The notes beneath the pieces were generated by a model that was not told where the DNA came from, searched no databases, and was given only the letters and a program-made list of their open reading frames with translations. Below, in pieces: positions 1 to 64,000 of a stretch of DNA of 64,000 nt. The position numbers were made by a program, and so were the translations under genes. Every line of letters starts with the position of its first letter. Positions within the stretch are counted from its first letter, which is position 1. The stretch is from Acidobacteriota bacterium (lineage in GTDB: Bacteria; Acidobacteriota; Vicinamibacteria; Vicinamibacterales; CAVVIG01), in contig JACPZW010000005.1 of NCBI GenBank assembly GCA_016195265.1, positions 1 to 64,000 of the forward strand, given 5' to 3'.

Positions 1-139
1 CCTCCCACGCGCCCAGAAAGCCGGACGGCGATTGTCGACGTTCGCTTGGGGAATGGCTCGACATCCCCAGCGTAAGTACCGATTTCCGGAGAAATGTACA
101 AGAGGAATCTCACGTCAGCGAATTTCCGAAAGGCATTGG
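1..139. other. Unassigned left edge, possibly the end of a preceding integron cassette
   Basis: No gene can be assigned. On the plus strand one frame is open from base 2 to a TAA at 143-145, inside the first core box of the attC site; cassette genes often stop there. Its roughly 47 residues are very basic and not recognised. A second plus frame is open from base 3 through the attC site to 238. I cannot say which, if either, is coding. Confidence 0.3.
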
Positions 140-208
140 GTCTAACACGGCATGCAGCCGACGGCGCTATCGATATCGAGGCGCCGCGGCTGATGCCTCA
201 CGTTGGGC
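140..208 (+). other. Integron attC recombination site
   Basis: The site starts with GTCTAAC (140-146, fits RYYYAAC) and ends with GTTGGGC (202-208, fits GTTRRRY). Between them, 149-167 and 181-197 pair as 17 base pairs. The left arm carries exactly two unpaired extra bases, G154 and A161, and the loop is 168-180. Imperfect pairing with extrahelical bases on one strand is the hallmark by which integron integrases recognise folded single-stranded attC. The left half also resembles the well-known aadA-type attC (GTCTAACA, then an AGCCGACG-like box). No integrase gene is visible, so this is a lone attC or the end of an array continuing to the left. Confidence 0.93.
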
Positions 209-235
209 GGACAAGCTTGGCAAGGATCGCAAACC

Positions 236-796
236 GTGAAGACCTTTGTCGCTCAGACCGCTGATCAGTGGCGCAAATGGCTCGACGAGCACCACGACTC
301 CGAGTCTGAGGTGTGGCTCATCTTCCACAAGCTACACACTGGCGTGGCTTCGATTGCGTACCTGGACGCACTCGATGAGGCGCTGTGCTTTGGCTGGGTG
401 GACAGTCTGGTCAAACGTCTGGATGACTCACGCTATGCGCGCAAGTTCACGCCGAGGAAGGCGGATAGCCGATGGTCAGCAATTAACCGGAAGCGCTACG
501 CGGCCTTGAAAGCCAGTGGTAGGTTGACGCCCGGTGGGATAAACCGCGCACCGACGGACCGCAGCTATGGCCCGCGACCGCCACGGTTCCAAATGCCCGC
601 AACGGTTCCATGGCACATCCAGGCAGCGTTAAGGAAACATCCGGCGGCATGGCGGTACTTCGAGGGGCTTGCGCCCTCACATCGGCGACGGTATGTCGGC
701 TGGATAGAATCCGCCAAGCACGAGGAGACGAAGGCCAGACGCCTGAAGGAGGCGATTCGCCTCCTCATTGCTGGCAAGCCGCTGGGACTCAGGTAG
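236..796 (+). CDS. YdeI/OmpD-associated family protein, cassette-borne
   Basis: The protein has 186 residues from the GTG at 236, which has AAGGAT about nine bases upstream; a TTG at 203 lies inside the attC core and is less likely. The N-terminal half shows the family pattern: a region around EVWLIFHK, an aromatic-rich segment at FGWVDSLVKRLDD, and TPRKADSRWSAINRKR. The tail (ARRLKEAIRLLIAGKPLGL) matches the usual family end, so it looks full length. The family is annotated for bacteriocin protection or as OmpD-associated, but its biochemical function is not settled. It is the only gene between the attC at 140-208 and the second GTTGGGC box at 808, which is the position expected of a mobile gene cassette. 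Confidence 0.85.
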   Translation: MKTFVAQTADQWRKWLDEHHDSESEVWLIFHKLHTGVASIAYLDALDEALCFGWVDSLVKRLDDSRYARKFTPRKADSRWSAINRKRYAALKASGRLTPGGINRAPTDRSYGPRPPRFQMPATVPWHIQAALRKHPAAWRYFEGLAPSHRRRYVGWIESAKHEETKARRLKEAIRLLIAGKPLGLR

Positions 797-806
797 GCAG
801 CGGCGA

Positions 807-819
807 CGTTGGGCGGACA
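807..819 (+). other. Second copy of the attC right-end box (13-base direct repeat)
   Basis: CGTTGGGCGGACA occurs here and at 201-213, 606 bases apart, bracketing the YdeI-like gene. It contains a GTTRRRY box 12 bases after the gene's stop. No matching RYYYAAC box or stem was found in the preceding 150 bases, so this is at most a truncated attC end. Confidence 0.5.
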
Positions 820-873
820 CGTACCTGGCAACGAGCCTCAATTCCGCATTACATGCCAGCGTGACGCCCCCGC

Positions 874-3717
874 TTACGGCTTTGCTGGCGGTGCGGGCAC
901 CAGCGTCACAATCGTCGACCGAGTCTCCGGGAAGTACTTCTTGAAGACGTCCTGCAGCGCCTGCGGCGTCACCGCGTCGATGCGCTGGCCGCGCGTGACG
1001 ATCTCGGACGGGTCGCCGCCGAGCATCGTGATCGACTGCAGGCGCCGCAGCCAGTAGTCGTTCTGCTTGAGCGATGTCTCGTACGTGCGCCGTGCGGATT
1101 CCTTGGCGCGGTTCGTCAGATCCTCCGACGGCGCCGTCTCCTGCAGCTTCTTGATCTCCTGCAGCACGCGCGTCGTCATCGAGTCGATGTTCTCAGGCGC
1201 CGCGCCGAAACGCACCTGGATGTGGCCGCCGCCCCGCTGCGGGAGCTGCTGCGACAGGTTGACGCCGACCGTGTACGTCTGGCCGAGATCCTCGCGCAGC
1301 ACGTCACGCAACACGATGTCCAGCACCGTCGTCGCGGCGTTGATGTTCTCCTGCTCGACGGGATCCGGCGGGGGATCGGCGTAGAAGCTCATCACGGTCT
1401 GTGCCTTCGGATCCTGGCCCTGCTCGACCTTCACGCGCTGCGTCCCCTCGGGGAACCGCACGCCGATGTCGGTGAACTTCGAGATCGCCTCGCCCTTCGA
1501 CGACAGCGTGCCGAGGTAGCGGGCGAGGAGGGGAACCGCCTCATCGACCTTGAAGGCGCCGACCATGAAGAACTTGAAGTCGGCTGCGTTCGAAAAGCGA
1601 TCCCTGTAGAACGCGAGCATCTTCGCACGATCGAGTCCGGCAATGCGCTCGGGTGTCAGCGGTTGCGATGTGCAGTGGTTCGACGTGTTGATTTGCGCGA
1701 GTTTTTCGGCGAAGACCTGGCCCGGCGATCGGCCACGGTTGGCGACCATCGCCTCGAGCTGCTTCTTCATCAGCGCGAAGGCTTCCGGGTCGTCGCCCGG
1801 CGCGGTCAGCTCCTGATAAAGGAGCTGCAGCGCGGTCTCAAGCTGCGCGGGTGCGGCGCTTCCTGACACGCCGTGCGTCGAGGAGGAGATGAACGGCCGG
1901 GCGGAAACGAGCTTGCCCGTGAGCACCTTCTGCAGGTCGGTGGCTTTGAGTCCGCCCGCGCCGGAGAAGTCCGTGTAGGCCGGCGCCAGCGTCGCATTGG
2001 CCTCATCGGCGCAGGACGCGAGCGAGGCGCCGCCGAGGGCGTTCATGCCGAAGAGCACCTGATCGTTCTTGAAGTCGGTCGGCTTCAGCCAGGCCTCCAC
2101 GCCGTTGGCGAACGTGACGATCGTGATGCCGAGACTGTCGATCGCCCGGCGTGACGCGATGCCGGCGGGCGCCGGTAGGTGCTCGAGCAGCGCGCGCGTG
2201 ACGGTGGTATCCGCCCACGGCGTCACCCGGACGGCCGCGGCGGCGCTGATCGCGGCCTGCAAATCGGCCTCCGTCGGGATCTTGATGCCGGGCTTCTGCG
2301 GCGAGACGGCGAGGATGACGCGGCTGTCGTCGCCGAGGAGCGACTTGGCCATCGCCGAGACTTCGGCCTCGGAGATGCTCGGAATGAGCTGCTGGACGAG
2401 GCGGTACTCGTACTCGATGCCCGGGCTCGGCTCGTCGATCAGGAAGTAGCTGAGATACTCCTGCGCGAACGATCCGCTCTCGGTCTTGGTGCGCTCCTGG
2501 TAGGCGCGATCGTAGAACGCGGCCATCCACTTCTTCGCGCGATCGAGCTCCGATCCGCTGAAGCCGAACTCGCGGACGCGCTGCGCCTCGGTCGTGAGGA
2601 CGCCGATGCCGTCCTCGAGCTTGCCGTCCTGCACGCCAGCGCTCATCGTGAACGTCGAGACGTCGCGGCTCAGGCTGCTGTTGCCGACGCCCGCGCCGAG
2701 GAACTTTGCATCCGGCTTGCGCCCGAGCTCGCCGAACCGCTCGTCCATCATGTGGTCGATGAGCCGCGTGACGAGATCGCGCCGGTAGTCTGAAACCAGC
2801 TGCTCGCCCTCGCGCTTGCGCTCGCGGACGAGCGAGACGCTCGATCGCGTCAGTTCCGGATCGGACACGACGCTGATCAGCGCGTCCTTGTGCAGCGGGA
2901 CCGTGTGATCGGGCAGGGGCGCCATCGGAGCCCGCGCCGTTAGCGGCGAAAACGTCGACGCAATCTGACCGGCGAGGCCGGCCGCGTCGACGTCGCCCAC
3001 GGCAATCACCGCCATGCGGTCAGGCCGGTACCAGGTGTCGTAGAACGCGCGCAGCCGCGCGACGGGCGCCGTGCGAATCACCTCGGGTTTTCCGATCGGC
3101 AGCCGCTGCGCGTAGCGCGACTGATAGAAGAGGACGGGCAGCTGCTTGTCCCGGACGCGCGCGCCGGCGCCGAGGCCGAGCCGCCACTCTTCAATGACGA
3201 CCCCGCGCTCCTTGTCCACTTCTTCCTGGAACAGCGACAGACCCCCGGCGAAGTCGGCGAGCGCCGTCAGGCCCTTCGCGACGACGTCCGGCTTGTCCGA
3301 GGGCAGGTCGAGCATGTACACGGTTTCGTCGAAGCTCGTGTACGCGTTGACGTGCGGGCCGAGGCGGGCGCCGACCGACTCGAAGTACGCGACCAGTTCG
3401 CTCGGTTTGAAATGCGCGCTGCCGTTGAACGCCATGTGCTCGACGAGATGCGCGAGACCCTGCTGGTCGTCCGCTTCATACAGCGAGCCGGCCTTCACGG
3501 CGAGGCGAATCGAGATGCGATTGGCCGGCCGATCGTTCTTGCGCACGAAGTACTTCAGGCCGTTCGGCAGCGCGGCCGTGCGGACGGCGGTGTCGAAGGG
3601 AATCGTGTCCCGCGGATTGAAGGTTGCCGGCGCTGGGGCTTGCGCGACGACCAGCGTCGTGGCCGTCGTGACCAGCAGGAGAAGGGAAGCGAGGAAGCGA
3701 AGCCGTCGCGTGTTCAT
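874..3717 (-). CDS. M16 family zinc metallopeptidase (pitrilysin-like, two-domain)
   Basis: The 947-residue protein is probably secreted to the periplasm: residues 1-26 form a signal peptide ending in VVAQ. The inverted zinc motif HLVEH is at 90-94, and Glu170 lies 76 residues after the second His, the spacing expected for the third zinc ligand. Residues about 45-480 are the active M16 half and about 500-940 the inactive M16 half, which together form the clamshell chamber. The family degrades short peptides and transit-like fragments. GAGAGG lies about 10 bases before the ATG. It is divergent from the thiolase at 3795 and shares a 77-base intergenic region with it. Confidence 0.93.
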   Translation of the reverse strand: MNTRRLRFLASLLLLVTTATTLVVAQAPAPATFNPRDTIPFDTAVRTAALPNGLKYFVRKNDRPANRISIRLAVKAGSLYEADDQQGLAHLVEHMAFNGSAHFKPSELVAYFESVGARLGPHVNAYTSFDETVYMLDLPSDKPDVVAKGLTALADFAGGLSLFQEEVDKERGVVIEEWRLGLGAGARVRDKQLPVLFYQSRYAQRLPIGKPEVIRTAPVARLRAFYDTWYRPDRMAVIAVGDVDAAGLAGQIASTFSPLTARAPMAPLPDHTVPLHKDALISVVSDPELTRSSVSLVRERKREGEQLVSDYRRDLVTRLIDHMMDERFGELGRKPDAKFLGAGVGNSSLSRDVSTFTMSAGVQDGKLEDGIGVLTTEAQRVREFGFSGSELDRAKKWMAAFYDRAYQERTKTESGSFAQEYLSYFLIDEPSPGIEYEYRLVQQLIPSISEAEVSAMAKSLLGDDSRVILAVSPQKPGIKIPTEADLQAAISAAAAVRVTPWADTTVTRALLEHLPAPAGIASRRAIDSLGITIVTFANGVEAWLKPTDFKNDQVLFGMNALGGASLASCADEANATLAPAYTDFSGAGGLKATDLQKVLTGKLVSARPFISSSTHGVSGSAAPAQLETALQLLYQELTAPGDDPEAFALMKKQLEAMVANRGRSPGQVFAEKLAQINTSNHCTSQPLTPERIAGLDRAKMLAFYRDRFSNAADFKFFMVGAFKVDEAVPLLARYLGTLSSKGEAISKFTDIGVRFPEGTQRVKVEQGQDPKAQTVMSFYADPPPDPVEQENINAATTVLDIVLRDVLREDLGQTYTVGVNLSQQLPQRGGGHIQVRFGAAPENIDSMTTRVLQEIKKLQETAPSEDLTNRAKESARRTYETSLKQNDYWLRRLQSITMLGGDPSEIVTRGQRIDAVTPQALQDVFKKYFPETRSTIVTLVPAPPAKP

Positions 3718-3781
3718 GACTGACCCTCTCGCGCGCGAAGTCTCTGGAAGTCGCCGGCCGGATGCGGAGCGATCGTAGCAC

Positions 3782-3787
3782 TATAAT
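3782..3787 (+). promoter_or_regulatory. -10 box TATAAT, leaderless placement
   Basis: A perfect TATAAT ends seven bases before the ATG at 3795. Transcription would start at or next to the A of the start codon, giving a leaderless mRNA. No strong -35 is visible at about 3759-3764. Confidence 0.6.
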
Positions 3788-3794
3788 TATTGGG

Positions 3795-4988
3795 ATGACC
3801 AACGATCCGGACGCCGTCGTTCTCAGCGCCGCGCGCACGCCGATTGGCGCGTTCGGCGGCGCGCTGAAGGAGCTCGGCGCGGCCGATCTCGGCGCCATCG
3901 TGATTCGCGAGGCCATCGCGCGCGCGGGGATTCGGTCTGATGACGTGCAGGACGTGCTGATGGGCTGCGTGCTGCAGGCGGGCGCCGGGATGAACGTCGC
4001 GCGGCAGGCGGCCCTCAAGGCGGGCCTCCCGATACACGTGCCCGCCGAAACCGTGAACCGTGTGTGTGGATCCGGACTGCAGGCGGTCGTGCACGCCGCC
4101 GAAGCGATTCGCAGCGGCGGCGCCGACACCATCGTCGCGGGCGGCGCCGAGTCGATGTCGAACGCGCCGTATCTTCTCAGGGGCGCGCGCTGGGGGTATC
4201 GCATGGGCCACGCGGAGGTCACCGACTCGATGCTGTCGGACGGTCTGACCTGCGCGATTGCGTCGTGTCACATGGGCCTGACGGCGGAGGAAATCGCCAG
4301 CCGCTACAAGATCTCCCGCGCCGATCAGGACGCGTTCGCCGCCGAGAGCCAGCAGCGTGCCGGCCGCGCGATCGCCGAGGGCCGCTTCAGGTCCGAAATC
4401 GTGTCCGTGTCGATTCCACAGAGGAAGGGCGATCCGAAGGTCGTGGACACCGACGAGTATCCGCGGCCGGGCACGACGGCCAGCGCGCTGGCAGCCTTAC
4501 GGCCCGCCTTTAGTAAGGATGGGTCCGTGACGGCGGGGAACGCCTCGGGAATCAACGACGGCGCGGCGGCGCTCGTCGTGACCTCGAAGGCGAAGGCCCG
4601 GGCGGCGGGCTGCCCGCCGATCGCGCGCATCGTCTCGTACGCGACGGCCGGCGTCGATCCAAAGATCATGGGGATGGGGCCGGTCCCGGCTGTTCGCAAG
4701 GCGCTCGAGCGCGCGGGGCTGGCGATGGCGGACATCGATCTCTTCGAGCTCAACGAAGCGTTCGCCGCGCAGTCGCTCGCCGTCTGCCGCGAACTGGGCG
4801 CGGATGCCGCGAAAGTGAACGTTAACGGCGGCGCGATTGCGCTCGGACACCCGATTGGGGCCAGCGGCGCTCGCGTGCTGACGACTTTGATCTACGCGCT
4901 GCGCGCGATCCAGGGGCGATACGGTGTCGCGTCGCTGTGCATCGGGGGCGGGATGGGGATTGCCATGGTTATAGAGACGGTGAAGTGA
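3795..4988 (+). CDS. Acetyl-CoA C-acetyltransferase (thiolase)
   Basis: The 397-residue protein condenses two acetyl-CoA or cleaves acetoacyl-CoA. The nucleophile is Cys91 in [10 protein letters not shown], the general-base His is in [15 protein letters not shown], and the second Cys is near the C-terminus in LCIGGGMG, so all three thiolase signatures are intact. The ATG at 3795 is chosen over the in-frame start at 3762 because the family begins just before [11 protein letters not shown] and a TATAAT sits seven bases upstream. A second thiolase, paired with hbd, lies at 46488; this one stands apart and is followed by an M67 gene. The stop TGA runs straight into a heptamer array. Confidence 0.93.
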
Positions 4989-5017
4989 GAAAGCAGAAGG
5001 TAGAAGGCAGAAGGAAG
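4986..5017 (+). repeat. Heptamer word array after the thiolase stop codon (AGAAGGN)
   Basis: Four consecutive 7-base units AGAAAGC, AGAAGGT, AGAAGGC, AGAAGGA run from 4988 to 5015. The first base of the array is the last base of the stop TGA (4986-4988). The array fills the gap before the next gene and may also supply purine-rich ribosome-binding sequence. No inverted partner is present. Confidence 0.8.
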
Positions 5018-5034
5018 ATGCGAAGGCAGAGGGA

Positions 5035-5442
5035 GTGGACGTGGTGGAGAGGATCCGCGCCGGCGTCATCGCTGACGTCGTGCGGCACGCGCGCGAAGCC
5101 GCACCGGCCGAATGCTGCGGGCTGCTGCTCGGCGGCGACGGCGAGATCGGCGAGGCCGTGCGCACGCGAAACGCAAGCGGCGATCCGTCCCGGTTCGTGA
5201 TCGATCCCGCCGACCACATCGCGCGCCGCCGCGAAGCGCGGAATCGCGGGTTGGCGGTCCTCGGGTTCTATCACTCGCATCCGCGCTCGGCCGCGGTGCC
5301 GTCGGCGACCGATCGCGCGGAAGCTGCGTATCCGGGTCACCTATATCTCATCGTCGGTCTCGCGTCGGATCCGCCGGATCTCGGTCTGTATCAGTTCGAT
5401 GCGGGGAACTTCCGCCAGGTGCGGTTCGTCACACTCGACTAA
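5035..5442 (+). CDS. M67 family (JAMM/MPN) metallopeptidase-like protein
   Basis: The 135-residue protein is a single JAB/MPN domain. An early Glu is in PAECCGLLLGG (about 25), and the zinc motif is HSHPRSAAVPSATD (His-x-His, Ser and Asp at about 80-93), the JAMM signature. Bacterial relatives remove C-terminal residues from sulfur-carrier proteins or act on small ubiquitin-like proteins, but no sulfur-carrier gene is adjacent here. The GTG at 5035 has AGAGGG immediately upstream; a GTG at 5041 is also possible. The stop TAA overlaps the ATG of the next gene (TAATG), so the two are translationally coupled. Confidence 0.87.
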   Translation: MDVVERIRAGVIADVVRHAREAAPAECCGLLLGGDGEIGEAVRTRNASGDPSRFVIDPADHIARRREARNRGLAVLGFYHSHPRSAAVPSATDRAEAAYPGHLYLIVGLASDPPDLGLYQFDAGNFRQVRFVTLD

Positions 5443-7178
5443 TGTTGAGCACTTCCGGATTGCTGGCGAACGCCCTCGTCGTGTTCGCTTCTGGGATCCT
5501 GCCGCTGCAGATCCCCACCACCGAGTCCACCCAAGCCGCTCCCGTCGTTCGGTCGGTACGGGTCACCGGCAACAAAGAGTTCTCCGCAGAGAAGGTCACG
5601 CGTGCGGCCGGCGTCACCGTTGGCGCGGCGATGACCGGGACGGCGGAGCAGGCGGCTGAACGAATCTCGGCTGCATATCGCGAGGCTGGCTACACCTTTG
5701 CGCACGTGAGCGCCACGTTCGACGCAACGTCCGGAGATCTCGCCATTACGGTCGACGAAGGTGTCATCGATCAGGTGGAGTTCCAAGGCGTTGGCGCGCG
5801 GCTCGCGCGCACGTTCCGCGAGGAGTTCGCGCTGCGGACCGGCGACGTGTTCAACGCGACGCGCGCCCGGCAGGCGCTCGATGTGCTGCTGCGGCAGACG
5901 CGCGGCGCCATTCGTCCGGGCCGCGCGAGCGTGATCGGTGCCGGTGCGACCTTCACCGATAGCCGCGATCTCCGTCAGCGTCGAGCTACGTTTGACCTCA
6001 TCGAGCGCGATGGTCAGCGCGTGCTCGTCGTCGGACTGCGGGAGCCTGCGGGCCGGTTCAAGGTTGTCCCGGACATGGGCGATCGCGAGGACTGGTTCAC
6101 ACCTGTCGACGGATTCGTCCCGTCCCTCGGATTTGGCGCGGCGGTCTTCGATCACGAGGAGTTCAACCACACCTACATCGCCGGCCATCTGTCGGTGAAA
6201 GCCGCATCGGGCAACTTCGGCTACGCGTTGGGCGGAGAGCGTCCGCTGTTCGCCGACCGGAAGCTGTTCCTCGGGGCGGAATACCACGACCTGACGGCGA
6301 GCGACGATCAGTGGCAGATCTCGTCCCTCGAGGCGAGTCTCGCGGCCGTCGGTCCGCGTCGCAACTTCCGCGACTACTACCGTCGTGAAGGGCTGCAGTT
6401 GACCGGCGCGCTGCGCGTCCATCGCCAGGCGGAGCTGCTGCTGGCGTGGCGCGGCGAGCGCCAGACGTCGATGGCGACCACGAGCGATTTCAGTTTCTGG
6501 AACAGCGCGGAGTCGTTCCGCCCCAATCTCATCGCCCGCGACGGGCATTTGAACGCGGTGATTCTGGGGGCGTCGATCGACGGCCGTGGATTCGACAGCG
6601 AGTCCCTCGAATCGACCTACCGCCGGCACCAGTTCGACAGTCTGTTCGGCGAGCGCCTTAACAATCCGGAGAGCCGCGAAGATGGCGCGCCCATCTGGCG
6701 CATCGACTGGACCTCGGAACTCTCGAGCCCCGGCGGTCTCGGCAGCGACTTCGACTTCAAGCGCCACATCGTCAACGGCCGCGTCCGCCTCCTGGCGGGC
6801 CAGCATCAGGACGTGGGCGTGCGTGCGATCGGCGGCTGGTCGGACGGCGTGTTGCCGCCGCAGCGGCTGTTCGCGATCGGTGGGATTGGGTCGGTCCACG
6901 GCTACGACTTCAAGGCCGCGACCGGCGACTCGCTGGCGCTGATCAATCTCGAGTACGAAGTCGGTTGGCGCGGCGGGCCGTCTCTCGTCGCGTTTCTCGA
7001 TGCGGGCCGCGTCACCTCACGGCCGGCGCCGGGCGTGATTCCCGGCGCTGATGCGCCGTGGATGAAAGGCATCGGCTGGGGGATCGGCCTCGGCGCAATG
7101 CGCATCGACTTCGGCTACAAGCTCGACACACTTCCCAGCTCGCCTCAAGTCCTGGTGCGATTCGGCCGGACCTTCTGA
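5442..7178 (+). CDS. Outer-membrane Omp85-superfamily protein (POTRA plus beta-barrel)
   Basis: The 578-residue protein begins with a hydrophobic segment (LLANALVVFASGILPL), followed by a POTRA domain at about 35-110 (VVRSVRVTGNKEFSAEKV) and a further POTRA-like part up to about 160. The remainder reads as an outer-membrane barrel. The barrel contains GIGSVHGYDF near residue 485, the position of the conserved VRGF/Y loop motif, and the protein ends in RFGRTF with a terminal Phe. It could be a TamA-like or two-partner secretion pore; no partner gene is obvious. The ATG overlaps the previous stop. Confidence 0.83.
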   Translation: MLSTSGLLANALVVFASGILPLQIPTTESTQAAPVVRSVRVTGNKEFSAEKVTRAAGVTVGAAMTGTAEQAAERISAAYREAGYTFAHVSATFDATSGDLAITVDEGVIDQVEFQGVGARLARTFREEFALRTGDVFNATRARQALDVLLRQTRGAIRPGRASVIGAGATFTDSRDLRQRRATFDLIERDGQRVLVVGLREPAGRFKVVPDMGDREDWFTPVDGFVPSLGFGAAVFDHEEFNHTYIAGHLSVKAASGNFGYALGGERPLFADRKLFLGAEYHDLTASDDQWQISSLEASLAAVGPRRNFRDYYRREGLQLTGALRVHRQAELLLAWRGERQTSMATTSDFSFWNSAESFRPNLIARDGHLNAVILGASIDGRGFDSESLESTYRRHQFDSLFGERLNNPESREDGAPIWRIDWTSELSSPGGLGSDFDFKRHIVNGRVRLLAGQHQDVGVRAIGGWSDGVLPPQRLFAIGGIGSVHGYDFKAATGDSLALINLEYEVGWRGGPSLVAFLDAGRVTSRPAPGVIPGADAPWMKGIGWGIGLGAMRIDFGYKLDTLPSSPQVLVRFGRTF

Positions 7179-7186
7179 TCACGCGC

Positions 7187-7840
7187 ATGGCTCGACGCGC
7201 GCTCCTCAACGTCGCCGGTCTCCTCCTGCTCGCGCTTCCGGCCCGGGCGCTCGACGTTCGGGTGAAGGACGTCCGCGCCGCGGCCGGCACGGTGCAGACC
7301 TCGATCGAACTGCGCGATCTCGTTCCCGATCGATTCAGGCACGTCATTGACGAGGGTGGCGTGCTGCACGTTCGGGTGCAGACCGAGCTCTGGGAAAGCC
7401 GGCCGGTGTGGGACCGCCTCGTGTATCCCGCGATGATCCGCATGTTCCGGCTGGTTCGCGCCGCCGCGGGCCGTGACGTGTCGCTGGTCGATGCCGACGC
7501 CGTGTCAGTCGTGCCTGGTGACCCAGGAACGGGTGGAGGTCGGTCCACGGACATCCCGCTCGTCCCAGTCATCCCGCTCATCATTGACATGGGCGATCGC
7601 GCACGGGTGACGGCCGACAGCCGGTACTACGTGCACGCCATCGCGACGGTGGGCACGCTCGCCGAGCGTGAAGTGGACGAGGCGGGCGATGCGGTCTTCG
7701 GCCGCGCTGCCGAGGCCAACGGCCTCGGCTCGCTCGGCCGCACGCTGTTCCGCACGGCGCTGCAGGTCAGCGGCTACCTGCAGAGCGTGTCAGCGGAAGC
7801 GCGGAGCCGGAAGCTCGCGGGCCGTGACATCACTCACTGA
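7187..7840 (+). CDS. Exported protein, DUF4390-like
   Basis: The 217-residue protein has a short signal peptide (LLNVAGLLLLALPARA). The segment ELRDLVPDRFRHVIDEGGVL, then ELWESRPVWDRLVYP, recalls DUF4390 proteins, which often precede sensor kinases, though none is present here. Function is unknown. It follows the Omp85 gene by eight bases and may be cotranscribed. Its last seven bases overlap the 3' end of the convergent permease gene. Confidence 0.7.
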   Translation: MARRALLNVAGLLLLALPARALDVRVKDVRAAAGTVQTSIELRDLVPDRFRHVIDEGGVLHVRVQTELWESRPVWDRLVYPAMIRMFRLVRAAAGRDVSLVDADAVSVVPGDPGTGGGRSTDIPLVPVIPLIIDMGDRARVTADSRYYVHAIATVGTLAEREVDEAGDAVFGRAAEANGLGSLGRTLFRTALQVSGYLQSVSAEARSRKLAGRDITH

Positions 7841-10272
7841 GCACGGAGCGCGCTGACCGGCGTGATCCTGGCGGCGCGGCGTGCTGGAATCAGACACGCG
7901 GCGATGGCGATCACCCCGAGAATGCCCACCGCCGCCGCGAAGGTCAACGGATCGATCGCGGCCGTTTCGTAAAGAAGCGTCGTGAGCGTTCGGCTGAGCG
8001 CAAGCGCGAGCATGACTCCCAGGGACAGGCCAACGGCCGCGAGGCGAAGACCGCTGGCAATGACCATTCTCAAGACGTCGCCGGTGCCGGCGCCGAGGGC
8101 GAGCCGCACGCCGATTTCCGCGGTGCGCTGGCTGACGGCATACGACATCACGCCGTAGATCCCAAGCGCCGCCAGCAGCAGCGCGAGGCCCGCGAACGCC
8201 GACAGCAGCATCGAGCTGAACCGCGATTGCGCCAGCGTCCTCGACACCCACTGGTCCATCGTCCGGACGTCGGCCAGCGGCTGATCCTTGTCCAGCGCGT
8301 GAATCTCGCGCTCGACGAGCGGGGCAAACCCGGCCGGATCGGACGCCGTCCGGATCGTGAGCGTCATCGCGCCGTAGGCGAGCTGCGGGGGCGGCCAGTA
8401 CGTCATCGGTCGCGTTTCGGTCGCGAGATCGACGACCTTCATGTCGCCGACAACGCCGATGATCTCCGTCGGGACGATGGGGTCGTTCATCGCAATCGTC
8501 AGGCGCTGGCCGGTCGGATCTTGCCCGGGAAAATACTTGCGCGCGAGCGTGTCGTTGATCACGACGACGTTGCGCCTCTCGCGCATCTCGGGCTCCGAGA
8601 AGAGGCGGCCGCGCAGCAGGGGCACGCGCATCGAACGGAAGTAACCGGTGTCGCAGACGCGCACGTCCGTGACAGGGCCCTGGCCCGCGGCCGGCGCGGG
8701 TTGTCCGACGATCGTGAATCCCGTGCCGGCGCCGAGGCCCGCGAGCGGCAGGAAACTGATCGCGCCGGCGCTCTCGACGCCCGACAACTCGGCGACGCGA
8801 GCCACGGCCTGACGGAAGAAGTCCAGCCGGCTGGCGTCGGTCGAGTACTTCGAGATCGGCACGGTCACGCGCGCCGTCAAGACGTTGCGCGAGTCGAAAC
8901 CGGGATTGACGCCGCTGAGCGCGGCGAAGCTGCGCAGGAGCAGTCCGGCGCCGACCAGCAGCACGACGGCGAGCGCGATCTCCGAGACGACGAACAACTG
9001 GCGCATGCGGCGGTGGTGGACGCCGCTGCCCGCGCCACGCGCGCCGTCCTTCAGCGCTTGTGGCGTGCCGGCGCGGGCGATCTCATAGGCCGGCGCGAGG
9101 CCGCATATCACGGAGGTCGCCAGGGAAACGAACGCCGTGAACGCCAGCACGGGATAGCTGAGCCGCACGTGGCCGAGGCTGCCGAGGTCCACCGGACTGA
9201 ACGCCGCCAACCCGGCGAGGCTCCACTGCGCGACCAGCAATCCGAGCGCGCCTCCGCTGATGCCGAGGACGAGGCTTTCTGTGAGCAGCTGACGAATCAT
9301 GCGCGCGCGCGACGCGCCGAGCGCGCTGCGAATCGCCATCTCGCGGCGCCGCACGGCGCCGTGGGCGAGGAGCAGATTGGCGACGTTCGCGCAGGCGATG
9401 AGCAGCACGAAGGCGACCGCGCCCGACAGCACCAGCAGCGCGGGCCGGAGCTCGCCGGACAGCTCGCGGTGCATCGGAACCAGCAGCGCCCCCCAGCCGG
9501 TATCGAATTGGGGGAACTCTGTCGCAAGCCCGGTCTCGATCGCGTTCATCTGCGCCTGCGCCTCACTCAGCGAGACGGTGGGCTTCAGCCGTGCGATCGC
9601 GCTCATGTAGCGGCCGCGAGGCTGTCGCTGTGCTTCGGTGAACGCGAACGGCACCCAGAGGTCAGCCGGCTTGCCGACCAGCGAACCGTTCTTGAGCACG
9701 AGGCGGACGTCGCGCGGCATGACGCCGATGATCGTGACGGGCCGGCCGTTGATCTGAACGGCGCGTCCGACGATGGCAGGGTCGCCGCCGAATCGCCGCC
9801 GCCACAGGTCGAAGGTGAGGACGGCGAGTGCGTCTCGCCCGTCGGGCCCCTCGTCCGCGGCAAAGGTCCGGCCGATCAGCGGCGCGACGCCGAGCGTCGA
9901 GAAGAAGCCGGGCTCGACCGCCATCGCGATCAGTTCTTCCGGCGCGCCCCCGCCGGTCAGATTGACGCGGTCGTCGTAGATTCCAGCCATCTGGTCGAAC
10001 GCGGTCGCGCGCTCGCGCCAGCGGATGAAATTCGCGGGGCCAATCGTGTTCGGCCGGCCCGGACGCCGCGCGTTCGTTTCCCACAGCACGACGAGGCGAT
10101 CCGGATCGTGAAACGGCAGCCGTTCGATCAACGCGGCGTTGACCAGCGTGAAGATCGCCGTGTTCGCGCCGATGCCGAGCGCCAGCGCGAGGATCGCGAC
10201 GGACGTGAAGCCGGGCGAGCGCAGGCTCGTGCGCAGCGCGTAGCGGATGTCCTGAAACAGCGAATCCACCAT
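7834..10272 (-). CDS. Duplicated MacB-like ABC permease (ADOP type)
   Basis: The 812-residue inner-membrane protein has the duplicated MacB/FtsX arrangement. There is an N-terminal helix in SVAILALALGIGANTAIF, a periplasmic core domain, three helices ending near residue 420, then a second core domain and a final FtsX block (about 690-800; GVMSYAVSQRTAEIGVRLALGA). This fused pair of permease units without its own ATPase is abundant in Acidobacteria. The start at 10272 (MVDSLFQDIRYAL) is the family's usual beginning. No ABC ATPase is adjacent. A small membrane protein lies immediately upstream. Confidence 0.9.
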   Translation of the reverse strand: MVDSLFQDIRYALRTSLRSPGFTSVAILALALGIGANTAIFTLVNAALIERLPFHDPDRLVVLWETNARRPGRPNTIGPANFIRWRERATAFDQMAGIYDDRVNLTGGGAPEELIAMAVEPGFFSTLGVAPLIGRTFAADEGPDGRDALAVLTFDLWRRRFGGDPAIVGRAVQINGRPVTIIGVMPRDVRLVLKNGSLVGKPADLWVPFAFTEAQRQPRGRYMSAIARLKPTVSLSEAQAQMNAIETGLATEFPQFDTGWGALLVPMHRELSGELRPALLVLSGAVAFVLLIACANVANLLLAHGAVRRREMAIRSALGASRARMIRQLLTESLVLGISGGALGLLVAQWSLAGLAAFSPVDLGSLGHVRLSYPVLAFTAFVSLATSVICGLAPAYEIARAGTPQALKDGARGAGSGVHHRRMRQLFVVSEIALAVVLLVGAGLLLRSFAALSGVNPGFDSRNVLTARVTVPISKYSTDASRLDFFRQAVARVAELSGVESAGAISFLPLAGLGAGTGFTIVGQPAPAAGQGPVTDVRVCDTGYFRSMRVPLLRGRLFSEPEMRERRNVVVINDTLARKYFPGQDPTGQRLTIAMNDPIVPTEIIGVVGDMKVVDLATETRPMTYWPPPQLAYGAMTLTIRTASDPAGFAPLVEREIHALDKDQPLADVRTMDQWVSRTLAQSRFSSMLLSAFAGLALLLAALGIYGVMSYAVSQRTAEIGVRLALGAGTGDVLRMVIASGLRLAAVGLSLGVMLALALSRTLTTLLYETAAIDPLTFAAAVGILGVIAIAACLIPARRAARITPVSALRAQ

Positions 10273-10277
10273 GACCG

Positions 10278-10556
10278 TTAGATCGTCCCAGCGGGGCGCA
10301 GGGTTGATGGGTCCGGCGGAGCGACGGCGGACCATCCGAGATGGAGGTGCAGCGATCCGAGCCGGACGTCCACATCGAGCCCGAGCGCGCGCGTCCGGGC
10401 CTCGGCCACCGAAACCGGATCCATTTGCAGGAACACCGGCCGGATGTCGATCGTGAACAGGCTGTGGGCCGGCGCCGTGAGGCCGACGGCGAGCGCCGCC
10501 GTGCAGAGCACCGTCGCGACCAGCACCATCCGCATCAGTCGTCGTCGCAGATCCAC
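10278..10556 (-). CDS. Small exported or membrane protein upstream of the permease
   Basis: The 92-residue protein has one hydrophobic segment (about 9-30; MVLVATVLCTAALAVGLTAP), which is either a signal peptide or a membrane anchor, and an unrecognised C-terminal half rich in His-Leu (SLHLHLGW). It ends five bases before the permease start on the same strand, so the two are probably one operon. I do not recognise a family. Confidence 0.6.
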   Translation of the reverse strand: MDLRRRLMRMVLVATVLCTAALAVGLTAPAHSLFTIDIRPVFLQMDPVSVAEARTRALGLDVDVRLGSLHLHLGWSAVAPPDPSTLRPAGTI

Positions 10557-10702
10557 GAGGGACGCAAGGCCAACTTCATGCCAGTTCCTGTGTGCGCGGT
10601 GCGCGCGGATTCAGGAACAAACGCGATATGTCGTCGTGATTCGCCGGGCATGATGTCCGCTTGTGGGACGGCCGCGTTCGGAACCGAAGAGCCCGCAGGC
10701 CT

Positions 10703-11149
10703 TTACTGGCCGTCGCGGAGACCGGGACGGACCTGGATCTGAACGCTGGCCACGCCGACAGACTTGTCCCGCCGCTTGAGGTGGAAGTTCACGCGGTAAT
10801 TGCCGGGGCGGAAGACGTGTTCGACCGTGAAGCGCCGTTTGATCTCGGACTTGCCCGGCTCATAGGGCGCGCAATCTGTGGTCGACTCCGACTGGGTACC
10901 GTCGCCCCATTCCCAAGCCACGGTCGGGCAGTAGAACTCCTCGAAGTCGTTGGCGCCACCCACGAGCTCCGCAGTCAGCACCACTCGAGACGGCGCGATA
11001 CTGACGACCGGCTGCGCCTTCAACGTCAGCTTCGGGCGCTTGGCGTCGGGGTTGTCCTTTGGATCCTTGTCGGCCTTCTGAGATCCATCCGCGAGCGCCG
11101 TCGTGCCGGCGAGCAGGACTACGGCGAGGGTCGCGACACACGACTTCAT
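10703..11149 (-). CDS. Exported PKD-like domain protein
   Basis: The 148-residue protein has a signal peptide (MKSCVATLAVVLLAGTTALA). The mature part carries a beta-sandwich pattern with AWEWGDGTQSES and VEHVFRPGNYRV, the WxWGDG and HxFxxxGxY signatures of PKD domains. A role in cell-surface binding is plausible but not shown. The ATG at 11149 is preferred because GAGG lies about nine bases upstream; an ATG at 11158 is the alternative. It is divergent from the aminopeptidase. Confidence 0.75.
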   Translation of the reverse strand: MKSCVATLAVVLLAGTTALADGSQKADKDPKDNPDAKRPKLTLKAQPVVSIAPSRVVLTAELVGGANDFEEFYCPTVAWEWGDGTQSESTTDCAPYEPGKSEIKRRFTVEHVFRPGNYRVNFHLKRRDKSVGVASVQIQVRPGLRDGQ

Positions 11150-11223
11150 GACCTTCATCCTCGGGTGGCAGGAGTTGCATGAAATTGTACCGCCCCGGGT
11201 GGGCACCAGCAAGCGCCATCAGC

Positions 11224-11229
11224 GATAAT
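11224..11229 (+). promoter_or_regulatory. -10 box GATAAT, leaderless placement
   Basis: GATAAT ends six bases before the ATG of the aminopeptidase at 11236, so the predicted transcription start coincides with the start codon. Confidence 0.5.
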
Positions 11230-11235
11230 ATCCAG

Positions 11236-12756
11236 ATGCCCCCAGCCGTGAAGAATCAGCCCATTGTGTGCGTCGGCGGCCCGTTGTCCGGAATCGAGAC
11301 GGACCTGCTGGTCGTGCCGTGGTTTGAGGACGACGCACCCGCCGGCGGACCCGGGGCTCCCGGAGGACCGGGCATCGATGCAGCGAGTGGCGGCGAGGTC
11401 AGTCGCGCCCTGGCGTCGGGGGAGTTTCAGGCGAAAGCGTACGAGTGGTTTCTCACGCCGGTCGTGGATCGTCAGTGGCGCGCGCGCCGTATTGCCGTGA
11501 TCGGGGCAGGACGGCGCGCGGACTGCGGCAGCGACCTGCTACGCAAGCTTGCGGTCTCGGCCGGCATTACGGTCCGCCAGCGCCATATCAACCACGCGGC
11601 CTTCTCAGTGCGAGGCGAAGGGGCGGCCGCCGACCTGGCGCAGGCCGCCGCCGAGGGCCTTACGCTCGCGGAATTCAGCGCGGGCGCCTACAAGACCGGT
11701 GAGCCGGCGCCCGAGGCGGCGCCCGACTGGACGCTGGCGATGCTCGACCGTGCGGGTGATGCAGTGACGGCAGCCGTCGCGCGCGGACGCACGCTGGGCG
11801 AGTGCAGCAACCTCGCCCGCGATCTCGCGAACGAACCGGGCAACACGCTGACGCCGCGGGAATTCGCGAGGCGCGCGTCGGCGCTCGCGAGGGAGGCCGG
11901 CGTCGGCGTCGAGATTCTCGACGAGACGCAGATCGAGAAGCTCGGCATGGGCCTGCTGCTCGGCGTCGCGCGCGGAAGCAGCGAGCCGCCGCGCTTGATC
12001 GTTTTCCGTCACGATCCGCCCGGCGCGCCGAAAACGCCGGTGCTGGGCCTCGTCGGCAAGGGCATCACGTTCGACACCGGGGGCATCTCGATCAAGCCGG
12101 CCGACGGTATGGAGCGGATGAAGGACGATATGGCGGGCGGCGCGGCCGTGGCGTGCGCGATGCGGGCGATTGCGCTGCTTGGCGCGCCGATCCGCGTGAT
12201 CGGGGTCGTGCCGACGACCGAGAACATGCCTGGCGGCCGCGCGATCAAACCCGGTGACATTCTGAAGAGCGCGGAGGGCAAGACGGTTGAGGTCATCAAC
12301 ACCGACGCCGAAGGACGGCTGATTCTCGGCGACGGGCTGTGGTACGCGCGCCGGCTGGGCGCGACGCACCTGGTCGACGTCGCGACGCTGACGGGCGCGT
12401 GCGTCGTGGCGCTCGGCAGGATCGCGAGCGGACTCTTCGGCACGCCGGACTCCTTTGTGCAGTGCGTCCGTGCGGTCGCCGATCGTGCCGGCGACCGCGT
12501 CTGGCCGATGCCGCTCTTCGAGGAGTACCGCGATCAGCTCAGGAGCGACATCGCCGACATGATGAACACGGGCGGCCGTCCAGCAGGCTCGATCACCGCC
12601 GCGATGTTTTTGAAGGAGTTCAGCGGCGGCCTCCCGTGGGTCCACATGGACATCGCCGGCACCGCGTGGGCCGAGGAGGCCCGGCCGTATTTGCCGAAAG
12701 GGCCGAGCGGCGTGGCAGTGCGGACGCTCGCGCAGCTCGCCTTCGAACGATTTTGA
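11236..12756 (+). CDS. pepA: Leucyl aminopeptidase (M17, PepA-like)
   Basis: The 506-residue cytosolic exopeptidase removes N-terminal residues. The N-terminal macro-like domain spans about 1-180 and the catalytic domain about 190-506. The two-metal site is seen as GKGITFDTGGISIKP and MKDDMAGGAAV near residues 273-305 and as the family signature NTDAEGRL near 355. The start at 11236 is chosen over 11179 because the earlier codons are not conserved in type and a -10 box sits just upstream of 11236. The stop TGA overlaps a TTG start of a small membrane protein. Confidence 0.95.
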   Translation: MPPAVKNQPIVCVGGPLSGIETDLLVVPWFEDDAPAGGPGAPGGPGIDAASGGEVSRALASGEFQAKAYEWFLTPVVDRQWRARRIAVIGAGRRADCGSDLLRKLAVSAGITVRQRHINHAAFSVRGEGAAADLAQAAAEGLTLAEFSAGAYKTGEPAPEAAPDWTLAMLDRAGDAVTAAVARGRTLGECSNLARDLANEPGNTLTPREFARRASALAREAGVGVEILDETQIEKLGMGLLLGVARGSSEPPRLIVFRHDPPGAPKTPVLGLVGKGITFDTGGISIKPADGMERMKDDMAGGAAVACAMRAIALLGAPIRVIGVVPTTENMPGGRAIKPGDILKSAEGKTVEVINTDAEGRLILGDGLWYARRLGATHLVDVATLTGACVVALGRIASGLFGTPDSFVQCVRAVADRAGDRVWPMPLFEEYRDQLRSDIADMMNTGGRPAGSITAAMFLKEFSGGLPWVHMDIAGTAWAEEARPYLPKGPSGVAVRTLAQLAFERF

Positions 12757-12932
12757 GCCTGCAGCAGACCGCGTCGCCCATCATCGTCAAGATCGTCCAG
12801 CCGGCCGAGAAGGGGCTCGCCGAGATCCTGCTGGGCTCGCTCGGGCTGACGGGCGTGATCGCGCTGGGCGCCGTCCTGCTGGGCGTCGTACTCGCGGGCC
12901 TGATGTACTGGATGCGATCGAGGTCCGCCTGA
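12753..12932 (+). CDS. 59-residue single-span membrane protein
   Basis: From the TTG at 12753, overlapping the pepA stop, there is an open frame of 59 codons. A short N-terminal part (IVKIVQPAEKGLAEI) is followed by one clear transmembrane helix (GVIALGAVLLGVVLAGLMYW) and a basic tail. Overlap with the previous stop suggests translational coupling. The stop TGA lies inside the GTCCGC hairpin element at 12921, so the last residues (RSA) are element-encoded. Function is unknown. Confidence 0.6.
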   Translation: MSLQQTASPIIVKIVQPAEKGLAEILLGSLGLTGVIALGAVLLGVVLAGLMYWMRSRSA

Positions 12933-12984
12933 AAGCGGACACGGCGAATCTGCGAATGAGCCGCGTCCGGCTGGGCCGGACCTA
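12921..12984. repeat. Paired GTCCG hairpins between two convergent stop codons
   Basis: Two perfect hairpins, GTCCGC-CTGAAA-GCGGAC (from 12923) and GTCCGGC-TGG-GCCGGAC (from 12965), separate the convergent small membrane gene and the amidase. Both stop codons lie in or at the edge of the hairpins. They could work as a bidirectional terminator. A third copy of the first hairpin is at 51705-51722 inside a gene. Confidence 0.75.
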
Positions 12985-14784
12985 TTGCAGCGCGACGGTC
13001 GAGACGTTCCTCAGCGAGGCCTGATATTTGCGGATGGCGTTGAAGAGCGCCTCGGCAATCCGCTGGCGGTAGACGTTTCCCTTCAACAGCCTCGCTTCCC
13101 CCGGATTGGTCACGAACGAGATTTCGGCCAGGACGCTCGGCATCGCCGCGCCGATCAGCACGACAAACGGCGCCTGCTTCACGCCCAGATCCTTCACGGT
13201 CTTGTTCGCCGGCTTCAGGCGGTCGATCATCGCGTGCTGCACCTGCGTGGCGAAGTCGCGCGACTCGTCGAGCTTGTTGTTGAGCGCGATGGCCTTCAGG
13301 AAGTCCGGCAGCGCGCCCATCGTCTGGCCCGACGCGGCATTCTCGCGCGCGGCGACGGCGGCGGCGGAGAGGTTGTTCGCGAAGTTCAGGAAGTAGGTCT
13401 CGATTCCGCGCGCCTGCGGCGTCGGACTGGCGTTGGCGTGAATCGACAGGAACAGATCGGCGCTCTCGCGGTTCGCGATCGCCGTGCGCTCCGGCAACGG
13501 AATGAAGTCGTCGGTCCGCCGGGTCAGGATGATTTCGGTTCCCGGCGTCTTCGCGAGGAGCTTCTCGAGCCGAAGCGCGACGTCGAGCACCAGTTCCGCT
13601 TCGGTGACGCCTTTGCCCTGCGCGCCGGGATCGTGGCCGCCGTGGCCAGGATCGATCACGATGCGCGACACGCCGAGCCCAAGCTGGCGGGCAATCGACA
13701 CGCCCGGCGTGGCGTTCTTCACGGGGGGTGCGGGCGTCATCGCAGGTGAAGGGCCGGGCGCGGGGGAAATCGACAACCCGTCGGCGTTCCTCGGCGCGGA
13801 CTCTACCGCGGGCGTGTCGGCGCCGGACGCATACGTCTCGGCGATGAGCGCCGCCGCCTGCGGAGTCATGCCGGGCGCCTTGCGCAGCCATGTCGTCAAC
13901 GGCTTCGCCGTTACGGGCGTCGGCCCCGGCGGGCGACGCGCGACCGCCGGGGCCGGTGGCGCGGCCGCCGTGGTTCGCGTGGCCGTCGCTCTGGGCGCGG
14001 CGGCGGTCGGCTTGGGTGTGGCGGCCGCCGTCGTCGTGCCGGCCCGCACGCAATCGATCACCAGGCGGTACGGATCGTAGAGCGGGTAGACGCTGTAGCT
14101 GGCGACGCCCTCGGCGTCGAGCACGATCCGCGTCGTGTTATTGGGATGCCGCCCGACCCGCAGCTGCCGGACCAGATCGGCGTCGCTCTCGAAGCGGCGG
14201 GTCTGATCGACCAGCGACGGCGCGGCGCGTGTGCCGGGGAGGTCGACGAAGACGCGCGCGGGATCGCCGATGCGCTCGTCGTGAAAGGCGACCTCGCCGT
14301 CCAGCTCGACGGTGATCCGCACCACTTCGGGCAGGACGGTGCGCCGGATCTCCTTGATCGTCCGCACGTGCTCGGTCCCGGCCGTCTCCATGCCGATGCG
14401 GGCGAGCTGCTCCGGCACCTGCTTGACGAGCTTGCTCGTGGGGTACGAGGCGGTCAGCCTCCGCAGCAGGCGCACGCCGCTGTCGCGATCCGGCGCCTGT
14501 CCGAACCGCGCGAACGCATCGAGCGCGAGGCATCCCGCCTGCCACAACGCATCGTCGCTGTAGCCGCTCGTCGGATACGCCTTGACGATCGCCTCATACG
14601 CGGCGACGACCGCGCGAACGTCCTGCAGCGTGGCGGGCGCGGCCCTGGGCGAGGCGAGCACCACGCGCACCGTCTGCTCGCGCGTGAGCGCGTCGGTGTA
14701 CATCGACTGAGCCGACTTGGAAGGCTTCACCTGTCCGGGGACCAGCATCGCCGCGACGACGATCGCGCTCGAGAAGAAGCTCAT
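12982..14784 (-). CDS. N-acetylmuramoyl-L-alanine amidase with AMIN domain
   Basis: The 600-residue periplasmic cell-wall hydrolase splits septal peptidoglycan between muramic acid and the stem peptide. A signal peptide occupies residues 1-16. A TPR-like helical part spans about 25-135, an AMIN domain about 148-246, and an Ala/Pro/Thr-rich linker about 250-350. Amidase_3 spans about 372-595, with zinc ligands in DPGHGGHDPG (His381), GVTEAEL (Glu395) and SIHANA, and the catalytic Glu in LAEISFVTN. Its start overlaps the end of the ftsK-like gene by four bases (ATGA); both act in division. Confidence 0.93.
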   Translation of the reverse strand: MSFFSSAIVVAAMLVPGQVKPSKSAQSMYTDALTREQTVRVVLASPRAAPATLQDVRAVVAAYEAIVKAYPTSGYSDDALWQAGCLALDAFARFGQAPDRDSGVRLLRRLTASYPTSKLVKQVPEQLARIGMETAGTEHVRTIKEIRRTVLPEVVRITVELDGEVAFHDERIGDPARVFVDLPGTRAAPSLVDQTRRFESDADLVRQLRVGRHPNNTTRIVLDAEGVASYSVYPLYDPYRLVIDCVRAGTTTAAATPKPTAAAPRATATRTTAAAPPAPAVARRPPGPTPVTAKPLTTWLRKAPGMTPQAAALIAETYASGADTPAVESAPRNADGLSISPAPGPSPAMTPAPPVKNATPGVSIARQLGLGVSRIVIDPGHGGHDPGAQGKGVTEAELVLDVALRLEKLLAKTPGTEIILTRRTDDFIPLPERTAIANRESADLFLSIHANASPTPQARGIETYFLNFANNLSAAAVAARENAASGQTMGALPDFLKAIALNNKLDESRDFATQVQHAMIDRLKPANKTVKDLGVKQAPFVVLIGAAMPSVLAEISFVTNPGEARLLKGNVYRQRIAEALFNAIRKYQASLRNVSTVALQ

Positions 14785-17075
14785 CGGAGTTGGGCGTCCA
14801 CCTCGTCGAAGTAGTTCTTGTCCACGAGGACCTCGCGCGGCTTGCCGCCGCTGGCCGCCGAGACGAGGCCTTCCATCTCCATCATGTCCACGAGCCGCGC
14901 GGCCCGGCTGAAGCCGATGCGCAGCCGGCGCTGCAGGTACGAAATCGACGGCTGGCCGCTGCTGACGATGATGCGGGCGGCCTCGTCGTAGAGGTCGTCC
15001 TTCTCCATGTCGATGCCGTCGGCCGCCGTCTTCTCCTCGGCCGTGATCGTCTCGTCGTAGGTCGGCTTGCCCTGCTTGCGGAGGAAGCTCGCCAGGCGGG
15101 CGCTCTCCTGTTCGGAGATGTACGGGCCGTGCAGCCGGAGGAAGCGCGAGGACGCCGGCGGCAGGAAGAGCATGTCGCCCTTGCCGAGGAGCTGCTCCGC
15201 GCCGTTGCCGTCGAGAATCGTGCGCGAATCGATCTTCGACGCGACGCGGAACGCGATGCGCGCGGGAAGATTCGCCTTGATCAAGCCCGTGATGACGTCG
15301 ACCGAGGGCCGCTGCGTCGCGAGGATCAAGTGAATGCCTACCGCGCGCGCCATCTGCGCGAGCCTGGCGATCGATTCTTCGACTTCATTGCTAGCAACCA
15401 TCATCAGGTCGGCCAGCTCGTCGATGACGACGACGATGAAGGGCAGGGGCTTGGGCTCCTGTCCGTCCTGCGGCGTGCGCTTCTCGGTGATCGCCTGGCG
15501 CACGTTGCGGTTGTACTGCTCGATATTCCGCACGCCTTCGGCCGCCAGCGTCTTGTAGCGCTCCTCCATCTCGCGCACGGCCCAGCGCAGCGCGTTGGCG
15601 GCCTGCTTCGGGTCCACGACGACCGGCGTCATGAGATGCGGGATGTCCTCGTACATCCCGAGCTCGAGGCGCTTGGGGTCGATCATGATCATCCGGACTT
15701 CGTCCGGCGTGGCGCGATAGAGGATGCTCGTCAGCATGCCGTTGATGCCGACGGACTTTCCGGCGCCGGTCGACCCCGCAATCAGCAGGTGGGGCATCGC
15801 CGCCAGGTCCGCGATGAAGGGCTCGCCGTGGATCGTCTTGCCGAGCGCGATCGTCAGCTTGGAGGTCGAACGCAGGTAGACGTCGGACTCGAGCAGCTCG
15901 CGCAGCGAAATCGGCTCACGCGTGCGATTCGGAATCTGGATGCCGACCGTCGACTTGCCCGGAATGCGATCGATGAGGACCGACTCGGCCTGCATGGCCA
16001 GGCACAAATCGTCCGCGAGCCCGGTCACCTTCGAGTACTTCACGCCGGCGTCGGGCTTGAACTCGAAGGTCGTGACGACGGGGCCGGGATGGATTTGGAC
16101 GCAGTTGCCTTCGACCGCGAACTCGCGGCACTTCTCCTCGAGGAGCCGCGCGCCATCCATCAGTTCGCGCTCGTCGATCTTGCGCTCGACCTTGGTCGCG
16201 TCGAGCAGCGAGACGGGCGGCAGCATGTACTCGCCCTTGCGCCGATCCGCCGCCGACTTGGCGGGCTCGGGATCGGAAAGCGGCAGCGCCGCGGGCATGC
16301 TGACCTTGGGCGGCTTGGGCGGGGCGAACGACTTGGGCCCGCCCGTCAAGGGGGCGGTGGCCGCCGCGGGCGGCGGATCGGCGTCGCGTCTGGGAGCGGG
16401 CCTGACCGCGGTCGCCTCGACCGCCGTTTCCTTCTTCGTGTATTTGGCGATGACCTCTTTGCGCTGCGCCTCGCGCCGGCGCTCCTCGCGCCACGCGTGG
16501 AACGCGTCGATGCCGCGCGCGGCCCCGCCGCGGATGGCTTCGACGATCGCGCCGAAGAAGCGGCCGAAGGAGAACTGCGTCGACATGATGATCGCCAGGA
16601 AGATCAGCGTCAGGATGACGATCAACGCGCCGGTGCGATTGAGATACTCTGACATCGCCCGGGCGAGGAAGTCGCCGGCGTACCCTCCCGCGCGGAACGG
16701 CTTGCCCGCCACCTCGAGCGTTGTGAAGACGAGGCTCAGGAACGCGCTGATGCACGCGAACAGCAGCGTCCCGCCCGTGACTTTCGTGGCCGCCGCGTCG
16801 ACGGTCCGGCACCAGAAGTAATTCCAGCCGACCACCACCATGATCGCGGGGATGAGGTACGACGTGTAGCCGAAGAGCTGGAAGGACAGCTCGGCGAGGA
16901 ACGCGCCGACGCGGCCGGCGAAATTGAGCGGCGTGGCGTGCGCGCCGGTGCTGAAGAACCAGACGGGATCGCTCGGCTCGTAGCTGGCGAGCGAAATCAG
17001 CCAGATGAGCGAGAACGCGAAGAGCGCGACCCCGACGAACTCGCTGACGCGGCGTGAAACGGTCGATCCACTCAC
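14781..17075 (-). CDS. ftsK: DNA translocase FtsK/SpoIIIE
   Basis: The 764-residue motor pumps chromosome ends away from the closing septum. Four to five membrane helices lie within about 15-185. A short linker follows (about 190-290), much shorter than in E. coli. The RecA-like motor carries Walker A GSTGAGKSVGING near 433 and Walker B (VVVIDELADLMM). The C-terminal winged-helix gamma domain covers about the last 65 residues (ISYLQRRLRIGFSRAARLVDMMEMEG) and would read orienting DNA sequences. It is three bases downstream of RNase J and coupled to the amidase. Confidence 0.95.
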   Translation of the reverse strand: MSGSTVSRRVSEFVGVALFAFSLIWLISLASYEPSDPVWFFSTGAHATPLNFAGRVGAFLAELSFQLFGYTSYLIPAIMVVVGWNYFWCRTVDAAATKVTGGTLLFACISAFLSLVFTTLEVAGKPFRAGGYAGDFLARAMSEYLNRTGALIVILTLIFLAIIMSTQFSFGRFFGAIVEAIRGGAARGIDAFHAWREERRREAQRKEVIAKYTKKETAVEATAVRPAPRRDADPPPAAATAPLTGGPKSFAPPKPPKVSMPAALPLSDPEPAKSAADRRKGEYMLPPVSLLDATKVERKIDERELMDGARLLEEKCREFAVEGNCVQIHPGPVVTTFEFKPDAGVKYSKVTGLADDLCLAMQAESVLIDRIPGKSTVGIQIPNRTREPISLRELLESDVYLRSTSKLTIALGKTIHGEPFIADLAAMPHLLIAGSTGAGKSVGINGMLTSILYRATPDEVRMIMIDPKRLELGMYEDIPHLMTPVVVDPKQAANALRWAVREMEERYKTLAAEGVRNIEQYNRNVRQAITEKRTPQDGQEPKPLPFIVVVIDELADLMMVASNEVEESIARLAQMARAVGIHLILATQRPSVDVITGLIKANLPARIAFRVASKIDSRTILDGNGAEQLLGKGDMLFLPPASSRFLRLHGPYISEQESARLASFLRKQGKPTYDETITAEEKTAADGIDMEKDDLYDEAARIIVSSGQPSISYLQRRLRIGFSRAARLVDMMEMEGLVSAASGGKPREVLVDKNYFDEVDAQLR

Positions 17076-17078
17076 GTG

Positions 17079-18728
17079 TCAGATCTCCATGATGACGGGC
17101 AGCACGAAGGGCCGCCGCCCGGAACGTTTGCGAAAAAAGCGGCGCAGTTCCACGCGCAGCTTCTCCTTGATGAGCCCCTGATCGGTCCGCTCCTCGATAC
17201 TGGCCTGTTCGACGACCTCGCGCAGCATGCGCGCGCCGTCGGCGAGCAGCGCCTCGCTGTTCTCCATGACGAAGCCGCGCGTGATGATCTCCTGCACGCC
17301 TTCGAGCGCGCCGGTCTGCTTGTTGATCGCGACGACGGGAACGACGAGGCCGTCCTCCGCGAGATGACGGCGATCGCGCAGGACTTCGTCGCCGACCTCG
17401 CCCGTGCGCGTGTCGTCGATCAGGACGCGGCCGACCGGCGCCTTGCCGGCGATGCGAGCGCCGTGGGCGTCGAAGTGCAGCAGATCGCCGTTCTCGACCA
17501 GCAGCGTCTCGGGCTTCGGGTCGCGCCCTGCGAACACGCGCTCGGCGACCCTGGCGTGCCGGGTCAGCTGACGGTATTCGCCGTGTACGGGCACGAAGAA
17601 GCGCGGCCGCACGAGCGAGAGCATGAGCTTGAGCTCTTCCTCGCTGCCGTGTCCCGACACGTGGACGTGCTTGATCCCCTCGTGGATGACGTCGGCGCCG
17701 CGCCGGGCGATGTGGTTGATGACCCGGCCGATCGCTTTTTCGTTGCCGGGAATCGAGCGCGCTGACAGGACCACCGTGTCGTGCTCGCTCAGCTTCACGT
17801 AGCGGTGATCGTCGATCGCGATCCGCGACAGCGCGGACATGGGCTCGCCCTGCGACCCGGTGGCGAGACACAGGATGTCCTGGGCGGGGAAGCCCGGGAC
17901 TTCGGAATCGCGAATCTGCACGCCGGCGGGAATCTTCAGGTGGCCGAGCCGCTGCGCGATCTCGGAGTTCCGCAGCATGCCGCGGCCGACAAATGCGACC
18001 CTGCGATCGAACTGCGCGGCAAGGTCCACGAGCAGCTGCATCCGGTAGATGCTGGACGAGAACGCCGCGACGACCAGCTTGCCCGTCGCGCTGGTGAAGA
18101 TCTCCTCGAACGCCTCAACGACTTCCGTTTCGGATCCGGTGTACCCGCGGCGGTCGATATTCGTGCTGTCGGCGAAGAGTGCCAGCACGCCTTCCGCGCC
18201 GAGCTCGGCGAAGCGGTGCACGTCGAAATGCTCGCCGTCGGTCGGCGTCTGATCGATCTTGAAATCGCCGGTGTGGACGATCAGGCCGACCGGCGTGCGA
18301 ATGGCCAGCGCGACGCAGTCCGGCATGCTGTGCGTGACGCGGATGAACTCAATCGTGAACGGCCCGACGGTGACCTGTTCGCGCGGCCGCACGGTGGTCA
18401 GCTGCGTCGCGTCCAGGCCGTGCTCGTCGAGTTTCGGCTCGACCAGCGCGAGTGTCAGCGGCGTGCCGTAGATCGGACCGTCGACAAGCGGCGCGATGTG
18501 CGGGACCGCGCCGATGTGATCCTCGTGCCCATGCGTCAGCACGAGCGCGGCGACGCGCCCCTTCTGATGCAGATACGTGACGTCGGGAATAATGCGATCC
18601 ACGCCCAGCAGCTCCGGGTCGGGGAACATCACGCCGGCATCCACGACGATCGTCGTTTCGTCCCAGGTGATCGCGAGCATGTTCATGCCGAACTCGCCGA
18701 GTCCACCAAGGGGCACGATCTCAAGCAT
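17079..18728 (-). CDS. rnj: Ribonuclease J
   Basis: The 549-residue metallo-beta-lactamase/beta-CASP nuclease has 5'-3' exo- and endonuclease activity. The metal motif THGHEDHIG is at about 63-71, further ligands are in the VHTGDFKID region, and the beta-CASP part includes LATGSQGEPMSALSRIA and HVSGHGSEEELK. The C-terminal domain after about 450 is typical for dimeric RNase J. No ribosome-binding sequence is apparent before the ATG. The gene has an unusually long upstream region (18729-18899) that folds well on paper. It heads the run rnj-ftsK-amidase. Confidence 0.93.
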   Translation of the reverse strand: MLEIVPLGGLGEFGMNMLAITWDETTIVVDAGVMFPDPELLGVDRIIPDVTYLHQKGRVAALVLTHGHEDHIGAVPHIAPLVDGPIYGTPLTLALVEPKLDEHGLDATQLTTVRPREQVTVGPFTIEFIRVTHSMPDCVALAIRTPVGLIVHTGDFKIDQTPTDGEHFDVHRFAELGAEGVLALFADSTNIDRRGYTGSETEVVEAFEEIFTSATGKLVVAAFSSSIYRMQLLVDLAAQFDRRVAFVGRGMLRNSEIAQRLGHLKIPAGVQIRDSEVPGFPAQDILCLATGSQGEPMSALSRIAIDDHRYVKLSEHDTVVLSARSIPGNEKAIGRVINHIARRGADVIHEGIKHVHVSGHGSEEELKLMLSLVRPRFFVPVHGEYRQLTRHARVAERVFAGRDPKPETLLVENGDLLHFDAHGARIAGKAPVGRVLIDDTRTGEVGDEVLRDRRHLAEDGLVVPVVAINKQTGALEGVQEIITRGFVMENSEALLADGARMLREVVEQASIEERTDQGLIKEKLRVELRRFFRKRSGRRPFVLPVIMEI

Positions 18729-18737
18729 TCAGGAACG

Positions 18738-18880
18738 TGTACGCACCAAGACCGAAACCACTCCTGGCGGAGTTCGTTCGGACGTTGGGAGCCGCCATGG
18801 CGGCTCGATCAGGCTGCTGGGCGCGCCTGAAAGTTACGGGCGGGTTGGCCGAATAAGACCCAAGCTACGTACAACTTAGC
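18738..18880 (-). ncRNA. Candidate structured 5' leader of RNase J
   Basis: On the minus strand the leader opens with TGTACG and closes with CGTACA just before the gene, a perfect closing stem. Inside are a TTCGG/CCGAA pairing and three stacked hairpins: CAGGC with GCCTG, the palindrome GAGCCGCCATGGCGGCTC, and ACTCC with GGAGT. A TATATT box at 18887-18892 would start transcription near 18880. RNase transcripts are often autoregulated through their leaders, so this could be a cis-acting control element. No known RNA family is recognised. Confidence 0.4.
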
Positions 18881-18899
18881 AGGGGAAATATAACACAGC

Positions 18900-19760
18900 T
18901 CAAGAGGAAATCGAAGCGTAGATATCGGCAAGGCGGGCGAATTCGGTCACTGACAGCGTCTCGGGCCGCCGGGCCGGGTCCAGCCCGGCCGTCTGGACGG
19001 CGGCCGCCGGCGTCAGTGCCGCCCCGCCGTCCCGGTCTGCCGCCGTGTAGGCGAGCAGCGCGTTCGCGAGCGTCTTTCGCCGCCTCGTGAAGACCGCCTG
19101 GACGAGGCGGGTGAAAGTCGCCGGGTTGGCGACGGCGGGCGCGGGTGGGTGGTACGTCAGCCGGACGAGCACCGAGTGCACCTTCGGCTGAGGCCGGAAC
19201 GCGCCGGGGGGCAGCGCCAGCAGGCGCTCGGCGGACGCGACGTGCTGCATGAGCACGCTGAGCACGCCGTAGTCCCGGCTGCCCGGTGGCGCGACCAGGC
19301 GGTCGCCGACCTCGCGCTGCAGCATGACCGTCGCGTCAACGATGGGCCAGCCCTGCGCGTAGAGCTCGGCCAGCTTGAAGAGAATCGGCGAGGCCACGTT
19401 GTAGGGCAGGTTGCCGGCCACGCGGACGGTGGCTGGCGGCTGGCGACTCGGGACTGGTGGCTGGTGGCTGGTGGCTGGGAAAAACCCGCTCACGTCCAGA
19501 AAGTCGCCTTCGACGACCGTGACGTTCGACAGACCGCTCGTTCGCAGCTGCGACGCGAGGTTGCGGTCGATTTCGTAGGCGATGACGTGCGCGGCCTCGG
19601 ACGCGAGCGGGCGAGTCAGCGCTCCGCGGCCAGGGCCGATCTCGATGAACGTCTCGGTCGAACGGGGAGCGATCGCGCGGATGACCTTCGTGACCCAGGC
19701 CGGCTCGAGGAAGTTCTGACCGAACCGCTTACGCGAAAAGACCCCCGTCCCCTTTCTCAA
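18900..19760 (-). CDS. rsmA: 16S rRNA dimethyladenosine transferase with an array-derived insert
   Basis: The 286-residue KsgA dimethylates two adjacent adenines in helix 45 of 16S rRNA. SAM motif I is FIEIGPGRGALT (about 36-47), the acidic residue is in YEIDRNL, and the catalytic NLPY is in VAGNLPYNVASP. Between GDFLDVSGF and the NLPY strand lies a Pro/Ser/Gln-rich stretch that normal KsgA proteins lack. It corresponds to seven 7-base repeats at 19428-19476. Its end overlaps the start of a zincin gene region by four bases. Confidence 0.93.
   Translation of the reverse strand: MRKGTGVFSRKRFGQNFLEPAWVTKVIRAIAPRSTETFIEIGPGRGALTRPLASEAAHVIAYEIDRNLASQLRTSGLSNVTVVEGDFLDVSGFFPATSHQPPVPSRQPPATVRVAGNLPYNVASPILFKLAELYAQGWPIVDATVMLQREVGDRLVAPPGSRDYGVLSVLMQHVASAERLLALPPGAFRPQPKVHSVLVRLTYHPPAPAVANPATFTRLVQAVFTRRRKTLANALLAYTAADRDGGAALTPAAAVQTAGLDPARRPETLSVTEFARLADIYASISS
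19428..19476. repeat. Heptamer word array inside rsmA (GGTGGCT type)
   Basis: Seven contiguous 7-base units, GGTGGCT and close variants, lie wholly inside the rsmA reading frame. Read on the coding strand they give the insert PATSHQPPVPSRQPPAT between the acidic motif and NLPY. The array has the same 7-base design as those found at stop codons elsewhere in the window. Confidence 0.85.
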
Positions 19761-20149
19761 CGGCCGTTGCTCCGCCAGTACTTCTCTTCGATTTCCTCGA
19801 TCTGCTCTTCGCTCATGCCGAAGTAGTGGCCGATCTCGTGGATGAGCGTTTCGCCGATCGCGATGACGAGGTCTTCTTCGTCCTCGGCGTCGCGCTCGTG
19901 CGGGCCCTGAAAGATCAGCACGCGGTCAGGCAGCGCGTTGCCGTAATCCCAGCGACGCTCGGTCAGCGGTATGCCTTGATACAGGCCGAGCAGTGTGTCG
20001 GGCGGCTCGATCTCCATCTCCTCGAGCAGGCCGGCCGACGGCTCGTCCTCGACGACGATGGCGATGTTCTGCATCGCATCGCGGAAGCGGCGCGGGATCG
20101 ACGCGAGCGCCTCAGCGACGTGCTTTTCGAACTCGGCGCGGGGCGTCAT
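19757..20149 (-). CDS. Minimal zincin-fold metallopeptidase
   Basis: The 130-residue protein has HEIGHYFGMSEE near residues 107-118, an HExxHxxGxxxxE/D zinc motif in a very short domain typical of the acidic zincin-like family (PF06262). Family members are often adjacent to housekeeping genes and their substrate is unknown. The ATG at 20149 is preferred; upstream in-frame codons overlap the endonuclease III gene more deeply. It is coupled to rsmA by a four-base overlap and overlaps the 3' end of nth by 38 bases. Confidence 0.83.
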   Translation of the reverse strand: MTPRAEFEKHVAEALASIPRRFRDAMQNIAIVVEDEPSAGLLEEMEIEPPDTLLGLYQGIPLTERRWDYGNALPDRVLIFQGPHERDAEDEEDLVIAIGETLIHEIGHYFGMSEEQIEEIEEKYWRSNGR

Positions 20150-20780
20150 GCGACTGTTGCGAGTAGAAGAGGCAGAGGTGTTGCGCCGCGCACTGGTCGC
20201 ACAGCGGTGTCGGACGGCAGACGCGCCGCCCATGCAGGATGAGTGTATCGGACGAGCGGGTCCATCGATCGCGGGGAAGCGCGGCCGTCAGTTGCTGCTC
20301 GACGACGACCGGATCGTCGGACTCTGCGATCCCCAGCCGGTTCGCGACGCGCAGGACGTGGCGATCGACGGGAAGCCCCGGCACGCCGAGCGCGTGCCCG
20401 AGGACGACGTTGGCGGTCTTGCGGCCCACGCCCGGGAGCGCGACGAGCGCGTCCATGTCCGCCGGCACGCTGCCGCCGTGGTTCTTCATCAGCGCGCGCG
20501 CCATTGCCACGAGCGCCTTCGACTTGGCGCGGAAGAATCCCGTCGAATGAATCTTCGGCTGGAGCTGGCTCGGCGTCGCCTTCGCGAGCGCCTGCGCGTC
20601 CGGATACTTCTTGAAAAGCGCCGGCGTGACGAGGTTCACGCGCTTGTCGGTGGACTGCGCCGAGAGAATCGTCGCGACCAGCAGCTCGTACGCGTTCCGG
20701 AAGTTGAGCTCCGTGTCCGCGCCGGGATGCTGCGATTCCAGCGCGTCGAGAATGGACCGGACGTCACCCGCGGTCTTCAT
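20112..20780 (-). CDS. nth: Endonuclease III (DNA glycosylase/AP lyase)
   Basis: The 222-residue base-excision repair enzyme acts on oxidised pyrimidines. The helix-hairpin-helix is LPGVGRKTANVV with the catalytic Lys, and the catalytic Asp is in LPVDRHVLRV. The Fe-S cluster cysteines are in VCRPTPLCDQCAAQHLC. The first loop has five residues between cysteines, one fewer than the C-x6-C-x2-C-x5-C of E. coli Nth; the other spacings match. It follows the DUF3467 gene after a heptamer array and overlaps the zincin gene. Confidence 0.93.
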   Translation of the reverse strand: MKTAGDVRSILDALESQHPGADTELNFRNAYELLVATILSAQSTDKRVNLVTPALFKKYPDAQALAKATPSQLQPKIHSTGFFRAKSKALVAMARALMKNHGGSVPADMDALVALPGVGRKTANVVLGHALGVPGLPVDRHVLRVANRLGIAESDDPVVVEQQLTAALPRDRWTRSSDTLILHGRRVCRPTPLCDQCAAQHLCLFYSQQSHDAPRRVRKARR

Positions 20781-20790
20781 TCCGAGGTCT

Positions 20791-20828
20791 CTCAGTTTTC
20801 TCTTTTCACTTTTCTGTTTCGAGTTTCA
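20791..20828. repeat. Heptamer word array at the DUF3467 stop (CTTTTCA/CTGTTTC type)
   Basis: Five 7-base units of the NNNTTTT/NNGTTTC kind fill the space between the DUF3467 stop (TCA at 20826-20828 on the plus strand) and nth. The words are related to the inverted array at 28036-28112. The stop codon is the end of the array. Confidence 0.8.
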
Positions 20829-21149
20829 ATGCACCGGCCCCGTCCCCTTGTTCCACCCCGGATTGGAGTAGGACTCGGAGTACACGCGCCAGTGCTCCTG
20901 CAGCGCGGCGATGAGATTCGGCACGAACTGCACGGGCACGACAATCTTTGCCCGCACCGGCGCCTTGACGATGTGCTCGGATTCAGCCGCCTTGATTTCC
21001 TTGTCGGTGAGCGGCATCACCTCGCAGAAGGTGAGCGTGAAATCGAAGGGCGTGTGCGCGATGGAGCAGAAGTTCGCGTACGTCCGCGGCGCGGACGCGT
21101 CATCGTCGGGAACGATCGTGAAGTTGATTTGCTTGGGCTGATCGGCCAT
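20826..21149 (-). CDS. DUF3467 family protein
   Basis: The 107-residue protein matches the small DUF3467 family: an N-terminal strand, then TYANFCSIAHTPFDFTLTFCEVMP, then KIVVPVQFVPNLIAALQEH. The function of the family is unknown. A TACTAT box six bases before the ATG suggests a leaderless transcript. It lies between lexA and nth on the same strand, but the order may not mean a repair role. Confidence 0.8.
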   Translation of the reverse strand: MADQPKQINFTIVPDDDASAPRTYANFCSIAHTPFDFTLTFCEVMPLTDKEIKAAESEHIVKAPVRAKIVVPVQFVPNLIAALQEHWRVYSESYSNPGWNKGTGPVH

Positions 21150-21155
21150 GCCCCA

Positions 21156-21161
21156 ATAGTA
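21156..21161 (-). promoter_or_regulatory. -10 box TACTAT, leaderless placement
   Basis: Read on the minus strand, TACTAT is followed by six bases and then the ATG at 21149, matching the spacing at the aminopeptidase and GT-C genes. Confidence 0.45.
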
Positions 21162-21183
21162 CTGCCTACGGCCTTCGGGCCCC

Positions 21184-21792
21184 TCAGTACTTGCGCATCA
21201 CGCCGACGACCACGCCCTGAATCTGAACGTGATCCGGGTCGGCGAAGATCGGCTGCATGGCCGCGTTGGCGGGCTGCAGGCGGATTTTGCCGCCAGGGTC
21301 GCGGTAGAACTTCTTCAGCGTGACGTCGGACCCTCGCAGCAGGGCGATCACCATCTCGCCGTTGTCGGCCGTCTTGCGATCCTCGACGACGACGAAGTCC
21401 CCGTCGCGGATCTGCTCGTCGATCATCGAATCGCCGCGCACGCGGAGGACGTAGGTGTCGCGCTTGCCGACGAAGTCCTCAGGAACGGCGATGGTCTCGC
21501 TGGACGCGACCGCCTCGATGGGCGCGCCGGCCGCGACGTAGCCGAGCAGCGGAAGCTCGACGGCGCGTCCGCCGCTCCGCGTTGGGATCATTTCCACCGA
21601 TCGGCTGCGATTCCAGGCGCGCTTGATGAAGCCCTTCTCCTGGAGGTTGGTCAGGTGCTTGTGGACGGTCGCCAGCGAAGAGAGGCCGAAGCGCCGGCCG
21701 ATCTCCTCCAGACTTGGGGCGTAGCCGTGCTCGGTGATGAATTCGTTGAGGTAATCGAGGATTTCGCGCTGCCGTTTGGTTAGTGGAAGCAT
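21184..21792 (-). CDS. lexA: SOS repressor LexA
   Basis: The 202-residue protein has a winged-helix domain at 1-70 (LTKRQREILDYL) and a peptidase domain at 80-202. The self-cleavage site is Ala88-Gly89 in GYVAAGAP, the nucleophile Ser122 is in RGDSMID, and the base Lys160 is in DVTLKK. The start at 21792 is chosen because the family begins MxLTxRQ and a good promoter lies 22 bases upstream; the longer frame to 21867 would run through the promoter. It is divergent from the PfkB kinase. Confidence 0.95.
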   Translation of the reverse strand: MLPLTKRQREILDYLNEFITEHGYAPSLEEIGRRFGLSSLATVHKHLTNLQEKGFIKRAWNRSRSVEMIPTRSGGRAVELPLLGYVAAGAPIEAVASSETIAVPEDFVGKRDTYVLRVRGDSMIDEQIRDGDFVVVEDRKTADNGEMVIALLRGSDVTLKKFYRDPGGKIRLQPANAAMQPIFADPDHVQIQGVVVGVMRKY

Positions 21793-21814
21793 CGGGACCT
21801 CGTCATCGCCATCG

Positions 21815-21843
21815 ACTATACGCAAAAGAAAGGCGAAGGTCAA
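21815..21843 (-). promoter_or_regulatory. Sigma70-type promoter of lexA
   Basis: On the minus strand TTGACC (21843-21838) and TATAGT (21820-21815) are separated by exactly 17 bases. The sequence TTGACCTTCGCC resembles TTGACTTTCGCT in the recA promoter. No palindromic LexA operator of a known type is evident. Confidence 0.8.
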
Positions 21844-21875
21844 CAGGGCTATCAGACGGACTACCATCCAGATCA

Positions 21876-22829
21876 GTGCGCATCCCGTTCAGCATCCCGT
21901 CCGCCGGCTCCCGCCCGTTCGACCTCGTCGGATTCGGGCTGAACAGTGTGGACTACCTCGCCGTCGTCGCCGAACATCCCGCCGCCAACAGCAAGCAGCG
22001 GCTTCAGCGTTTCGCGCGGCTGCCCGGCGGCCAGATCGCGACGGCGACCGCGGCGTGCGCCCGGCTCGGTTGGCGGTCCCGTTACGTCGGCAGCTTCGGC
22101 GCCGATGACCTCGGTCGGCTCTCGAAGGACAGCTTGACGTTCCACGGCGTCGACGTCACGGCGACGCGCACGGTGAGCGGCGCGACGAATCAGTTCGCGG
22201 TCATCCTGGTCGACGCGCGGTCCGGCGACCGCACGGTGCTGTGGGATCGCCATCCGGCCCTGACGATGGAGCCGGCCGACGTGCCGAAAGCGGCAGTGAC
22301 GTCGGGCCGGCTGCTGCTCGTCGACTGTCACGAGACCGCGGCGGCGACGCAAGCCGCGCGGTACGCGCGCGAGGCCGGGATCCCAACCATCATCGACGCC
22401 GAGAAAGTCCGCCCCGGCATCCTCGACCTGCTGCAGAACATCGATGCGATCGTGACTGCCCAAGAGTTTCCGACGGCGCTGACGGGGCACGAGGATCTGG
22501 GCCGCGCGCTCGAGGCGATGGGCCGCGACTTCGGCGCCCGCCTCGTCTGCGTGACGCTCGGCGAGCTGGGCAGCCTCGCGTGGTGCAACGGCCGTGAGAT
22601 TCGCACGCGCGCGTTTCCCATCGATTGCGTGGACAGCACCGGCGCCGGCGACGCGTTCCGCGGCGGTCTGGCGGCAGGATTCCTCCGCGCGCCTGACGGC
22701 GACCTCGAACAGGCGCTCCTCTACGCCAACGCCGTCGCGGCACTGAACTGCCGGGCCCTCGGCGCCTGCGGCGCGCTACCAACGCAGGACGAGGTCGAGC
22801 TGCTGGAGCACTCGCGGCCGCATTTGTGA
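21876..22829 (+). CDS. PfkB/ribokinase family sugar kinase
   Basis: The 317-residue protein begins near GSRPFDLVGFGLNSVDYL and carries PGGQIATATAACARLGW and the C-terminal PfkB signature DSTGAGDAFRGGLAAGF (about 245-262) with the catalytic Asp. The substrate cannot be told from sequence; a sugar, nucleoside or sugar phosphate is possible. The GTG at 21876 is the likeliest start because longer frames would enter the lexA promoter. A GGGCCGGAGC palindrome follows 15 bases after the stop. Confidence 0.85.
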   Translation: MRIPFSIPSAGSRPFDLVGFGLNSVDYLAVVAEHPAANSKQRLQRFARLPGGQIATATAACARLGWRSRYVGSFGADDLGRLSKDSLTFHGVDVTATRTVSGATNQFAVILVDARSGDRTVLWDRHPALTMEPADVPKAAVTSGRLLLVDCHETAAATQAARYAREAGIPTIIDAEKVRPGILDLLQNIDAIVTAQEFPTALTGHEDLGRALEAMGRDFGARLVCVTLGELGSLAWCNGREIRTRAFPIDCVDSTGAGDAFRGGLAAGFLRAPDGDLEQALLYANAVAALNCRALGACGALPTQDEVELLEHSRPHL

Positions 22830-22843
22830 CGTGTGCGGCGCAA

Positions 22844-22865
22844 GGGCCGGAGCCAGCTCCGCCCC
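22844..22865. repeat. GGAGC palindrome (divergent copy of the GAGCTTGCTC family)
   Basis: GGGCCGGAGCCAGCTCCGCCCC is a hairpin with the same arms as the elements at 23541, 27433, 34241, 34270 and 43848, but with CAG in place of TTG at the centre. It lies between the kinase gene and the ECF promoter and could terminate the former. Confidence 0.65.
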
Positions 22866-22887
22866 GGCGGGGCTAACCGGTCTGGTT

Positions 22888-22915
22888 GTAACCAATTGAG
22901 GGCCGGCCGGTCTAA
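22888..22915 (+). promoter_or_regulatory. Candidate ECF-sigma promoter (autoregulatory)
   Basis: GTAACC (22888-22893), a 16-base spacer and GTCTAA (22910-22915) match the AAC/GTCTAA pattern of many ECF promoters such as that of E. coli RpoE. It lies just upstream of an ECF sigma gene, the usual place for autoregulation. Confidence 0.5.
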
Positions 22916-22980
22916 ACAGAGTAAGGCGCTTGATGGCATCATCTGTCGCGTGGACGTTCTCCGCGTCATGGCCGGCCGCG

Positions 22981-23544
22981 ATGATCACCGCTGACCTTGC
23001 GCTGGCCGGACTCGACGAGCCGGCATTGGTCGAGGCGTGCCTGGAAGGCCGCCCGGGCGCCTTCGATCTCCTCGTCGAGCGGCATCGCCGGACGGTGTAC
23101 CAGTTGTGCTACCGCTTCGTCGGGAATCATGAAGACGCGAGCGACCTCTCGCAGGACGTGTTCCTGCGGGCGTTTCGCGGCCTGAAGAGTTTTCGGGGAC
23201 AGGCGTCGCTGTCGACGTGGCTCTATCGCATCGGCGTCAACGTCTGCCTGAATCGGGTCAGCGCGAAGACGCTGCCGAGCGAGTCGATCGATGAGCGCCA
23301 GTTCGAGGACGCGCGCGCGCAGTCGCCCGACGATCGGTTGCTGCAAGAAGAACGCGGTGCGCGCGTGCGCGCCGCCGTCGCGCAGCTGCCGCCGAAGCAG
23401 CGCGCGACGCTGATCCTCCGCATGTATCACGAGATGTCGCACCAGGAGATCGCCGACGTACTCGGCAGTTCGGTCGGCGCCGTGAAGGCGAACTTCTTTC
23501 ACGCGATGGGAAATCTGAAGAAGCTCCTGGGAGACGACACGTAG
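22981..23544 (+). CDS. ECF-type RNA polymerase sigma factor
   Basis: The 187-residue protein has region 2 (about 20-90; FVGNHEDASDLSQDVFLRAFRGLKSFRGQASLSTWLYRI) and region 4 (about 125-180; LPPKQRATLILRMYHEMSHQEIADVLGSSVGAVKANFFHA) with no region 3, as in RpoE-like sigma factors. The ATG at 22981 is preferred; ATGs at 22933 or nearby would add an unconserved N-terminus. It is followed by its membrane anti-sigma factor. The stop TAG is the leading TAG of a palindromic element. Confidence 0.92.
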   Translation: MITADLALAGLDEPALVEACLEGRPGAFDLLVERHRRTVYQLCYRFVGNHEDASDLSQDVFLRAFRGLKSFRGQASLSTWLYRIGVNVCLNRVSAKTLPSESIDERQFEDARAQSPDDRLLQEERGARVRAAVAQLPPKQRATLILRMYHEMSHQEIADVLGSSVGAVKANFFHAMGNLKKLLGDDT

Positions 23545-23564
23545 GAGCGGAGCTTGCTCCGCCC
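23541..23564. repeat. GAGCTTGCTC palindrome carrying the sigma gene's stop codon
   Basis: GTAGGAGCGGAGCTTGCTCC followed by GCCC forms a strong hairpin. Bases 23542-23544 (TAG) are the stop of the sigma gene. It lies within an operon, before the anti-sigma gene, so it could lower rather than abolish downstream expression. Confidence 0.8.
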
Positions 23565-23597
23565 GCAGCGAGGGTACGGCTGGTAGAGCAGGTAGGT

Positions 23598-24176
23598 ATG
23601 GATCATCTGAAACCGGAAGAAGTCGTCGACATCGCCGAAGGGACGCGCGCCGAATCGTCCGCGCCGCATCTCTCGACGTGCGAGCTCTGCCGCACGCAGG
23701 TGCGCGAGATGCGCGCGATGCTGTCGGCGGTGGCCGACGTGGACGTTCCCGAGCCGTCGCCTTTGTTTTGGGATCGTCTCTCGACGCGCGTGCGGGACGC
23801 GGTCGCCGCCCAGACGCCGAGCCGCCCGTGGGCGGATCTCTGGACGTGGCCCCGCGCGGTCGTGCCCGCTGCGGTGGGCATCGCCGTCGTCGTCGCGGCC
23901 GTTCTTCTCGGATCGCGCGCGCCCGTTCCGCCGGTGCCGGGGGCTCCGGCAGTGGCGGCCAACGCGGTGAACGATCGCGATGCTCTCGGAACGCCCGATG
24001 ACGCGTCGCTGAACTTCGTGGCGGATCTCACGGCGGGCCTCGATTGGGACGCGGCGAGCGAAGCCGGGCTGACCGCGGGCGGCAGCGCGGAACACGCCGT
24101 CACGCATTTGCGGGATGCCGAGCTGCGCGAGTTGGCGCGGCTCATCAAGGAAGAGGTAGCGCGGTCGGGCGCGTGA
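23598..24176 (+). CDS. Membrane anti-sigma factor with zinc-binding HxxxCxxC motif
   Basis: The 192-residue protein is probably the regulator of the ECF sigma factor. An N-terminal cytoplasmic part contains HLSTCELC (about 24-31), the core of the zinc-binding anti-sigma domain. One membrane helix lies at about 93-112 (VVPAAVGIAVVVAAVLLG), followed by a periplasmic tail. A typical family member has another upstream His, which is not obvious here. The gene sits 53 bases after the sigma gene with a palindromic element between. Confidence 0.85.
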   Translation: MDHLKPEEVVDIAEGTRAESSAPHLSTCELCRTQVREMRAMLSAVADVDVPEPSPLFWDRLSTRVRDAVAAQTPSRPWADLWTWPRAVVPAAVGIAVVVAAVLLGSRAPVPPVPGAPAVAANAVNDRDALGTPDDASLNFVADLTAGLDWDAASEAGLTAGGSAEHAVTHLRDAELRELARLIKEEVARSGA

Positions 24177-24195
24177 CGCGATAATGAGGGCAGTG

Positions 24196-24750
24196 ATGAC
24201 CAGGCCGTTCGGGCTCATCGCGATCGTCGGCGTGCTGGCGCTGAGCGCCGTGAGTGCTGTCGCGCTCTCAGCGCAGGTGACGCGTCCGAACGCCCGCGGC
24301 ACCGTGCCGCCGCCGTCGCCGCCCGTACCAGACGATGCCCCCGGCGTGTCGCCCGGGGAAATCCAGCGCATGTTCGACGGCTACGCGCTGATGCAAGCGG
24401 AGCAGTTCCTCAACATCAGCGACGATCAGTTCGTGCGGTTCATGCCGCGGTACAAGGCGCTCCAGGATCTCCGCCGTCAGAGCCTCCAGCAGCGCACGCG
24501 CGTGGTGAACGAGCTTCGGCGTCTCATCAACGCGGCCTCGATCGATGAGGCGCAGATCCGCGAGGAGTTGAAGACGTTGACGGACGTCGAGGCGACGTCG
24601 GCGGCCGACGTCAAGAGGGCGTACGACGCCGTCGACCAGGTGCTGGATCTCAGGCAGCAGGCGAGGTTCCGCGTGTTCGAGGAGAACATGGAGCGCCGCA
24701 AGCTGGACCTCGTCACGCGCGCGCGCCAGGCGAATCGTCCCAAGCAATGA
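24196..24750 (+). CDS. Periplasmic Spy/CpxP-like helical protein
   Basis: The protein has about 184 residues: a signal peptide (LIAIVGVLALSAVSAVALSAQ), a Pro-rich stretch, then an all-helical domain (about 55-175) with EQFLNISDDQFVRFMPRYKALQDLRR and RVVNELRRLI. The layout resembles Spy/CpxP or heavy-metal-sensor periplasmic proteins that bind misfolded proteins. Its place after an ECF sigma/anti-sigma pair fits envelope stress. GAGGG precedes the ATG at 24196; an ATG at 24184 is the alternative. It overlaps the next gene by four bases. Confidence 0.72.
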   Translation: MTRPFGLIAIVGVLALSAVSAVALSAQVTRPNARGTVPPPSPPVPDDAPGVSPGEIQRMFDGYALMQAEQFLNISDDQFVRFMPRYKALQDLRRQSLQQRTRVVNELRRLINAASIDEAQIREELKTLTDVEATSAADVKRAYDAVDQVLDLRQQARFRVFEENMERRKLDLVTRARQANRPKQ

Positions 24751-25339
24751 AAGCCGCCACGCTCGCTGCGCTCGCGGCGATGAGTGTGGTGGCGGCGGCG
24801 GCCGGCGGTGACACGCCTCCGTCGCGGCGCGAATCGGCGCTGCTGCGCCAGAAGATCGACACGATTGCCGCGCATGGTGAGCGCCCGGGCGCGCCCGCGC
24901 GCCGGACGATCGTGACCGAGCGCGAGGTGAACGCGTACCTCGTGTTCGACGCGAAGGAACAGTTGCCTGTCGGCGTCGTGGATCCGTCGGTGACGATCCT
25001 CGGCACGGGCCGGTTATCTGGCAAGGCGATCGTGGATCTCGACGCCGTGCGCAAGGCGAAGGGGCCGACGAGCCTCCTTGATCCGATGAACTATCTCTGG
25101 GGCCGTCTGCCGGTGTCCGCGGTCGGCGTGCTGAAGACCAGCAAGGGCGTCGGCCGCTTCGAGCTCGAGTCCACGCACATCAACGGCGTGCCGATCCCGA
25201 AGCTTCTGCTGCAGGAAATCGTCAGCTACTACTCGCGCACGCCGGAAAAGCCGGCGGGGATCAGCCTCGACGATCCGTTCGCGCTGCCGGCCCGGATTCG
25301 CCAGATCGAAGTCCAGCGCGGTCACGCCATAATCGTGCA

Positions 25340-25343
<4 letters not shown>
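24747..25343 (+). CDS. Exported protein of unknown function
   Basis: The 198-residue protein has a signal peptide (LAALAAMSVVAAAAGG). The mature domain begins with TEREVNAYLVFDAKEQLPVGV and continues with alternating strands (VTILGTGRLSGKAIVDLD), recalling lipid-binding DUF2993/LmeA-like periplasmic proteins, though I cannot confirm that. It is coupled to the Spy-like gene and to recG by four-base overlaps, and probably belongs to the ECF-led operon. Confidence 0.65.
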
Positions 25344-27432
<2,089 letters not shown>

Positions 27433-27436
<4 letters not shown>

Positions 27437-27456
27437 GGCCGGAGCTTGCTCCGCCC
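27433..27456. repeat. GAGCTTGCTC palindrome carrying the recG stop codon
   Basis: GTAGGGCCGGAGCTTGCTCC followed by GCCC; the TAG at 27434-27436 is the recG stop. The hairpin sits 11 bases before the rsmD start. Confidence 0.8.
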
Positions 27457-27467
27457 GGTGAGGTGAG

Positions 27468-28052
27468 ATGCGAGTCATCGCAGGATCGTTGAAGGGCAGA
27501 CGGCTGAAGGCGCCGACGTGGGAGGGGCTGCGCCCGACGTCGGACAAGCTGCGCGAAACGCTCTTCGATATCCTCGCGCCGCGGATCGCGGGCGCGCGCG
27601 TGCTCGACGGCTATGCGGGCACGGGCGCCGTCGGCATCGAAGCGCTCAGCCGCGGGGCCGCGGCCGTGACGTTTGTCGAAAGCGATCGGCGGGCGGAGGC
27701 GCTGATTGCCGAGAACCTCGCGCACTGTGGCGTGGCGGGCGGCTATGCTATCATCCGCCAACACGTCGAACGCGCGCTGCTGGACCTGCGCGCGGCTCCC
27801 CAGTCAGCGATGTTCGATCTCGTCTTCCTGGATCCGCCTTACGAGTCGACCCGCGGCGACGCGGGCGGGACGCATCACCTGGACGACGTGGTTGCCGCGG
27901 CCGCCGATGTTCTGGCTGCGCACGGACTCGTCGTGCTGGAGCATGCGCGACGCTGGAACTCGCCGGAATCGGCCGGCGCGGCGCACCGCGCGCGAGTGGT
28001 GGCCAGTGGCGATTCGGCCCTATCGTTTTATGAACTCAAAAGGGAAAACTGA
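27468..28052 (+). CDS. rsmD: 16S rRNA guanine(966)-N2-methyltransferase
   Basis: The 194-residue SAM enzyme begins MRVIAGSLKGRRLKAP, as the family does, with TSDKLRETLFDIL, the SAM loop LDGYAGTGAVGIEALSRGA (about 45-63), and the catalytic DPPY in VFLDPPYES (about 124). It is adjacent to coaD, a very common pairing. The last codons and stop TGA (28050-28052) lie inside a heptamer array, so the tail LKREN is array-encoded. Confidence 0.94.
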   Translation: MRVIAGSLKGRRLKAPTWEGLRPTSDKLRETLFDILAPRIAGARVLDGYAGTGAVGIEALSRGAAAVTFVESDRRAEALIAENLAHCGVAGGYAIIRQHVERALLDLRAAPQSAMFDLVFLDPPYESTRGDAGGTHHLDDVVAAAADVLAAHGLVVLEHARRWNSPESAGAAHRARVVASGDSALSFYELKREN

Positions 28053-28112
28053 AAAGAGAAAACTGAAGTGCGTTAGATCCTTTTCACTTTTCTCTTTTCA
28101 CTTTTAAGTTTC
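28036..28112. repeat. Inverted heptamer word array between rsmD and coaD (AAAACTG/CTTTTCA)
   Basis: The left arm (28036-28067) has A-rich 7-base units such as AAAACTG and AAAAGAG. The right arm (28079-28112) has four T-rich units such as CTTTTCA and CTTTTCT. The arms are near reverse complements around an 11-base loop. The left arm contains the rsmD stop and the right arm runs to the base before the coaD ATG. Confidence 0.9.
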
Positions 28113-28607
28113 ATGTCCACCCTCGCCGTCTACCCCGGCTCGTTCGACCCGCTGACCAACGGCCACGTGGACATCATCACGCGCGGCGCGCGGCTGTTCG
28201 ACCGGATCATCGTCGCGATGCTGGTGAACGCGGAGAAGGCGCCGCTGTTCAGCATGGACGAGCGCGTCGAGATCGCGCGCGCGGTGTTCAAGTCGCATCC
28301 GAAAGTCGAAGTGGACACGTTCGGTGGGCTGCTCGTGGACTACGTCGAGCGCCGGCAGGCGCAGGTCATCGTGCGCGGCCTGCGCGCGGTCTCCGACTTC
28401 GAGTTCGAATTTCAGATGGCGTTGATGAACCAGCGGCTGAACCCGAAGATCGAGACCGTGTTCATGATGCCGGCCGAGCAGTACACCTACATCAGCTCGC
28501 GGCTGATCAAGGAAGTCTTCGCGCTGGGCGGACGCGTACAGGGGCTGGTCCCCGAACTCGTCGAAGAACGCCTGCGCGAGAAGAAGTCCGCCCGGGACGC
28601 CCGGTAA
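28113..28607 (+). CDS. coaD: Phosphopantetheine adenylyltransferase
   Basis: The 164-residue enzyme makes dephospho-CoA from phosphopantetheine and ATP. The nucleotidyltransferase motif TNGHVDII (T/HxGH) follows YPGSFDPL at the N-terminus, RGLRAVSDFEFEFQMALMN is the conserved middle segment, and the ISSRLIKE motif is near 127. The length is normal for the family. The stop TAA is the first bases of a nonamer array. Confidence 0.96.
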   Translation: MSTLAVYPGSFDPLTNGHVDIITRGARLFDRIIVAMLVNAEKAPLFSMDERVEIARAVFKSHPKVEVDTFGGLLVDYVERRQAQVIVRGLRAVSDFEFEFQMALMNQRLNPKIETVFMMPAEQYTYISSRLIKEVFALGGRVQGLVPELVEERLREKKSARDAR

Positions 28608-28647
28608 CGATGTCAACGATGTCAACGATGTCACGACGTCAACGATG
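28606..28647 (+). repeat. Nonamer word array linking the coaD stop and the aminotransferase start (AACGATGTC)
   Basis: Four 9-base units (one shortened to eight) of AACGATGTC plus a partial fifth fill the whole 37-base gap. The coaD stop TAA overlaps the first unit and the ATG of the next gene (28645) is in the last. Each word contains ATG, but only the last is in the gene's frame. Confidence 0.88.
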
Positions 28648-29842
28648 AAGAAGCTCGCGGATCGCACGTCGCGGATTGCGGGGTCGCCGACGATGAAGGT
28701 GACGGCGACGGTCGATCGGCTGCGCCGCGAAGGCGTGGACGTGATCGATTTCGGCGCGGGCGAGCCGGATTTCGCGACGCCCGACGCCATCAAGGCAGCG
28801 GGGCACGCAGCGCTCGACGCGAACTTCACTAGATACACGCCGGCCTCCGGCATCGCGGAGTTGAAGCGCGCCATCTGCGAGCGCTATCGTGCCGAGTACG
28901 GCGTGGAGTACGCCGAGTCGGAAGTCATCGTGACCGCCGGCGGCAAGCAGGCGCTCGACAACGCGACGCTCGCGCTCTTTGGCCCCGGCGACGAGGTCAT
29001 CACGCACGCGCCCTACTGGCCCACACTGACGGAACAGATCAAGCTGGCGGACGCGACGCCGGTCCTGGTGCGGACGCATCCCGAGGACGGCTTCGCGATT
29101 CGCGCGAAGACGATTCTCGACGGCGTCACGCCGCGGACGCGCGGCATCATCATCAACTCGCCGTGCAATCCGACCGGCGCGCTGATTACCGAGTCCGACA
29201 TGGCGGCGATCGCCGAGGTCGCGGTGCGGCAGGACATCTGGCTGCTCCTCGATTTGTGCTACGAGCGGCTGATTTACGATCCGGCGCCGCACAACCTGCC
29301 GCGCCTTCTGGCGGAGAAGTGCCGCGACCTGACCGTGTTGTGCGGCTCGGCGTCGAAGGCGTACGCGATGACGGGCTGGCGCTGCGGCTGGGCGATCGGG
29401 CCGGCGAACGTCATCGCGGCGTGCGGCGCGATTCAGAGTCACACCACGTCCAACGTGAATTCGATGGCGCAGAAGGCCGCCGTGACGGCGCTCACCGGAT
29501 CGCAGGCCCCGGTCCGCGCAATGCTGGACGAATACCGCAAGCGGCGCGACCAGCTCCATGCGTGGCTGACCGCAGATCCGCGGCTGCGCTGCCAGAAACC
29601 GTCCGGCGCGTTCTACATGTTCGTCGACGTCAGCGAGGTGCTGTCGGTCGATGGGCTCCGGACCTCGATGGAATTCGCCGATGCGCTGCTCGCGGAAGCA
29701 CGCGTCGCGGTCACGCCGGGCGAGGCGTTCGACGCGCCCGGGTTCATCCGCATTTCGTACGCGACGTCCGTGGACAACCTGCGCGAGGGGACCCGGCGGC
29801 TGATCGAGTTCGTCGGCCGCCACACGATGAGCGAGACGCGAC

Positions 29843-29853
<11 letters not shown>
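28645..29853 (+). CDS. aspC: Class I PLP-dependent aminotransferase (aspartate aminotransferase-like)
   Basis: The 402-residue enzyme shows the class I/II pattern: [19 protein letters not shown] at the start, [12 protein letters not shown] in the middle, and the PLP Lys near 238 in [17 protein letters not shown], close to the consensus SxSKxxxxxGxRxG. Aspartate or prephenate is a likely substrate. The start is the final ATG of the nonamer array, so its ribosome-binding sequence is array-derived. It overlaps the rho start by 11 bases. Confidence 0.92.
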
Positions 29854-31267
<1,414 letters not shown>

Positions 31268-31280
31268 CACGAACGAAGAC

Positions 31281-31380
31281 AGGAACCACGGAGGACACGG
31301 GGGACACGGAGGTGGTTGTTCGTGTTCTCCACGTGTTCATCCTCTCTGCGGTCTCAGCGGTCTCAGCGGTCTCTGCGTTT
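31281..31380. repeat. Nonamer word arrays downstream of rho (CACGGAGGA and TCAGCGGTC)
   Basis: A left arm (31281-31314) has 9-base units of CACGGAGGA type. A right block (31328-31380) has a different 9-base word, four units of TCTCAGCGG type. The left words are the same family as the array at 52274. The two halves here do not pair well, unlike most sites. The array lies 14 bases after the rho stop and ends 31 bases before the CDGSH gene. Confidence 0.8.
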
Positions 31381-31411
31381 CATGTTCTTCAGCAGTTAAC
31401 GAGGTCAGGCC

Positions 31412-31636
31412 ATGGTGACGTTGAAAGTGCGACAGAACGCGTCGATTCTTGTCGAGGGCGACGATGCGACGCTGATCGATTGGAACGGGAACCCGTACGT
31501 GATCGAGAGGCGGCCGTTCGCGCTGTGCCGCTGCGGACATTCGAATAAGAAGCCGTTCTGCGATGGCTCGCACAGGACTGCCGGATTCCAGGCCCCAGAA
31601 ACCGCCCCGATTCCCGGAGGCAAGCCGACCGTGTGA
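31412..31636 (+). CDS. CDGSH iron-sulfur domain protein
   Basis: The 74-residue protein has the single motif CRCGHSNKKPFCDGSH (about 39-54), three cysteines and one His that hold a labile 2Fe-2S cluster as in mitoNEET relatives. The N-terminal part (TLKVRQNASILVEGDDATLIDWNG) forms the usual strand region. The partner or pathway is unknown. The stop TGA runs directly into an octamer array. Confidence 0.9.
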   Translation: MVTLKVRQNASILVEGDDATLIDWNGNPYVIERRPFALCRCGHSNKKPFCDGSHRTAGFQAPETAPIPGGKPTV

Positions 31637-31728
31637 ATTGGGTAAGCGAGTAGTTGGGTAATCGGGTAAGTGCCCATTACCCAACTCCCCAATTACTCGA
31701 CTACCCAATTACTCGACTACCCAATTCA
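31635..31728. repeat. Inverted octamer word array (TTGGGTAA / CCAATTAC)
   Basis: The left arm (31636-31672) has 8-base units such as TTGGGTAA, GCGAGTAG and TCGGGTAA. The right arm (31673-31728) has seven 8-base units such as CCAATTAC and TCGACTAC. The arms are complementary in design. The CDGSH stop is at the left edge, and the stop of the convergent amidohydrolase lies five bases beyond the right edge. Confidence 0.92.
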
Positions 31729-31732
31729 GTAT

Positions 31733-33064
31733 TCACCGTGGCGCCCGGTTCCCCGCGATCCACACCGAATCGATCTTCCGCACGTTGCTGACGTCGGTCA
31801 GCAGATCCGCGTCCAGCGCCACGAAGTCCGCCCACTTGTTCCGCTCGAGCGTGCCGACTTCAGTGTCGAGCTTCTGACAGCGCGCCGCGTCGCGCGTCGC
31901 CGCGGCGAGCACCTGCGTCGGCGTCAGGCCGGCTTTCGCCATCATCTCGAGTTCCATTAATTCGAAGTACCCCTGGAAACGACCGCTCGGCGCACCGCTG
32001 TCGGTGCCCATGGCGATCATCACGCCGCCGTCGGCCAGCCGTTTCAGATTCCGGCTCGCGACCTCGAGCCCGGCCTTGTACCGCTGCGCGCTCCGGCTGT
32101 TTCGCATCGCCTCCTGACGCTTCGGATCCTTCAGCGCCGTTACTGTCGCGGCATCCGCGTACTTGAGGAACAGCGGATCGGAGAAGAAGTCCGGCGTCGT
32201 GCCGTACACGAACGTCGAGACCTCGCGCGTGAGCGTGGGGCAGTAGCAGACGTTGCGCCGCTTCATCATCCCGATGAACGACTCGTCGACGTCGGTATCG
32301 CGGACGCTGTGCGCGATGAAGTCGGCGCCGGCGTCGAGCAGTGCTTTCGCGTCCGACAGGTAGAATAGATGCACGGCAACACGCAGCTTGCGCTTGTGCG
32401 CCTCGTCGATCACCGCCTGATAGATCTCCGGCGCCATCTTCGGCGTCGTGCCGAGGTTGTCATCGACGCGAATCTTGACGATGTCCACCTTCAGCGCCTG
32501 ATCGTCGTCGACCATCTTTCGCGCCTCCTCGGGTGACTTCGGCGCGAGCACGGGACCGGCGACGAAGAGTCGGGCGCGGTTCAGCGCGGGCGTCTTCTGC
32601 GCATCGCGGGCCGCAAGTCCCGCCGCCTCGTCGTCGCCCAAGCTGAAGACCGTCGTCACGCCGTAGTCCGCGTACAGGCGGAGATCGCGCTCGACGTTCG
32701 CGGCGGAGTAGTGATTGCCCTCGAGCCCCACCGTCCCGCCGACGTGGCCGTGCGCGTTGACGAGGCCGGGGATTACCGTCTTGCCGGCCAGCGTGACGCG
32801 CGCGGCGTCCGAGGGAATCGTCACGCGCCCCAGCGGCCCGATGGTCTCCACGCGGCCGTCGCGCACGAGAATCACCGCATTCGCGATCGGAGGCCGGCCG
32901 GTGCCGTCGTACACCCGGGCGCCGATGAACGCTTTGACGCGACTGATGTCCGGAATCACGCCGGAGTCCTGCGTGCGGGTCACGACGGCGGTGCAGAGGC
33001 ACGCCGCGGCGGCAAAGGCAAGCGCACGGTGACGCGGACGCCGGACGGCCTGTTTTCGAATCAT
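31733..33064 (-). CDS. Exported amidohydrolase (imidazolonepropionase-like)
   Basis: The 443-residue protein has a signal-like N-terminus (RALAFAAAACLCTAVV), a composite beta-sandwich start (FIGARVYDGTGRPPIANAVILVRDGRVETIG), the metal motif PGLVNAHGHVGG, further His in VAVHLFYL and FIAHSVRD, and Asp in AMGTDSGAPSG. This fits the metal-dependent amidohydrolase superfamily, where exported members often act as dipeptidases or lactonases. The ATG at 33064 overlaps the divergent frame; upstream ATGs to 33118 are less likely. Confidence 0.85.
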   Translation of the reverse strand: MIRKQAVRRPRHRALAFAAAACLCTAVVTRTQDSGVIPDISRVKAFIGARVYDGTGRPPIANAVILVRDGRVETIGPLGRVTIPSDAARVTLAGKTVIPGLVNAHGHVGGTVGLEGNHYSAANVERDLRLYADYGVTTVFSLGDDEAAGLAARDAQKTPALNRARLFVAGPVLAPKSPEEARKMVDDDQALKVDIVKIRVDDNLGTTPKMAPEIYQAVIDEAHKRKLRVAVHLFYLSDAKALLDAGADFIAHSVRDTDVDESFIGMMKRRNVCYCPTLTREVSTFVYGTTPDFFSDPLFLKYADAATVTALKDPKRQEAMRNSRSAQRYKAGLEVASRNLKRLADGGVMIAMGTDSGAPSGRFQGYFELMELEMMAKAGLTPTQVLAAATRDAARCQKLDTEVGTLERNKWADFVALDADLLTDVSNVRKIDSVWIAGNRAPR

Positions 33065-33089
33065 GGGCCACAATATAGACCAGACTCGA

Positions 33090-34244
33090 ATGCCGCGGCT
33101 CCCGACCATCCCCATCATCCTCGCCGGCTTCGCGGCGTTCGTTGACCTTTACGCGACCCAGCCGCTGCTGCCGTTTCTCGCGCGCACGTTCCACGCCTCC
33201 CACTTCGCCGTGAGCCTGACGGTGACGGCGCCGACGGTCGCCGTCGCGATCGCCGCGCCCTTCGTCGGCGGCCTCGCCGACCGCGTCGGCCTGCGTCACG
33301 TCATCGTCGGATCCGCGTTCGCGCTCAGCATTGCGACGGCGCTGGCCGCGACGTCCGCGACGCTGTCGCAGATCATCTTCTGGCGATTCGTGCAGGGTGT
33401 CGTGACGCCCGGCGTCTTCGCGAGCGCGGTGGCGTACATCCACGAAGTCTGGCCGGCGTCGCACGCGGGGCGGGCGACCGCGGCCTACATGAGCGGCACG
33501 ATCATCGGCGGATTTACGGGGCGCGCGGTCGCGGGAGTCATGGCCGCCGACGTCAACTGGCAGGCGGCGTTCATCGCGCTCGCCGTATTGAACGGCGCGG
33601 TCGCGATCGCACTGGCGATCTGGCTGCCGCGCGAGGCGCGGCACACGCCCAGGCACGTGGACGATCGACGCCGTGGTTCATTCGCGGCGCAGTTTCGCAA
33701 CACGCGCCTGGCGACGACCTACGTCGTCGGTTTCAGCGTCCTGTTCACGCAGGTGGCCATGTTCACCTATGTCACCTTCTATCTCGCGGCGCCGCCGTTC
33801 AGTCTGACTACGGCCGCGCTCGGCTGGCTGTTCGTCGTCTATCTATTGGGCGCAGTGGTGACGCCGATCTCCGGACACTGGATCGATCGCTACGGTCACC
33901 GGACCGGCATCGGATCGGCGATGGCGATTGGCGGGGCAGGCGCGCTGTTGACGCTGATTCCGTGGCTGCCGGCCATCATCCTGGGCCTGGCGCTGGCCGC
34001 GACCGGCGTCTTCATCGCGCAAGCGACGGCGAGCAGCTATATCGGCGCGGTGACGACGCAGGATCGTGGACTGGCGGTGGGACTGTACTCGACGTTTTAC
34101 TACGCCGGCGGCAGCGTGGGATCCGCGGCGCCGTCGGCGGTCTGGAGCCTCGCGGGCTGGCCGGGCTGTGTCGCGATGATCGTCGCCGTGCAATCCGCCG
34201 GCGCCATGGTCGCGTTCACGCAGTGGAAGAGCGATAGGCCGTAG
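33090..34244 (+). CDS. Major facilitator superfamily transporter
   Basis: The 384-residue protein has 12 predicted helices. The first is LPTIPIILAGFAAFVDLYATQPLLPFLA, and the loop-2 motif is GGLADRVGLRHVIVG, close to the MFS GxxaDrxGrr signature. It resembles YnfM-like exporters. Substrate is unknown. The ATG at 33090 is preferred over 33063, which overlaps the divergent amidohydrolase start. The stop TAG is part of a palindromic element. Confidence 0.86.
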   Translation: MPRLPTIPIILAGFAAFVDLYATQPLLPFLARTFHASHFAVSLTVTAPTVAVAIAAPFVGGLADRVGLRHVIVGSAFALSIATALAATSATLSQIIFWRFVQGVVTPGVFASAVAYIHEVWPASHAGRATAAYMSGTIIGGFTGRAVAGVMAADVNWQAAFIALAVLNGAVAIALAIWLPREARHTPRHVDDRRRGSFAAQFRNTRLATTYVVGFSVLFTQVAMFTYVTFYLAAPPFSLTTAALGWLFVVYLLGAVVTPISGHWIDRYGHRTGIGSAMAIGGAGALLTLIPWLPAIILGLALAATGVFIAQATASSYIGAVTTQDRGLAVGLYSTFYYAGGSVGSAAPSAVWSLAGWPGCVAMIVAVQSAGAMVAFTQWKSDRP

Positions 34245-34293
34245 GGGCCGAGCTTGCTCGGCCCGGGCTGGGCGGAGCAAGCTCCGCCCCTAC
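34241..34293. repeat. Two opposed GAGCTTGCTC palindromes between convergent genes
   Basis: GTAGGGGCCGAGCTTGCTCG (then GCCC) at 34241-34264 and its inverted relative ending GCTCCGCCCCTAC at 34270-34293 face each other. The TAG at 34242-34244 ends the MFS gene, and the complementary CTA at 34290-34292 is the ftsH stop. Each gene therefore ends on the TAG of its own element. Confidence 0.88.
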
Positions 34294-36134
34294 GTCAGGA
34301 GCCGGCGTAACTCGTCTCCCTCCATCACCTCGACCTCGAGCAGGCGCGCCGTCACAGTCTCGAGCTTGTCGCGCTTCGACATGAGGATCTCGCGCGCGGT
34401 GTTGTGCGCGTCGGTGAGGATGCGCTTGATCTCGGCGTCAATCTGCTTCGCCGTGTCCTCGCCGTGGACGCCGCGCTCGCCGCCCATCTGGATGTCGAGG
34501 AAGCGCGGCCGCTTGTTGCCGTCGTAGTTGATGGCGCCGAGCGCGTCGCTCATCCCGTACTCGGTGACCATCGCGCGCGCGATATCCGTGGCGCGCTGCA
34601 GATCGTTCGACGCGCCGGTCGAGATCTCACCGAGCGCGATTTCCTCCGCCGTCCGCCCGCCGAGCAGAACCGCGAGCTGCGCGAGCAGCTCGCCGCGCGT
34701 CATCAGATAGCGGTCCTCGATCGGCAGCTGCATCGTGTAGCCGAGGGCGCCGAACCCGCGCTGGACGATCGAGATCTTGTGGACGGGATCGAGGCCTGGC
34801 AGCGTCGTCGCGACGATCGCGTGGCCGCATTCGTGATACGCGACGATCTTCCGCTCCTTGACGCTCATCACGCGCTTTTTCTCGAGCCCCGCAATCAGCC
34901 GATCCATCGCCGACTCGAACTCGATCATGCCGACCGCGGGCTTGTCGTTTCTTGCGGCCAGCAGCGCTGCCTCGTTGACGAGATTCGCGAGATCCGCGCC
35001 CGCAAAGCCGGCCGTCCGCGCGGCGACGACCTTCAGGTCGGCGTCCGGCGCGATCTTTACGTTCTTGACGTGAATCCGCAGGATGTCCTCGCGGCCTTTG
35101 ATATCCGGCTTGTCGACGAGGACCTGCCGGTCGAACCGGCCCGGGCGGAGCAGCGCGGCGTCGAGGACTTCAGGCCGGTTGGTCGCGGCCATGATGATGA
35201 CGCCCTTGCGCGAGTCGAAGCCGTCCATCTCCGCGAGCAGCTGATTCAGCGTCTGCTCGCGCTCTTCGTGGCTGCCGAACGGGCTCTGCGTGCGCGCCTT
35301 GCCGAGCGCGTCGAGCTCGTCGATGAAGACGATGCACGGCGCTTTGGCCTCGGCCTGCTGGAACAGATCGCGAATCCGGGCGGCGCCGACGCCGACGAAC
35401 ATCTCGACGAACTCGGATCCGCTCAGGCTGAAGAACGGGACGTGCGCCTCGCCCGCGACCGCGCGCGCGAGCAGCGTCTTGCCGGTTCCGGGCGGTCCGA
35501 CGAGCAGCACGCCCTTCGGGATCTTGCCGCCGAGGTTCGTGTACTTGGAGGGCGTTTTGAGGAACTCGACGATCTCCTTGAGCTCGTTCTCCGCTTCATC
35601 GACGCCGGCGACGTCGCTGAACTTCACTTTCACTTCGTCATCCGCGTAGACTTTGCCCTTGCTGCGCGCAAACGACATTACGCCGCCTTCGGCGCCGCTC
35701 ATCCGCCGGAAGAAAAAGCCCCAGATCGCGACAAAGAAGAGCAGCGGCAGAATCCAGCCGAGCAGGTCCGGCAGCCAGCGATTGGCCGACTCGCCCGTGT
35801 ACTTCACGCCCTTCGCGTCGAGCTCTTCGGCGAGCTTCGGATCCTCGACGCGCGTCGTCGTGAACTGCGCCTTGTCCTTCTCGGCGTTCTTCAGCGTGCC
35901 GTGAATCGTCTGATCGGAGATCGAGATCTCGGTCAGCTGGCCGTCGCGCACCAGCACTTTGAATTCCGAGTAGGGGATGGACCGGCCCGCGGGAACGGCG
36001 AAGTAGAGTTGCGCGGCGCCGAGCAGGACGAGAAGGCCGAGCCCATACCAGACGGACGCGGACGGCCGCGACCCGAGCGGGCCGCGACCCGCGCCGCGCT
36101 GTTGGAGGCGAGGAGAACGTTGAGGCGTCGCCAT
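34290..36134 (-). CDS. ftsH: ATP-dependent zinc metalloprotease FtsH
   Basis: The 614-residue membrane protease degrades damaged membrane proteins and regulators. A helix near 30-48 ([19 protein letters not shown]) precedes a periplasmic domain and a second helix at about 125-143 ([18 protein letters not shown]). The AAA module has Walker A GPPGTGKT near 215, and the zinc site is HECGH near 435. It is the last gene of the heat-shock run, three bases after clpB, so it is probably heat-induced with it. Confidence 0.96.
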
Positions 36135-36137
36135 CGG

Positions 36138-38678
36138 TCAGGTCTTCACCGTTTCCCGTTTCGCGAATACGAGGCCGTCGGTCGCTGCGTCGACGGTCAC
36201 GGCGTCACCCTCGAGGAAGTCGCCTTCGAGGACGCGAAGCGCAAGCGGATCGAGCACGCTGCGTTGAATCGCGCGCTTGAGCGGCCTGGCGCCAAACGCC
36301 GGATCGTAACCCTCGCGCACCAGATGCTCCTTGGCGGCGTCGGTCAGCTGCACGTGAATCTTGCGGTCCTCGAGCCGCCGCACCAAGCCCGAGAGCTGGA
36401 TGTCGACGATCTCCTTCAAGTGATCGCGGTCGAGCGGATGGAACGTGACGATCTCGTCGATGCGATTCAGGAACTCCGGACGGAAGTGCTCCCGCAGCGC
36501 GCCCGCAAAGTTTGACGTCATGATCACGACGACGTTCTTGAAGTCCACCGTGCGGCCCTTGCCGTCCGTCAGGCGGCCGTCATCCAGCAGCTGAAGCAGG
36601 ACATTCAGCACTTCCGGGTGGGCCTTCTCGATCTCGTCGAGCAGCACCACGGCGTACGGCCGCCGGCGCACGGCCTCCGTCAGCTGCCCGGATTCCTCGT
36701 AGCCGACGTATCCGGGCGGCGCGCCAATCATACGCGACACCGTGTGCTTCTCCTGATACTCGGACATGTCGATGCGGACCATGGCCTGGTCGTCGTCGAA
36801 CAGAAACGCGGCGAGCGCCCGCGCCAGCTCGGTCTTGCCGACACCGGTCGGCCCGAGAAAGAGGAAGCTGCCGAGCGGCCGGCGCGGATCCTGCAACCCG
36901 GCCCGCGCGCGCCGGATCGCGTTCGACACGGCGTTGATCGCGTCGTCCTGCCCGATGACGCGCTGATGCAGGCGCTCTTCCATGTGGATGAGCTTCTGGA
37001 CTTCCCCTTCCAGCAGGCGGCTGACGGGAATGTGCGTCCACTTGCTCACGACTTCGGCGATGTCCTCCTCGTCGACTTCCTGCTTCAGCATCTGGCCGCT
37101 CTTGTGCATTTCGATGAGCTTCGCGTCGACGTCCTTGATCTGTTTCTCGAGCTGCGGGACGCGGCCGTACTGCAGCTCCGACGCCTTGGTGTAGTCGCCG
37201 GACCGCTGCGCGCGTTCGATCTCGCCCTTGACGCCGTCGAGCGCCTCCTGCAGCTTCGCCGACTGCTGGATCGCTTCCTTTTCCTGCTGCCAATGCGCGG
37301 ACAGCCGGCCCTGTTCCTCTTTCAAGTCGGCGAGCTCTTTCTCCAGCTTGCCCAGACGCTCGCGCGACGCCTTGTCCTTCTCCCGGCGCAGCGCCTCGCG
37401 CTCGATCTCGAGCTGCATGACGCGACGGCGGATCTCGTCGAGTTCCACCGGCATCGAATCGATTTCCATCCGCAGCTTCGACGCGGCCTCGTCCACGAGG
37501 TCGATCGCCTTGTCCGGCAGGAAGCGGTCGGAGATGTAGCGGTTCGAGAGAACGGCGGCGGCGACGAGCGCCGAGTCCTTGAGGTTCACCTTGTGGTGAA
37601 TCTGGTACCGTTCGCGCAGCCCACGCAGGATGCTGATCGTGTCCTCGACCGTCGGCTCGCCCACCATTACGGGCTGGAAGCGGCGCTCGAGCGCGGCATC
37701 CTTCTCGATGTACTTCCGGTACTCGTCGAGCGTCGTCGCGCCGATCGTGTGCAGTTCGCCCCGCGCCAGCATCGGCTTCAGCATGTTCGACGCGTCCATC
37801 GATCCTTCGGCCGCGCCGGCGCCGACGACGGTGTGCAGCTCGTCGATGAAGAGGACGACCTGGCCTTGCGAGTCGGTGATCTCCTTCAGGACGGCCTTGA
37901 GCCGCTCCTCGAACTCGCCGCGGTACTTGGCGCCCGCGACCAGCGCGCCGAGATCGAGCCCGACGATCCGTTTGTTCTTCAGGCCTTCGGGCACGTCGCC
38001 CCGCACGATTCGGGCCGCGAGGCCCTCGACGATGGCGGTCTTGCCGACGCCGGGTTCGCCGATGAGGACGGGGTTGTTCTTCGTGCGGCGCGACAGCACT
38101 TGAATCACGCGCCGGATTTCCTCGTCCCGCCCGATCACCGGATCGAGCTTGTTGCTGCGCGCCAGCTCGGTGAGATCGCGGCCGTACCGTTCGAGCGCCT
38201 GGTAGGTGCCCTCGGGATTCTGCGACGTCACCTTCTGCGACCCGCGGATGCCTTTCAGGCCTTCGTTGATCCGGTCGCGCGTGACGCCATTCTGTTTCAG
38301 CAGTTGCGCGCCGGCCGAACGGCCCTTCTCGTCCGCGATTGCGATGAAGAGGTGCTCGGTGCTGACGTAGTCGTCCTTGAGGTGATCGGCTTCGGCCTGC
38401 GCGGCGTCCGTCACGAGCTTGAACCGGGGAGAGAGGCCGGGCTGCGATCCGCCGTACGCCTGCGGCATCTTCCCGACGAGCTCGCGCGCCGCGCGCGCGA
38501 CCTTCACCGGGTCGGCCGACATCTTTCGCAGAAGATCCGGGACGACGCCCTCGCGCTGCTCGACGAGAGCGACCAGCAGGTGTTCCGGCTCGATTTGCGC
38601 ATGGCTCAGCTGTTCGGCGAGGCGCTGTGCCTCGAGGACCGCTTCCTGAGCCTTCTGGGTGTACTTGTTGATGTTCAT
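36138..38678 (-). CDS. clpB: ClpB disaggregase with a shortened second AAA domain
   Basis: The 846-residue hexameric disaggregase works with DnaK. The N domain spans 1-150. AAA1 has Walker A GEPGVGKT near 208, a coiled-coil middle domain spans about 400-530, and AAA2 has GPTGVGKT near 610. After the sensor-1 Asn in VVIMTSN the sequence passes to [14 protein letters not shown] with only eight residues between; E. coli ClpB has about 29. The frame stays open. It is cotranscribed with hspR and cbpA; an octamer array separates it from cbpA. Confidence 0.95.
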
Positions 38679-38691
38679 GATCGTGCTCGGC

Positions 38692-38730
38692 GAATTGGGT
38701 AATTGAGTAGTTGGGTAATCGGGTAATCGC
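38692..38730. repeat. Octamer word array after the cbpA stop (TTGGGTAA)
   Basis: Four to five 8-base units (TTGGGTAA, TTGAGTAG, TCGGGTAA) fill the space between the cbpA stop (38731-38733) and the clpB start. The words are the same as in the left arm at 31636. Only one arm is present. Confidence 0.88.
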
Positions 38731-39744
38731 TCATGCCGCTGAGTGTTTGGTGTTCTTCGTTTCGAGCTTCCGCAACGCCTCGAAGAGCGTTCGCTGTTCC
38801 GTCGTCAACGCGTGCGGCAGCTCGACGTCGACCGTCGCATACAGATCGCCGCGATCCCCGGGCTTGCCGGTCGCCGGCATCCCGTGCCCCTTCAGCCGGA
38901 ACACCTGCGCCGGCTGCGTAGACGGCGGAATCTTCAGCCGCAAGGGCTTCCCGGCGAGCGTCATCACCTCGGCTTCGCCGCCGAGGACCGCCGTCGTCAG
39001 CGGCACCGGAACGTGCGTGTAGAGATCCCGGCCGCGCCGCTCGAACTTCGCGTGCGGCGCGAGCCGAATCCGCAGATACAGGTCGCCTGCATGCGCGCCG
39101 CCCGATCCTTGTTCGCCCTCGCCCGAGACGCGCACCCGGGAACCGTCGCCGACGCCAACGGGGATGCGGACGTCCACCGTGCGCGCGTGGCCGTCGAGTT
39201 TGATCGAGAGCCGCCGCATCGCACCGTGATACGCGTCCTCGAGTCCAAGAACGATTTCCTGCTCGACGTCGCGCCCGGCACGCGGTCCGCGTGAGCCACG
39301 GCCCGCTCGGCCGCGGCGCGGACCCTCGTCGCCGGCGCCGGGTGCCGCGCTGCCGCCGAAGAACGTCTGGAAGAAGTCGGAAAACGGATTCGCGTCGCCG
39401 AACATCTCGTGCATTTCGTCTTCGGTCATCGAGCGGAAACCGCCGCCCGCGCCGCCGCCGAACGGGACGTTCCAGGCGCCGCCAGCCTGACCGGCCGCCG
39501 GACCGCCCGCCTGCTCGTACATCCGCCAGTTGCTGCCGAGTTCGTCGTACTTCTCGCGCTTTTCCGGATCGCCGAGGACTTCGTACGCCTCGTTGATCTC
39601 CTTGAACTTCGCCCCGCCGGACTTGTCGCCCGGGTTGAAGTCCGGGTGGTGCTTGCGCGCCAGCTTCCTGAACGCCTGCTTGATTTCCTTCTGGTTCGCC
39701 GTCTTCGCAACGCCCAGCGTGGAGTAATAGTCTTTGAAATCCAT
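38731..39744 (-). CDS. cbpA: DnaJ-type co-chaperone, CbpA-like
   Basis: The 337-residue protein has a J domain at 1-70 with HPD in [11 protein letters not shown], a Gly/Phe-rich region (about 85-150) and two C-terminal substrate-binding domains ([30 protein letters not shown]). There is no zinc-finger region, which separates CbpA-like from DnaJ proteins. It stimulates DnaK; no dnaK is in the window. It lies between hspR and clpB. Confidence 0.92.
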
Positions 39745-39755
39745 GCGCGCACCCT

Positions 39756-39778
39756 AAACTGAACGCTGAACGCTGCAC
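39756..39778. repeat. Short heptamer array after the hspR stop (AACGCTG)
   Basis: About three 7-base units based on GAACGCT lie between the hspR stop (39783-39785) and the cbpA start. It is the shortest example of the word-array class. Confidence 0.6.
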
Positions 39779-39782
39779 CCGC

Positions 39783-40130
39783 TCAGTCGAGCCCCAGCAT
39801 CCGGCTCAGCTCGTCGAACTCCTGCGCCACGCGGCGCCGCGTGTCGCGCGCCGAAAGGGCGTCGTCTCTCATCATCGGACGCAAACGCTGGACCACTTCG
39901 GCGATGGACAACAGGCGCTGGACGCCGGCCAGATTGATGCCCGCGCCGTCCACGAGCCGCTTGATCACCTTCAAACGGTCGAGCTCTTCGCGCGAATACA
40001 CGCGCATGCTGCCGATCGTCCGGGTCGGCTGAACGAGACCGAGCCGCTCGTATTTGCGCAGCGTCTGCGGGTGCATGCCGAGCATCCGGGCCGCGACGCT
40101 GATGAAGAGAATGTCGTGTTCCAGACCCAT
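39783..40130 (-). CDS. hspR: MerR-family heat-shock regulator HspR
   Basis: The 115-residue protein has a MerR helix-turn-helix with ISVAARMLGMHPQTLRKYERLGLVQPTRTIGSMRVYSREELDRLK (about 10-54), the HspR-type 'HPQTLRxYER' signature, and a short coiled-coil tail. HspR represses chaperone operons by binding HAIR inverted repeats and senses folding stress through DnaK. The ATG at 40130 follows directly after a promoter. No full HAIR sequence is visible upstream. Confidence 0.9.
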   Translation of the reverse strand: MGLEHDILFISVAARMLGMHPQTLRKYERLGLVQPTRTIGSMRVYSREELDRLKVIKRLVDGAGINLAGVQRLLSIAEVVQRLRPMMRDDALSARDTRRRVAQEFDELSRMLGLD

Positions 40131-40161
40131 GGTGCCTCTTGGAGAGCCTTGCACTGACCCA

Positions 40162-40190
40162 AGTGTAGGCATTGATACGACGCGTGTCAA
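40162..40190 (-). promoter_or_regulatory. Sigma70-type promoter of the hspR-cbpA-clpB-ftsH operon
   Basis: On the minus strand TTGACA (40190-40185) and TACACT (40167-40162) are 17 bases apart. A partial CTTG/CAAG inverted repeat overlaps the transcription start region, but its spacing is shorter than in a HAIR operator. Confidence 0.8.
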
Positions 40191-40227
40191 CATTGGGCGG
40201 GCGCCGAGTGCGTCATACTGATCGCAG

Positions 40228-40929
40228 GTGATTCAGGGATCGGACTTCCTCACCATCGCGCTGCTCGTCGCGCTCGAAGGCCTGCTGAGCGCCGACAACG
40301 CGATGGTCCTCGCGGTCCTCGTGCTGGGACTTCCGAAGGCGAAGCAGCGCAAGGCGCTTCGCTATGGAATCGTCGGCGCCTTCGCCTTCCGCTCGATCGC
40401 CACGCTCCTGGCGGCGTTCATGATCAGACTCGGCTGGGTGAAGCTCGTCGGCGCGGGCTACCTGCTGTATCTCGTCTTCCGGCACTTCAGCGGCAGCGGG
40501 GGCGCCGAAGAGCGGCGCACGCCGCCGCTGGCGAAGCCCTGGCTGGGCCTGACCGCGTTCTGGGCGACGGTCGTGAAAGTGGAACTGACCGACATCGTCT
40601 TCGCAATCGATTCGATCCTTGTGGCCGTCGCGATGTCGCCAAAGCTGTGGGTGATTCTCACGGGCGGCATCCTCGGCATCATCATGATGCGGCTCGTCAT
40701 CGGGCAGCTGCTCTCGCTGGTCGAGAAGTACCCGCCGCTCGTGGACGGCGCGTTCGTGATCATCGCGTGGGTCGGCTTCAAGCTGCTGGTCGAGTACCTC
40801 CACGTCGAGGGCTACATCGGCTTCGAGATCCCGAAGTGGCTCTCGCTCGGACTGATCGTCGTGATCTTTACCGTCGCGTTCATCTACGCGCGGGTTGACG
40901 AACAACGGCGCCTGCGCGCGTCGCGCTGA
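40228..40929 (+). CDS. TerC family membrane protein
   Basis: The 233-residue protein has about seven helices and two family motifs: EGLLSADNAMVLAVLV near the N-terminus and VELTDIVFAIDSILVAVA in the middle, each with the conserved Asp. TerC/YkoY-type proteins are linked to manganese export or metal loading of secreted enzymes. The GTG start lies eight bases after a CATACT box. It is divergent from hspR. Confidence 0.88.
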   Translation: MIQGSDFLTIALLVALEGLLSADNAMVLAVLVLGLPKAKQRKALRYGIVGAFAFRSIATLLAAFMIRLGWVKLVGAGYLLYLVFRHFSGSGGAEERRTPPLAKPWLGLTAFWATVVKVELTDIVFAIDSILVAVAMSPKLWVILTGGILGIIMMRLVIGQLLSLVEKYPPLVDGAFVIIAWVGFKLLVEYLHVEGYIGFEIPKWLSLGLIVVIFTVAFIYARVDEQRRLRASR

Positions 40930-40935
40930 CCGCTT

Positions 40936-41352
40936 TCAGTCGTCCCGGCCCTTGAGCCGGCGGATGGCGCGTCGCTGGCGCTTGTCCGGCGCCTTGGGCG
41001 GCGTCATCGCGGCGCGGTAGAGGCGTTCCATTCGGCGCGCGGCGATCTCCTCCGACGTCGGCGGCGGCGTAAGGTCTTCGTAGAGCAGGCGCGCGTCGGC
41101 CCGCGAGATGTGACGATCGGCGAGTCCGAGAATCTTCAGCCGCTGCTTCCGGCCGAACGGCCGGCCGATCTCAATCTCGTCGCCGAGCCGCAGATGCCGG
41201 TTCGGCTTGGCGGTCTGGCCGTTGACGGACACCTTGCCACCGCGACACGCCTTCTGCGCGTCCGATCGCGTCTTGAACACGCAGGCGATGTCGAGCCAGA
41301 CGTCCAACCGCACGGCGAGTACGGGCCGCGCGTCCTCCTGCTCGTCTCCCAT
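40936..41352 (-). CDS. S4-domain RNA-binding protein, Hsp15-like
   Basis: The 138-residue protein has an S4 fold at about 15-75 (VRLDVWLDIACVFKTRSDAQKACRGGKVSVNG). A basic Arg/Lys-rich C-terminal tail (KRQRRAIRRLKGRDD) follows. It resembles Hsp15, which binds stalled 50S subunits with peptidyl-tRNA. The ATG at 41352 is chosen because the S4 domain starts soon after it; the frame continues to 41529 without family sequence. Confidence 0.82.
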   Translation of the reverse strand: MGDEQEDARPVLAVRLDVWLDIACVFKTRSDAQKACRGGKVSVNGQTAKPNRHLRLGDEIEIGRPFGRKQRLKILGLADRHISRADARLLYEDLTPPPTSEEIAARRMERLYRAAMTPPKAPDKRQRRAIRRLKGRDD

Positions 41353-41521
41353 CAACAATAAAGTATCAGTGTGTCGTAGCGTTGGAAATGGCTGGCGATC
41401 GGTGGACGACGTTACGCTCGAACGGTCGCTCGCCCTGCCGTTCGAACGGAATCCGCGGCGGCTGCCGCTGCGTCCAGCAGACGCAGTTCCTCCGCGTACA
41501 TCGACCTGAGGATCCGCGGCG

Positions 41522-41924
41522 TCAGCCACCGCTCGATTCGATCTTGCCTGCCAGGCCCGGCTTCGTCGACATCACGGTCTCGATCGTGACATTCGACTCG
41601 CCCGGCGCTGCGCCTGGCTCGACGATGAACGTTGTCACCGAGTCACTGCCTTCGATGTTGCGCTCGACCAGCACGCGACCGGGCTCAGGTTCGGTGACGA
41701 CGGCGCGGAACTTCGTTGTCGTGCCGAGAACGCGGACCTGGAAGCGTATGCGCGTGCCCTCGCCGATTCCGCCCTCCTCGACGACCATCCCGCTGAACTG
41801 TTTCGGCACGATGCGCGGATGGCTTGTGTGGTAGTTCGCGATCGTCGAGTAAACCCGGTCGGGCGAGGCAGCCAGACGCGCGGTTGCGGAGACGGAGTAA
41901 AGTCGGTGTCGATGTGGATGCCAT
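41522..41924 (-). pseudogene. SRPBCC/polyketide-cyclase-like protein, frameshifted near its start
   Basis: The main frame reads ATARLAASPDRVYSTIANYH, then HPRIVPKQFSGMVVEEGGIGEGT and RIRFQVRVLG, a clear START/SRPBCC pattern, down to the stop at 41522. This frame has no usable start before an upstream TGA. The ATG at 41924 (MASTSTPT) is in another frame and joins the main frame if one base of the AAA run at 41899-41901 is removed. It may be a one-base assembly error or a recent mutation. Confidence 0.6.
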
Positions 41925-41949
41925 GGGCCTTCGTGTGGCTCTGAGAATC

Positions 41950-42359
41950 AGTCTAATCGGTAAGGACGCTTGGGGGCCGGACCAGGGTTCTATCAGGCCG
42001 CGCTCGAGTCTTGTTGACAGATCCTTGACATCATTACTGACAAGGCACGCCGTCGGTGAACGCCCGTGTGGGCGTGTCAGGCTGGCGCCCCGCGCGGCGA
42101 GGAGGTCAGCGGCCGGTGCGCGCCGGTCTTATCGCATGGCGCAGGCGACCGGATCGGCGCGTGAGGAAGCCGAATAGCTGCGCGAACGTGGCCGTGGCAT
42201 GGCGGACGGAGCCCAAACGGTGGCCGAGCGACGGGCACAGCCGGCGCGTCCCGCCCGTTGGCCCCCCCGGCAGGACATTCTCGGGCCAGCACGCCATCTC
42301 GGTGCGCCCACTCAGGTGACGACCGGGCACAACCACGTCATGGGCGGCTTGGCGGTCGG
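41950..42359. other. Gene-poor stretch next to tRNA-Phe
   Basis: I see no convincing gene between about 41950 and 42575 apart from the tandem repeat at 42360-42485. Open frames exist on both strands (for example minus 42106-42336), but they have no recognisable domains and their composition follows GC bias. No tRNA 3'-end duplication or integrase is found, so an integrated element is not supported. Confidence 0.5.
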
Positions 42360-42485
42360 GCGGCAGCGGCTGGTCGTTGTGCGGCAGCGGCTCGTCGTCG
42401 TGCGACAGCGACTCGCGGTCGCGCGGCAGCGACTTGCGGTCGTGCGACAGCGGCTGGTTGTCGTGCGGCAGCGCCTGGCCGGCGA
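42360..42485. repeat. Tandem repeat, six units of 21 bases
   Basis: Six adjacent 21-base units begin at 42360, 42381, 42402, 42423, 42444 and 42465. Each starts GCGRCAGCGRC and they differ at a few positions. The period is a multiple of three. On the plus strand one frame gives a heptapeptide VRQRLVV-type repeat, and on the minus strand another frame gives an acidic LPHDxxP-type repeat. Whether either is expressed is unclear. Confidence 0.9.
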
Positions 42486-42575
42486 CGCGGGAACGCCAGG
42501 TCGAGCATTTGGCGAGGATGACCCCCTGCCGACCGGTGACGCGCCGGAGAATTGCCGGCTAACTTGTCAGTAGAG

Positions 42576-42651
42576 TGGTGGCGAGGGACAGAATCGAACT
42601 GTCGACACTACGATTTTCAGTCGTATGCTCTACCAACTGAGCTACCTCGCC
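42576..42651 (-). tRNA. tRNA-Phe (anticodon GAA)
   Basis: The 76-base gene has a 7-bp acceptor stem GGCGAGG/CCTCGCC, a D-arm with AGCTCAGTTGGTAGAGC, and the anticodon arm TACGA-CTGAAAA-TCGTA giving anticodon GAA. It also has a T arm with GTTCGATTC and an encoded CCA end. Confidence 0.97.
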
Positions 42652-42727
42652 ACGGCCGGAATTCAGTGCTCGGGCAGAATCCCGATTCTAGCACGCGCCA
42701 TCCCGGCCGTTCCAGATCACTCGGGCG

Positions 42728-43784
42728 TTAGAGCAGTCCGCGGTTCTTCAGTCGGATAAGTTCCTCGGCATCCGTGGGCTTGTAGCCGCGGGCGCGCGCG
42801 TGGCTCACGAAGCCCGGCGTGACGCCGTGGTCGCGCAGCCGGACGATCTGCTCGAGCGTCAGGTCCTTCAGGCCGACCTGCTTCATGTCGGCGATGTAGT
42901 CGGCCGACACGCCATGGTCTTTCGTGCGGACGGCCTCTTCGAGCGAAACGTTCTTGAAGCCCTGCGCCACGAGCTCTTTCATGTAGGTGGACGTGACGCC
43001 GTGATCGCGCAGCCGCACGAAGCCGTCCAGGGTAGAAACCGTCGGTCCGAGGCCGCGCACCTCCTGAACGAATTGCGCGGTGACCCCGTGATCCTTCGCG
43101 CGGACGAGCTCCTCAATCGACGCGTCCTTGAAGCCGGCCTTGCGCATGTCCTGGACGTAGGCCACCCGTGACGCCGTGGTCGCGCGTCCGGACGAAGTCA
43201 TCGAGCGTCGCCGCGCGATAGCCTTCCGCCTTCATCGCTCTTATGTAATCAATAGTCACGCCGTGGTTCCTTGCGCGCCGGACCTGCTCGAGCGTCAGCT
43301 TGTCGTAGCCCTCGGCCTTCAGCGCGATGATGAACTTCGGGCCGACATCCTGAACGGCGAACTGATAGCGCTGCCAGATGGGAATGTCCTCGGTGTACCC
43401 GAGCCGTCGCATCTCGGCGGTGAACTCGGCGCGCGGCGTGAACGTGAACAACCCGGCACCGCGCCCGTCGCGGAAGGAGCCCTCGAACGCGAGCATGCCA
43501 GCCTCGCGGCGCAGCTCGAACTTCACGTTGGTAGCGGAGAGATGGTCGTCGTTCGGCGGGAGCCCGGCGATCTGGTCGAGGTCGAAGCTCTGCCCCATGC
43601 TCCAGCCGCCGTTCCAGTCGCCGGAACGGTCGCGATCGGGCGGGGGATCGGTGCGGAGCTGGACGAACGCCTTACCGGTGCGGAGCTCCACGGTCCAGGT
43701 GCCCTGAACGGTGGTCTGGGCGGCAACCGGGGCGGCGATGGCCACCGCGGCCAGAAGCGTTGGAATGCTGAGGCGAGAAAACAT
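42728..43784 (-). pseudogene. Exported DHGVT-repeat protein, interrupted by a one-base frameshift
   Basis: The first part (43784 downward) has a signal peptide (LLAAVAIAAPVAAQ), then a beta domain (about 25-115) and repeats. The second part, in another frame down to 42728, continues the repeats. Together there are seven units of about 29 residues, each ending in VRxRDHGVT or a variant and containing YIxxMKxxGY. The frame changes at the CCC at 43165-43167: removing one C joins the second repeat to the third without loss (DHGVT then VAYVQDM). The function of such repeats is unknown. The break may be a sequencing error. Confidence 0.8.
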
Positions 43785-43847
43785 CGGCCCTCCTGTCTAA
43801 CTACAGCTTTCGGCTTAGATAGACGAGGAGGGCCGTAGGTTGATCGC

Positions 43848-43871
43848 GGGCCGAGCAAGCTCGGCCCCTAC
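43848..43871. repeat. GAGCTTGCTC palindrome after recA
   Basis: On the minus strand this reads GTAGGGGCCGAGCTTGCTCG then GCCC, starting seven bases after the recA stop TAA. Here the element's TAG is not the gene's stop. It lies between recA and the DHGVT gene. Confidence 0.82.
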
Positions 43872-43877
43872 ACAGCC

Positions 43878-44942
43878 TTACGAGACAGCGGCCGGCTCGG
43901 TCTCGCGGAGCATGCCCAGCTCGCGCCGGACGCGCTCTTCGATGGCCTTGTAGATCTCCGGGTTGTCCTTGAGAAACTGCTTCGAGTTCTCGCGGCCCTG
44001 GCCGAGCCGCTCGCCGCCGTAGGCGAACCACGCGCCGCTCTTCTCGACGATGCGCTTGTCGACCGCGAGGTCCAGCAGATCGCCCGTCTTCGAGATGCCC
44101 TCGCCGTACATGACGTCGAACTCCGCCTCGCGGAACGGCGGCGCGACCTTGTTCTTCACAATCTTGACCCGCGTCCGGCCGCCGACCACGACGTCGCCGT
44201 CCTTGATGCTGGCGATGCGGCGGATGTCCATTCGCACCGACGAGTAGAACTTCAGCGCGCGGCCGCCGGTCGTCGTTTCCGGGTTGCCGAACATGACGCC
44301 GATCTTTTCGCGGAGCTGGTTGATGAAGATGAGGCACGTCTTCGACTTCGAAACGGCGCCGGTCAGCTTCCGCAGCGCCTGCGACATCAGGCGCGCCTGC
44401 AGACCCATCTGCGCTTCACCCATCTCGCCTTCGATTTCCGCCTTCGGCACGAGCGCCGCGACCGAGTCCACCACGACGACGTCGACGCCGTTCGAGCGGA
44501 TGAGGACCTCGACGATCTCGAGCGCCTGCTCGCCGTTGTCCGGCTGCGATACGAGCAGGTTCTCGATATCGACGCCGAGCTTCTGCGCATACGCGGCGTC
44601 GAGCGCGTGCTCGGCGTCCACGAACGCGGCCATCCCGCCGAGCTTCTGGGCTTCGGCGATCACCTGAAGGGCGAGCGTCGTCTTGCCCGACGATTCCGGT
44701 CCGAAGATTTCGACGACGCGTCCGCGCGGCACGCCGCCGACGCCGAGCGCGTAGTCGATGCTGATGGCGCCGGTCGGAATGAAGTCGATCGGCTGAATCG
44801 CGCCTTTCTGGCCGAGGCGCATGATGGAGCCTTTGCCAAACTGCTTTTCGATCTGGCCGACGGCCAGCTCGACGGCCTTGAGGCGCTCGCGGTCCTGGCG
44901 TTCGTCACGGTCGTTTCTGTCGGTACGCTCAATGGGCGGCAT
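43878..44942 (-). CDS. recA: Recombinase RecA
   Basis: The 354-residue protein has the RecA core with Walker [10 protein letters not shown] (81-89), a catalytic Glu in FVDAEHALD, Walker [13 protein letters not shown], and DNA loops L1 ([21 protein letters not shown]) and L2 ([22 protein letters not shown]). GGAGG lies about eight bases before the ATG. A strong promoter is present. It is divergent from a YdjM-like gene. Confidence 0.98.
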
Positions 44943-44968
44943 GCTGTGAATCCTCCGGAAGTCGAGAC

Positions 44969-44997
44969 ATTCTAGAAACGTGCCGAGCGAAAGTCAA
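44969..44997 (-). promoter_or_regulatory. Sigma70-type promoter of recA
   Basis: TTGACT (44997-44992) and TAGAAT (44974-44969) on the minus strand, separated by 17 bases, lie 26 bases before the recA ATG. Confidence 0.88.
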
Positions 44998-45022
44998 GGG
45001 CAATTCTGGGCAGTGATATCCG

Positions 45023-45037
45023 GAAACTATTGTGAAC
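45023..45037. promoter_or_regulatory. Possible SOS operator between recA and the YdjM-like gene
   Basis: On the minus strand GTTCACAATAGTTTC has the form GTTC-N7-TTTC, one base from the GTTC-N7-GTTC box of alphaproteobacterial LexA. It lies 25 bases upstream of the recA -35. The lexA promoter has no copy, so the assignment is weak. Confidence 0.25.
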
Positions 45038-45111
45038 AAGCTATTTGTAAAGTAGTGGACTTTCGCCCCAGTAAACGATGGGTGGCAGAATCTGCAATCA
45101 TCTGAGGGTCG

Positions 45112-45708
45112 ATGCCTAGCCCAATTGGCCATGCGCTCGCCGGTGTCGCCGCCGCATGGACCGCCGATCTGGTTCCCGGCCGCCGGGCCTGGCGCGCCGC
45201 GCCGGCGGCGTCGTCGCTCTACGAGCGCGCCGGCGGCGGACTGACGCTCGCGTGCGCGGCCCTCGCCGTCGCGCCGGATCTCGACCTGTTGTTCGGCGGG
45301 CACCGGACAGTGACGCACAGCATTGGCGCGCTGATTTTCGTCGCGCTGTTTGCCGCGGCCATGGCGGCGAATGCGGGCCTGCCGATCGCGCGCGTCGCGC
45401 TGATGTGCGCCGCCGCGTACGGTTCGCACCTGCTCCTTGACTGGCTTGGCGCCGACGCGCGGCCGCCGTTCGGGATCCAGGCGCTCTGGCCGTTCGATCG
45501 CGGCTGGTACATCTCGAGCCTCGCCGTGTTCCGCAAGACCGTACGCTTTCTGTTTCCGCCCGACGTCGTCGTGCGGGAAAACGCGTGGACGATCGCGCGT
45601 GAGATTGCGATCCTCGGACCGATCGTCGCGGCGCTATGGCGAGTACGAGTAAAAGCCCTGGCCAGACTTGCGGCCCAGGCGTCCCGCCGCCACCATCCGC
45701 CGCAGTAG
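45112..45708 (+). CDS. YdjM-like membrane-bound metal-dependent hydrolase (DUF457)
   Basis: The 198-residue protein shows the family's His/Asp pattern: [15 protein letters not shown] at the start, [24 protein letters not shown] (about 55-77), and [13 protein letters not shown]. Several membrane helices are present. In E. coli the relative ydjM is LexA-regulated; here the gene is divergent from recA. Its last 75 bases overlap the 3' end of hbd on the other strand, so its true end may be shorter in function. Confidence 0.85.
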
Positions 45709-46485
45709 GGGACACGGCCGGTACTTCGGATCGCCGAGGCCGTCGTGGAGCACGTTCAGGATCGCGAGGCAGACGTCGAGGCCGATGAAATCCGCCAGCG
45801 TCAGCGGGCCCATCGGATGATTCATCCCGAGCTTCATCACCGCGTCGATGGCCTCCGGCGTGCCGACGCCTTCCATCACCGCGAAGATCGCCTCGTTGAT
45901 CATCGGCATCAGAATGCGATTGGCGATGAAACCGGGATAGTCGGCGGCCTCGACCGGCGTCTTGCCCAGCCTCACGCACAAGTCCGACGCGATGCGCATC
46001 GAGCCGGTTGACGTCTGCTGACCGCGGATCATCTCGACGAGCGGCATCAGCGGCACCGGGTTCATGAAGTGCATGCCCAGGACTTTCTCGGGCCGCCGCG
46101 TAGCGGCGCCGAGCGCGGTGATCGAAATGGATGACGTGTTGGACGAGAGAATCACGTCAGGCCGTGTGATCGTGTCGAGCGACGCGAAGAGCGCGCGCTT
46201 CGCGTCCGCATTCTCGACGATCGCTTCGACGACGTGGTCGGCCGCCGAGAGGCAATCGACGGCGGTGGCCGTCGAGAGCCGGCCGAGCGCGGCATCGCGA
46301 TCCACGGCGGTCAGCGTGCCCTTCTCGACGAATTTGGCGAGGCTCTTTTCGATCGTCGCGCGGGCGCGGTCGAGCAGCGGCGGGGCGACGTCCACGAGGC
46401 AGACTGAAAATCCCGATTGCGCGAACACCTGCGCGATGCCGCTACCCATGGTGCCCGCGCCAATGACGCCGACCGTCTTGATCAT
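45634..46485 (-). CDS. hbd: 3-hydroxybutyryl-CoA dehydrogenase
   Basis: The 283-residue enzyme uses NAD(P) on 3-hydroxyacyl-CoA. The dinucleotide motif [18 protein letters not shown] is at 5-22, the catalytic His is in [14 protein letters not shown], and the second domain carries [17 protein letters not shown] and [15 protein letters not shown]. The ATG at 46485 lies two bases after the thiolase stop, so the two work in sequence on acetoacetyl-CoA. The long frame upstream is a shadow of the thiolase. Confidence 0.95.
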
Positions 46486-46487
46486 GG

Positions 46488-47669
46488 TCAGAGTCGCTCG
46501 ACCGCGAGGGCCACGCCGTTGCCGCCGCCGAGGCAGAGCGTGGCGATGCCGCGCTTCAGGTTGCGCCGCCTCAGCGCGTAGATGAGCGTGGTCAGGACGC
46601 GCGAGCCGCTCGAGCCGATCGCGTGGCCGAGCGCGACGGCGCCGCCGTGGACGTTCACCTTCTCCTGATCGATGCCCAGTTCGTGAAGCACGGCGACGGC
46701 CTGCACCGCGAACGCCTCGTTCAGCTCGAAGAGATCCACGTCGGCCAGCTTCCAGCCGACCTTCGCGCTGAGCCGGCGCACGGCTTCGACCGGCGTCATC
46801 AGCACGAACTTCGGCGCGAGACCGCTGGTCGCTTGCCCGACGATCCGGACAAGCGGCGACAGGCCCAGCACCTTCGCGCGGTCGGCGGACATCACCACCA
46901 GCGCCGACGCGCCGTCGTTGACGCCGGGCGCATTGCCCGCCGTGACGCTGCCGTCTTTCGTGAAGGCCGGTTTCAACGCCGCGAGCGACTCGACGGTCGT
47001 GTCGGCGCGGACCGGCTCGTCCCGATCGACGACGATCGGGTCGCCTTTCTTCTGCGCGATCGAGATCGGCAGCAGTTCGTCGCGAAACGCGCCTTCCGCA
47101 GTCGCCCGCGCCGCCTTGCGATGACTGTTGGCGGCGTACTCGTCCTGCGCCGCGCGGCTCACGTGGTAATGCTCCGCGACGACTTCGCCGGAGTTGCCCA
47201 TGTGGCAGTCTTCGAACGCGCACCACAGGCCGTCGTTGATCATTGAGTCGACCATCGTCGCGTGGCCCATCCGCAGACCGTCGCGCACGCGCGGCAATAC
47301 GTAGGGGCAGTTGCTCATCGACTCCATCCCGCCGGCCACGGCGACCTCGATGTCGCCCGCGCGGATGCCCTGGTCCGCGAGCATCACGGCCTTCAGTCCC
47401 GAGCCGCAGACTTTATTAATGGTGAGCGCGGCGACGTGGTCGGGCAGCCCGCCGCCGAGCGCCGCCTGGCGCGCCGGATTCTGTCCCTGGCCCGCCGACA
47501 CGACGTTGCCCATGACACACTCGTCGACGATCGCGGGATCGATGCCCGCGCGCCGCACCGCCTCGGCGACGACCTGCGCGCCGAGTTGCATCGCGGTGTA
47601 CCCCTTGAGCGCGCCGAGAAACTTCCCCGTGGGCGTGCGGACCGCGCTGACGATGACGGATTCGGTCAT
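46488..47669 (-). CDS. Acetyl-CoA C-acetyltransferase (thiolase), paired with hbd
   Basis: The 393-residue enzyme has the catalytic Cys in [12 protein letters not shown] (about 88), the general-base His in [15 protein letters not shown], and the C-terminal Cys in [11 protein letters not shown]. It shares an operon with hbd, consistent with acetoacetyl-CoA to 3-hydroxybutyryl-CoA conversion in polyhydroxybutyrate or fatty-acid metabolism. It is preceded by a heptamer array at the stop of the DciA-like gene. Confidence 0.95.
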
Positions 47670-47679
47670 GGTGATGGAG

Positions 47680-47714
47680 ATTTCAGATTTCAGAAGTCAG
47701 ATTTCAGATTGGGG
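47680..47714. repeat. Heptamer word array at the DciA-like gene's stop (ATTTCAG)
   Basis: Five 7-base units, ATTTCAG three times with variants AAGTCAG and ATTGGGG, lie between the DciA-like gene and the thiolase. The stop of the former (TCA at 47697-47699 on the plus strand) is inside the array, so its last residues (PQSEI) are array-encoded. Confidence 0.9.
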
Positions 47715-48005
47715 AGGCTTTACGTTCGGGTTGACGCGGACTTCGACGCGCTGGATCGCGTCGGCGCCCAGCAGCGGCGCCAGCCGGCCCATGATGATCC
47801 GGCTCGATCGCTGGATCTCGCGCGACCACTGCGCGCTCGACGCATCGACAAACAGCACGCCGCGTTCGAGCTTGACGGCCGTGGCGCGCGCGAGCGCCGG
47901 ACCGACGACGGTGAGCCACGCGAAGCTCACTTTGCCGTCGGAGAGCGGCGTGGCCGAAAGCAGTTCGATGAGCGCGCCGGAGACCGCGTGTTGAAGGGGA
48001 ATCAT
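47697..48005 (-). CDS. DUF721/DciA-like protein
   Basis: The 102-residue protein has the DUF721 core: AWLTVVGPALARATAVKLERGVLFVDASSAQWSREIQ and then a helix-strand end. DciA loads the replicative helicase in bacteria that lack DnaC or DnaI, so a replication role is likely. The ATG at 48005 is preferred. It is divergent from maf with 26 bases between. Confidence 0.8.
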   Translation of the reverse strand: MIPLQHAVSGALIELLSATPLSDGKVSFAWLTVVGPALARATAVKLERGVLFVDASSAQWSREIQRSSRIIMGRLAPLLGADAIQRVEVRVNPNVKPPQSEI

Positions 48006-48031
48006 GAGGGAACTAGGATCCAAATTCTAAC

Positions 48032-48658
48032 ATGCGATTGATCCTCGCCTCGGCATCGCCGCGCCGCGCCGACCTGCTGCGTGCCGCCGGATTCTCGTTC
48101 GAAACGATCGTGACCGATGTAGACGAGCATCAGCGGCCCGGCGAAACACCTTCGGACTACGTGCGGCGGCTTGCGGCGGCGAAGTCCGCTGCCGCGCTGG
48201 CGATCCTGACGGATCCGGCTGAAGCTCGACGCGACGGAGACGACTGCGGCGCCGCGACCTTCGGCGCCAGAGGGACCGATCAACTCATCATCCTGGGCGC
48301 GGACACGTCGGTCATCGTTGACGGCGAGGTGCTGGGCAAACCGCAAGACGCCGCCGAGGCTGCGGCGATGCTGCGGCGGCTGTCGGGGCGGACGCACAAG
48401 GTCCTGACGGGAATCAGTTTGCGAACTCCGGCGTCTGAAGTGGGAGTGGTCGAGGCCACGACGGTGTCGTTCGCGCCGCTGTCCGACGCCGAGGTCGCGG
48501 GGTACGTGGGGAGCGGCGAAGGCCAGGACAAGGCGGGCGCGTATGCGATCCAGGGCCTGGCCTCGCGATTCGCTTCCATAATTCGAGGTTCATATTCGAA
48601 TGTGGTGGGCCTCCCGATGGAAGCGGTAGCCGCGTTACTGCCGGAAATTCGGCAGTAA
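48032..48658 (+). CDS. maf: Maf-like nucleoside triphosphate pyrophosphatase
   Basis: The 208-residue protein begins LILASASPRRADLLRAAGF (Maf signature) and has the catalytic Asp in LGADTSVIVDGEVLGKP and the C-terminal DKAGAYAIQGLASRFA. Maf proteins hydrolyse non-canonical or excess pyrimidine nucleotides. Between KSAAALAIL and LIILGADT there are about 27 residues (including ARRDGDDCGAATFG), roughly 15 more than in most relatives, probably in a surface loop. Confidence 0.92.
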   Translation: MRLILASASPRRADLLRAAGFSFETIVTDVDEHQRPGETPSDYVRRLAAAKSAAALAILTDPAEARRDGDDCGAATFGARGTDQLIILGADTSVIVDGEVLGKPQDAAEAAAMLRRLSGRTHKVLTGISLRTPASEVGVVEATTVSFAPLSDAEVAGYVGSGEGQDKAGAYAIQGLASRFASIIRGSYSNVVGLPMEAVAALLPEIRQ

Positions 48659-48705
48659 TGGACTGGCGAGGGCCGATTCCTGGCGTTTTCGGAAGGCACC
48701 GGTCC

Positions 48706-48734
48706 TTGCATCCAGAACGCAACAGGGCTATTCT
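48706..48734 (+). promoter_or_regulatory. Promoter of the cytochrome c maturation cluster
   Basis: TTGCAT (48706-48711) and TATTCT (48729-48734) are separated by 17 bases and lie 26 bases before ccmE. All following genes to 56035 are on the same strand with minimal gaps, so one long operon is likely. Confidence 0.7.
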
Positions 48735-48760
48735 GACGTGAGCCTTTCCCGGAAGTCCTT

Positions 48761-49198
48761 ATGACACATCGATATATCAAGATCGGCGCCACGGTTCTGG
48801 TTCTTGGCCTGGCTTTTTCGGGCATGCTCTGGAGCACGCTCCGCGAGGGCACGGAGTATTTCAAGAACGTCGACGAGGTCATCGCCAACCAGGATGCGTG
48901 GCATGGCAAGAAACTGCAACTGCACGGCTACGTCGTGCCAGGCACTTGGGTGAAGAACACCAAGTCGCTCGAATACAGATTCAAGGTGCAGAACAACCCG
49001 GCACGCCAGGACGCAACGGGCGGAATCGTGGAAGCGTCGTACACCGGCATTCTGCCCGACACGTTCAAGGACGAAGCGGAAGTCGTGTTGAAGGGGCAGT
49101 TCGGGCCGAACGGATTCCAGGTCGAGAAAGACGGCGTCATGGCCAAGTGCCCTTCCAAGTACGAGGCGGCGAGTAAATCCGCGTCATCCGGCTCGTAG
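48761..49198 (+). CDS. ccmE: Heme chaperone CcmE, CxxxY type
   Basis: The 145-residue protein has an N-terminal membrane anchor (IKIGATVLVLGLAFSGML) and an OB-fold periplasmic domain (LQLHGYVVPGTWVKN, VEASYTGILPDTFKDEAEVVLKG). The heme-attachment site is KCPSKYE, a CxxxY instead of the HxxxY of proteobacterial CcmE. This variant is known from deltaproteobacteria and archaea, where Cys takes the place of the heme-binding His. It carries heme from CcmC to the CcmF synthase. Confidence 0.9.
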   Translation: MTHRYIKIGATVLVLGLAFSGMLWSTLREGTEYFKNVDEVIANQDAWHGKKLQLHGYVVPGTWVKNTKSLEYRFKVQNNPARQDATGGIVEASYTGILPDTFKDEAEVVLKGQFGPNGFQVEKDGVMAKCPSKYEAASKSASSGS

Positions 49199-49207
49199 GG
49201 CGAATTC

Positions 49208-51677
<2,470 letters not shown>

Positions 51678-51700
<23 letters not shown>

Positions 51701-52259
51701 GAAGGTCCGCCTGAAGGCGGACGCCACGTCAGGCCTCCAACCCTGGCAATTCTTCGTCCTCGCCGCGCTCGGCTGCGCGACGGCCGTCACGTTCATCGCG
51801 CGCGGCCAGGGCGCGACCGCCATCGTGCTGCTCAGCGTGCTCATCGCCACCGCGGCGCTCATCGGCATGGCGGCGCTGCGCGCGCTGCAACCGCTCGTCT
51901 CGCCCGACGACGATCGGACGGTGATGATCGGCGAGCGGACGCGTGCGGCGCTCGAGCGGGAAAAGATGCTCGCGCTGCGGTCGATCAAGGAACTCGAGTT
52001 CGATCGCGCAATGGGGAGGCTCTCCGACGCCGACTGGCAGGAGATGTCAAGCCGCCTTCGCGTGCGCGCCGCGCGCCTGATGCGGCAGCTTGACGCCGGG
52101 ACCGGCTATCGCGAGCAGATCGAGAAGGACCTCGGCAAACGCCTCGGCGGTCAGACGGCCGCGCCAGCGAAATCCGCGGCGGACCGCGCGTGCGCCGCGT
52201 GCGCGACCATCAATGATCACGACGCCCGTTTCTGCAAGAGCTGCGGGGCGAAGCTGTGA
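51678..52259 (+). CDS. CcmI-like membrane protein with C-terminal zinc ribbon
   Basis: The 193-residue protein has two helices (about 22-60), then a helical segment with LRSIKELEFDRAMGRLSDADWQEM and SRLRVRAARLMRQLD that resembles the periplasmic start of CcmI. It ends in a zinc ribbon (CAACATINDHDARFCKSC, CxxC-x12-CxxC). The N-terminal KVRLKADATS is encoded by a GTCCGCC hairpin element. The ATG at 51678 overlaps the ccmF end by 23 bases. It may help deliver apocytochrome. Confidence 0.72.
51705..51722. repeat. GTCCGCC hairpin element inside a gene
   Basis: GTCCGCC-TGAA-GGCGGAC is a perfect hairpin and is nearly identical to the element at 12923. Here it lies at the overlap of the ccmF end and the next gene and encodes VRLKAD near the latter's N-terminus. 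Confidence 0.75.
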
Positions 52260-53563
52260 ACCGCCACCACGTGTTACCACAGAGGACACGGAGGACACGG
52301 GGAAGAAAACCCCTAGGGATCTTCCTCTGTGTCCTCTGTGTCCTCCGTGGTACTTCTTCAGGGGCGCAGCCCCAGTCCCAATTCCAGATGCCCGACGTGA
52401 AACAGATGTCGGGGATTCCGCGTCCCGTGACCGACCTTCCCAACGGCGCGATCTCGGTGCGGCTGATTCGCGGCGACCTGTCGAACAACATCCCGAATCA
52501 TCCCGTGGAACTGCGGGCCGGCGGCAAGGTTCAGACGCAGAAGACCGACGAGAGCGGGCGCGCGCAGTTTTCGGGCATCGCGGCGGGGACGACGGTCAAG
52601 GCCTCGACCACGGTTGACGGCGAGTACCTCGAGTCGCAGGAATTTCCCGTTCCCGGTGACGGCGGTGTGCGCCTGATGCTGGTGGCGACGGACAAGACGA
52701 AAGGTCCGGCGACGTCGCCCGAGGCGGCGCCCATCAACGGGACCGTGGTGATCGGCAACCAGTCCCGCATCGTGATCGAGCCGGGCGACGAAGGGATCAA
52801 CGTCTTCTACTTGCTCGACGTCGATAACACGGCGCGCGCGCCGGTGAACACGCCCGCGCCGTTCGTGCTCGACGTGCCCAGCGAGGCGACCGGGACCACG
52901 GTCATGGAAGGCTCGTCGCCGAAGGCGACGGTGAAAGGCACACAGCTCACGGTGGAGCGGCCGTTCGCGCCGGGCCACACGTTCGCGCAGGTGGCGTTCC
53001 GGTTGCCGCTGAGCGGCGGCACGATCGAGCTGCGGCAGACGTTTCCGGCGGACCTCGAGCAGGTGCAGGTCGTCGTCAGGAAGGTGGGCGAGACGACGCT
53101 GAAGTCCGCGCAGTTGACGGAGGTCCGCGACGTGCCCGCCGAAGGCGACATGTTCATCGCCGGGACGGGCGGGAAGGTGGCGGCGGGACAGCCGATCACG
53201 CTGACCGTGAGCGGGTTTCCGCACCACAGCAACGCACCGCGCGCCATTGCGCTCGCGCTGGCGGGCGCGATCGCGCTGATTGGCGTGTGGGCGGGGAGCC
53301 GGCGGGACGATGACTCCGCGAGCCGCGCGGCCGAGCGCAAGCGGCTCATCGCGCGACGCGAGAAGCTCTTCCAGGGTCTGGTGCGCCTCGAGCACGATCA
53401 ACGGAACGGTCGCGTGGACGAACGGCGCTACGCCACGCGCCGCGAGGAGCTGGTCGCGGCGCTCGAACACGTCTACGGCGCGCTCGACGACCGCGACGGC
53501 GTCCCGGATCCGGCCGGCCGCGCGGGCGTGGCCACGCCCGTCGGCAAGCTCGGGGCGCTCTGA
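52256..53563 (+). CDS. Membrane-anchored CcmI-like protein with array-derived signal peptide
   Basis: The 435-residue protein starts at a GTG overlapping the previous stop (GTGA). Residues 9-18 are basic (QRTRRTRGRK), 20-30 hydrophobic (LGIFLCVLCVL), and the cleavage region is SSGA-QPQ at 34-40, a good signal peptide. It is encoded by the inverted nonamer array at 52274-52352. The mature part has a carboxypeptidase-regulatory-like fold (about 60-125), other beta domains, one helix (about 325-343), then a cytoplasmic helical hairpin RREKLFQGLVRLEHDQRNGR like the CcmI segment of the previous protein. It is probably a ccm accessory factor. Confidence 0.75.
   Translation: MNRHHVLPQRTRRTRGRKPLGIFLCVLCVLRGTSSGAQPQSQFQMPDVKQMSGIPRPVTDLPNGAISVRLIRGDLSNNIPNHPVELRAGGKVQTQKTDESGRAQFSGIAAGTTVKASTTVDGEYLESQEFPVPGDGGVRLMLVATDKTKGPATSPEAAPINGTVVIGNQSRIVIEPGDEGINVFYLLDVDNTARAPVNTPAPFVLDVPSEATGTTVMEGSSPKATVKGTQLTVERPFAPGHTFAQVAFRLPLSGGTIELRQTFPADLEQVQVVVRKVGETTLKSAQLTEVRDVPAEGDMFIAGTGGKVAAGQPITLTVSGFPHHSNAPRAIALALAGAIALIGVWAGSRRDDDSASRAAERKRLIARREKLFQGLVRLEHDQRNGRVDERRYATRREELVAALEHVYGALDDRDGVPDPAGRAGVATPVGKLGAL
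52274..52352. repeat. Inverted nonamer word array coding for a signal peptide (CACGGAGGA/CTCTGTGTC)
   Basis: The left arm (52274-52305) has three to four 9-base units of CACGGAGGA type. The right arm (52321-52352) has units of CTCTGTGTC type and is its near reverse complement. The array lies inside the reading frame of the 52256 gene. Nine-base units keep the frame, and the purine arm gives Arg/Thr while the pyrimidine arm gives Leu/Cys/Val. Confidence 0.93.
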
Positions 53564-53565
53564 GT

Positions 53566-54291
53566 GTGTCGAAGAGCGGCGTGAGCGACTTCGATTCTGT
53601 TCAGCTCCTCGACGTCTCGCGGCATTTCGGCCGGCGCCGCGCGCTTGCTCACGTCTCGCTGACCGCGCGCGCGGGTGACATCCTGGGCCTCCTCGGCCCG
53701 AACGGCGCGGGCAAGTCGACCCTTATCGGCGTGCTGGCGACGCTCGTGGCGCCGACCTCGGGTGAAGTGCGCTATGGCGGCCAGACGGCGCACGCGCTGG
53801 GCAGCGGCCTGCGCCGCCGCATCGGACTGCTCGCGCACGAACTGCACCTGTATCCCGAACTGTCCGCGCGCCAGAATCTGGACTTCTTCGCGCGGCTGTA
53901 CGGCGTGGAGACGGGCGCCTCGGTCGACGCCGCGCTCGATCGCGCGGGGCTCGGTGACCGCGGCCACGAAGAAGTGCTCGGCTTCTCCCGCGGCATGCGC
54001 CAGCGCCTCGCGCTCGAGCGCGCGCTGCTGCACAGGCCGCGGCTCGTGCTGTTCGACGAGCCGTTCACCGGCCTCGACGATCACGCCGTCGGCATCGTCG
54101 CCGGCCGGCTGCGCGAACTCGCGGCGTCGGGGGCCATCGTCATCATCGCGACGCACGATCTCGACCTGGCCGACGGCCTGGTCACGCGCGTCGCGCTCGT
54201 CCGGGACGGACGGCTGCTGTTGGACGAACCGGCGCAGGCGGGCCTGCGCGCCCGGTACCGCAGCGTCATCGCCCAAGCGGGGCACGCCTGA
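53566..54291 (+). CDS. ccmA: Heme ABC exporter ATPase CcmA
   Basis: The 241-residue ATPase has Walker A GPNGAGKST near 45, a signature loop FSRGMRQRLALERAL (LSGGQ altered to FSRGM), Walker B VLFDEPFTG and the His in IATHD. Together with CcmB and CcmC it releases heme-loaded CcmE. The GTG at 53566 is used; a GTG at 53581 is also possible. It abuts ccmB. Confidence 0.9.
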   Translation: MSKSGVSDFDSVQLLDVSRHFGRRRALAHVSLTARAGDILGLLGPNGAGKSTLIGVLATLVAPTSGEVRYGGQTAHALGSGLRRRIGLLAHELHLYPELSARQNLDFFARLYGVETGASVDAALDRAGLGDRGHEEVLGFSRGMRQRLALERALLHRPRLVLFDEPFTGLDDHAVGIVAGRLRELAASGAIVIIATHDLDLADGLVTRVALVRDGRLLLDEPAQAGLRARYRSVIAQAGHA

Positions 54292-54969
54292 ATGTTCGTC
54301 TCCACGGCGCTGCTCGTGCTGAAGAAGGACTTCGCGATCGAGGTCCGAAGCCGCGAGATCCTGTACACGACGCTCCTGTTTGCGCTCTCGTGCGTGCTGA
54401 TCTTTTCGATCGCGTTCGTGAAGGAAGGCGAGCCGCTGCTGGACGCGGCCGCCGGCATCCTGTGGATCGCCGTCGAGTTTGCCGGGACGCTGGCGTTGGG
54501 GAAGACGTTCGAGCGCGAGCGGTACGGGGAGACGCTGCGGGCGCTGCTCCTCGCGCCGGCGCCGCGCGCGGCCATCTATGCCGGGAAGATGCTCGGCGTC
54601 GTCGTGCTGCTCGCGATCGCCGAAGTGCTGCTCGTCCCGCTCGTCGCGCTGCTGTTTCACGCGCCGCTGTTCGCCCAGCCGCTGCTGCTCGTGGCGCTGC
54701 TCGCGGCCGGCACGCTGGGCTTCTCGATCGTCGGGACGCTGTTTGCGGCCATGCTCGTGCGTGCACGGAGCCGCGACGTCATGCTGCCGATCCTGTTGTA
54801 TCCGATGACGGTTCCCGTCATGATTGCCGGCGTGCGCGGGACGTCGGCGCTGCTGCAGTCGCCGGCGGACACGGCGACGGCCGTCATGTGGATTGGACTG
54901 CTGACGTCGCTTGACGTGGTATTCATGACCATCGCGCTCTGGACGTTCGAGCCGCTCATGACAGAATAG
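54292..54969 (+). CDS. ccmB: Heme ABC exporter permease CcmB
   Basis: The 225-residue protein has six helices. It begins STALLVLKKDFAIEVRSREI, has FAGTLALGKTFERERYGETLRALLLAPAPR as the typical amphipathic and coupling region, and ends near FEPLMTE. Its start directly follows the ccmA stop. Confidence 0.9.
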   Translation: MFVSTALLVLKKDFAIEVRSREILYTTLLFALSCVLIFSIAFVKEGEPLLDAAAGILWIAVEFAGTLALGKTFERERYGETLRALLLAPAPRAAIYAGKMLGVVVLLAIAEVLLVPLVALLFHAPLFAQPLLLVALLAAGTLGFSIVGTLFAAMLVRARSRDVMLPILLYPMTVPVMIAGVRGTSALLQSPADTATAVMWIGLLTSLDVVFMTIALWTFEPLMTE

Positions 54970-54978
54970 TGAGCCGAT

Positions 54979-55635
54979 ATGCGCAGACTCTTCATGCCGC
55001 TCCTCGTCGTCGCGACCGCGATGTTTGCGTACGCCCCGTACATGATCGACGGCGCCGCGTACGAATCGTCGATGGGCCTCGTGCAGAAGATCTTCTACTT
55101 TCACGCGCCCTCCGGCATGATGATGCTGCTCTCGGCCATCGTCTGCGGCGTCGCCAGCGCGCTGTACCTGTGGCGGCGGAAGCCGGCCATGGATCATCTC
55201 GCCCTCGCCTCGGCGGAGCTCACCGTACTCTACGGGCTGATCGTCATCGCGACCGGACCGCTCTGGGCCCGCAAGGCGTGGGGCATCTGGTGGGACTGGG
55301 ATGCGCGCCTGACGATGTCCTTCGTCGGCTGGCTGATCGCCATCTCGTACTTGTTCGTGCGCAAGTACGCGGGCCCGGGCTCGGATAAGCTCGGCGCCGC
55401 GCTCGCCGTGTTCGGGATGGCCAACGTGCCGTTCATCTATCTGTCGGTGAATCTGTGGCGGACGCTGCACCCGAAGACGAGCGTCGTGCCGTCGCTGCCG
55501 CCGCTGATTCGCGGGCCGTTCTGGTTCAGCGCGCTGGCGCTGTTTCTGATGTACCTGCTGTTGCTGACGGCGCGGCTGCACCTCGAGCGGCAGCGCGCCG
55601 CGCTCGACGCGTTGTATCTGGCGGAGGAGGACTGA
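54979..55635 (+). CDS. ccmC: Heme transporter CcmC
   Basis: The 218-residue protein has six helices with the WWD motif WGIWWDWDARLTM near 107 and the heme-ligand His in KIFYFHAPSG (about 43) on the first periplasmic side; a second conserved His (about 165) is in RTLHPKTS. It places heme on CcmE. It lies nine bases after ccmB. Confidence 0.93.
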   Translation: MRRLFMPLLVVATAMFAYAPYMIDGAAYESSMGLVQKIFYFHAPSGMMMLLSAIVCGVASALYLWRRKPAMDHLALASAELTVLYGLIVIATGPLWARKAWGIWWDWDARLTMSFVGWLIAISYLFVRKYAGPGSDKLGAALAVFGMANVPFIYLSVNLWRTLHPKTSVVPSLPPLIRGPFWFSALALFLMYLLLLTARLHLERQRAALDALYLAEED

Positions 55636-55640
55636 GGCCC

Positions 55641-55889
55641 ATGTTGCCTATGTCGCTCGTGAGTCGACTTCTGATGGCGCTCGCGCTCGTCCAGCCGGCC
55701 GCGCAGGGCGAGTTCGTGCCGGTCACGCCGGGGACCGCGACGGAGCAGTTGCCGGCCGGCCCGCTCGTCATCGCGGCGTACGCGATCATCTGGGTCGCGA
55801 TGATGTTCTATCTCTGGACGATCTGGCGCCGGTTGAACAAGGTCGAGACCGACATGCACGCGCTCGAGCGGCGGAAGCACACGAAATGA
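55641..55889 (+). CDS. ccmD: CcmD-like small membrane protein
   Basis: The 82-residue protein has a signal-like start and then one helix (about 40-62; PLVIAAYAIIWVAMMFYLW) followed by a basic, helical tail (RRLNKVETDMHALERRK), the CcmD pattern. CcmD holds CcmC and CcmE together. It overlaps the next small gene by ATGA. Confidence 0.78.
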   Translation: MLPMSLVSRLLMALALVQPAAQGEFVPVTPGTATEQLPAGPLVIAAYAIIWVAMMFYLWTIWRRLNKVETDMHALERRKHTK

Positions 55890-56035
55890 CGGCCGGTCAT
55901 TTCATCTTCATCCCGGCGGTTCTGCTCGTCGGCGTCGTCCTGGGATGGGTGCTCGGCTCGCGCGCCGCGCGCGACGCTTACGCTGCGGAACTGAGACGAC
56001 GGGAAGAGAAGAATAGAAAAGTGGGAAACGCCTAA
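55886..56035 (+). CDS. 49-residue membrane protein at the end of the ccm cluster
   Basis: An open frame of 49 codons starts at the ATG overlapping the ccmD stop (ATGA). It has one helix (FIFIPAVLLVGVVLGWVLG) and a charged tail (AAELRRREEKNRK). The position, coupling and topology suggest a small partner of the maturation complex. I do not recognise it. Confidence 0.6.
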   Translation: MTAGHFIFIPAVLLVGVVLGWVLGSRAARDAYAAELRRREEKNRKVGNA

Positions 56036-56038
56036 CTT

Positions 56039-56782
56039 CTACCTTCCCAACGCCAAGCGTTGGGCCAGCACTTCAGGCAGGCCGGCTTTAATCACCTTCG
56101 CCTGCGCTTCTTCGACCGGATAATTCAGGCGGAACAACTCAACCTTCCGGTCGCCGGCGTCGGCGATCGCGTACGCCGCACGGGCGTCTCCGTCTCTCGG
56201 CTGTCCCACCGACCCGGGATTCACGAGGTACTTCGAACCGTTCTTCATCCGCAGTTCCGTCACGGCCGCGCCCGACGGACCGATGCTGTCGAACCCTTCC
56301 GGCGACAGTTCGAACGTGATGGGGTAGTGCGTGTGGCCGAAGAGGCACAGCGGCCGCGACGACAGCTTGAGCGCGCGGACGGCGTCGAGTTCGTCGAAGA
56401 TGTAGGCATCCTCGTCGAACGGCGATCCGTGGCAGATCTGGATGAGATCATCCACGTCGTGCGGTCCCTGCGGCAGGTCCGCGAGCCAGGTCCGGTGCTC
56501 CGGCGTCAGGACCTCAAGCGTCCAGCGCGCCGCGTTCCGCGCCACCGAGTTGAAGCCCTCGGCCTGCTCGAGGCCGCACGCCACTTTGTCGTGGTTGCCG
56601 CGCACGAGCGCCAGCGGCTTGAGACCCTGGATCCGCTCCACCACCGCATTCGGATCGGCGCCGTAGCCGACGAGGTCGCCGAGCACCAGCGTCTGATCGT
56701 AGCCACGCCGTCCGGCGTCGGCCAGGCACACTTCGAGGGCCTCGAAGTTCGCGTGGATGTCGGTCAGAACGAGGTATCGCAT
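56039..56782 (-). CDS. Metallophosphoesterase (YfcE-like)
   Basis: The 247-residue protein has the calcineurin-like metal motifs: LTDIHANFEALEVC (DxH), VLGDLVGYGADPN (GDxxxxG), VRGNHDK (GNHD), and later CHGSPF and LFGHTHYPI (GHTH). It may act on phosphodiesters such as cyclic nucleotides or pNPP-like substrates; the natural substrate is unclear. Its start codon lies at the edge of an octamer array. It is convergent with the ccm cluster. Confidence 0.88.
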   Translation of the reverse strand: MRYLVLTDIHANFEALEVCLADAGRRGYDQTLVLGDLVGYGADPNAVVERIQGLKPLALVRGNHDKVACGLEQAEGFNSVARNAARWTLEVLTPEHRTWLADLPQGPHDVDDLIQICHGSPFDEDAYIFDELDAVRALKLSSRPLCLFGHTHYPITFELSPEGFDSIGPSGAAVTELRMKNGSKYLVNPGSVGQPRDGDARAAYAIADAGDRKVELFRLNYPVEEAQAKVIKAGLPEVLAQRLALGR

Positions 56783-56848
56783 GAATGCGCGAATGCAGGA
56801 ATGCCAAAATGCAAGCCGTGCATTATTGCATTTTTGCGTTCGCGCACT
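56781..56848. repeat. Inverted octamer word array between aroK and the phosphoesterase (GAATGCNN)
   Basis: The left arm (56781-56815) has 8-base units GAATGCGC, GAATGCAG and similar. The right arm (56818-56848) is its near reverse complement (TGCATTAT and TGCATTTT type). The aroK stop (CTA at 56847-56849 on the plus strand) is at the right edge and the phosphoesterase start codon is at the left edge. Confidence 0.88.
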
Positions 56849-57350
56849 ACGACTCCTCCAGCCAGTCCATCAGTTGTTCGACCAGGGCGTCCACCCCGGT
56901 CCGGGCGGCGTCCAGCCGGACATGGGCCTGCTCGTAGGCCGCGCGCCGCTCATGATACAGGCGCTCGAAACCGGCGCGGTCCGCGGCCAGGGGGCGACGG
57001 CCGTCCGCCGGGACGCGCGCGATCAGGCGCTCGATCGGGACGTCCAGCCAGACCGAGGCGCCGTCGCTGTTGATCGCGGCGCGATTCTGGGGATCGACAA
57101 AGGTCCCGCCGCCCGTGGCGACGACGAGATGGCGCGGTCCCAGTTGTTCGAGCAGGACGGCGCGCTCCGCGGCCCTGAAGTAGGCCTCGCCGTGTTTCGC
57201 AAAGATGTCGGCGACGGCCATGTGCTCGCGCTGCTCGATCAACTCGTCGACGTCCACGGCCTGCCAGCCGAGGCGCCGCGCCAGCGCCCGCGCCAGCGTG
57301 GTCTTGCCGGCCGCCATGAACCCGACGAGGTAGATCTTGTCGGCCTTCAC
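56847..57350 (-). CDS. aroK: Shikimate kinase
   Basis: The 167-residue kinase has Walker A GFMAAGKTTLARALA (10-24), the shikimate-binding Asp in VDVDELIEQRE, and the Gly-Gly-Gly in VATGGGTFVD. It catalyses the step two before chorismate. Its start overlaps the end of aroA by four bases. Confidence 0.93.
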   Translation of the reverse strand: MKADKIYLVGFMAAGKTTLARALARRLGWQAVDVDELIEQREHMAVADIFAKHGEAYFRAAERAVLLEQLGPRHLVVATGGGTFVDPQNRAAINSDGASVWLDVPIERLIARVPADGRRPLAADRAGFERLYHERRAAYEQAHVRLDAARTGVDALVEQLMDWLEES

Positions 57351-58642
57351 CGGACGAGGCGATCGAGCGTCTCGAAAAAGCCGGGGTAGGAGATGACGAC
57401 GGCATCCGCGCCGTCGATTCGTGAGGGCGCCTCGGCGGCGAGGGCCGCGACGGCAAACGCCATGGCCATCCGATGATCGCCGCGCGCATCCGCAACGCCG
57501 CCCGCCGGCCGGCCGCCGGCGGGTCCGCGCACGACGAAGCCGTCCTCGCGCTCGTCGGCGTCGATCCCGAGCGCGCGCAGACCGGCGACCAGCGCGGCGA
57601 TCCGATCGCTCTCCTTGACGCGCAGTTCCCTCGCGCCGCGGACGCTCACTTCGCCGCCGTGTGCCGCGAGCGCGGCAATCGCCGGCAGCTCGTCGATAAG
57701 GCCCGGCACTTCCTCGGGCGCGATCTCGAGCGATCGCGTACGGTCGCGCTCGACGGTGATCGTGCCGCGCGGCTCGCCGGCCTCGGTCGCCGTCACGACC
57801 ACCTCTACGCGCGCGCCGAAACGCCGCAGGACGTCGAGCAACGCGGTGCGCGATGGATTGAGCCCGACTTCGTCCACGCTTACCCGGGATCCGGGGAGCG
57901 CGGCGGCCGCGACGAGCCAGAAGGCGGCGGACGAGAAGTCGCCGGGGACACTCAGCGCCTGCGCGTGGAGCCGCTGGCCGCCGGGGACGGCAATCGCGAG
58001 ACCGTCCACGTCCACGCGTCCGCCGAACGCCCGCAGCGCGCGTTCGGTGTGATCGCGCGTCGCTGCGGGCTCGACCACGCGCGTCGTCCCGTCCGCGTAC
58101 AGGCCAGCCAGCAGGACGGCGCTCTTGACCTGCGCGCTCGGCGTATCGGGGTGATGCTCGATCGCGTGGAGCCGTGCGCCGTGCACCACGAGCGGAGGAT
58201 GGCCGTCGGTGGCCTGGATTCTGGCGCCCATGCGCTCGAGCGGGGCGATGACGCGCCGCATCGGCCGGCGCGAGAGCGAAGCGTCGCCTGTGATGGTCGC
58301 CGTGAGTGGATGGCCCGCCAGTACGCCCGCCAGCAAACGCATCGTCGTGCCGGAATTCCCGGCGTCAAGCGGCGCCGAGGCCGAACGGAGTTGCCCCGGC
58401 CCTCGTCCCAATACAACGACGGCGCCGTCCGGCCCTTCCGAAATCTCGACACCAAGTTGACGCAGGCAAGCCAGCGTCGATCGGCAATCCGCCCCGGGGG
58501 CGAAGTTGGCGAAGCTGGACCGGCCGTCGGCGAGCGCCGCCAGCAGGGCATACCGATGGGCGATCGATTTGTCGCCGGGGACGCGCAGGCGGCCGCGCAG
58601 GCGCTGCGCGGGCGTAATGGTGGCGGCGGACGTCAGGGGCAT
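57347..58642 (-). CDS. aroA: EPSP synthase (3-phosphoshikimate 1-carboxyvinyltransferase)
   Basis: The 431-residue enzyme shows VPGDKSIAHRYALLAALADG near 22-41, with the catalytic Lys; DAGNSGTTMRLLAGVLAG near 93; and the C-terminal RVKESDRIAAL and DHRMAMAFAVAAL. Class I-like residues around the PEP site (GNSGT) are visible. The aroA-aroK pair gives two steps of the shikimate route in one operon. Confidence 0.95.
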   Translation of the reverse strand: MPLTSAATITPAQRLRGRLRVPGDKSIAHRYALLAALADGRSSFANFAPGADCRSTLACLRQLGVEISEGPDGAVVVLGRGPGQLRSASAPLDAGNSGTTMRLLAGVLAGHPLTATITGDASLSRRPMRRVIAPLERMGARIQATDGHPPLVVHGARLHAIEHHPDTPSAQVKSAVLLAGLYADGTTRVVEPAATRDHTERALRAFGGRVDVDGLAIAVPGGQRLHAQALSVPGDFSSAAFWLVAAAALPGSRVSVDEVGLNPSRTALLDVLRRFGARVEVVVTATEAGEPRGTITVERDRTRSLEIAPEEVPGLIDELPAIAALAAHGGEVSVRGARELRVKESDRIAALVAGLRALGIDADEREDGFVVRGPAGGRPAGGVADARGDHRMAMAFAVAALAAEAPSRIDGADAVVISYPGFFETLDRLVR

Positions 58643-58762
58643 GCAGGACCGATCTTACGCGACCTGCGGCGGTTTTCCGCGGGCTGCCTTGACATCATGC
58701 AACAGATGGTATTCACTCGCGGCCAGCGCGGCGTCTCGATGCGCCGTGCGTCCCAGGAGACC

Positions 58763-59218
58763 ATGGCGGCCAACGGAACACAGCTCGTTCGACTCGAGTT
58801 CACCAGCGCCTTCGAGATGCTCGACTTCGTCCAGGTGGTCTCGGACCATCTGGCGCGCGGCGTCGGGCTCGACGAGGACTCGCTCCACTGGGTCAGCGTC
58901 GCCATCCGCGAGTGTGTCATCAACGCGATCAAGCACGGAAACCGGAACGACGCCACCAAGCGGGTCTTCGTGGAGTTCCAGACGGCCGCGTCGGCCGACG
59001 TGCCCGAGCTGGCGATTCGCGTCCGCGATCAGGGCGAAGGCTTCGATCCCGAAATCGTCGCCAACCCGCTCGCCCCGGAGAACCTGCTGAAGTCGAGCGG
59101 CCGCGGCATCTTCCTGATCCGCAATTTCATGGACGACGTGCAGCTGCAGCGCGCGCCGGAAGGCGGCATGGAAGTGCGGATGGTCAAGCGCGTGCAGCCC
59201 GCCGACGACGCCGCCTAG
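58763..59218 (+). CDS. RsbW/SpoIIAB-like anti-sigma serine kinase
   Basis: The 151-residue protein is a single GHKL ATPase domain: SVAIRECVINAIKHGNRND holds the N-box (about 50-68), VRDQGEGFDPE is G1 and SSGRGIFLIRNFMD is G2. RsbW proteins bind an alternative sigma factor or phosphorylate an antagonist. The ATG at 58763 has AGGAG six bases upstream; in-frame ATGs further upstream are less likely. No partner is next to it. Confidence 0.85.
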   Translation: MAANGTQLVRLEFTSAFEMLDFVQVVSDHLARGVGLDEDSLHWVSVAIRECVINAIKHGNRNDATKRVFVEFQTAASADVPELAIRVRDQGEGFDPEIVANPLAPENLLKSSGRGIFLIRNFMDDVQLQRAPEGGMEVRMVKRVQPADDAA

Positions 59219-59227
59219 ACAGATCGC

Positions 59228-60043
59228 GTGCCGCCTCGCTCGATCTTCCTCACGACCGCCATCGAAGCCGTGATCCGCGCTGGCGACATGCAGATGGCCG
59301 GCCTGGGCACCGCGCTGCACGTCAACAAGAAGGGCGCCATCGATCTCGTCACTGAGGTGGACCTCGCGGTCGAGCGTATGTTCCGCGAGATGATCGCCGC
59401 GCGTTTTCCGAATCACCAGATCCTGGCGGAAGAGATGGGCGGCGCGGCCACCGTGCCGCTGGGTCCGTGCTGGGTCTTCGACCCGATCGACGGGACGACG
59501 AATTTCGCGCACGGCCTGCCGATCTTCTGCGCGTCGCTGGCGCTCGAAATCGACGGCGTCGCCGAAGTTGCCGCCGTCTACGATCCGAACCGCCGCGAGC
59601 TGTTCACGGCCGAACGCGGAGGCGGCGCGTTCCTCAACGGCGTCCCGATCCACGTCTCGTCCGCGGCGGACCTGATCGACGCCATGCTGGTGACCGGTTT
59701 CCCCTACGACGTCCATGCCCGCGTGGAGGAAATCGTCGGGCTGTTCGCGCGCTTCGTGGGCCGCGCCCGCGCCGTGCGGCGCCTGGGATCGGCGGCGATC
59801 GACCTGTGCTGGGTGGCGGCGGGCCGGATGGACGGCTTCTGGGAAAGCGATCTGAAGCCGTGGGACATCGCGGGCGGCGGGCTCATCGTGGCGGAGGCCG
59901 GGGGGCGCGTCACGAATCTCCACGGCGCGCCGTTCACGTCGCGGGGAGGCCACGTCCTCGCGTCGAATGGGCACATACACCAGGCGATGCTGGACGTGAT
60001 CCGTGAGTATCGAACGGGCCGAACCCTGAGCTCTGAATCTTGA
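59228..60043 (+). CDS. suhB: Inositol monophosphatase family protein (SuhB-like)
   Basis: The 271-residue phosphatase has Mg ligands in the order Glu (ILAEEMGG), Asp (VFDPIDGTTNF, near 86-96) and Asp (KPWDIAGGGLIVAEAGG, near 215). SuhB-type proteins act on inositol or related phosphates and can affect ribosome assembly. The start is the GTG at 59228. The stop TGA lies in a heptamer array. Confidence 0.92.
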   Translation: MPPRSIFLTTAIEAVIRAGDMQMAGLGTALHVNKKGAIDLVTEVDLAVERMFREMIAARFPNHQILAEEMGGAATVPLGPCWVFDPIDGTTNFAHGLPIFCASLALEIDGVAEVAAVYDPNRRELFTAERGGGAFLNGVPIHVSSAADLIDAMLVTGFPYDVHARVEEIVGLFARFVGRARAVRRLGSAAIDLCWVAAGRMDGFWESDLKPWDIAGGGLIVAEAGGRVTNLHGAPFTSRGGHVLASNGHIHQAMLDVIREYRTGRTLSSES

Positions 60044-60060
60044 ACCTTGAACCCTGATTC
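60023..60060. repeat. Heptamer word array at the suhB stop (CCTTGAA)
   Basis: About four to five 7-base units such as TCTTGAA and CCTTGAA span the end of suhB. The stop TGA (60041-60043) is within the array and the last residues (LSSES) are array-encoded. Confidence 0.85.
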
Positions 60061-60174
60061 GGACGCACTGTGCCTTCCGAGAGACACCTCGGTCGCCCAC
60101 CAGCCGTTTCCCGAATGTTTTCGGACGTCTTTCTGGCATCCCTCGTGCTACGTCCACGGTTGAAGGAGCGCGCC

Positions 60175-60876
60175 ATGCGTCGACTATTGCCGTTTCTGGT
60201 CGTGGCGGGGATTGCGGTGCCCTCGGTGGCTTCCGCGCAGCAGTGGGTGAGCATCTACGTCGGTGGATTCACGCCGCGGAGCGCGGACGCGCGCGGCGAC
60301 ACCGTCAACGGTCAGAGCAACGACGTCCTCGTGAGCAACCTGGACTTCCTCGCGTTCAACCTCAAGGACTTCAACGGTCCGACCGTTGGCGGCGAGTATC
60401 TCGTCGGCCTCGGCGATCGTTTCGAAGGCGGGCTGGGAATCGGTATCTACTCGCGGACCGTGCCCACGGTGTACACCAACTTCGTCAACAAGAACGGATC
60501 CGAGATCACGCAGGATCTGAAGCTGCGCATCGTCCCGTTTACGGCCACCGTGCGATTCCTGCCGATAGGCCGGCGCAACGGCATCGTGCCGTACATCGGC
60601 GGCGGCGTCGGCGTATTCAACTGGCGCTACACCGAGACGGGACAGTTCCTCGCGAACGACAACTCGATCTTCAGCGGGAACTTCGTCGGCTCGGGCAGCG
60701 CGCGCGGTCCGGTGGTCCTCGGCGGCGTAAAGGTGCCGATCGGCTCGTGGAGCGCCGGCGGCGAGATCCGGTATCAGTCGGCGGCGGCGACGCTGCCGGC
60801 CGATCAGGGCTTCGCGGGCACCAAGATCGATCTCGGCGGGTTCAACTACTTGCTCACGATCAACTTTCGGTTTTAG
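60175..60876 (+). CDS. Outer-membrane beta-barrel protein
   Basis: The 233-residue protein has a signal peptide (LLPFLVVAGIAVPSVASAQ). The mature part has alternating polar/apolar strands (GGEYLVGLGDRFEGGLGIGIYS, IVPYIGGGVGVFNWRYTETG) and ends in LTINFRF with a terminal Phe, typical of small outer-membrane barrels such as OmpW- or OmpA-like folds. Function is unknown. AAGGAG lies nine bases before the ATG at 60175. Confidence 0.82.
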   Translation: MRRLLPFLVVAGIAVPSVASAQQWVSIYVGGFTPRSADARGDTVNGQSNDVLVSNLDFLAFNLKDFNGPTVGGEYLVGLGDRFEGGLGIGIYSRTVPTVYTNFVNKNGSEITQDLKLRIVPFTATVRFLPIGRRNGIVPYIGGGVGVFNWRYTETGQFLANDNSIFSGNFVGSGSARGPVVLGGVKVPIGSWSAGGEIRYQSAAATLPADQGFAGTKIDLGGFNYLLTINFRF

Positions 60877-60943
60877 GGCTGAGAGCTGAGGGCTGAGAGC
60901 TGGGGTCGGAGGTTTCAGCCTTCAGCCCTTAGCCCTTAGCCCT
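60875..60943. repeat. Inverted heptamer word array holding the stops of two convergent genes (GGGCTGA/AGCCCTT)
   Basis: The left arm (60875-60912) has 7-base units GGGCTGA and GAGCTGA in turn. The right arm (60916-60943) has four 7-base units of AGCCCTT type, nearly the reverse complement. The barrel gene's TAG (60874-60876) and the GT-C gene's TAA (60931-60929) both lie in the arms. Confidence 0.93.
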
Positions 60944-62392
60944 CTTGTACAGCGCCAACCCGGCGCCCTCGCAGACCCTCGAGTATCCCTCGAGAAACGT
61001 CGGGTGCTCGCGCGACCGCCGCGCCAGCATATCCCCGCCCTGCGCCTTCTCTTCGATGAGGATCCACTCGACGAACGGCCGGGGATTGTCGAGCGCGGCG
61101 AGCCAGAGGTCACCGTTGCCTTCGTGCAGGAAGTGGCGGATCGTGAACCCCGACCGTGAGGCTTCCTGCATGTAGTGGCCGAGCGATCCCATGCTGGCCA
61201 TGATCGTCGCGCCGCCCTCCGGCGATCCGAGGCACGCAGTCACGCGCGCGCGGACTGGGACATTTGGACGATCCCACTGCGCTTCGACGACCATCGGGGC
61301 CTTCGCGTCCAGCGGCTCCAATTCGTAAGCGGTGACGGCGACGACGGCGATGACCGCAGCCATGCGGACGGGGCGCCATCGTGCGATACCCGCGAGCACA
61401 CCGGCGCCGACGGCTTGCACGGCGATCAGCGGGATCATGTAGCGGATGCGGAACGGATGGCCCTTGAAGAACGCGGCCCAGGGAATGGCGGCGGTTGACA
61501 TCAGCGACAGCGCCATCAACGCCCGCGCGCGTTCACGGACGGCGAGGCCAACGACCGCGGCGGCGGCCGCGCCCGCGGCGCCGATCGCGAGCAGGCCGGG
61601 ACCGCTCAACTCGCGCGCGCCCCAGCCGATTTCCCTAGCCGCCAGGATCGGGTCGCCAAGGGCCTTGTTCTCCGGCACGAAGAAGTCCGTGCCGACGAAC
61701 CACTTGCCGACGACGGCCCGGCTGAAGATCGAGAACGCGACGATGGCGACCGCCGGGTACAAGGCGACGGCTCTCACTTCAGCGATCGCGACCCGCCACG
61801 TCTGGCCCGACCGCCGTTGCGTCCACACCGCGGCGGCCATGGCCGCGCCCGTGACCGGCCACGCCTCGTAGCGCGTCAGACAGGCGAGCGCGAACGCCCA
61901 CCCTGCGCCGCGCGATCCGGCTATCAACAATCCCACTGCGACCGTCGTCAGGGTGATCAGCAGCGGCTCCGTCATCGGCGTGGCCTGGAGATAGAGAACG
62001 TTCGGGTTCAGCGCGAAGACGGCCGCGCCCGCGAGCGCGGCGCTGGCCGACTCGGTGATCAGCAGGACGATCCATCCAATCGCAGCCGTCGCGATCGCGA
62101 ACGACGCGATGGAGATCGCGATCGCGGAGGCGCCCGTGCGATAGAACGGATCAATCTGGACCGGCAGCGCGTTGAGCAGGTGGGGCAGCGGCAACCAGAC
62201 CGCGCCGATCTGCTGCCAGCCCGGCGTGAGGCTGTCGAAGATGCGCCGCGCGACGACGAGATGCCCGCGCGCATCGTAGTGACTCAGCGTCAACCCAAGG
62301 TCCGCGTAGTGCCACGCGGCGCCGGCGCCGCCTATCGCACCGACGACGGCGAGCAGGCCCGGAACCGCGCGGCGCGCGGACGGTATAATCAT
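60929..62392 (-). CDS. GT-C type membrane glycosyltransferase
   Basis: The 487-residue protein has about 11-12 helices. In the first periplasmic loop it has LTLSHYDARGHLVVARRIFDS, the position of the GT-C acidic motif, and ATPMTEPLLITLTTVAVGL and ACLTRYEAWPVTG further on, as in polyprenyl-phosphate-mannose or related transferases. Target is unknown. A TAGAAT box lies six bases before the ATG. The last codons (RAKG and stop) are array-derived. Confidence 0.75.
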   Translation of the reverse strand: MIIPSARRAVPGLLAVVGAIGGAGAAWHYADLGLTLSHYDARGHLVVARRIFDSLTPGWQQIGAVWLPLPHLLNALPVQIDPFYRTGASAIAISIASFAIATAAIGWIVLLITESASAALAGAAVFALNPNVLYLQATPMTEPLLITLTTVAVGLLIAGSRGAGWAFALACLTRYEAWPVTGAAMAAAVWTQRRSGQTWRVAIAEVRAVALYPAVAIVAFSIFSRAVVGKWFVGTDFFVPENKALGDPILAAREIGWGARELSGPGLLAIGAAGAAAAAVVGLAVRERARALMALSLMSTAAIPWAAFFKGHPFRIRYMIPLIAVQAVGAGVLAGIARWRPVRMAAVIAVVAVTAYELEPLDAKAPMVVEAQWDRPNVPVRARVTACLGSPEGGATIMASMGSLGHYMQEASRSGFTIRHFLHEGNGDLWLAALDNPRPFVEWILIEEKAQGGDMLARRSREHPTFLEGYSRVCEGAGLALYKRAKG

Positions 62393-62404
62393 CCGTTTAT
62401 TCTA
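62384..62404. promoter_or_regulatory. Overlapping divergent -10 boxes
   Basis: On the minus strand TAGAAT (62404-62399) is followed by six bases and the GT-C ATG at 62392 (leaderless spacing). On the plus strand TATAAT (62384-62389) lies 14 bases before the DedA-like ATG at 62404. Neither has a clear -35. Confidence 0.5.
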
Positions 62405-63000
62405 TGGGCAGTTTCGCCGACCGGCTTCGCGCGCTCGCGCTGCTGTGGGGCGCGCCGGGACTCTTCCTCGTCGCGTTCCTCGACTCCTCATTTCTTTCGC
62501 TGCCGGAGATCGCGGACCTGCTGGTCGTCTACATGGTCACGCAGGAGCCTGCGCGGATGGCGATCTACGCCGCGGCCGCCACGCTCGGATCGCTGGGCGG
62601 CTGCCTCGTCATGTACTACCTCGGCCGCAAGGGCGGCGAGGCGCTGGTGCGGAAGCGGTTCGCCGGATCGAGCGTGGACCGCGCGATGCGCGCGTTTCAG
62701 CGCTACGGCGTGATGGCGGTCCTCGTGCCGTCGATCCTGCCGCCCCCCGCGCCGTTCAAGGTGTTCGTTCTGCTGGCCGGCGCGGCCGGCATCAGCGTCG
62801 GACGCTTTGTGACCGCCGTCGTGCTCGGACGCGGGGCGCGCTATCTCGCGCTCGGCCTTCTGGCGGTGAAGTACGGCGACCGGGCGATGGCCTACTTGCA
62901 CGAGCATGGCGTCGCCGCGTCGCTGGTCGTGCTCGGCGTGCTCGCAACGGGTTTTGTTGCGTACCTGGTGTGGAACCGATCGCAGGATCAGACGCGGTGA
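62404..63000 (+). CDS. DedA/VTT family membrane protein (YqaA-like)
   Basis: The 198-residue protein has the SNARE-associated/VTT core: LFLVAFLDSSFLSLPEIADLLVVY (E in the first re-entrant loop), TLGSLGGCLVMYYLGRKGGE, a loop with PPPAPFKVFVLLAGAAGI and GRGARYLALG. These proteins are lipid scramblases or transporters (undecaprenyl phosphate or phosphatidylethanolamine). It overlaps the convergent gene's end by 13 bases. Confidence 0.85.
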   Translation: MGSFADRLRALALLWGAPGLFLVAFLDSSFLSLPEIADLLVVYMVTQEPARMAIYAAAATLGSLGGCLVMYYLGRKGGEALVRKRFAGSSVDRAMRAFQRYGVMAVLVPSILPPPAPFKVFVLLAGAAGISVGRFVTAVVLGRGARYLALGLLAVKYGDRAMAYLHEHGVAASLVVLGVLATGFVAYLVWNRSQDQTR

Positions 63001-63998
63001 GGATGGGGCGCGTGCCGGTGCGCGCGATGGGCGCGTGACATGTAGACCGCGGCGCCGCTAAGCGAGAACAGCAGGATGAGCGCCTGCGCCGTGAGCGACA
63101 TCGCGATCGCCGCTTCCTTCGGTTGACCGATGCCCGCGAAATACGTCAGGAACGTGAGCTCGCGCACGCCGTGCCCGCCGAACGAGATCGGCAGCATCTG
63201 CACCACGAATGAGATCGGGACGATGACGCTGAGGTCCCAGAACCCGACGTCCAGCCGGAGTGCGTACGCGACCGCGAAGTAATAGACCACCATCGTCGCC
63301 TGCACGAAAATCGCGGCACAGAAGCACCGCAGGAGGGCGCCCGGGGTCTCGCGGAACCGGGCAAGCGCGCCCGTGAGCTTCTCGATGCGGTCGCCGACCC
63401 ATTCAGGATGGAAGACCATGAGCGGCCGGAGCACGCGGCTGAACGCGGCCGGCGCGAAGACCGCCGGGCCCGCGATCGCCACGCCCATCAGAAAGCCCGC
63501 CCAGAGCCAGGCGGGCCAAATGGGCATCGCCCCGTGGTGCGTGGCGACGGCGATCGTGGCGCCGACGGCGGCGACGAACACCAGCGCCATCAGGCCGAGG
63601 CCGCGGTCCACCAGCACCACGGTCGTCGCGAGCGTTTTCGAGCCCGCGCGGCTGGCCGTGTCGCCGATCCGGATGACGTCGCCGCCGATGTTGCTCGGCA
63701 GGAAGTTGTTGAAGAAGGCCGCCACCAGCAGCGAGCCGAAGAGCGACCGCCGGTCGATCCGGACCTGCTGAGCTTCGAGCAGCACGTACCAGCGCCAGCT
63801 CGTCGCGACCATGTTGATGGTGTAGAGCCCCATCGCCAGCGCGAGCCAGGGCAGGTACGCCCGCCGCGCGGTCTCCCACAAGGTTCCGACGTCGATCGAG
63901 GAAAACAGCACGGCGAGCAGCGCAGTGCTGACCCCGAGCTTGAGGACGAGCAGCGCGTAGCGGCGCATGTGAGAGGCGGGGGACGAATCCGAGGACAT
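62988..63998 (-). CDS. Lysylphosphatidylglycerol synthase transmembrane-region protein (UPF0104)
   Basis: The 336-residue protein has about eight helices with LAMGLYTINMVATSWRWYVLLEAQ, NNFLPSNIGGDVIRIGDTASRAG (the conserved GGD) and PISFGGHGVREL. It is the flippase-like part of MprF without the transferase domain, as widely found. The start may be the ATG at 63998 or that at 63968; the window ends two bases further. Confidence 0.85.
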   Translation of the reverse strand: MSSDSSPASHMRRYALLVLKLGVSTALLAVLFSSIDVGTLWETARRAYLPWLALAMGLYTINMVATSWRWYVLLEAQQVRIDRRSLFGSLLVAAFFNNFLPSNIGGDVIRIGDTASRAGSKTLATTVVLVDRGLGLMALVFVAAVGATIAVATHHGAMPIWPAWLWAGFLMGVAIAGPAVFAPAAFSRVLRPLMVFHPEWVGDRIEKLTGALARFRETPGALLRCFCAAIFVQATMVVYYFAVAYALRLDVGFWDLSVIVPISFVVQMLPISFGGHGVRELTFLTYFAGIGQPKEAAIAMSLTAQALILLFSLSGAAVYMSRAHRAHRHAPHPHRV

Positions 63999-64000
63999 TG

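Follow-up and report, generated by a model that had tools for sequence, protein, structure and literature searches.

Organization of the locus

The DNA analysed here, referred to as the window, is a stretch of 64,000 nucleotides at the start of a contig from a soil acidobacterium of subdivision 6 (Acidobacteria gp6, that is, the Vicinamibacteria). It opens with the end of an insertion sequence (IS), followed by an attC recombination site, an OmdA/YdeI gene cassette that keeps a relic of its own attC, a short segment and a gene encoding an M16 peptidase (Table 1). The contig ends at window position 1 because this multicopy IS lies immediately to the left of the attC. Another contig of the same assembly, C81, carries an intact integron integrase gene, intI, together with a series of cassettes.

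Table 1. Coordinates of the features in the window and of the integrase gene on contig C81.
Feature	Position	Strand	Basis or remark
IS4-type insertion sequence end, multicopy	1-138	.	Recurrence at contig ends, terminal inverted repeat, transposase of the C48 copy
Terminal inverted repeat (TIR) GAATTTCCGAAAGGCATTG	120-138		End of the window's IS
10-bp target-site duplication GGTCTAACAC	139-148	.	Holds the whole attC R'' box
attC recombination site	140-208	+	Fold, leave-one-out covariance model, compensatory changes over 28 sites
OmdA/YdeI gene cassette	203-807	+	Runs from the upstream attC's R' crossover point as far as the R' box of the relic
Cassette gene, OmdA/YdeI family (PF13376)	236-796	+	Pfam, 69.3 bits
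attC relic of the OmdA cassette	773-814	+	Reduced to R' box GTTGGGC (808-814) plus adjoining bases
Short distal segment of the insertion	815-864	.	Without homology to the tyrA/M16 junction of relatives
M16 peptidase gene, chromosomal flank distal to the integron	874-3717	-	Pfam M16 domains
Intact integron integrase gene intI	C81:100602-101660		TIGR02249, 455 bits

The attC site and its family in the genome

The core boxes of the site, R'' GTCTAAC (140-146) and R' GTTGGGC (202-208), fit the R'' RYYYAAC and R' GTTRRRY patterns. Folded as single-stranded DNA, the sequence forms a hairpin with a 17-bp stem (5+6+6) that starts at position 149 and leaves two bases unpaired, G154 and A161, both on the top strand. 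The fold energy is -22.9 kcal/mol (z = -3.24), and none of 200 shuffled sequences folded as well. The first-pass annotation had described a well-formed attC with these boxes, limits and stem, and exactly two extrahelical bases on one strand, and our analysis agrees with it on all of these points. It had also proposed a covariance model as a check, which we carried out in an equivalent form with a leave-one-out model of our own, trained on 17 further attCs from this genome; the site at 140-208 was excluded from this second model because a model trained on a site finds that site by construction. The site passed with a score of 77.1 bits (E = 1.1e-17), while the runner-up in the 64-kb window reached only 12 bits. 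No further attC rose above background in the window with the covariance model, which leaves the relic as the one other trace, and an Rfam scan of window positions 1-3000 gave no useful match. The site is also a cassette boundary: in a genome of the same genus (L232), DNA homology to the OmdA cassette starts exactly at window position 203, the crossover point. Window 140-208 is a genuine attC. In its looks it is of the active, functional type, and it is predicted to recombine.

The first covariance model detected 26 attC sites at E < 0.001 in the 4.5-Mb genome, and in the sequence stretches examined the family has 28 members after two reverse-strand duplicates were dropped. In the alignment of 30 rows, 93.5% of the cells at paired positions are paired, against 74.5% in shuffles, and the covariation score is 0.420, against 0.121 in shuffled alignments, a value that none of 500 shuffles reached. 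Changes on both sides of a pair account for 125 cells, and no shuffle or shifted register approached the alignment in paired share or covariation score. Compensatory base changes across the attC family of this genome are strong. Both unpaired bases are nearly invariant: of the 30 aligned rows, 28 have a top-strand G at the first (window 154) and 24 have an A at the second (window 161); at the first of these positions, well-studied attCs have C, not G.

Many members of the family lie elsewhere. Lone or near-lone attCs were observed far from any integrase on contigs C31, C26, C61, C16, C4, C37 and C69 (loci L031, L035, L036, L038, L039, L041 and L045), and these scattered sites are possibly off-target cassette insertions. 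Arrays of attCs without an integrase are present on C34 (L021, C34:14783-20325), at the right end of C49 (L022) and at the left end of C81 (L015); IS duplications that match (CTCCTAACCC) connect the last two of these ends. One cassette start was found after two different attCs, on C15 (L049:1-133) and C34 (L025, after position 1571), and therefore represents one cassette in two places.

The integrase and its cassette array

The score of the C81 integrase is well above the TIGR02249 cut-off (265 bits), and among solved structures its closest match is Vibrio cholerae IntI4 (2a3v, E 1.8e-87). Its motifs GAGLR, HTLRHSFATH and IYTH were all found. The gene tyrA lies directly before intI, and on the 3' side of intI the order is a trypsin-like gene, an attC, an Mrr-like gene, an attC, a ParE-type toxin gene with its upstream partner, an attC, a DinB gene and an IS, whose insertion point seems to be the R'' box of the attC that follows. 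A GTTAGAC box (L014:9855-9861) precedes the first cassette gene after intI and may mark the attI, a kind of site with no strong consensus. The array thus lies 3' of intI, and its attCs share the orientation of intI, which is the layout called inverted. The description of the window's attC as lacking an integrase therefore holds for its contig and fails for the genome. A second integron integrase gene, on contig C8 (L010:862-1776, minus strand), looks broken: the segment around the first catalytic arginine is missing and the C-terminus is odd. Two attCs lie on its 3' side.

The OmdA cassette

The cassette gene exceeds the PF13376 cut-off (25.6 bits) and likely starts with the GTG at position 236. 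Its homologues, with 83-88% amino acid identity, occur in the same genus, in another genus and in another family, and in these other genomes they adjoin attCs. In a genome of another family (L231) the OmdA gene follows an attC at the same short distance as in the window, and an intact attC lies just behind the gene in L232, L233 and L235. In the window, GTTGGGCGGACA is present twice (202-213 and 808-819). A second intact attC at the copy at 808 was considered and rejected: the relic scores 11.5 bits, the best match within 600-1000, and by comparison with relatives most of the stem is lost. The OmdA segment is a real cassette, but with nothing more than the R' box left of its attC it can probably no longer leave by itself and is locked in. 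The OmdA cassette at L231:2035-2300 also has no full attC behind it, an R''-like box alone being kept. No plasmid relatives of the attC-OmdA stretch were found.

A probable single integron between tyrA and the M16 gene

In two same-genus genomes, tyrA stands next to the M16 peptidase gene in convergent orientation, and the M16 orthologue that adjoins tyrA in a same-genus genome shares 89% amino acid identity with the window's gene. The tyrA/M16 neighbourhood was found in L182, L187 and L184. In the same-genus locus L196, the homology to C81 stops at the tyrA stop codon and the homology to the window, which begins at window position 865, starts 5 bases further on. Since the homologous stretches are only 5 bases apart in L196, the right end of C81 and the left end of the window are best taken as the flanks of one integron. 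An assembly gap separates the two, and the link between C81 and the attC is a synteny argument, and a strong one. We conclude that the attC at 140-208 very probably lies close to the distal end of a chromosomal integron with an inverted integrase, inserted between tyrA and the M16 gene.

The main alternative is that the site is a CALIN, with its attC and single cassette outside any integron; an IS-mediated rearrangement would have brought it beside the M16 gene, and it would have no connection with the C81 integrase. Like a CALIN, the contig of this attC has no integrase; unlike a CALIN, the site is placed by synteny in an integron whose integrase is on C81. The attC groups on C34 and C49 and the lone attCs described above, all far from intI, speak for such an origin, as do the many IS copies in the genome that could recombine. 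However, the junction that is empty in the same-genus relatives is occupied on one side by the C81 integron and on the other by the window, and a single insertion at tyrA/M16 is the simpler account, so we consider a CALIN unlikely.

With an integron at the tyrA/M16 junction, the order of the locus would be tyrA, intI, attI, the trypsin-like, Mrr-like, ParE toxin plus partner and DinB cassettes, an IS, an unassembled part, an IS, the attC at 140-208, the OmdA cassette and the M16 gene; the order within the gap, and the reading of the array as one unit, are inferred. By analogy with known integrons, a hairpin would form from the bottom strand of 140-208, and the C81 integrase may then bind the R and L boxes of the folded attC, using the two unpaired bases. 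Strand exchange by the integrase would take place between G202 and T203, and this exchange could excise the cassette to the left or admit other cassettes at that point.

Insertion sequences in attC core boxes

The IS end is repeated at the ends of contigs C56, C62, C81 (both ends), C74 and C51, and the DNA beyond each copy differs from one contig end to the next. The first 17 bases of the TIR occur 17 times in the genome. A complete variant copy on C48 encodes a DDE_Tnp_1 (PF01609) transposase, in which a Y-(2)-R-(3)-E-(6)-K pattern was read by eye (YAQRWEHELYFRELK). The 10-bp target duplications, whose length was set by matching the flanks of left and right IS ends (LE and RE), are identical in four LE/RE pairs of contig ends (C62/C8, C56/C48, C49/C81 and C51/C57), with TA at the centre and mostly YTAR. 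A YREK-type DDE transposase, TIRs and 10-bp target duplications characterize the IS4 family, to which we assign the element on these features.

The insertion point of the IS is inside the R'' box of the attC, and an inactivated, dead attC might have been the outcome. Owing to the target duplication, however, the sequence from R'' to R' is complete on the window side, with the boxes, the stem and the unpaired bases all retained; the hairpin is still whole because the 10-bp duplication restores the R'' box that the IS had hit, and inactivation therefore appears improbable. The hairpin is G+C-rich and directly adjoins the IS end, yet the probability that it is an unrelated or chance inverted repeat (a terminator of transcription or a part of the IS, for example) is negligible, since it is one of 28 covarying sites in which the boxes and two unpaired bases are fixed and between many of which cassette-sized genes lie, since the IS stops at 138 and the hairpin is absent after the other IS copies, and since the leave-one-out score already contradicts such a reading.

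The first-pass annotation had suggested that the array may continue to the left of the window, and the synteny with C81 bears this out, with the qualification that the DNA immediately to the left (1-138) is the end of an IS and not cassette DNA. Because both sides end in LE with differing duplications, the gap between C81 and the window holds at least two copies of the IS. A single copy joining the two was rejected: the same IS end is present on both sides and the duplications differ by one base. In the assembly we did not find partner contig ends with duplications that match GGTCTAACAC or GGTCTAACAT; elsewhere GGTCTAACAC is present only inside C19 and GGTCTAACAT only in an attC on C49. An IS-borne rearrangement could have changed the middle of the integron between C81 and the window.

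The same type of IS was observed in the R'' boxes of two attCs, at C81:104983-104992 (right end, L014; duplication GGTCTAACAT) and at window 139-148 (GGTCTAACAC), the two duplications being those that differ by one base. R'' boxes were hit by two of some 12 IS insertions in the genome, for which a rough chance estimate based on base counts from a sample of genome stretches is 0.002. This recurrence is the only unusual point of the locus, and its support is weak. A YTAR-targeting IS4-type element might use attC core boxes as preferred landing sites, and it could enter arrays without destroying attCs because the 10-bp duplication re-creates the R'' box, though we regard such a preference as very unlikely. 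The related genomes gave no support for a general preference of the IS for attCs: among the copies inspected in six of them, none was found at an attC. Relaxed selection on the arrays could also account for the hits in R'' boxes. If the preference were true, an attC-preferring IS may cut arrays into blocks.

Relation to known integrons and significance

The suggestion that integrons are poorly known in bacteria of this kind did not stand. An attC covariance model for Acidobacteria has already been published (PMC8352920), the phylum is counted among those that carry integrons (PMC8618304), and attCs were detected in 41 of the 60 related genomes searched, with an integrase above the TIGR02249 cut-off in 21 of the 60. 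The inverted layout was also seen in L065, L069, L070, L092, L127, L129 and L178 and is usual among the acidobacterial relatives in this set; the classical layout was seen in the proteobacterial loci L071, L073, L074 and L075. An inverted integron integrase clade of soil and freshwater is mentioned in PMC8352920, and reverse-orientation IntIs of spirochaetes are treated in PMC9668308. The C81 integrase resembles inverted integron integrases in having its array 3' of intI, a likeness by layout alone, with no evident difference.

The integron is also like the sedentary chromosomal integrons of Acidobacteria (PMC8352920) in its attC boxes and hairpin, a comparison made with the genome's own covariance model, as well as in its TIGR02249 integrase and in its short cassettes, one of them a toxin-antitoxin cassette. 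Unlike those, it is split by IS in the assembly and its distal cassette has lost its attC.

What appeared to be an orphan attC thus becomes the end of an identified integron, and the locus illustrates how assemblies broken by IS create false "integrase-less" cassettes. The integron is an ordinary, well-supported case of a known type and leaves the general picture of integrons unchanged. It is a well-documented addition, an inverted-type acidobacterial integron with an intact integrase and a precisely mapped insertion point (tyrA/M16), whose OmdA cassette is shared with genomes from within the genus, from a second genus and from a different family.
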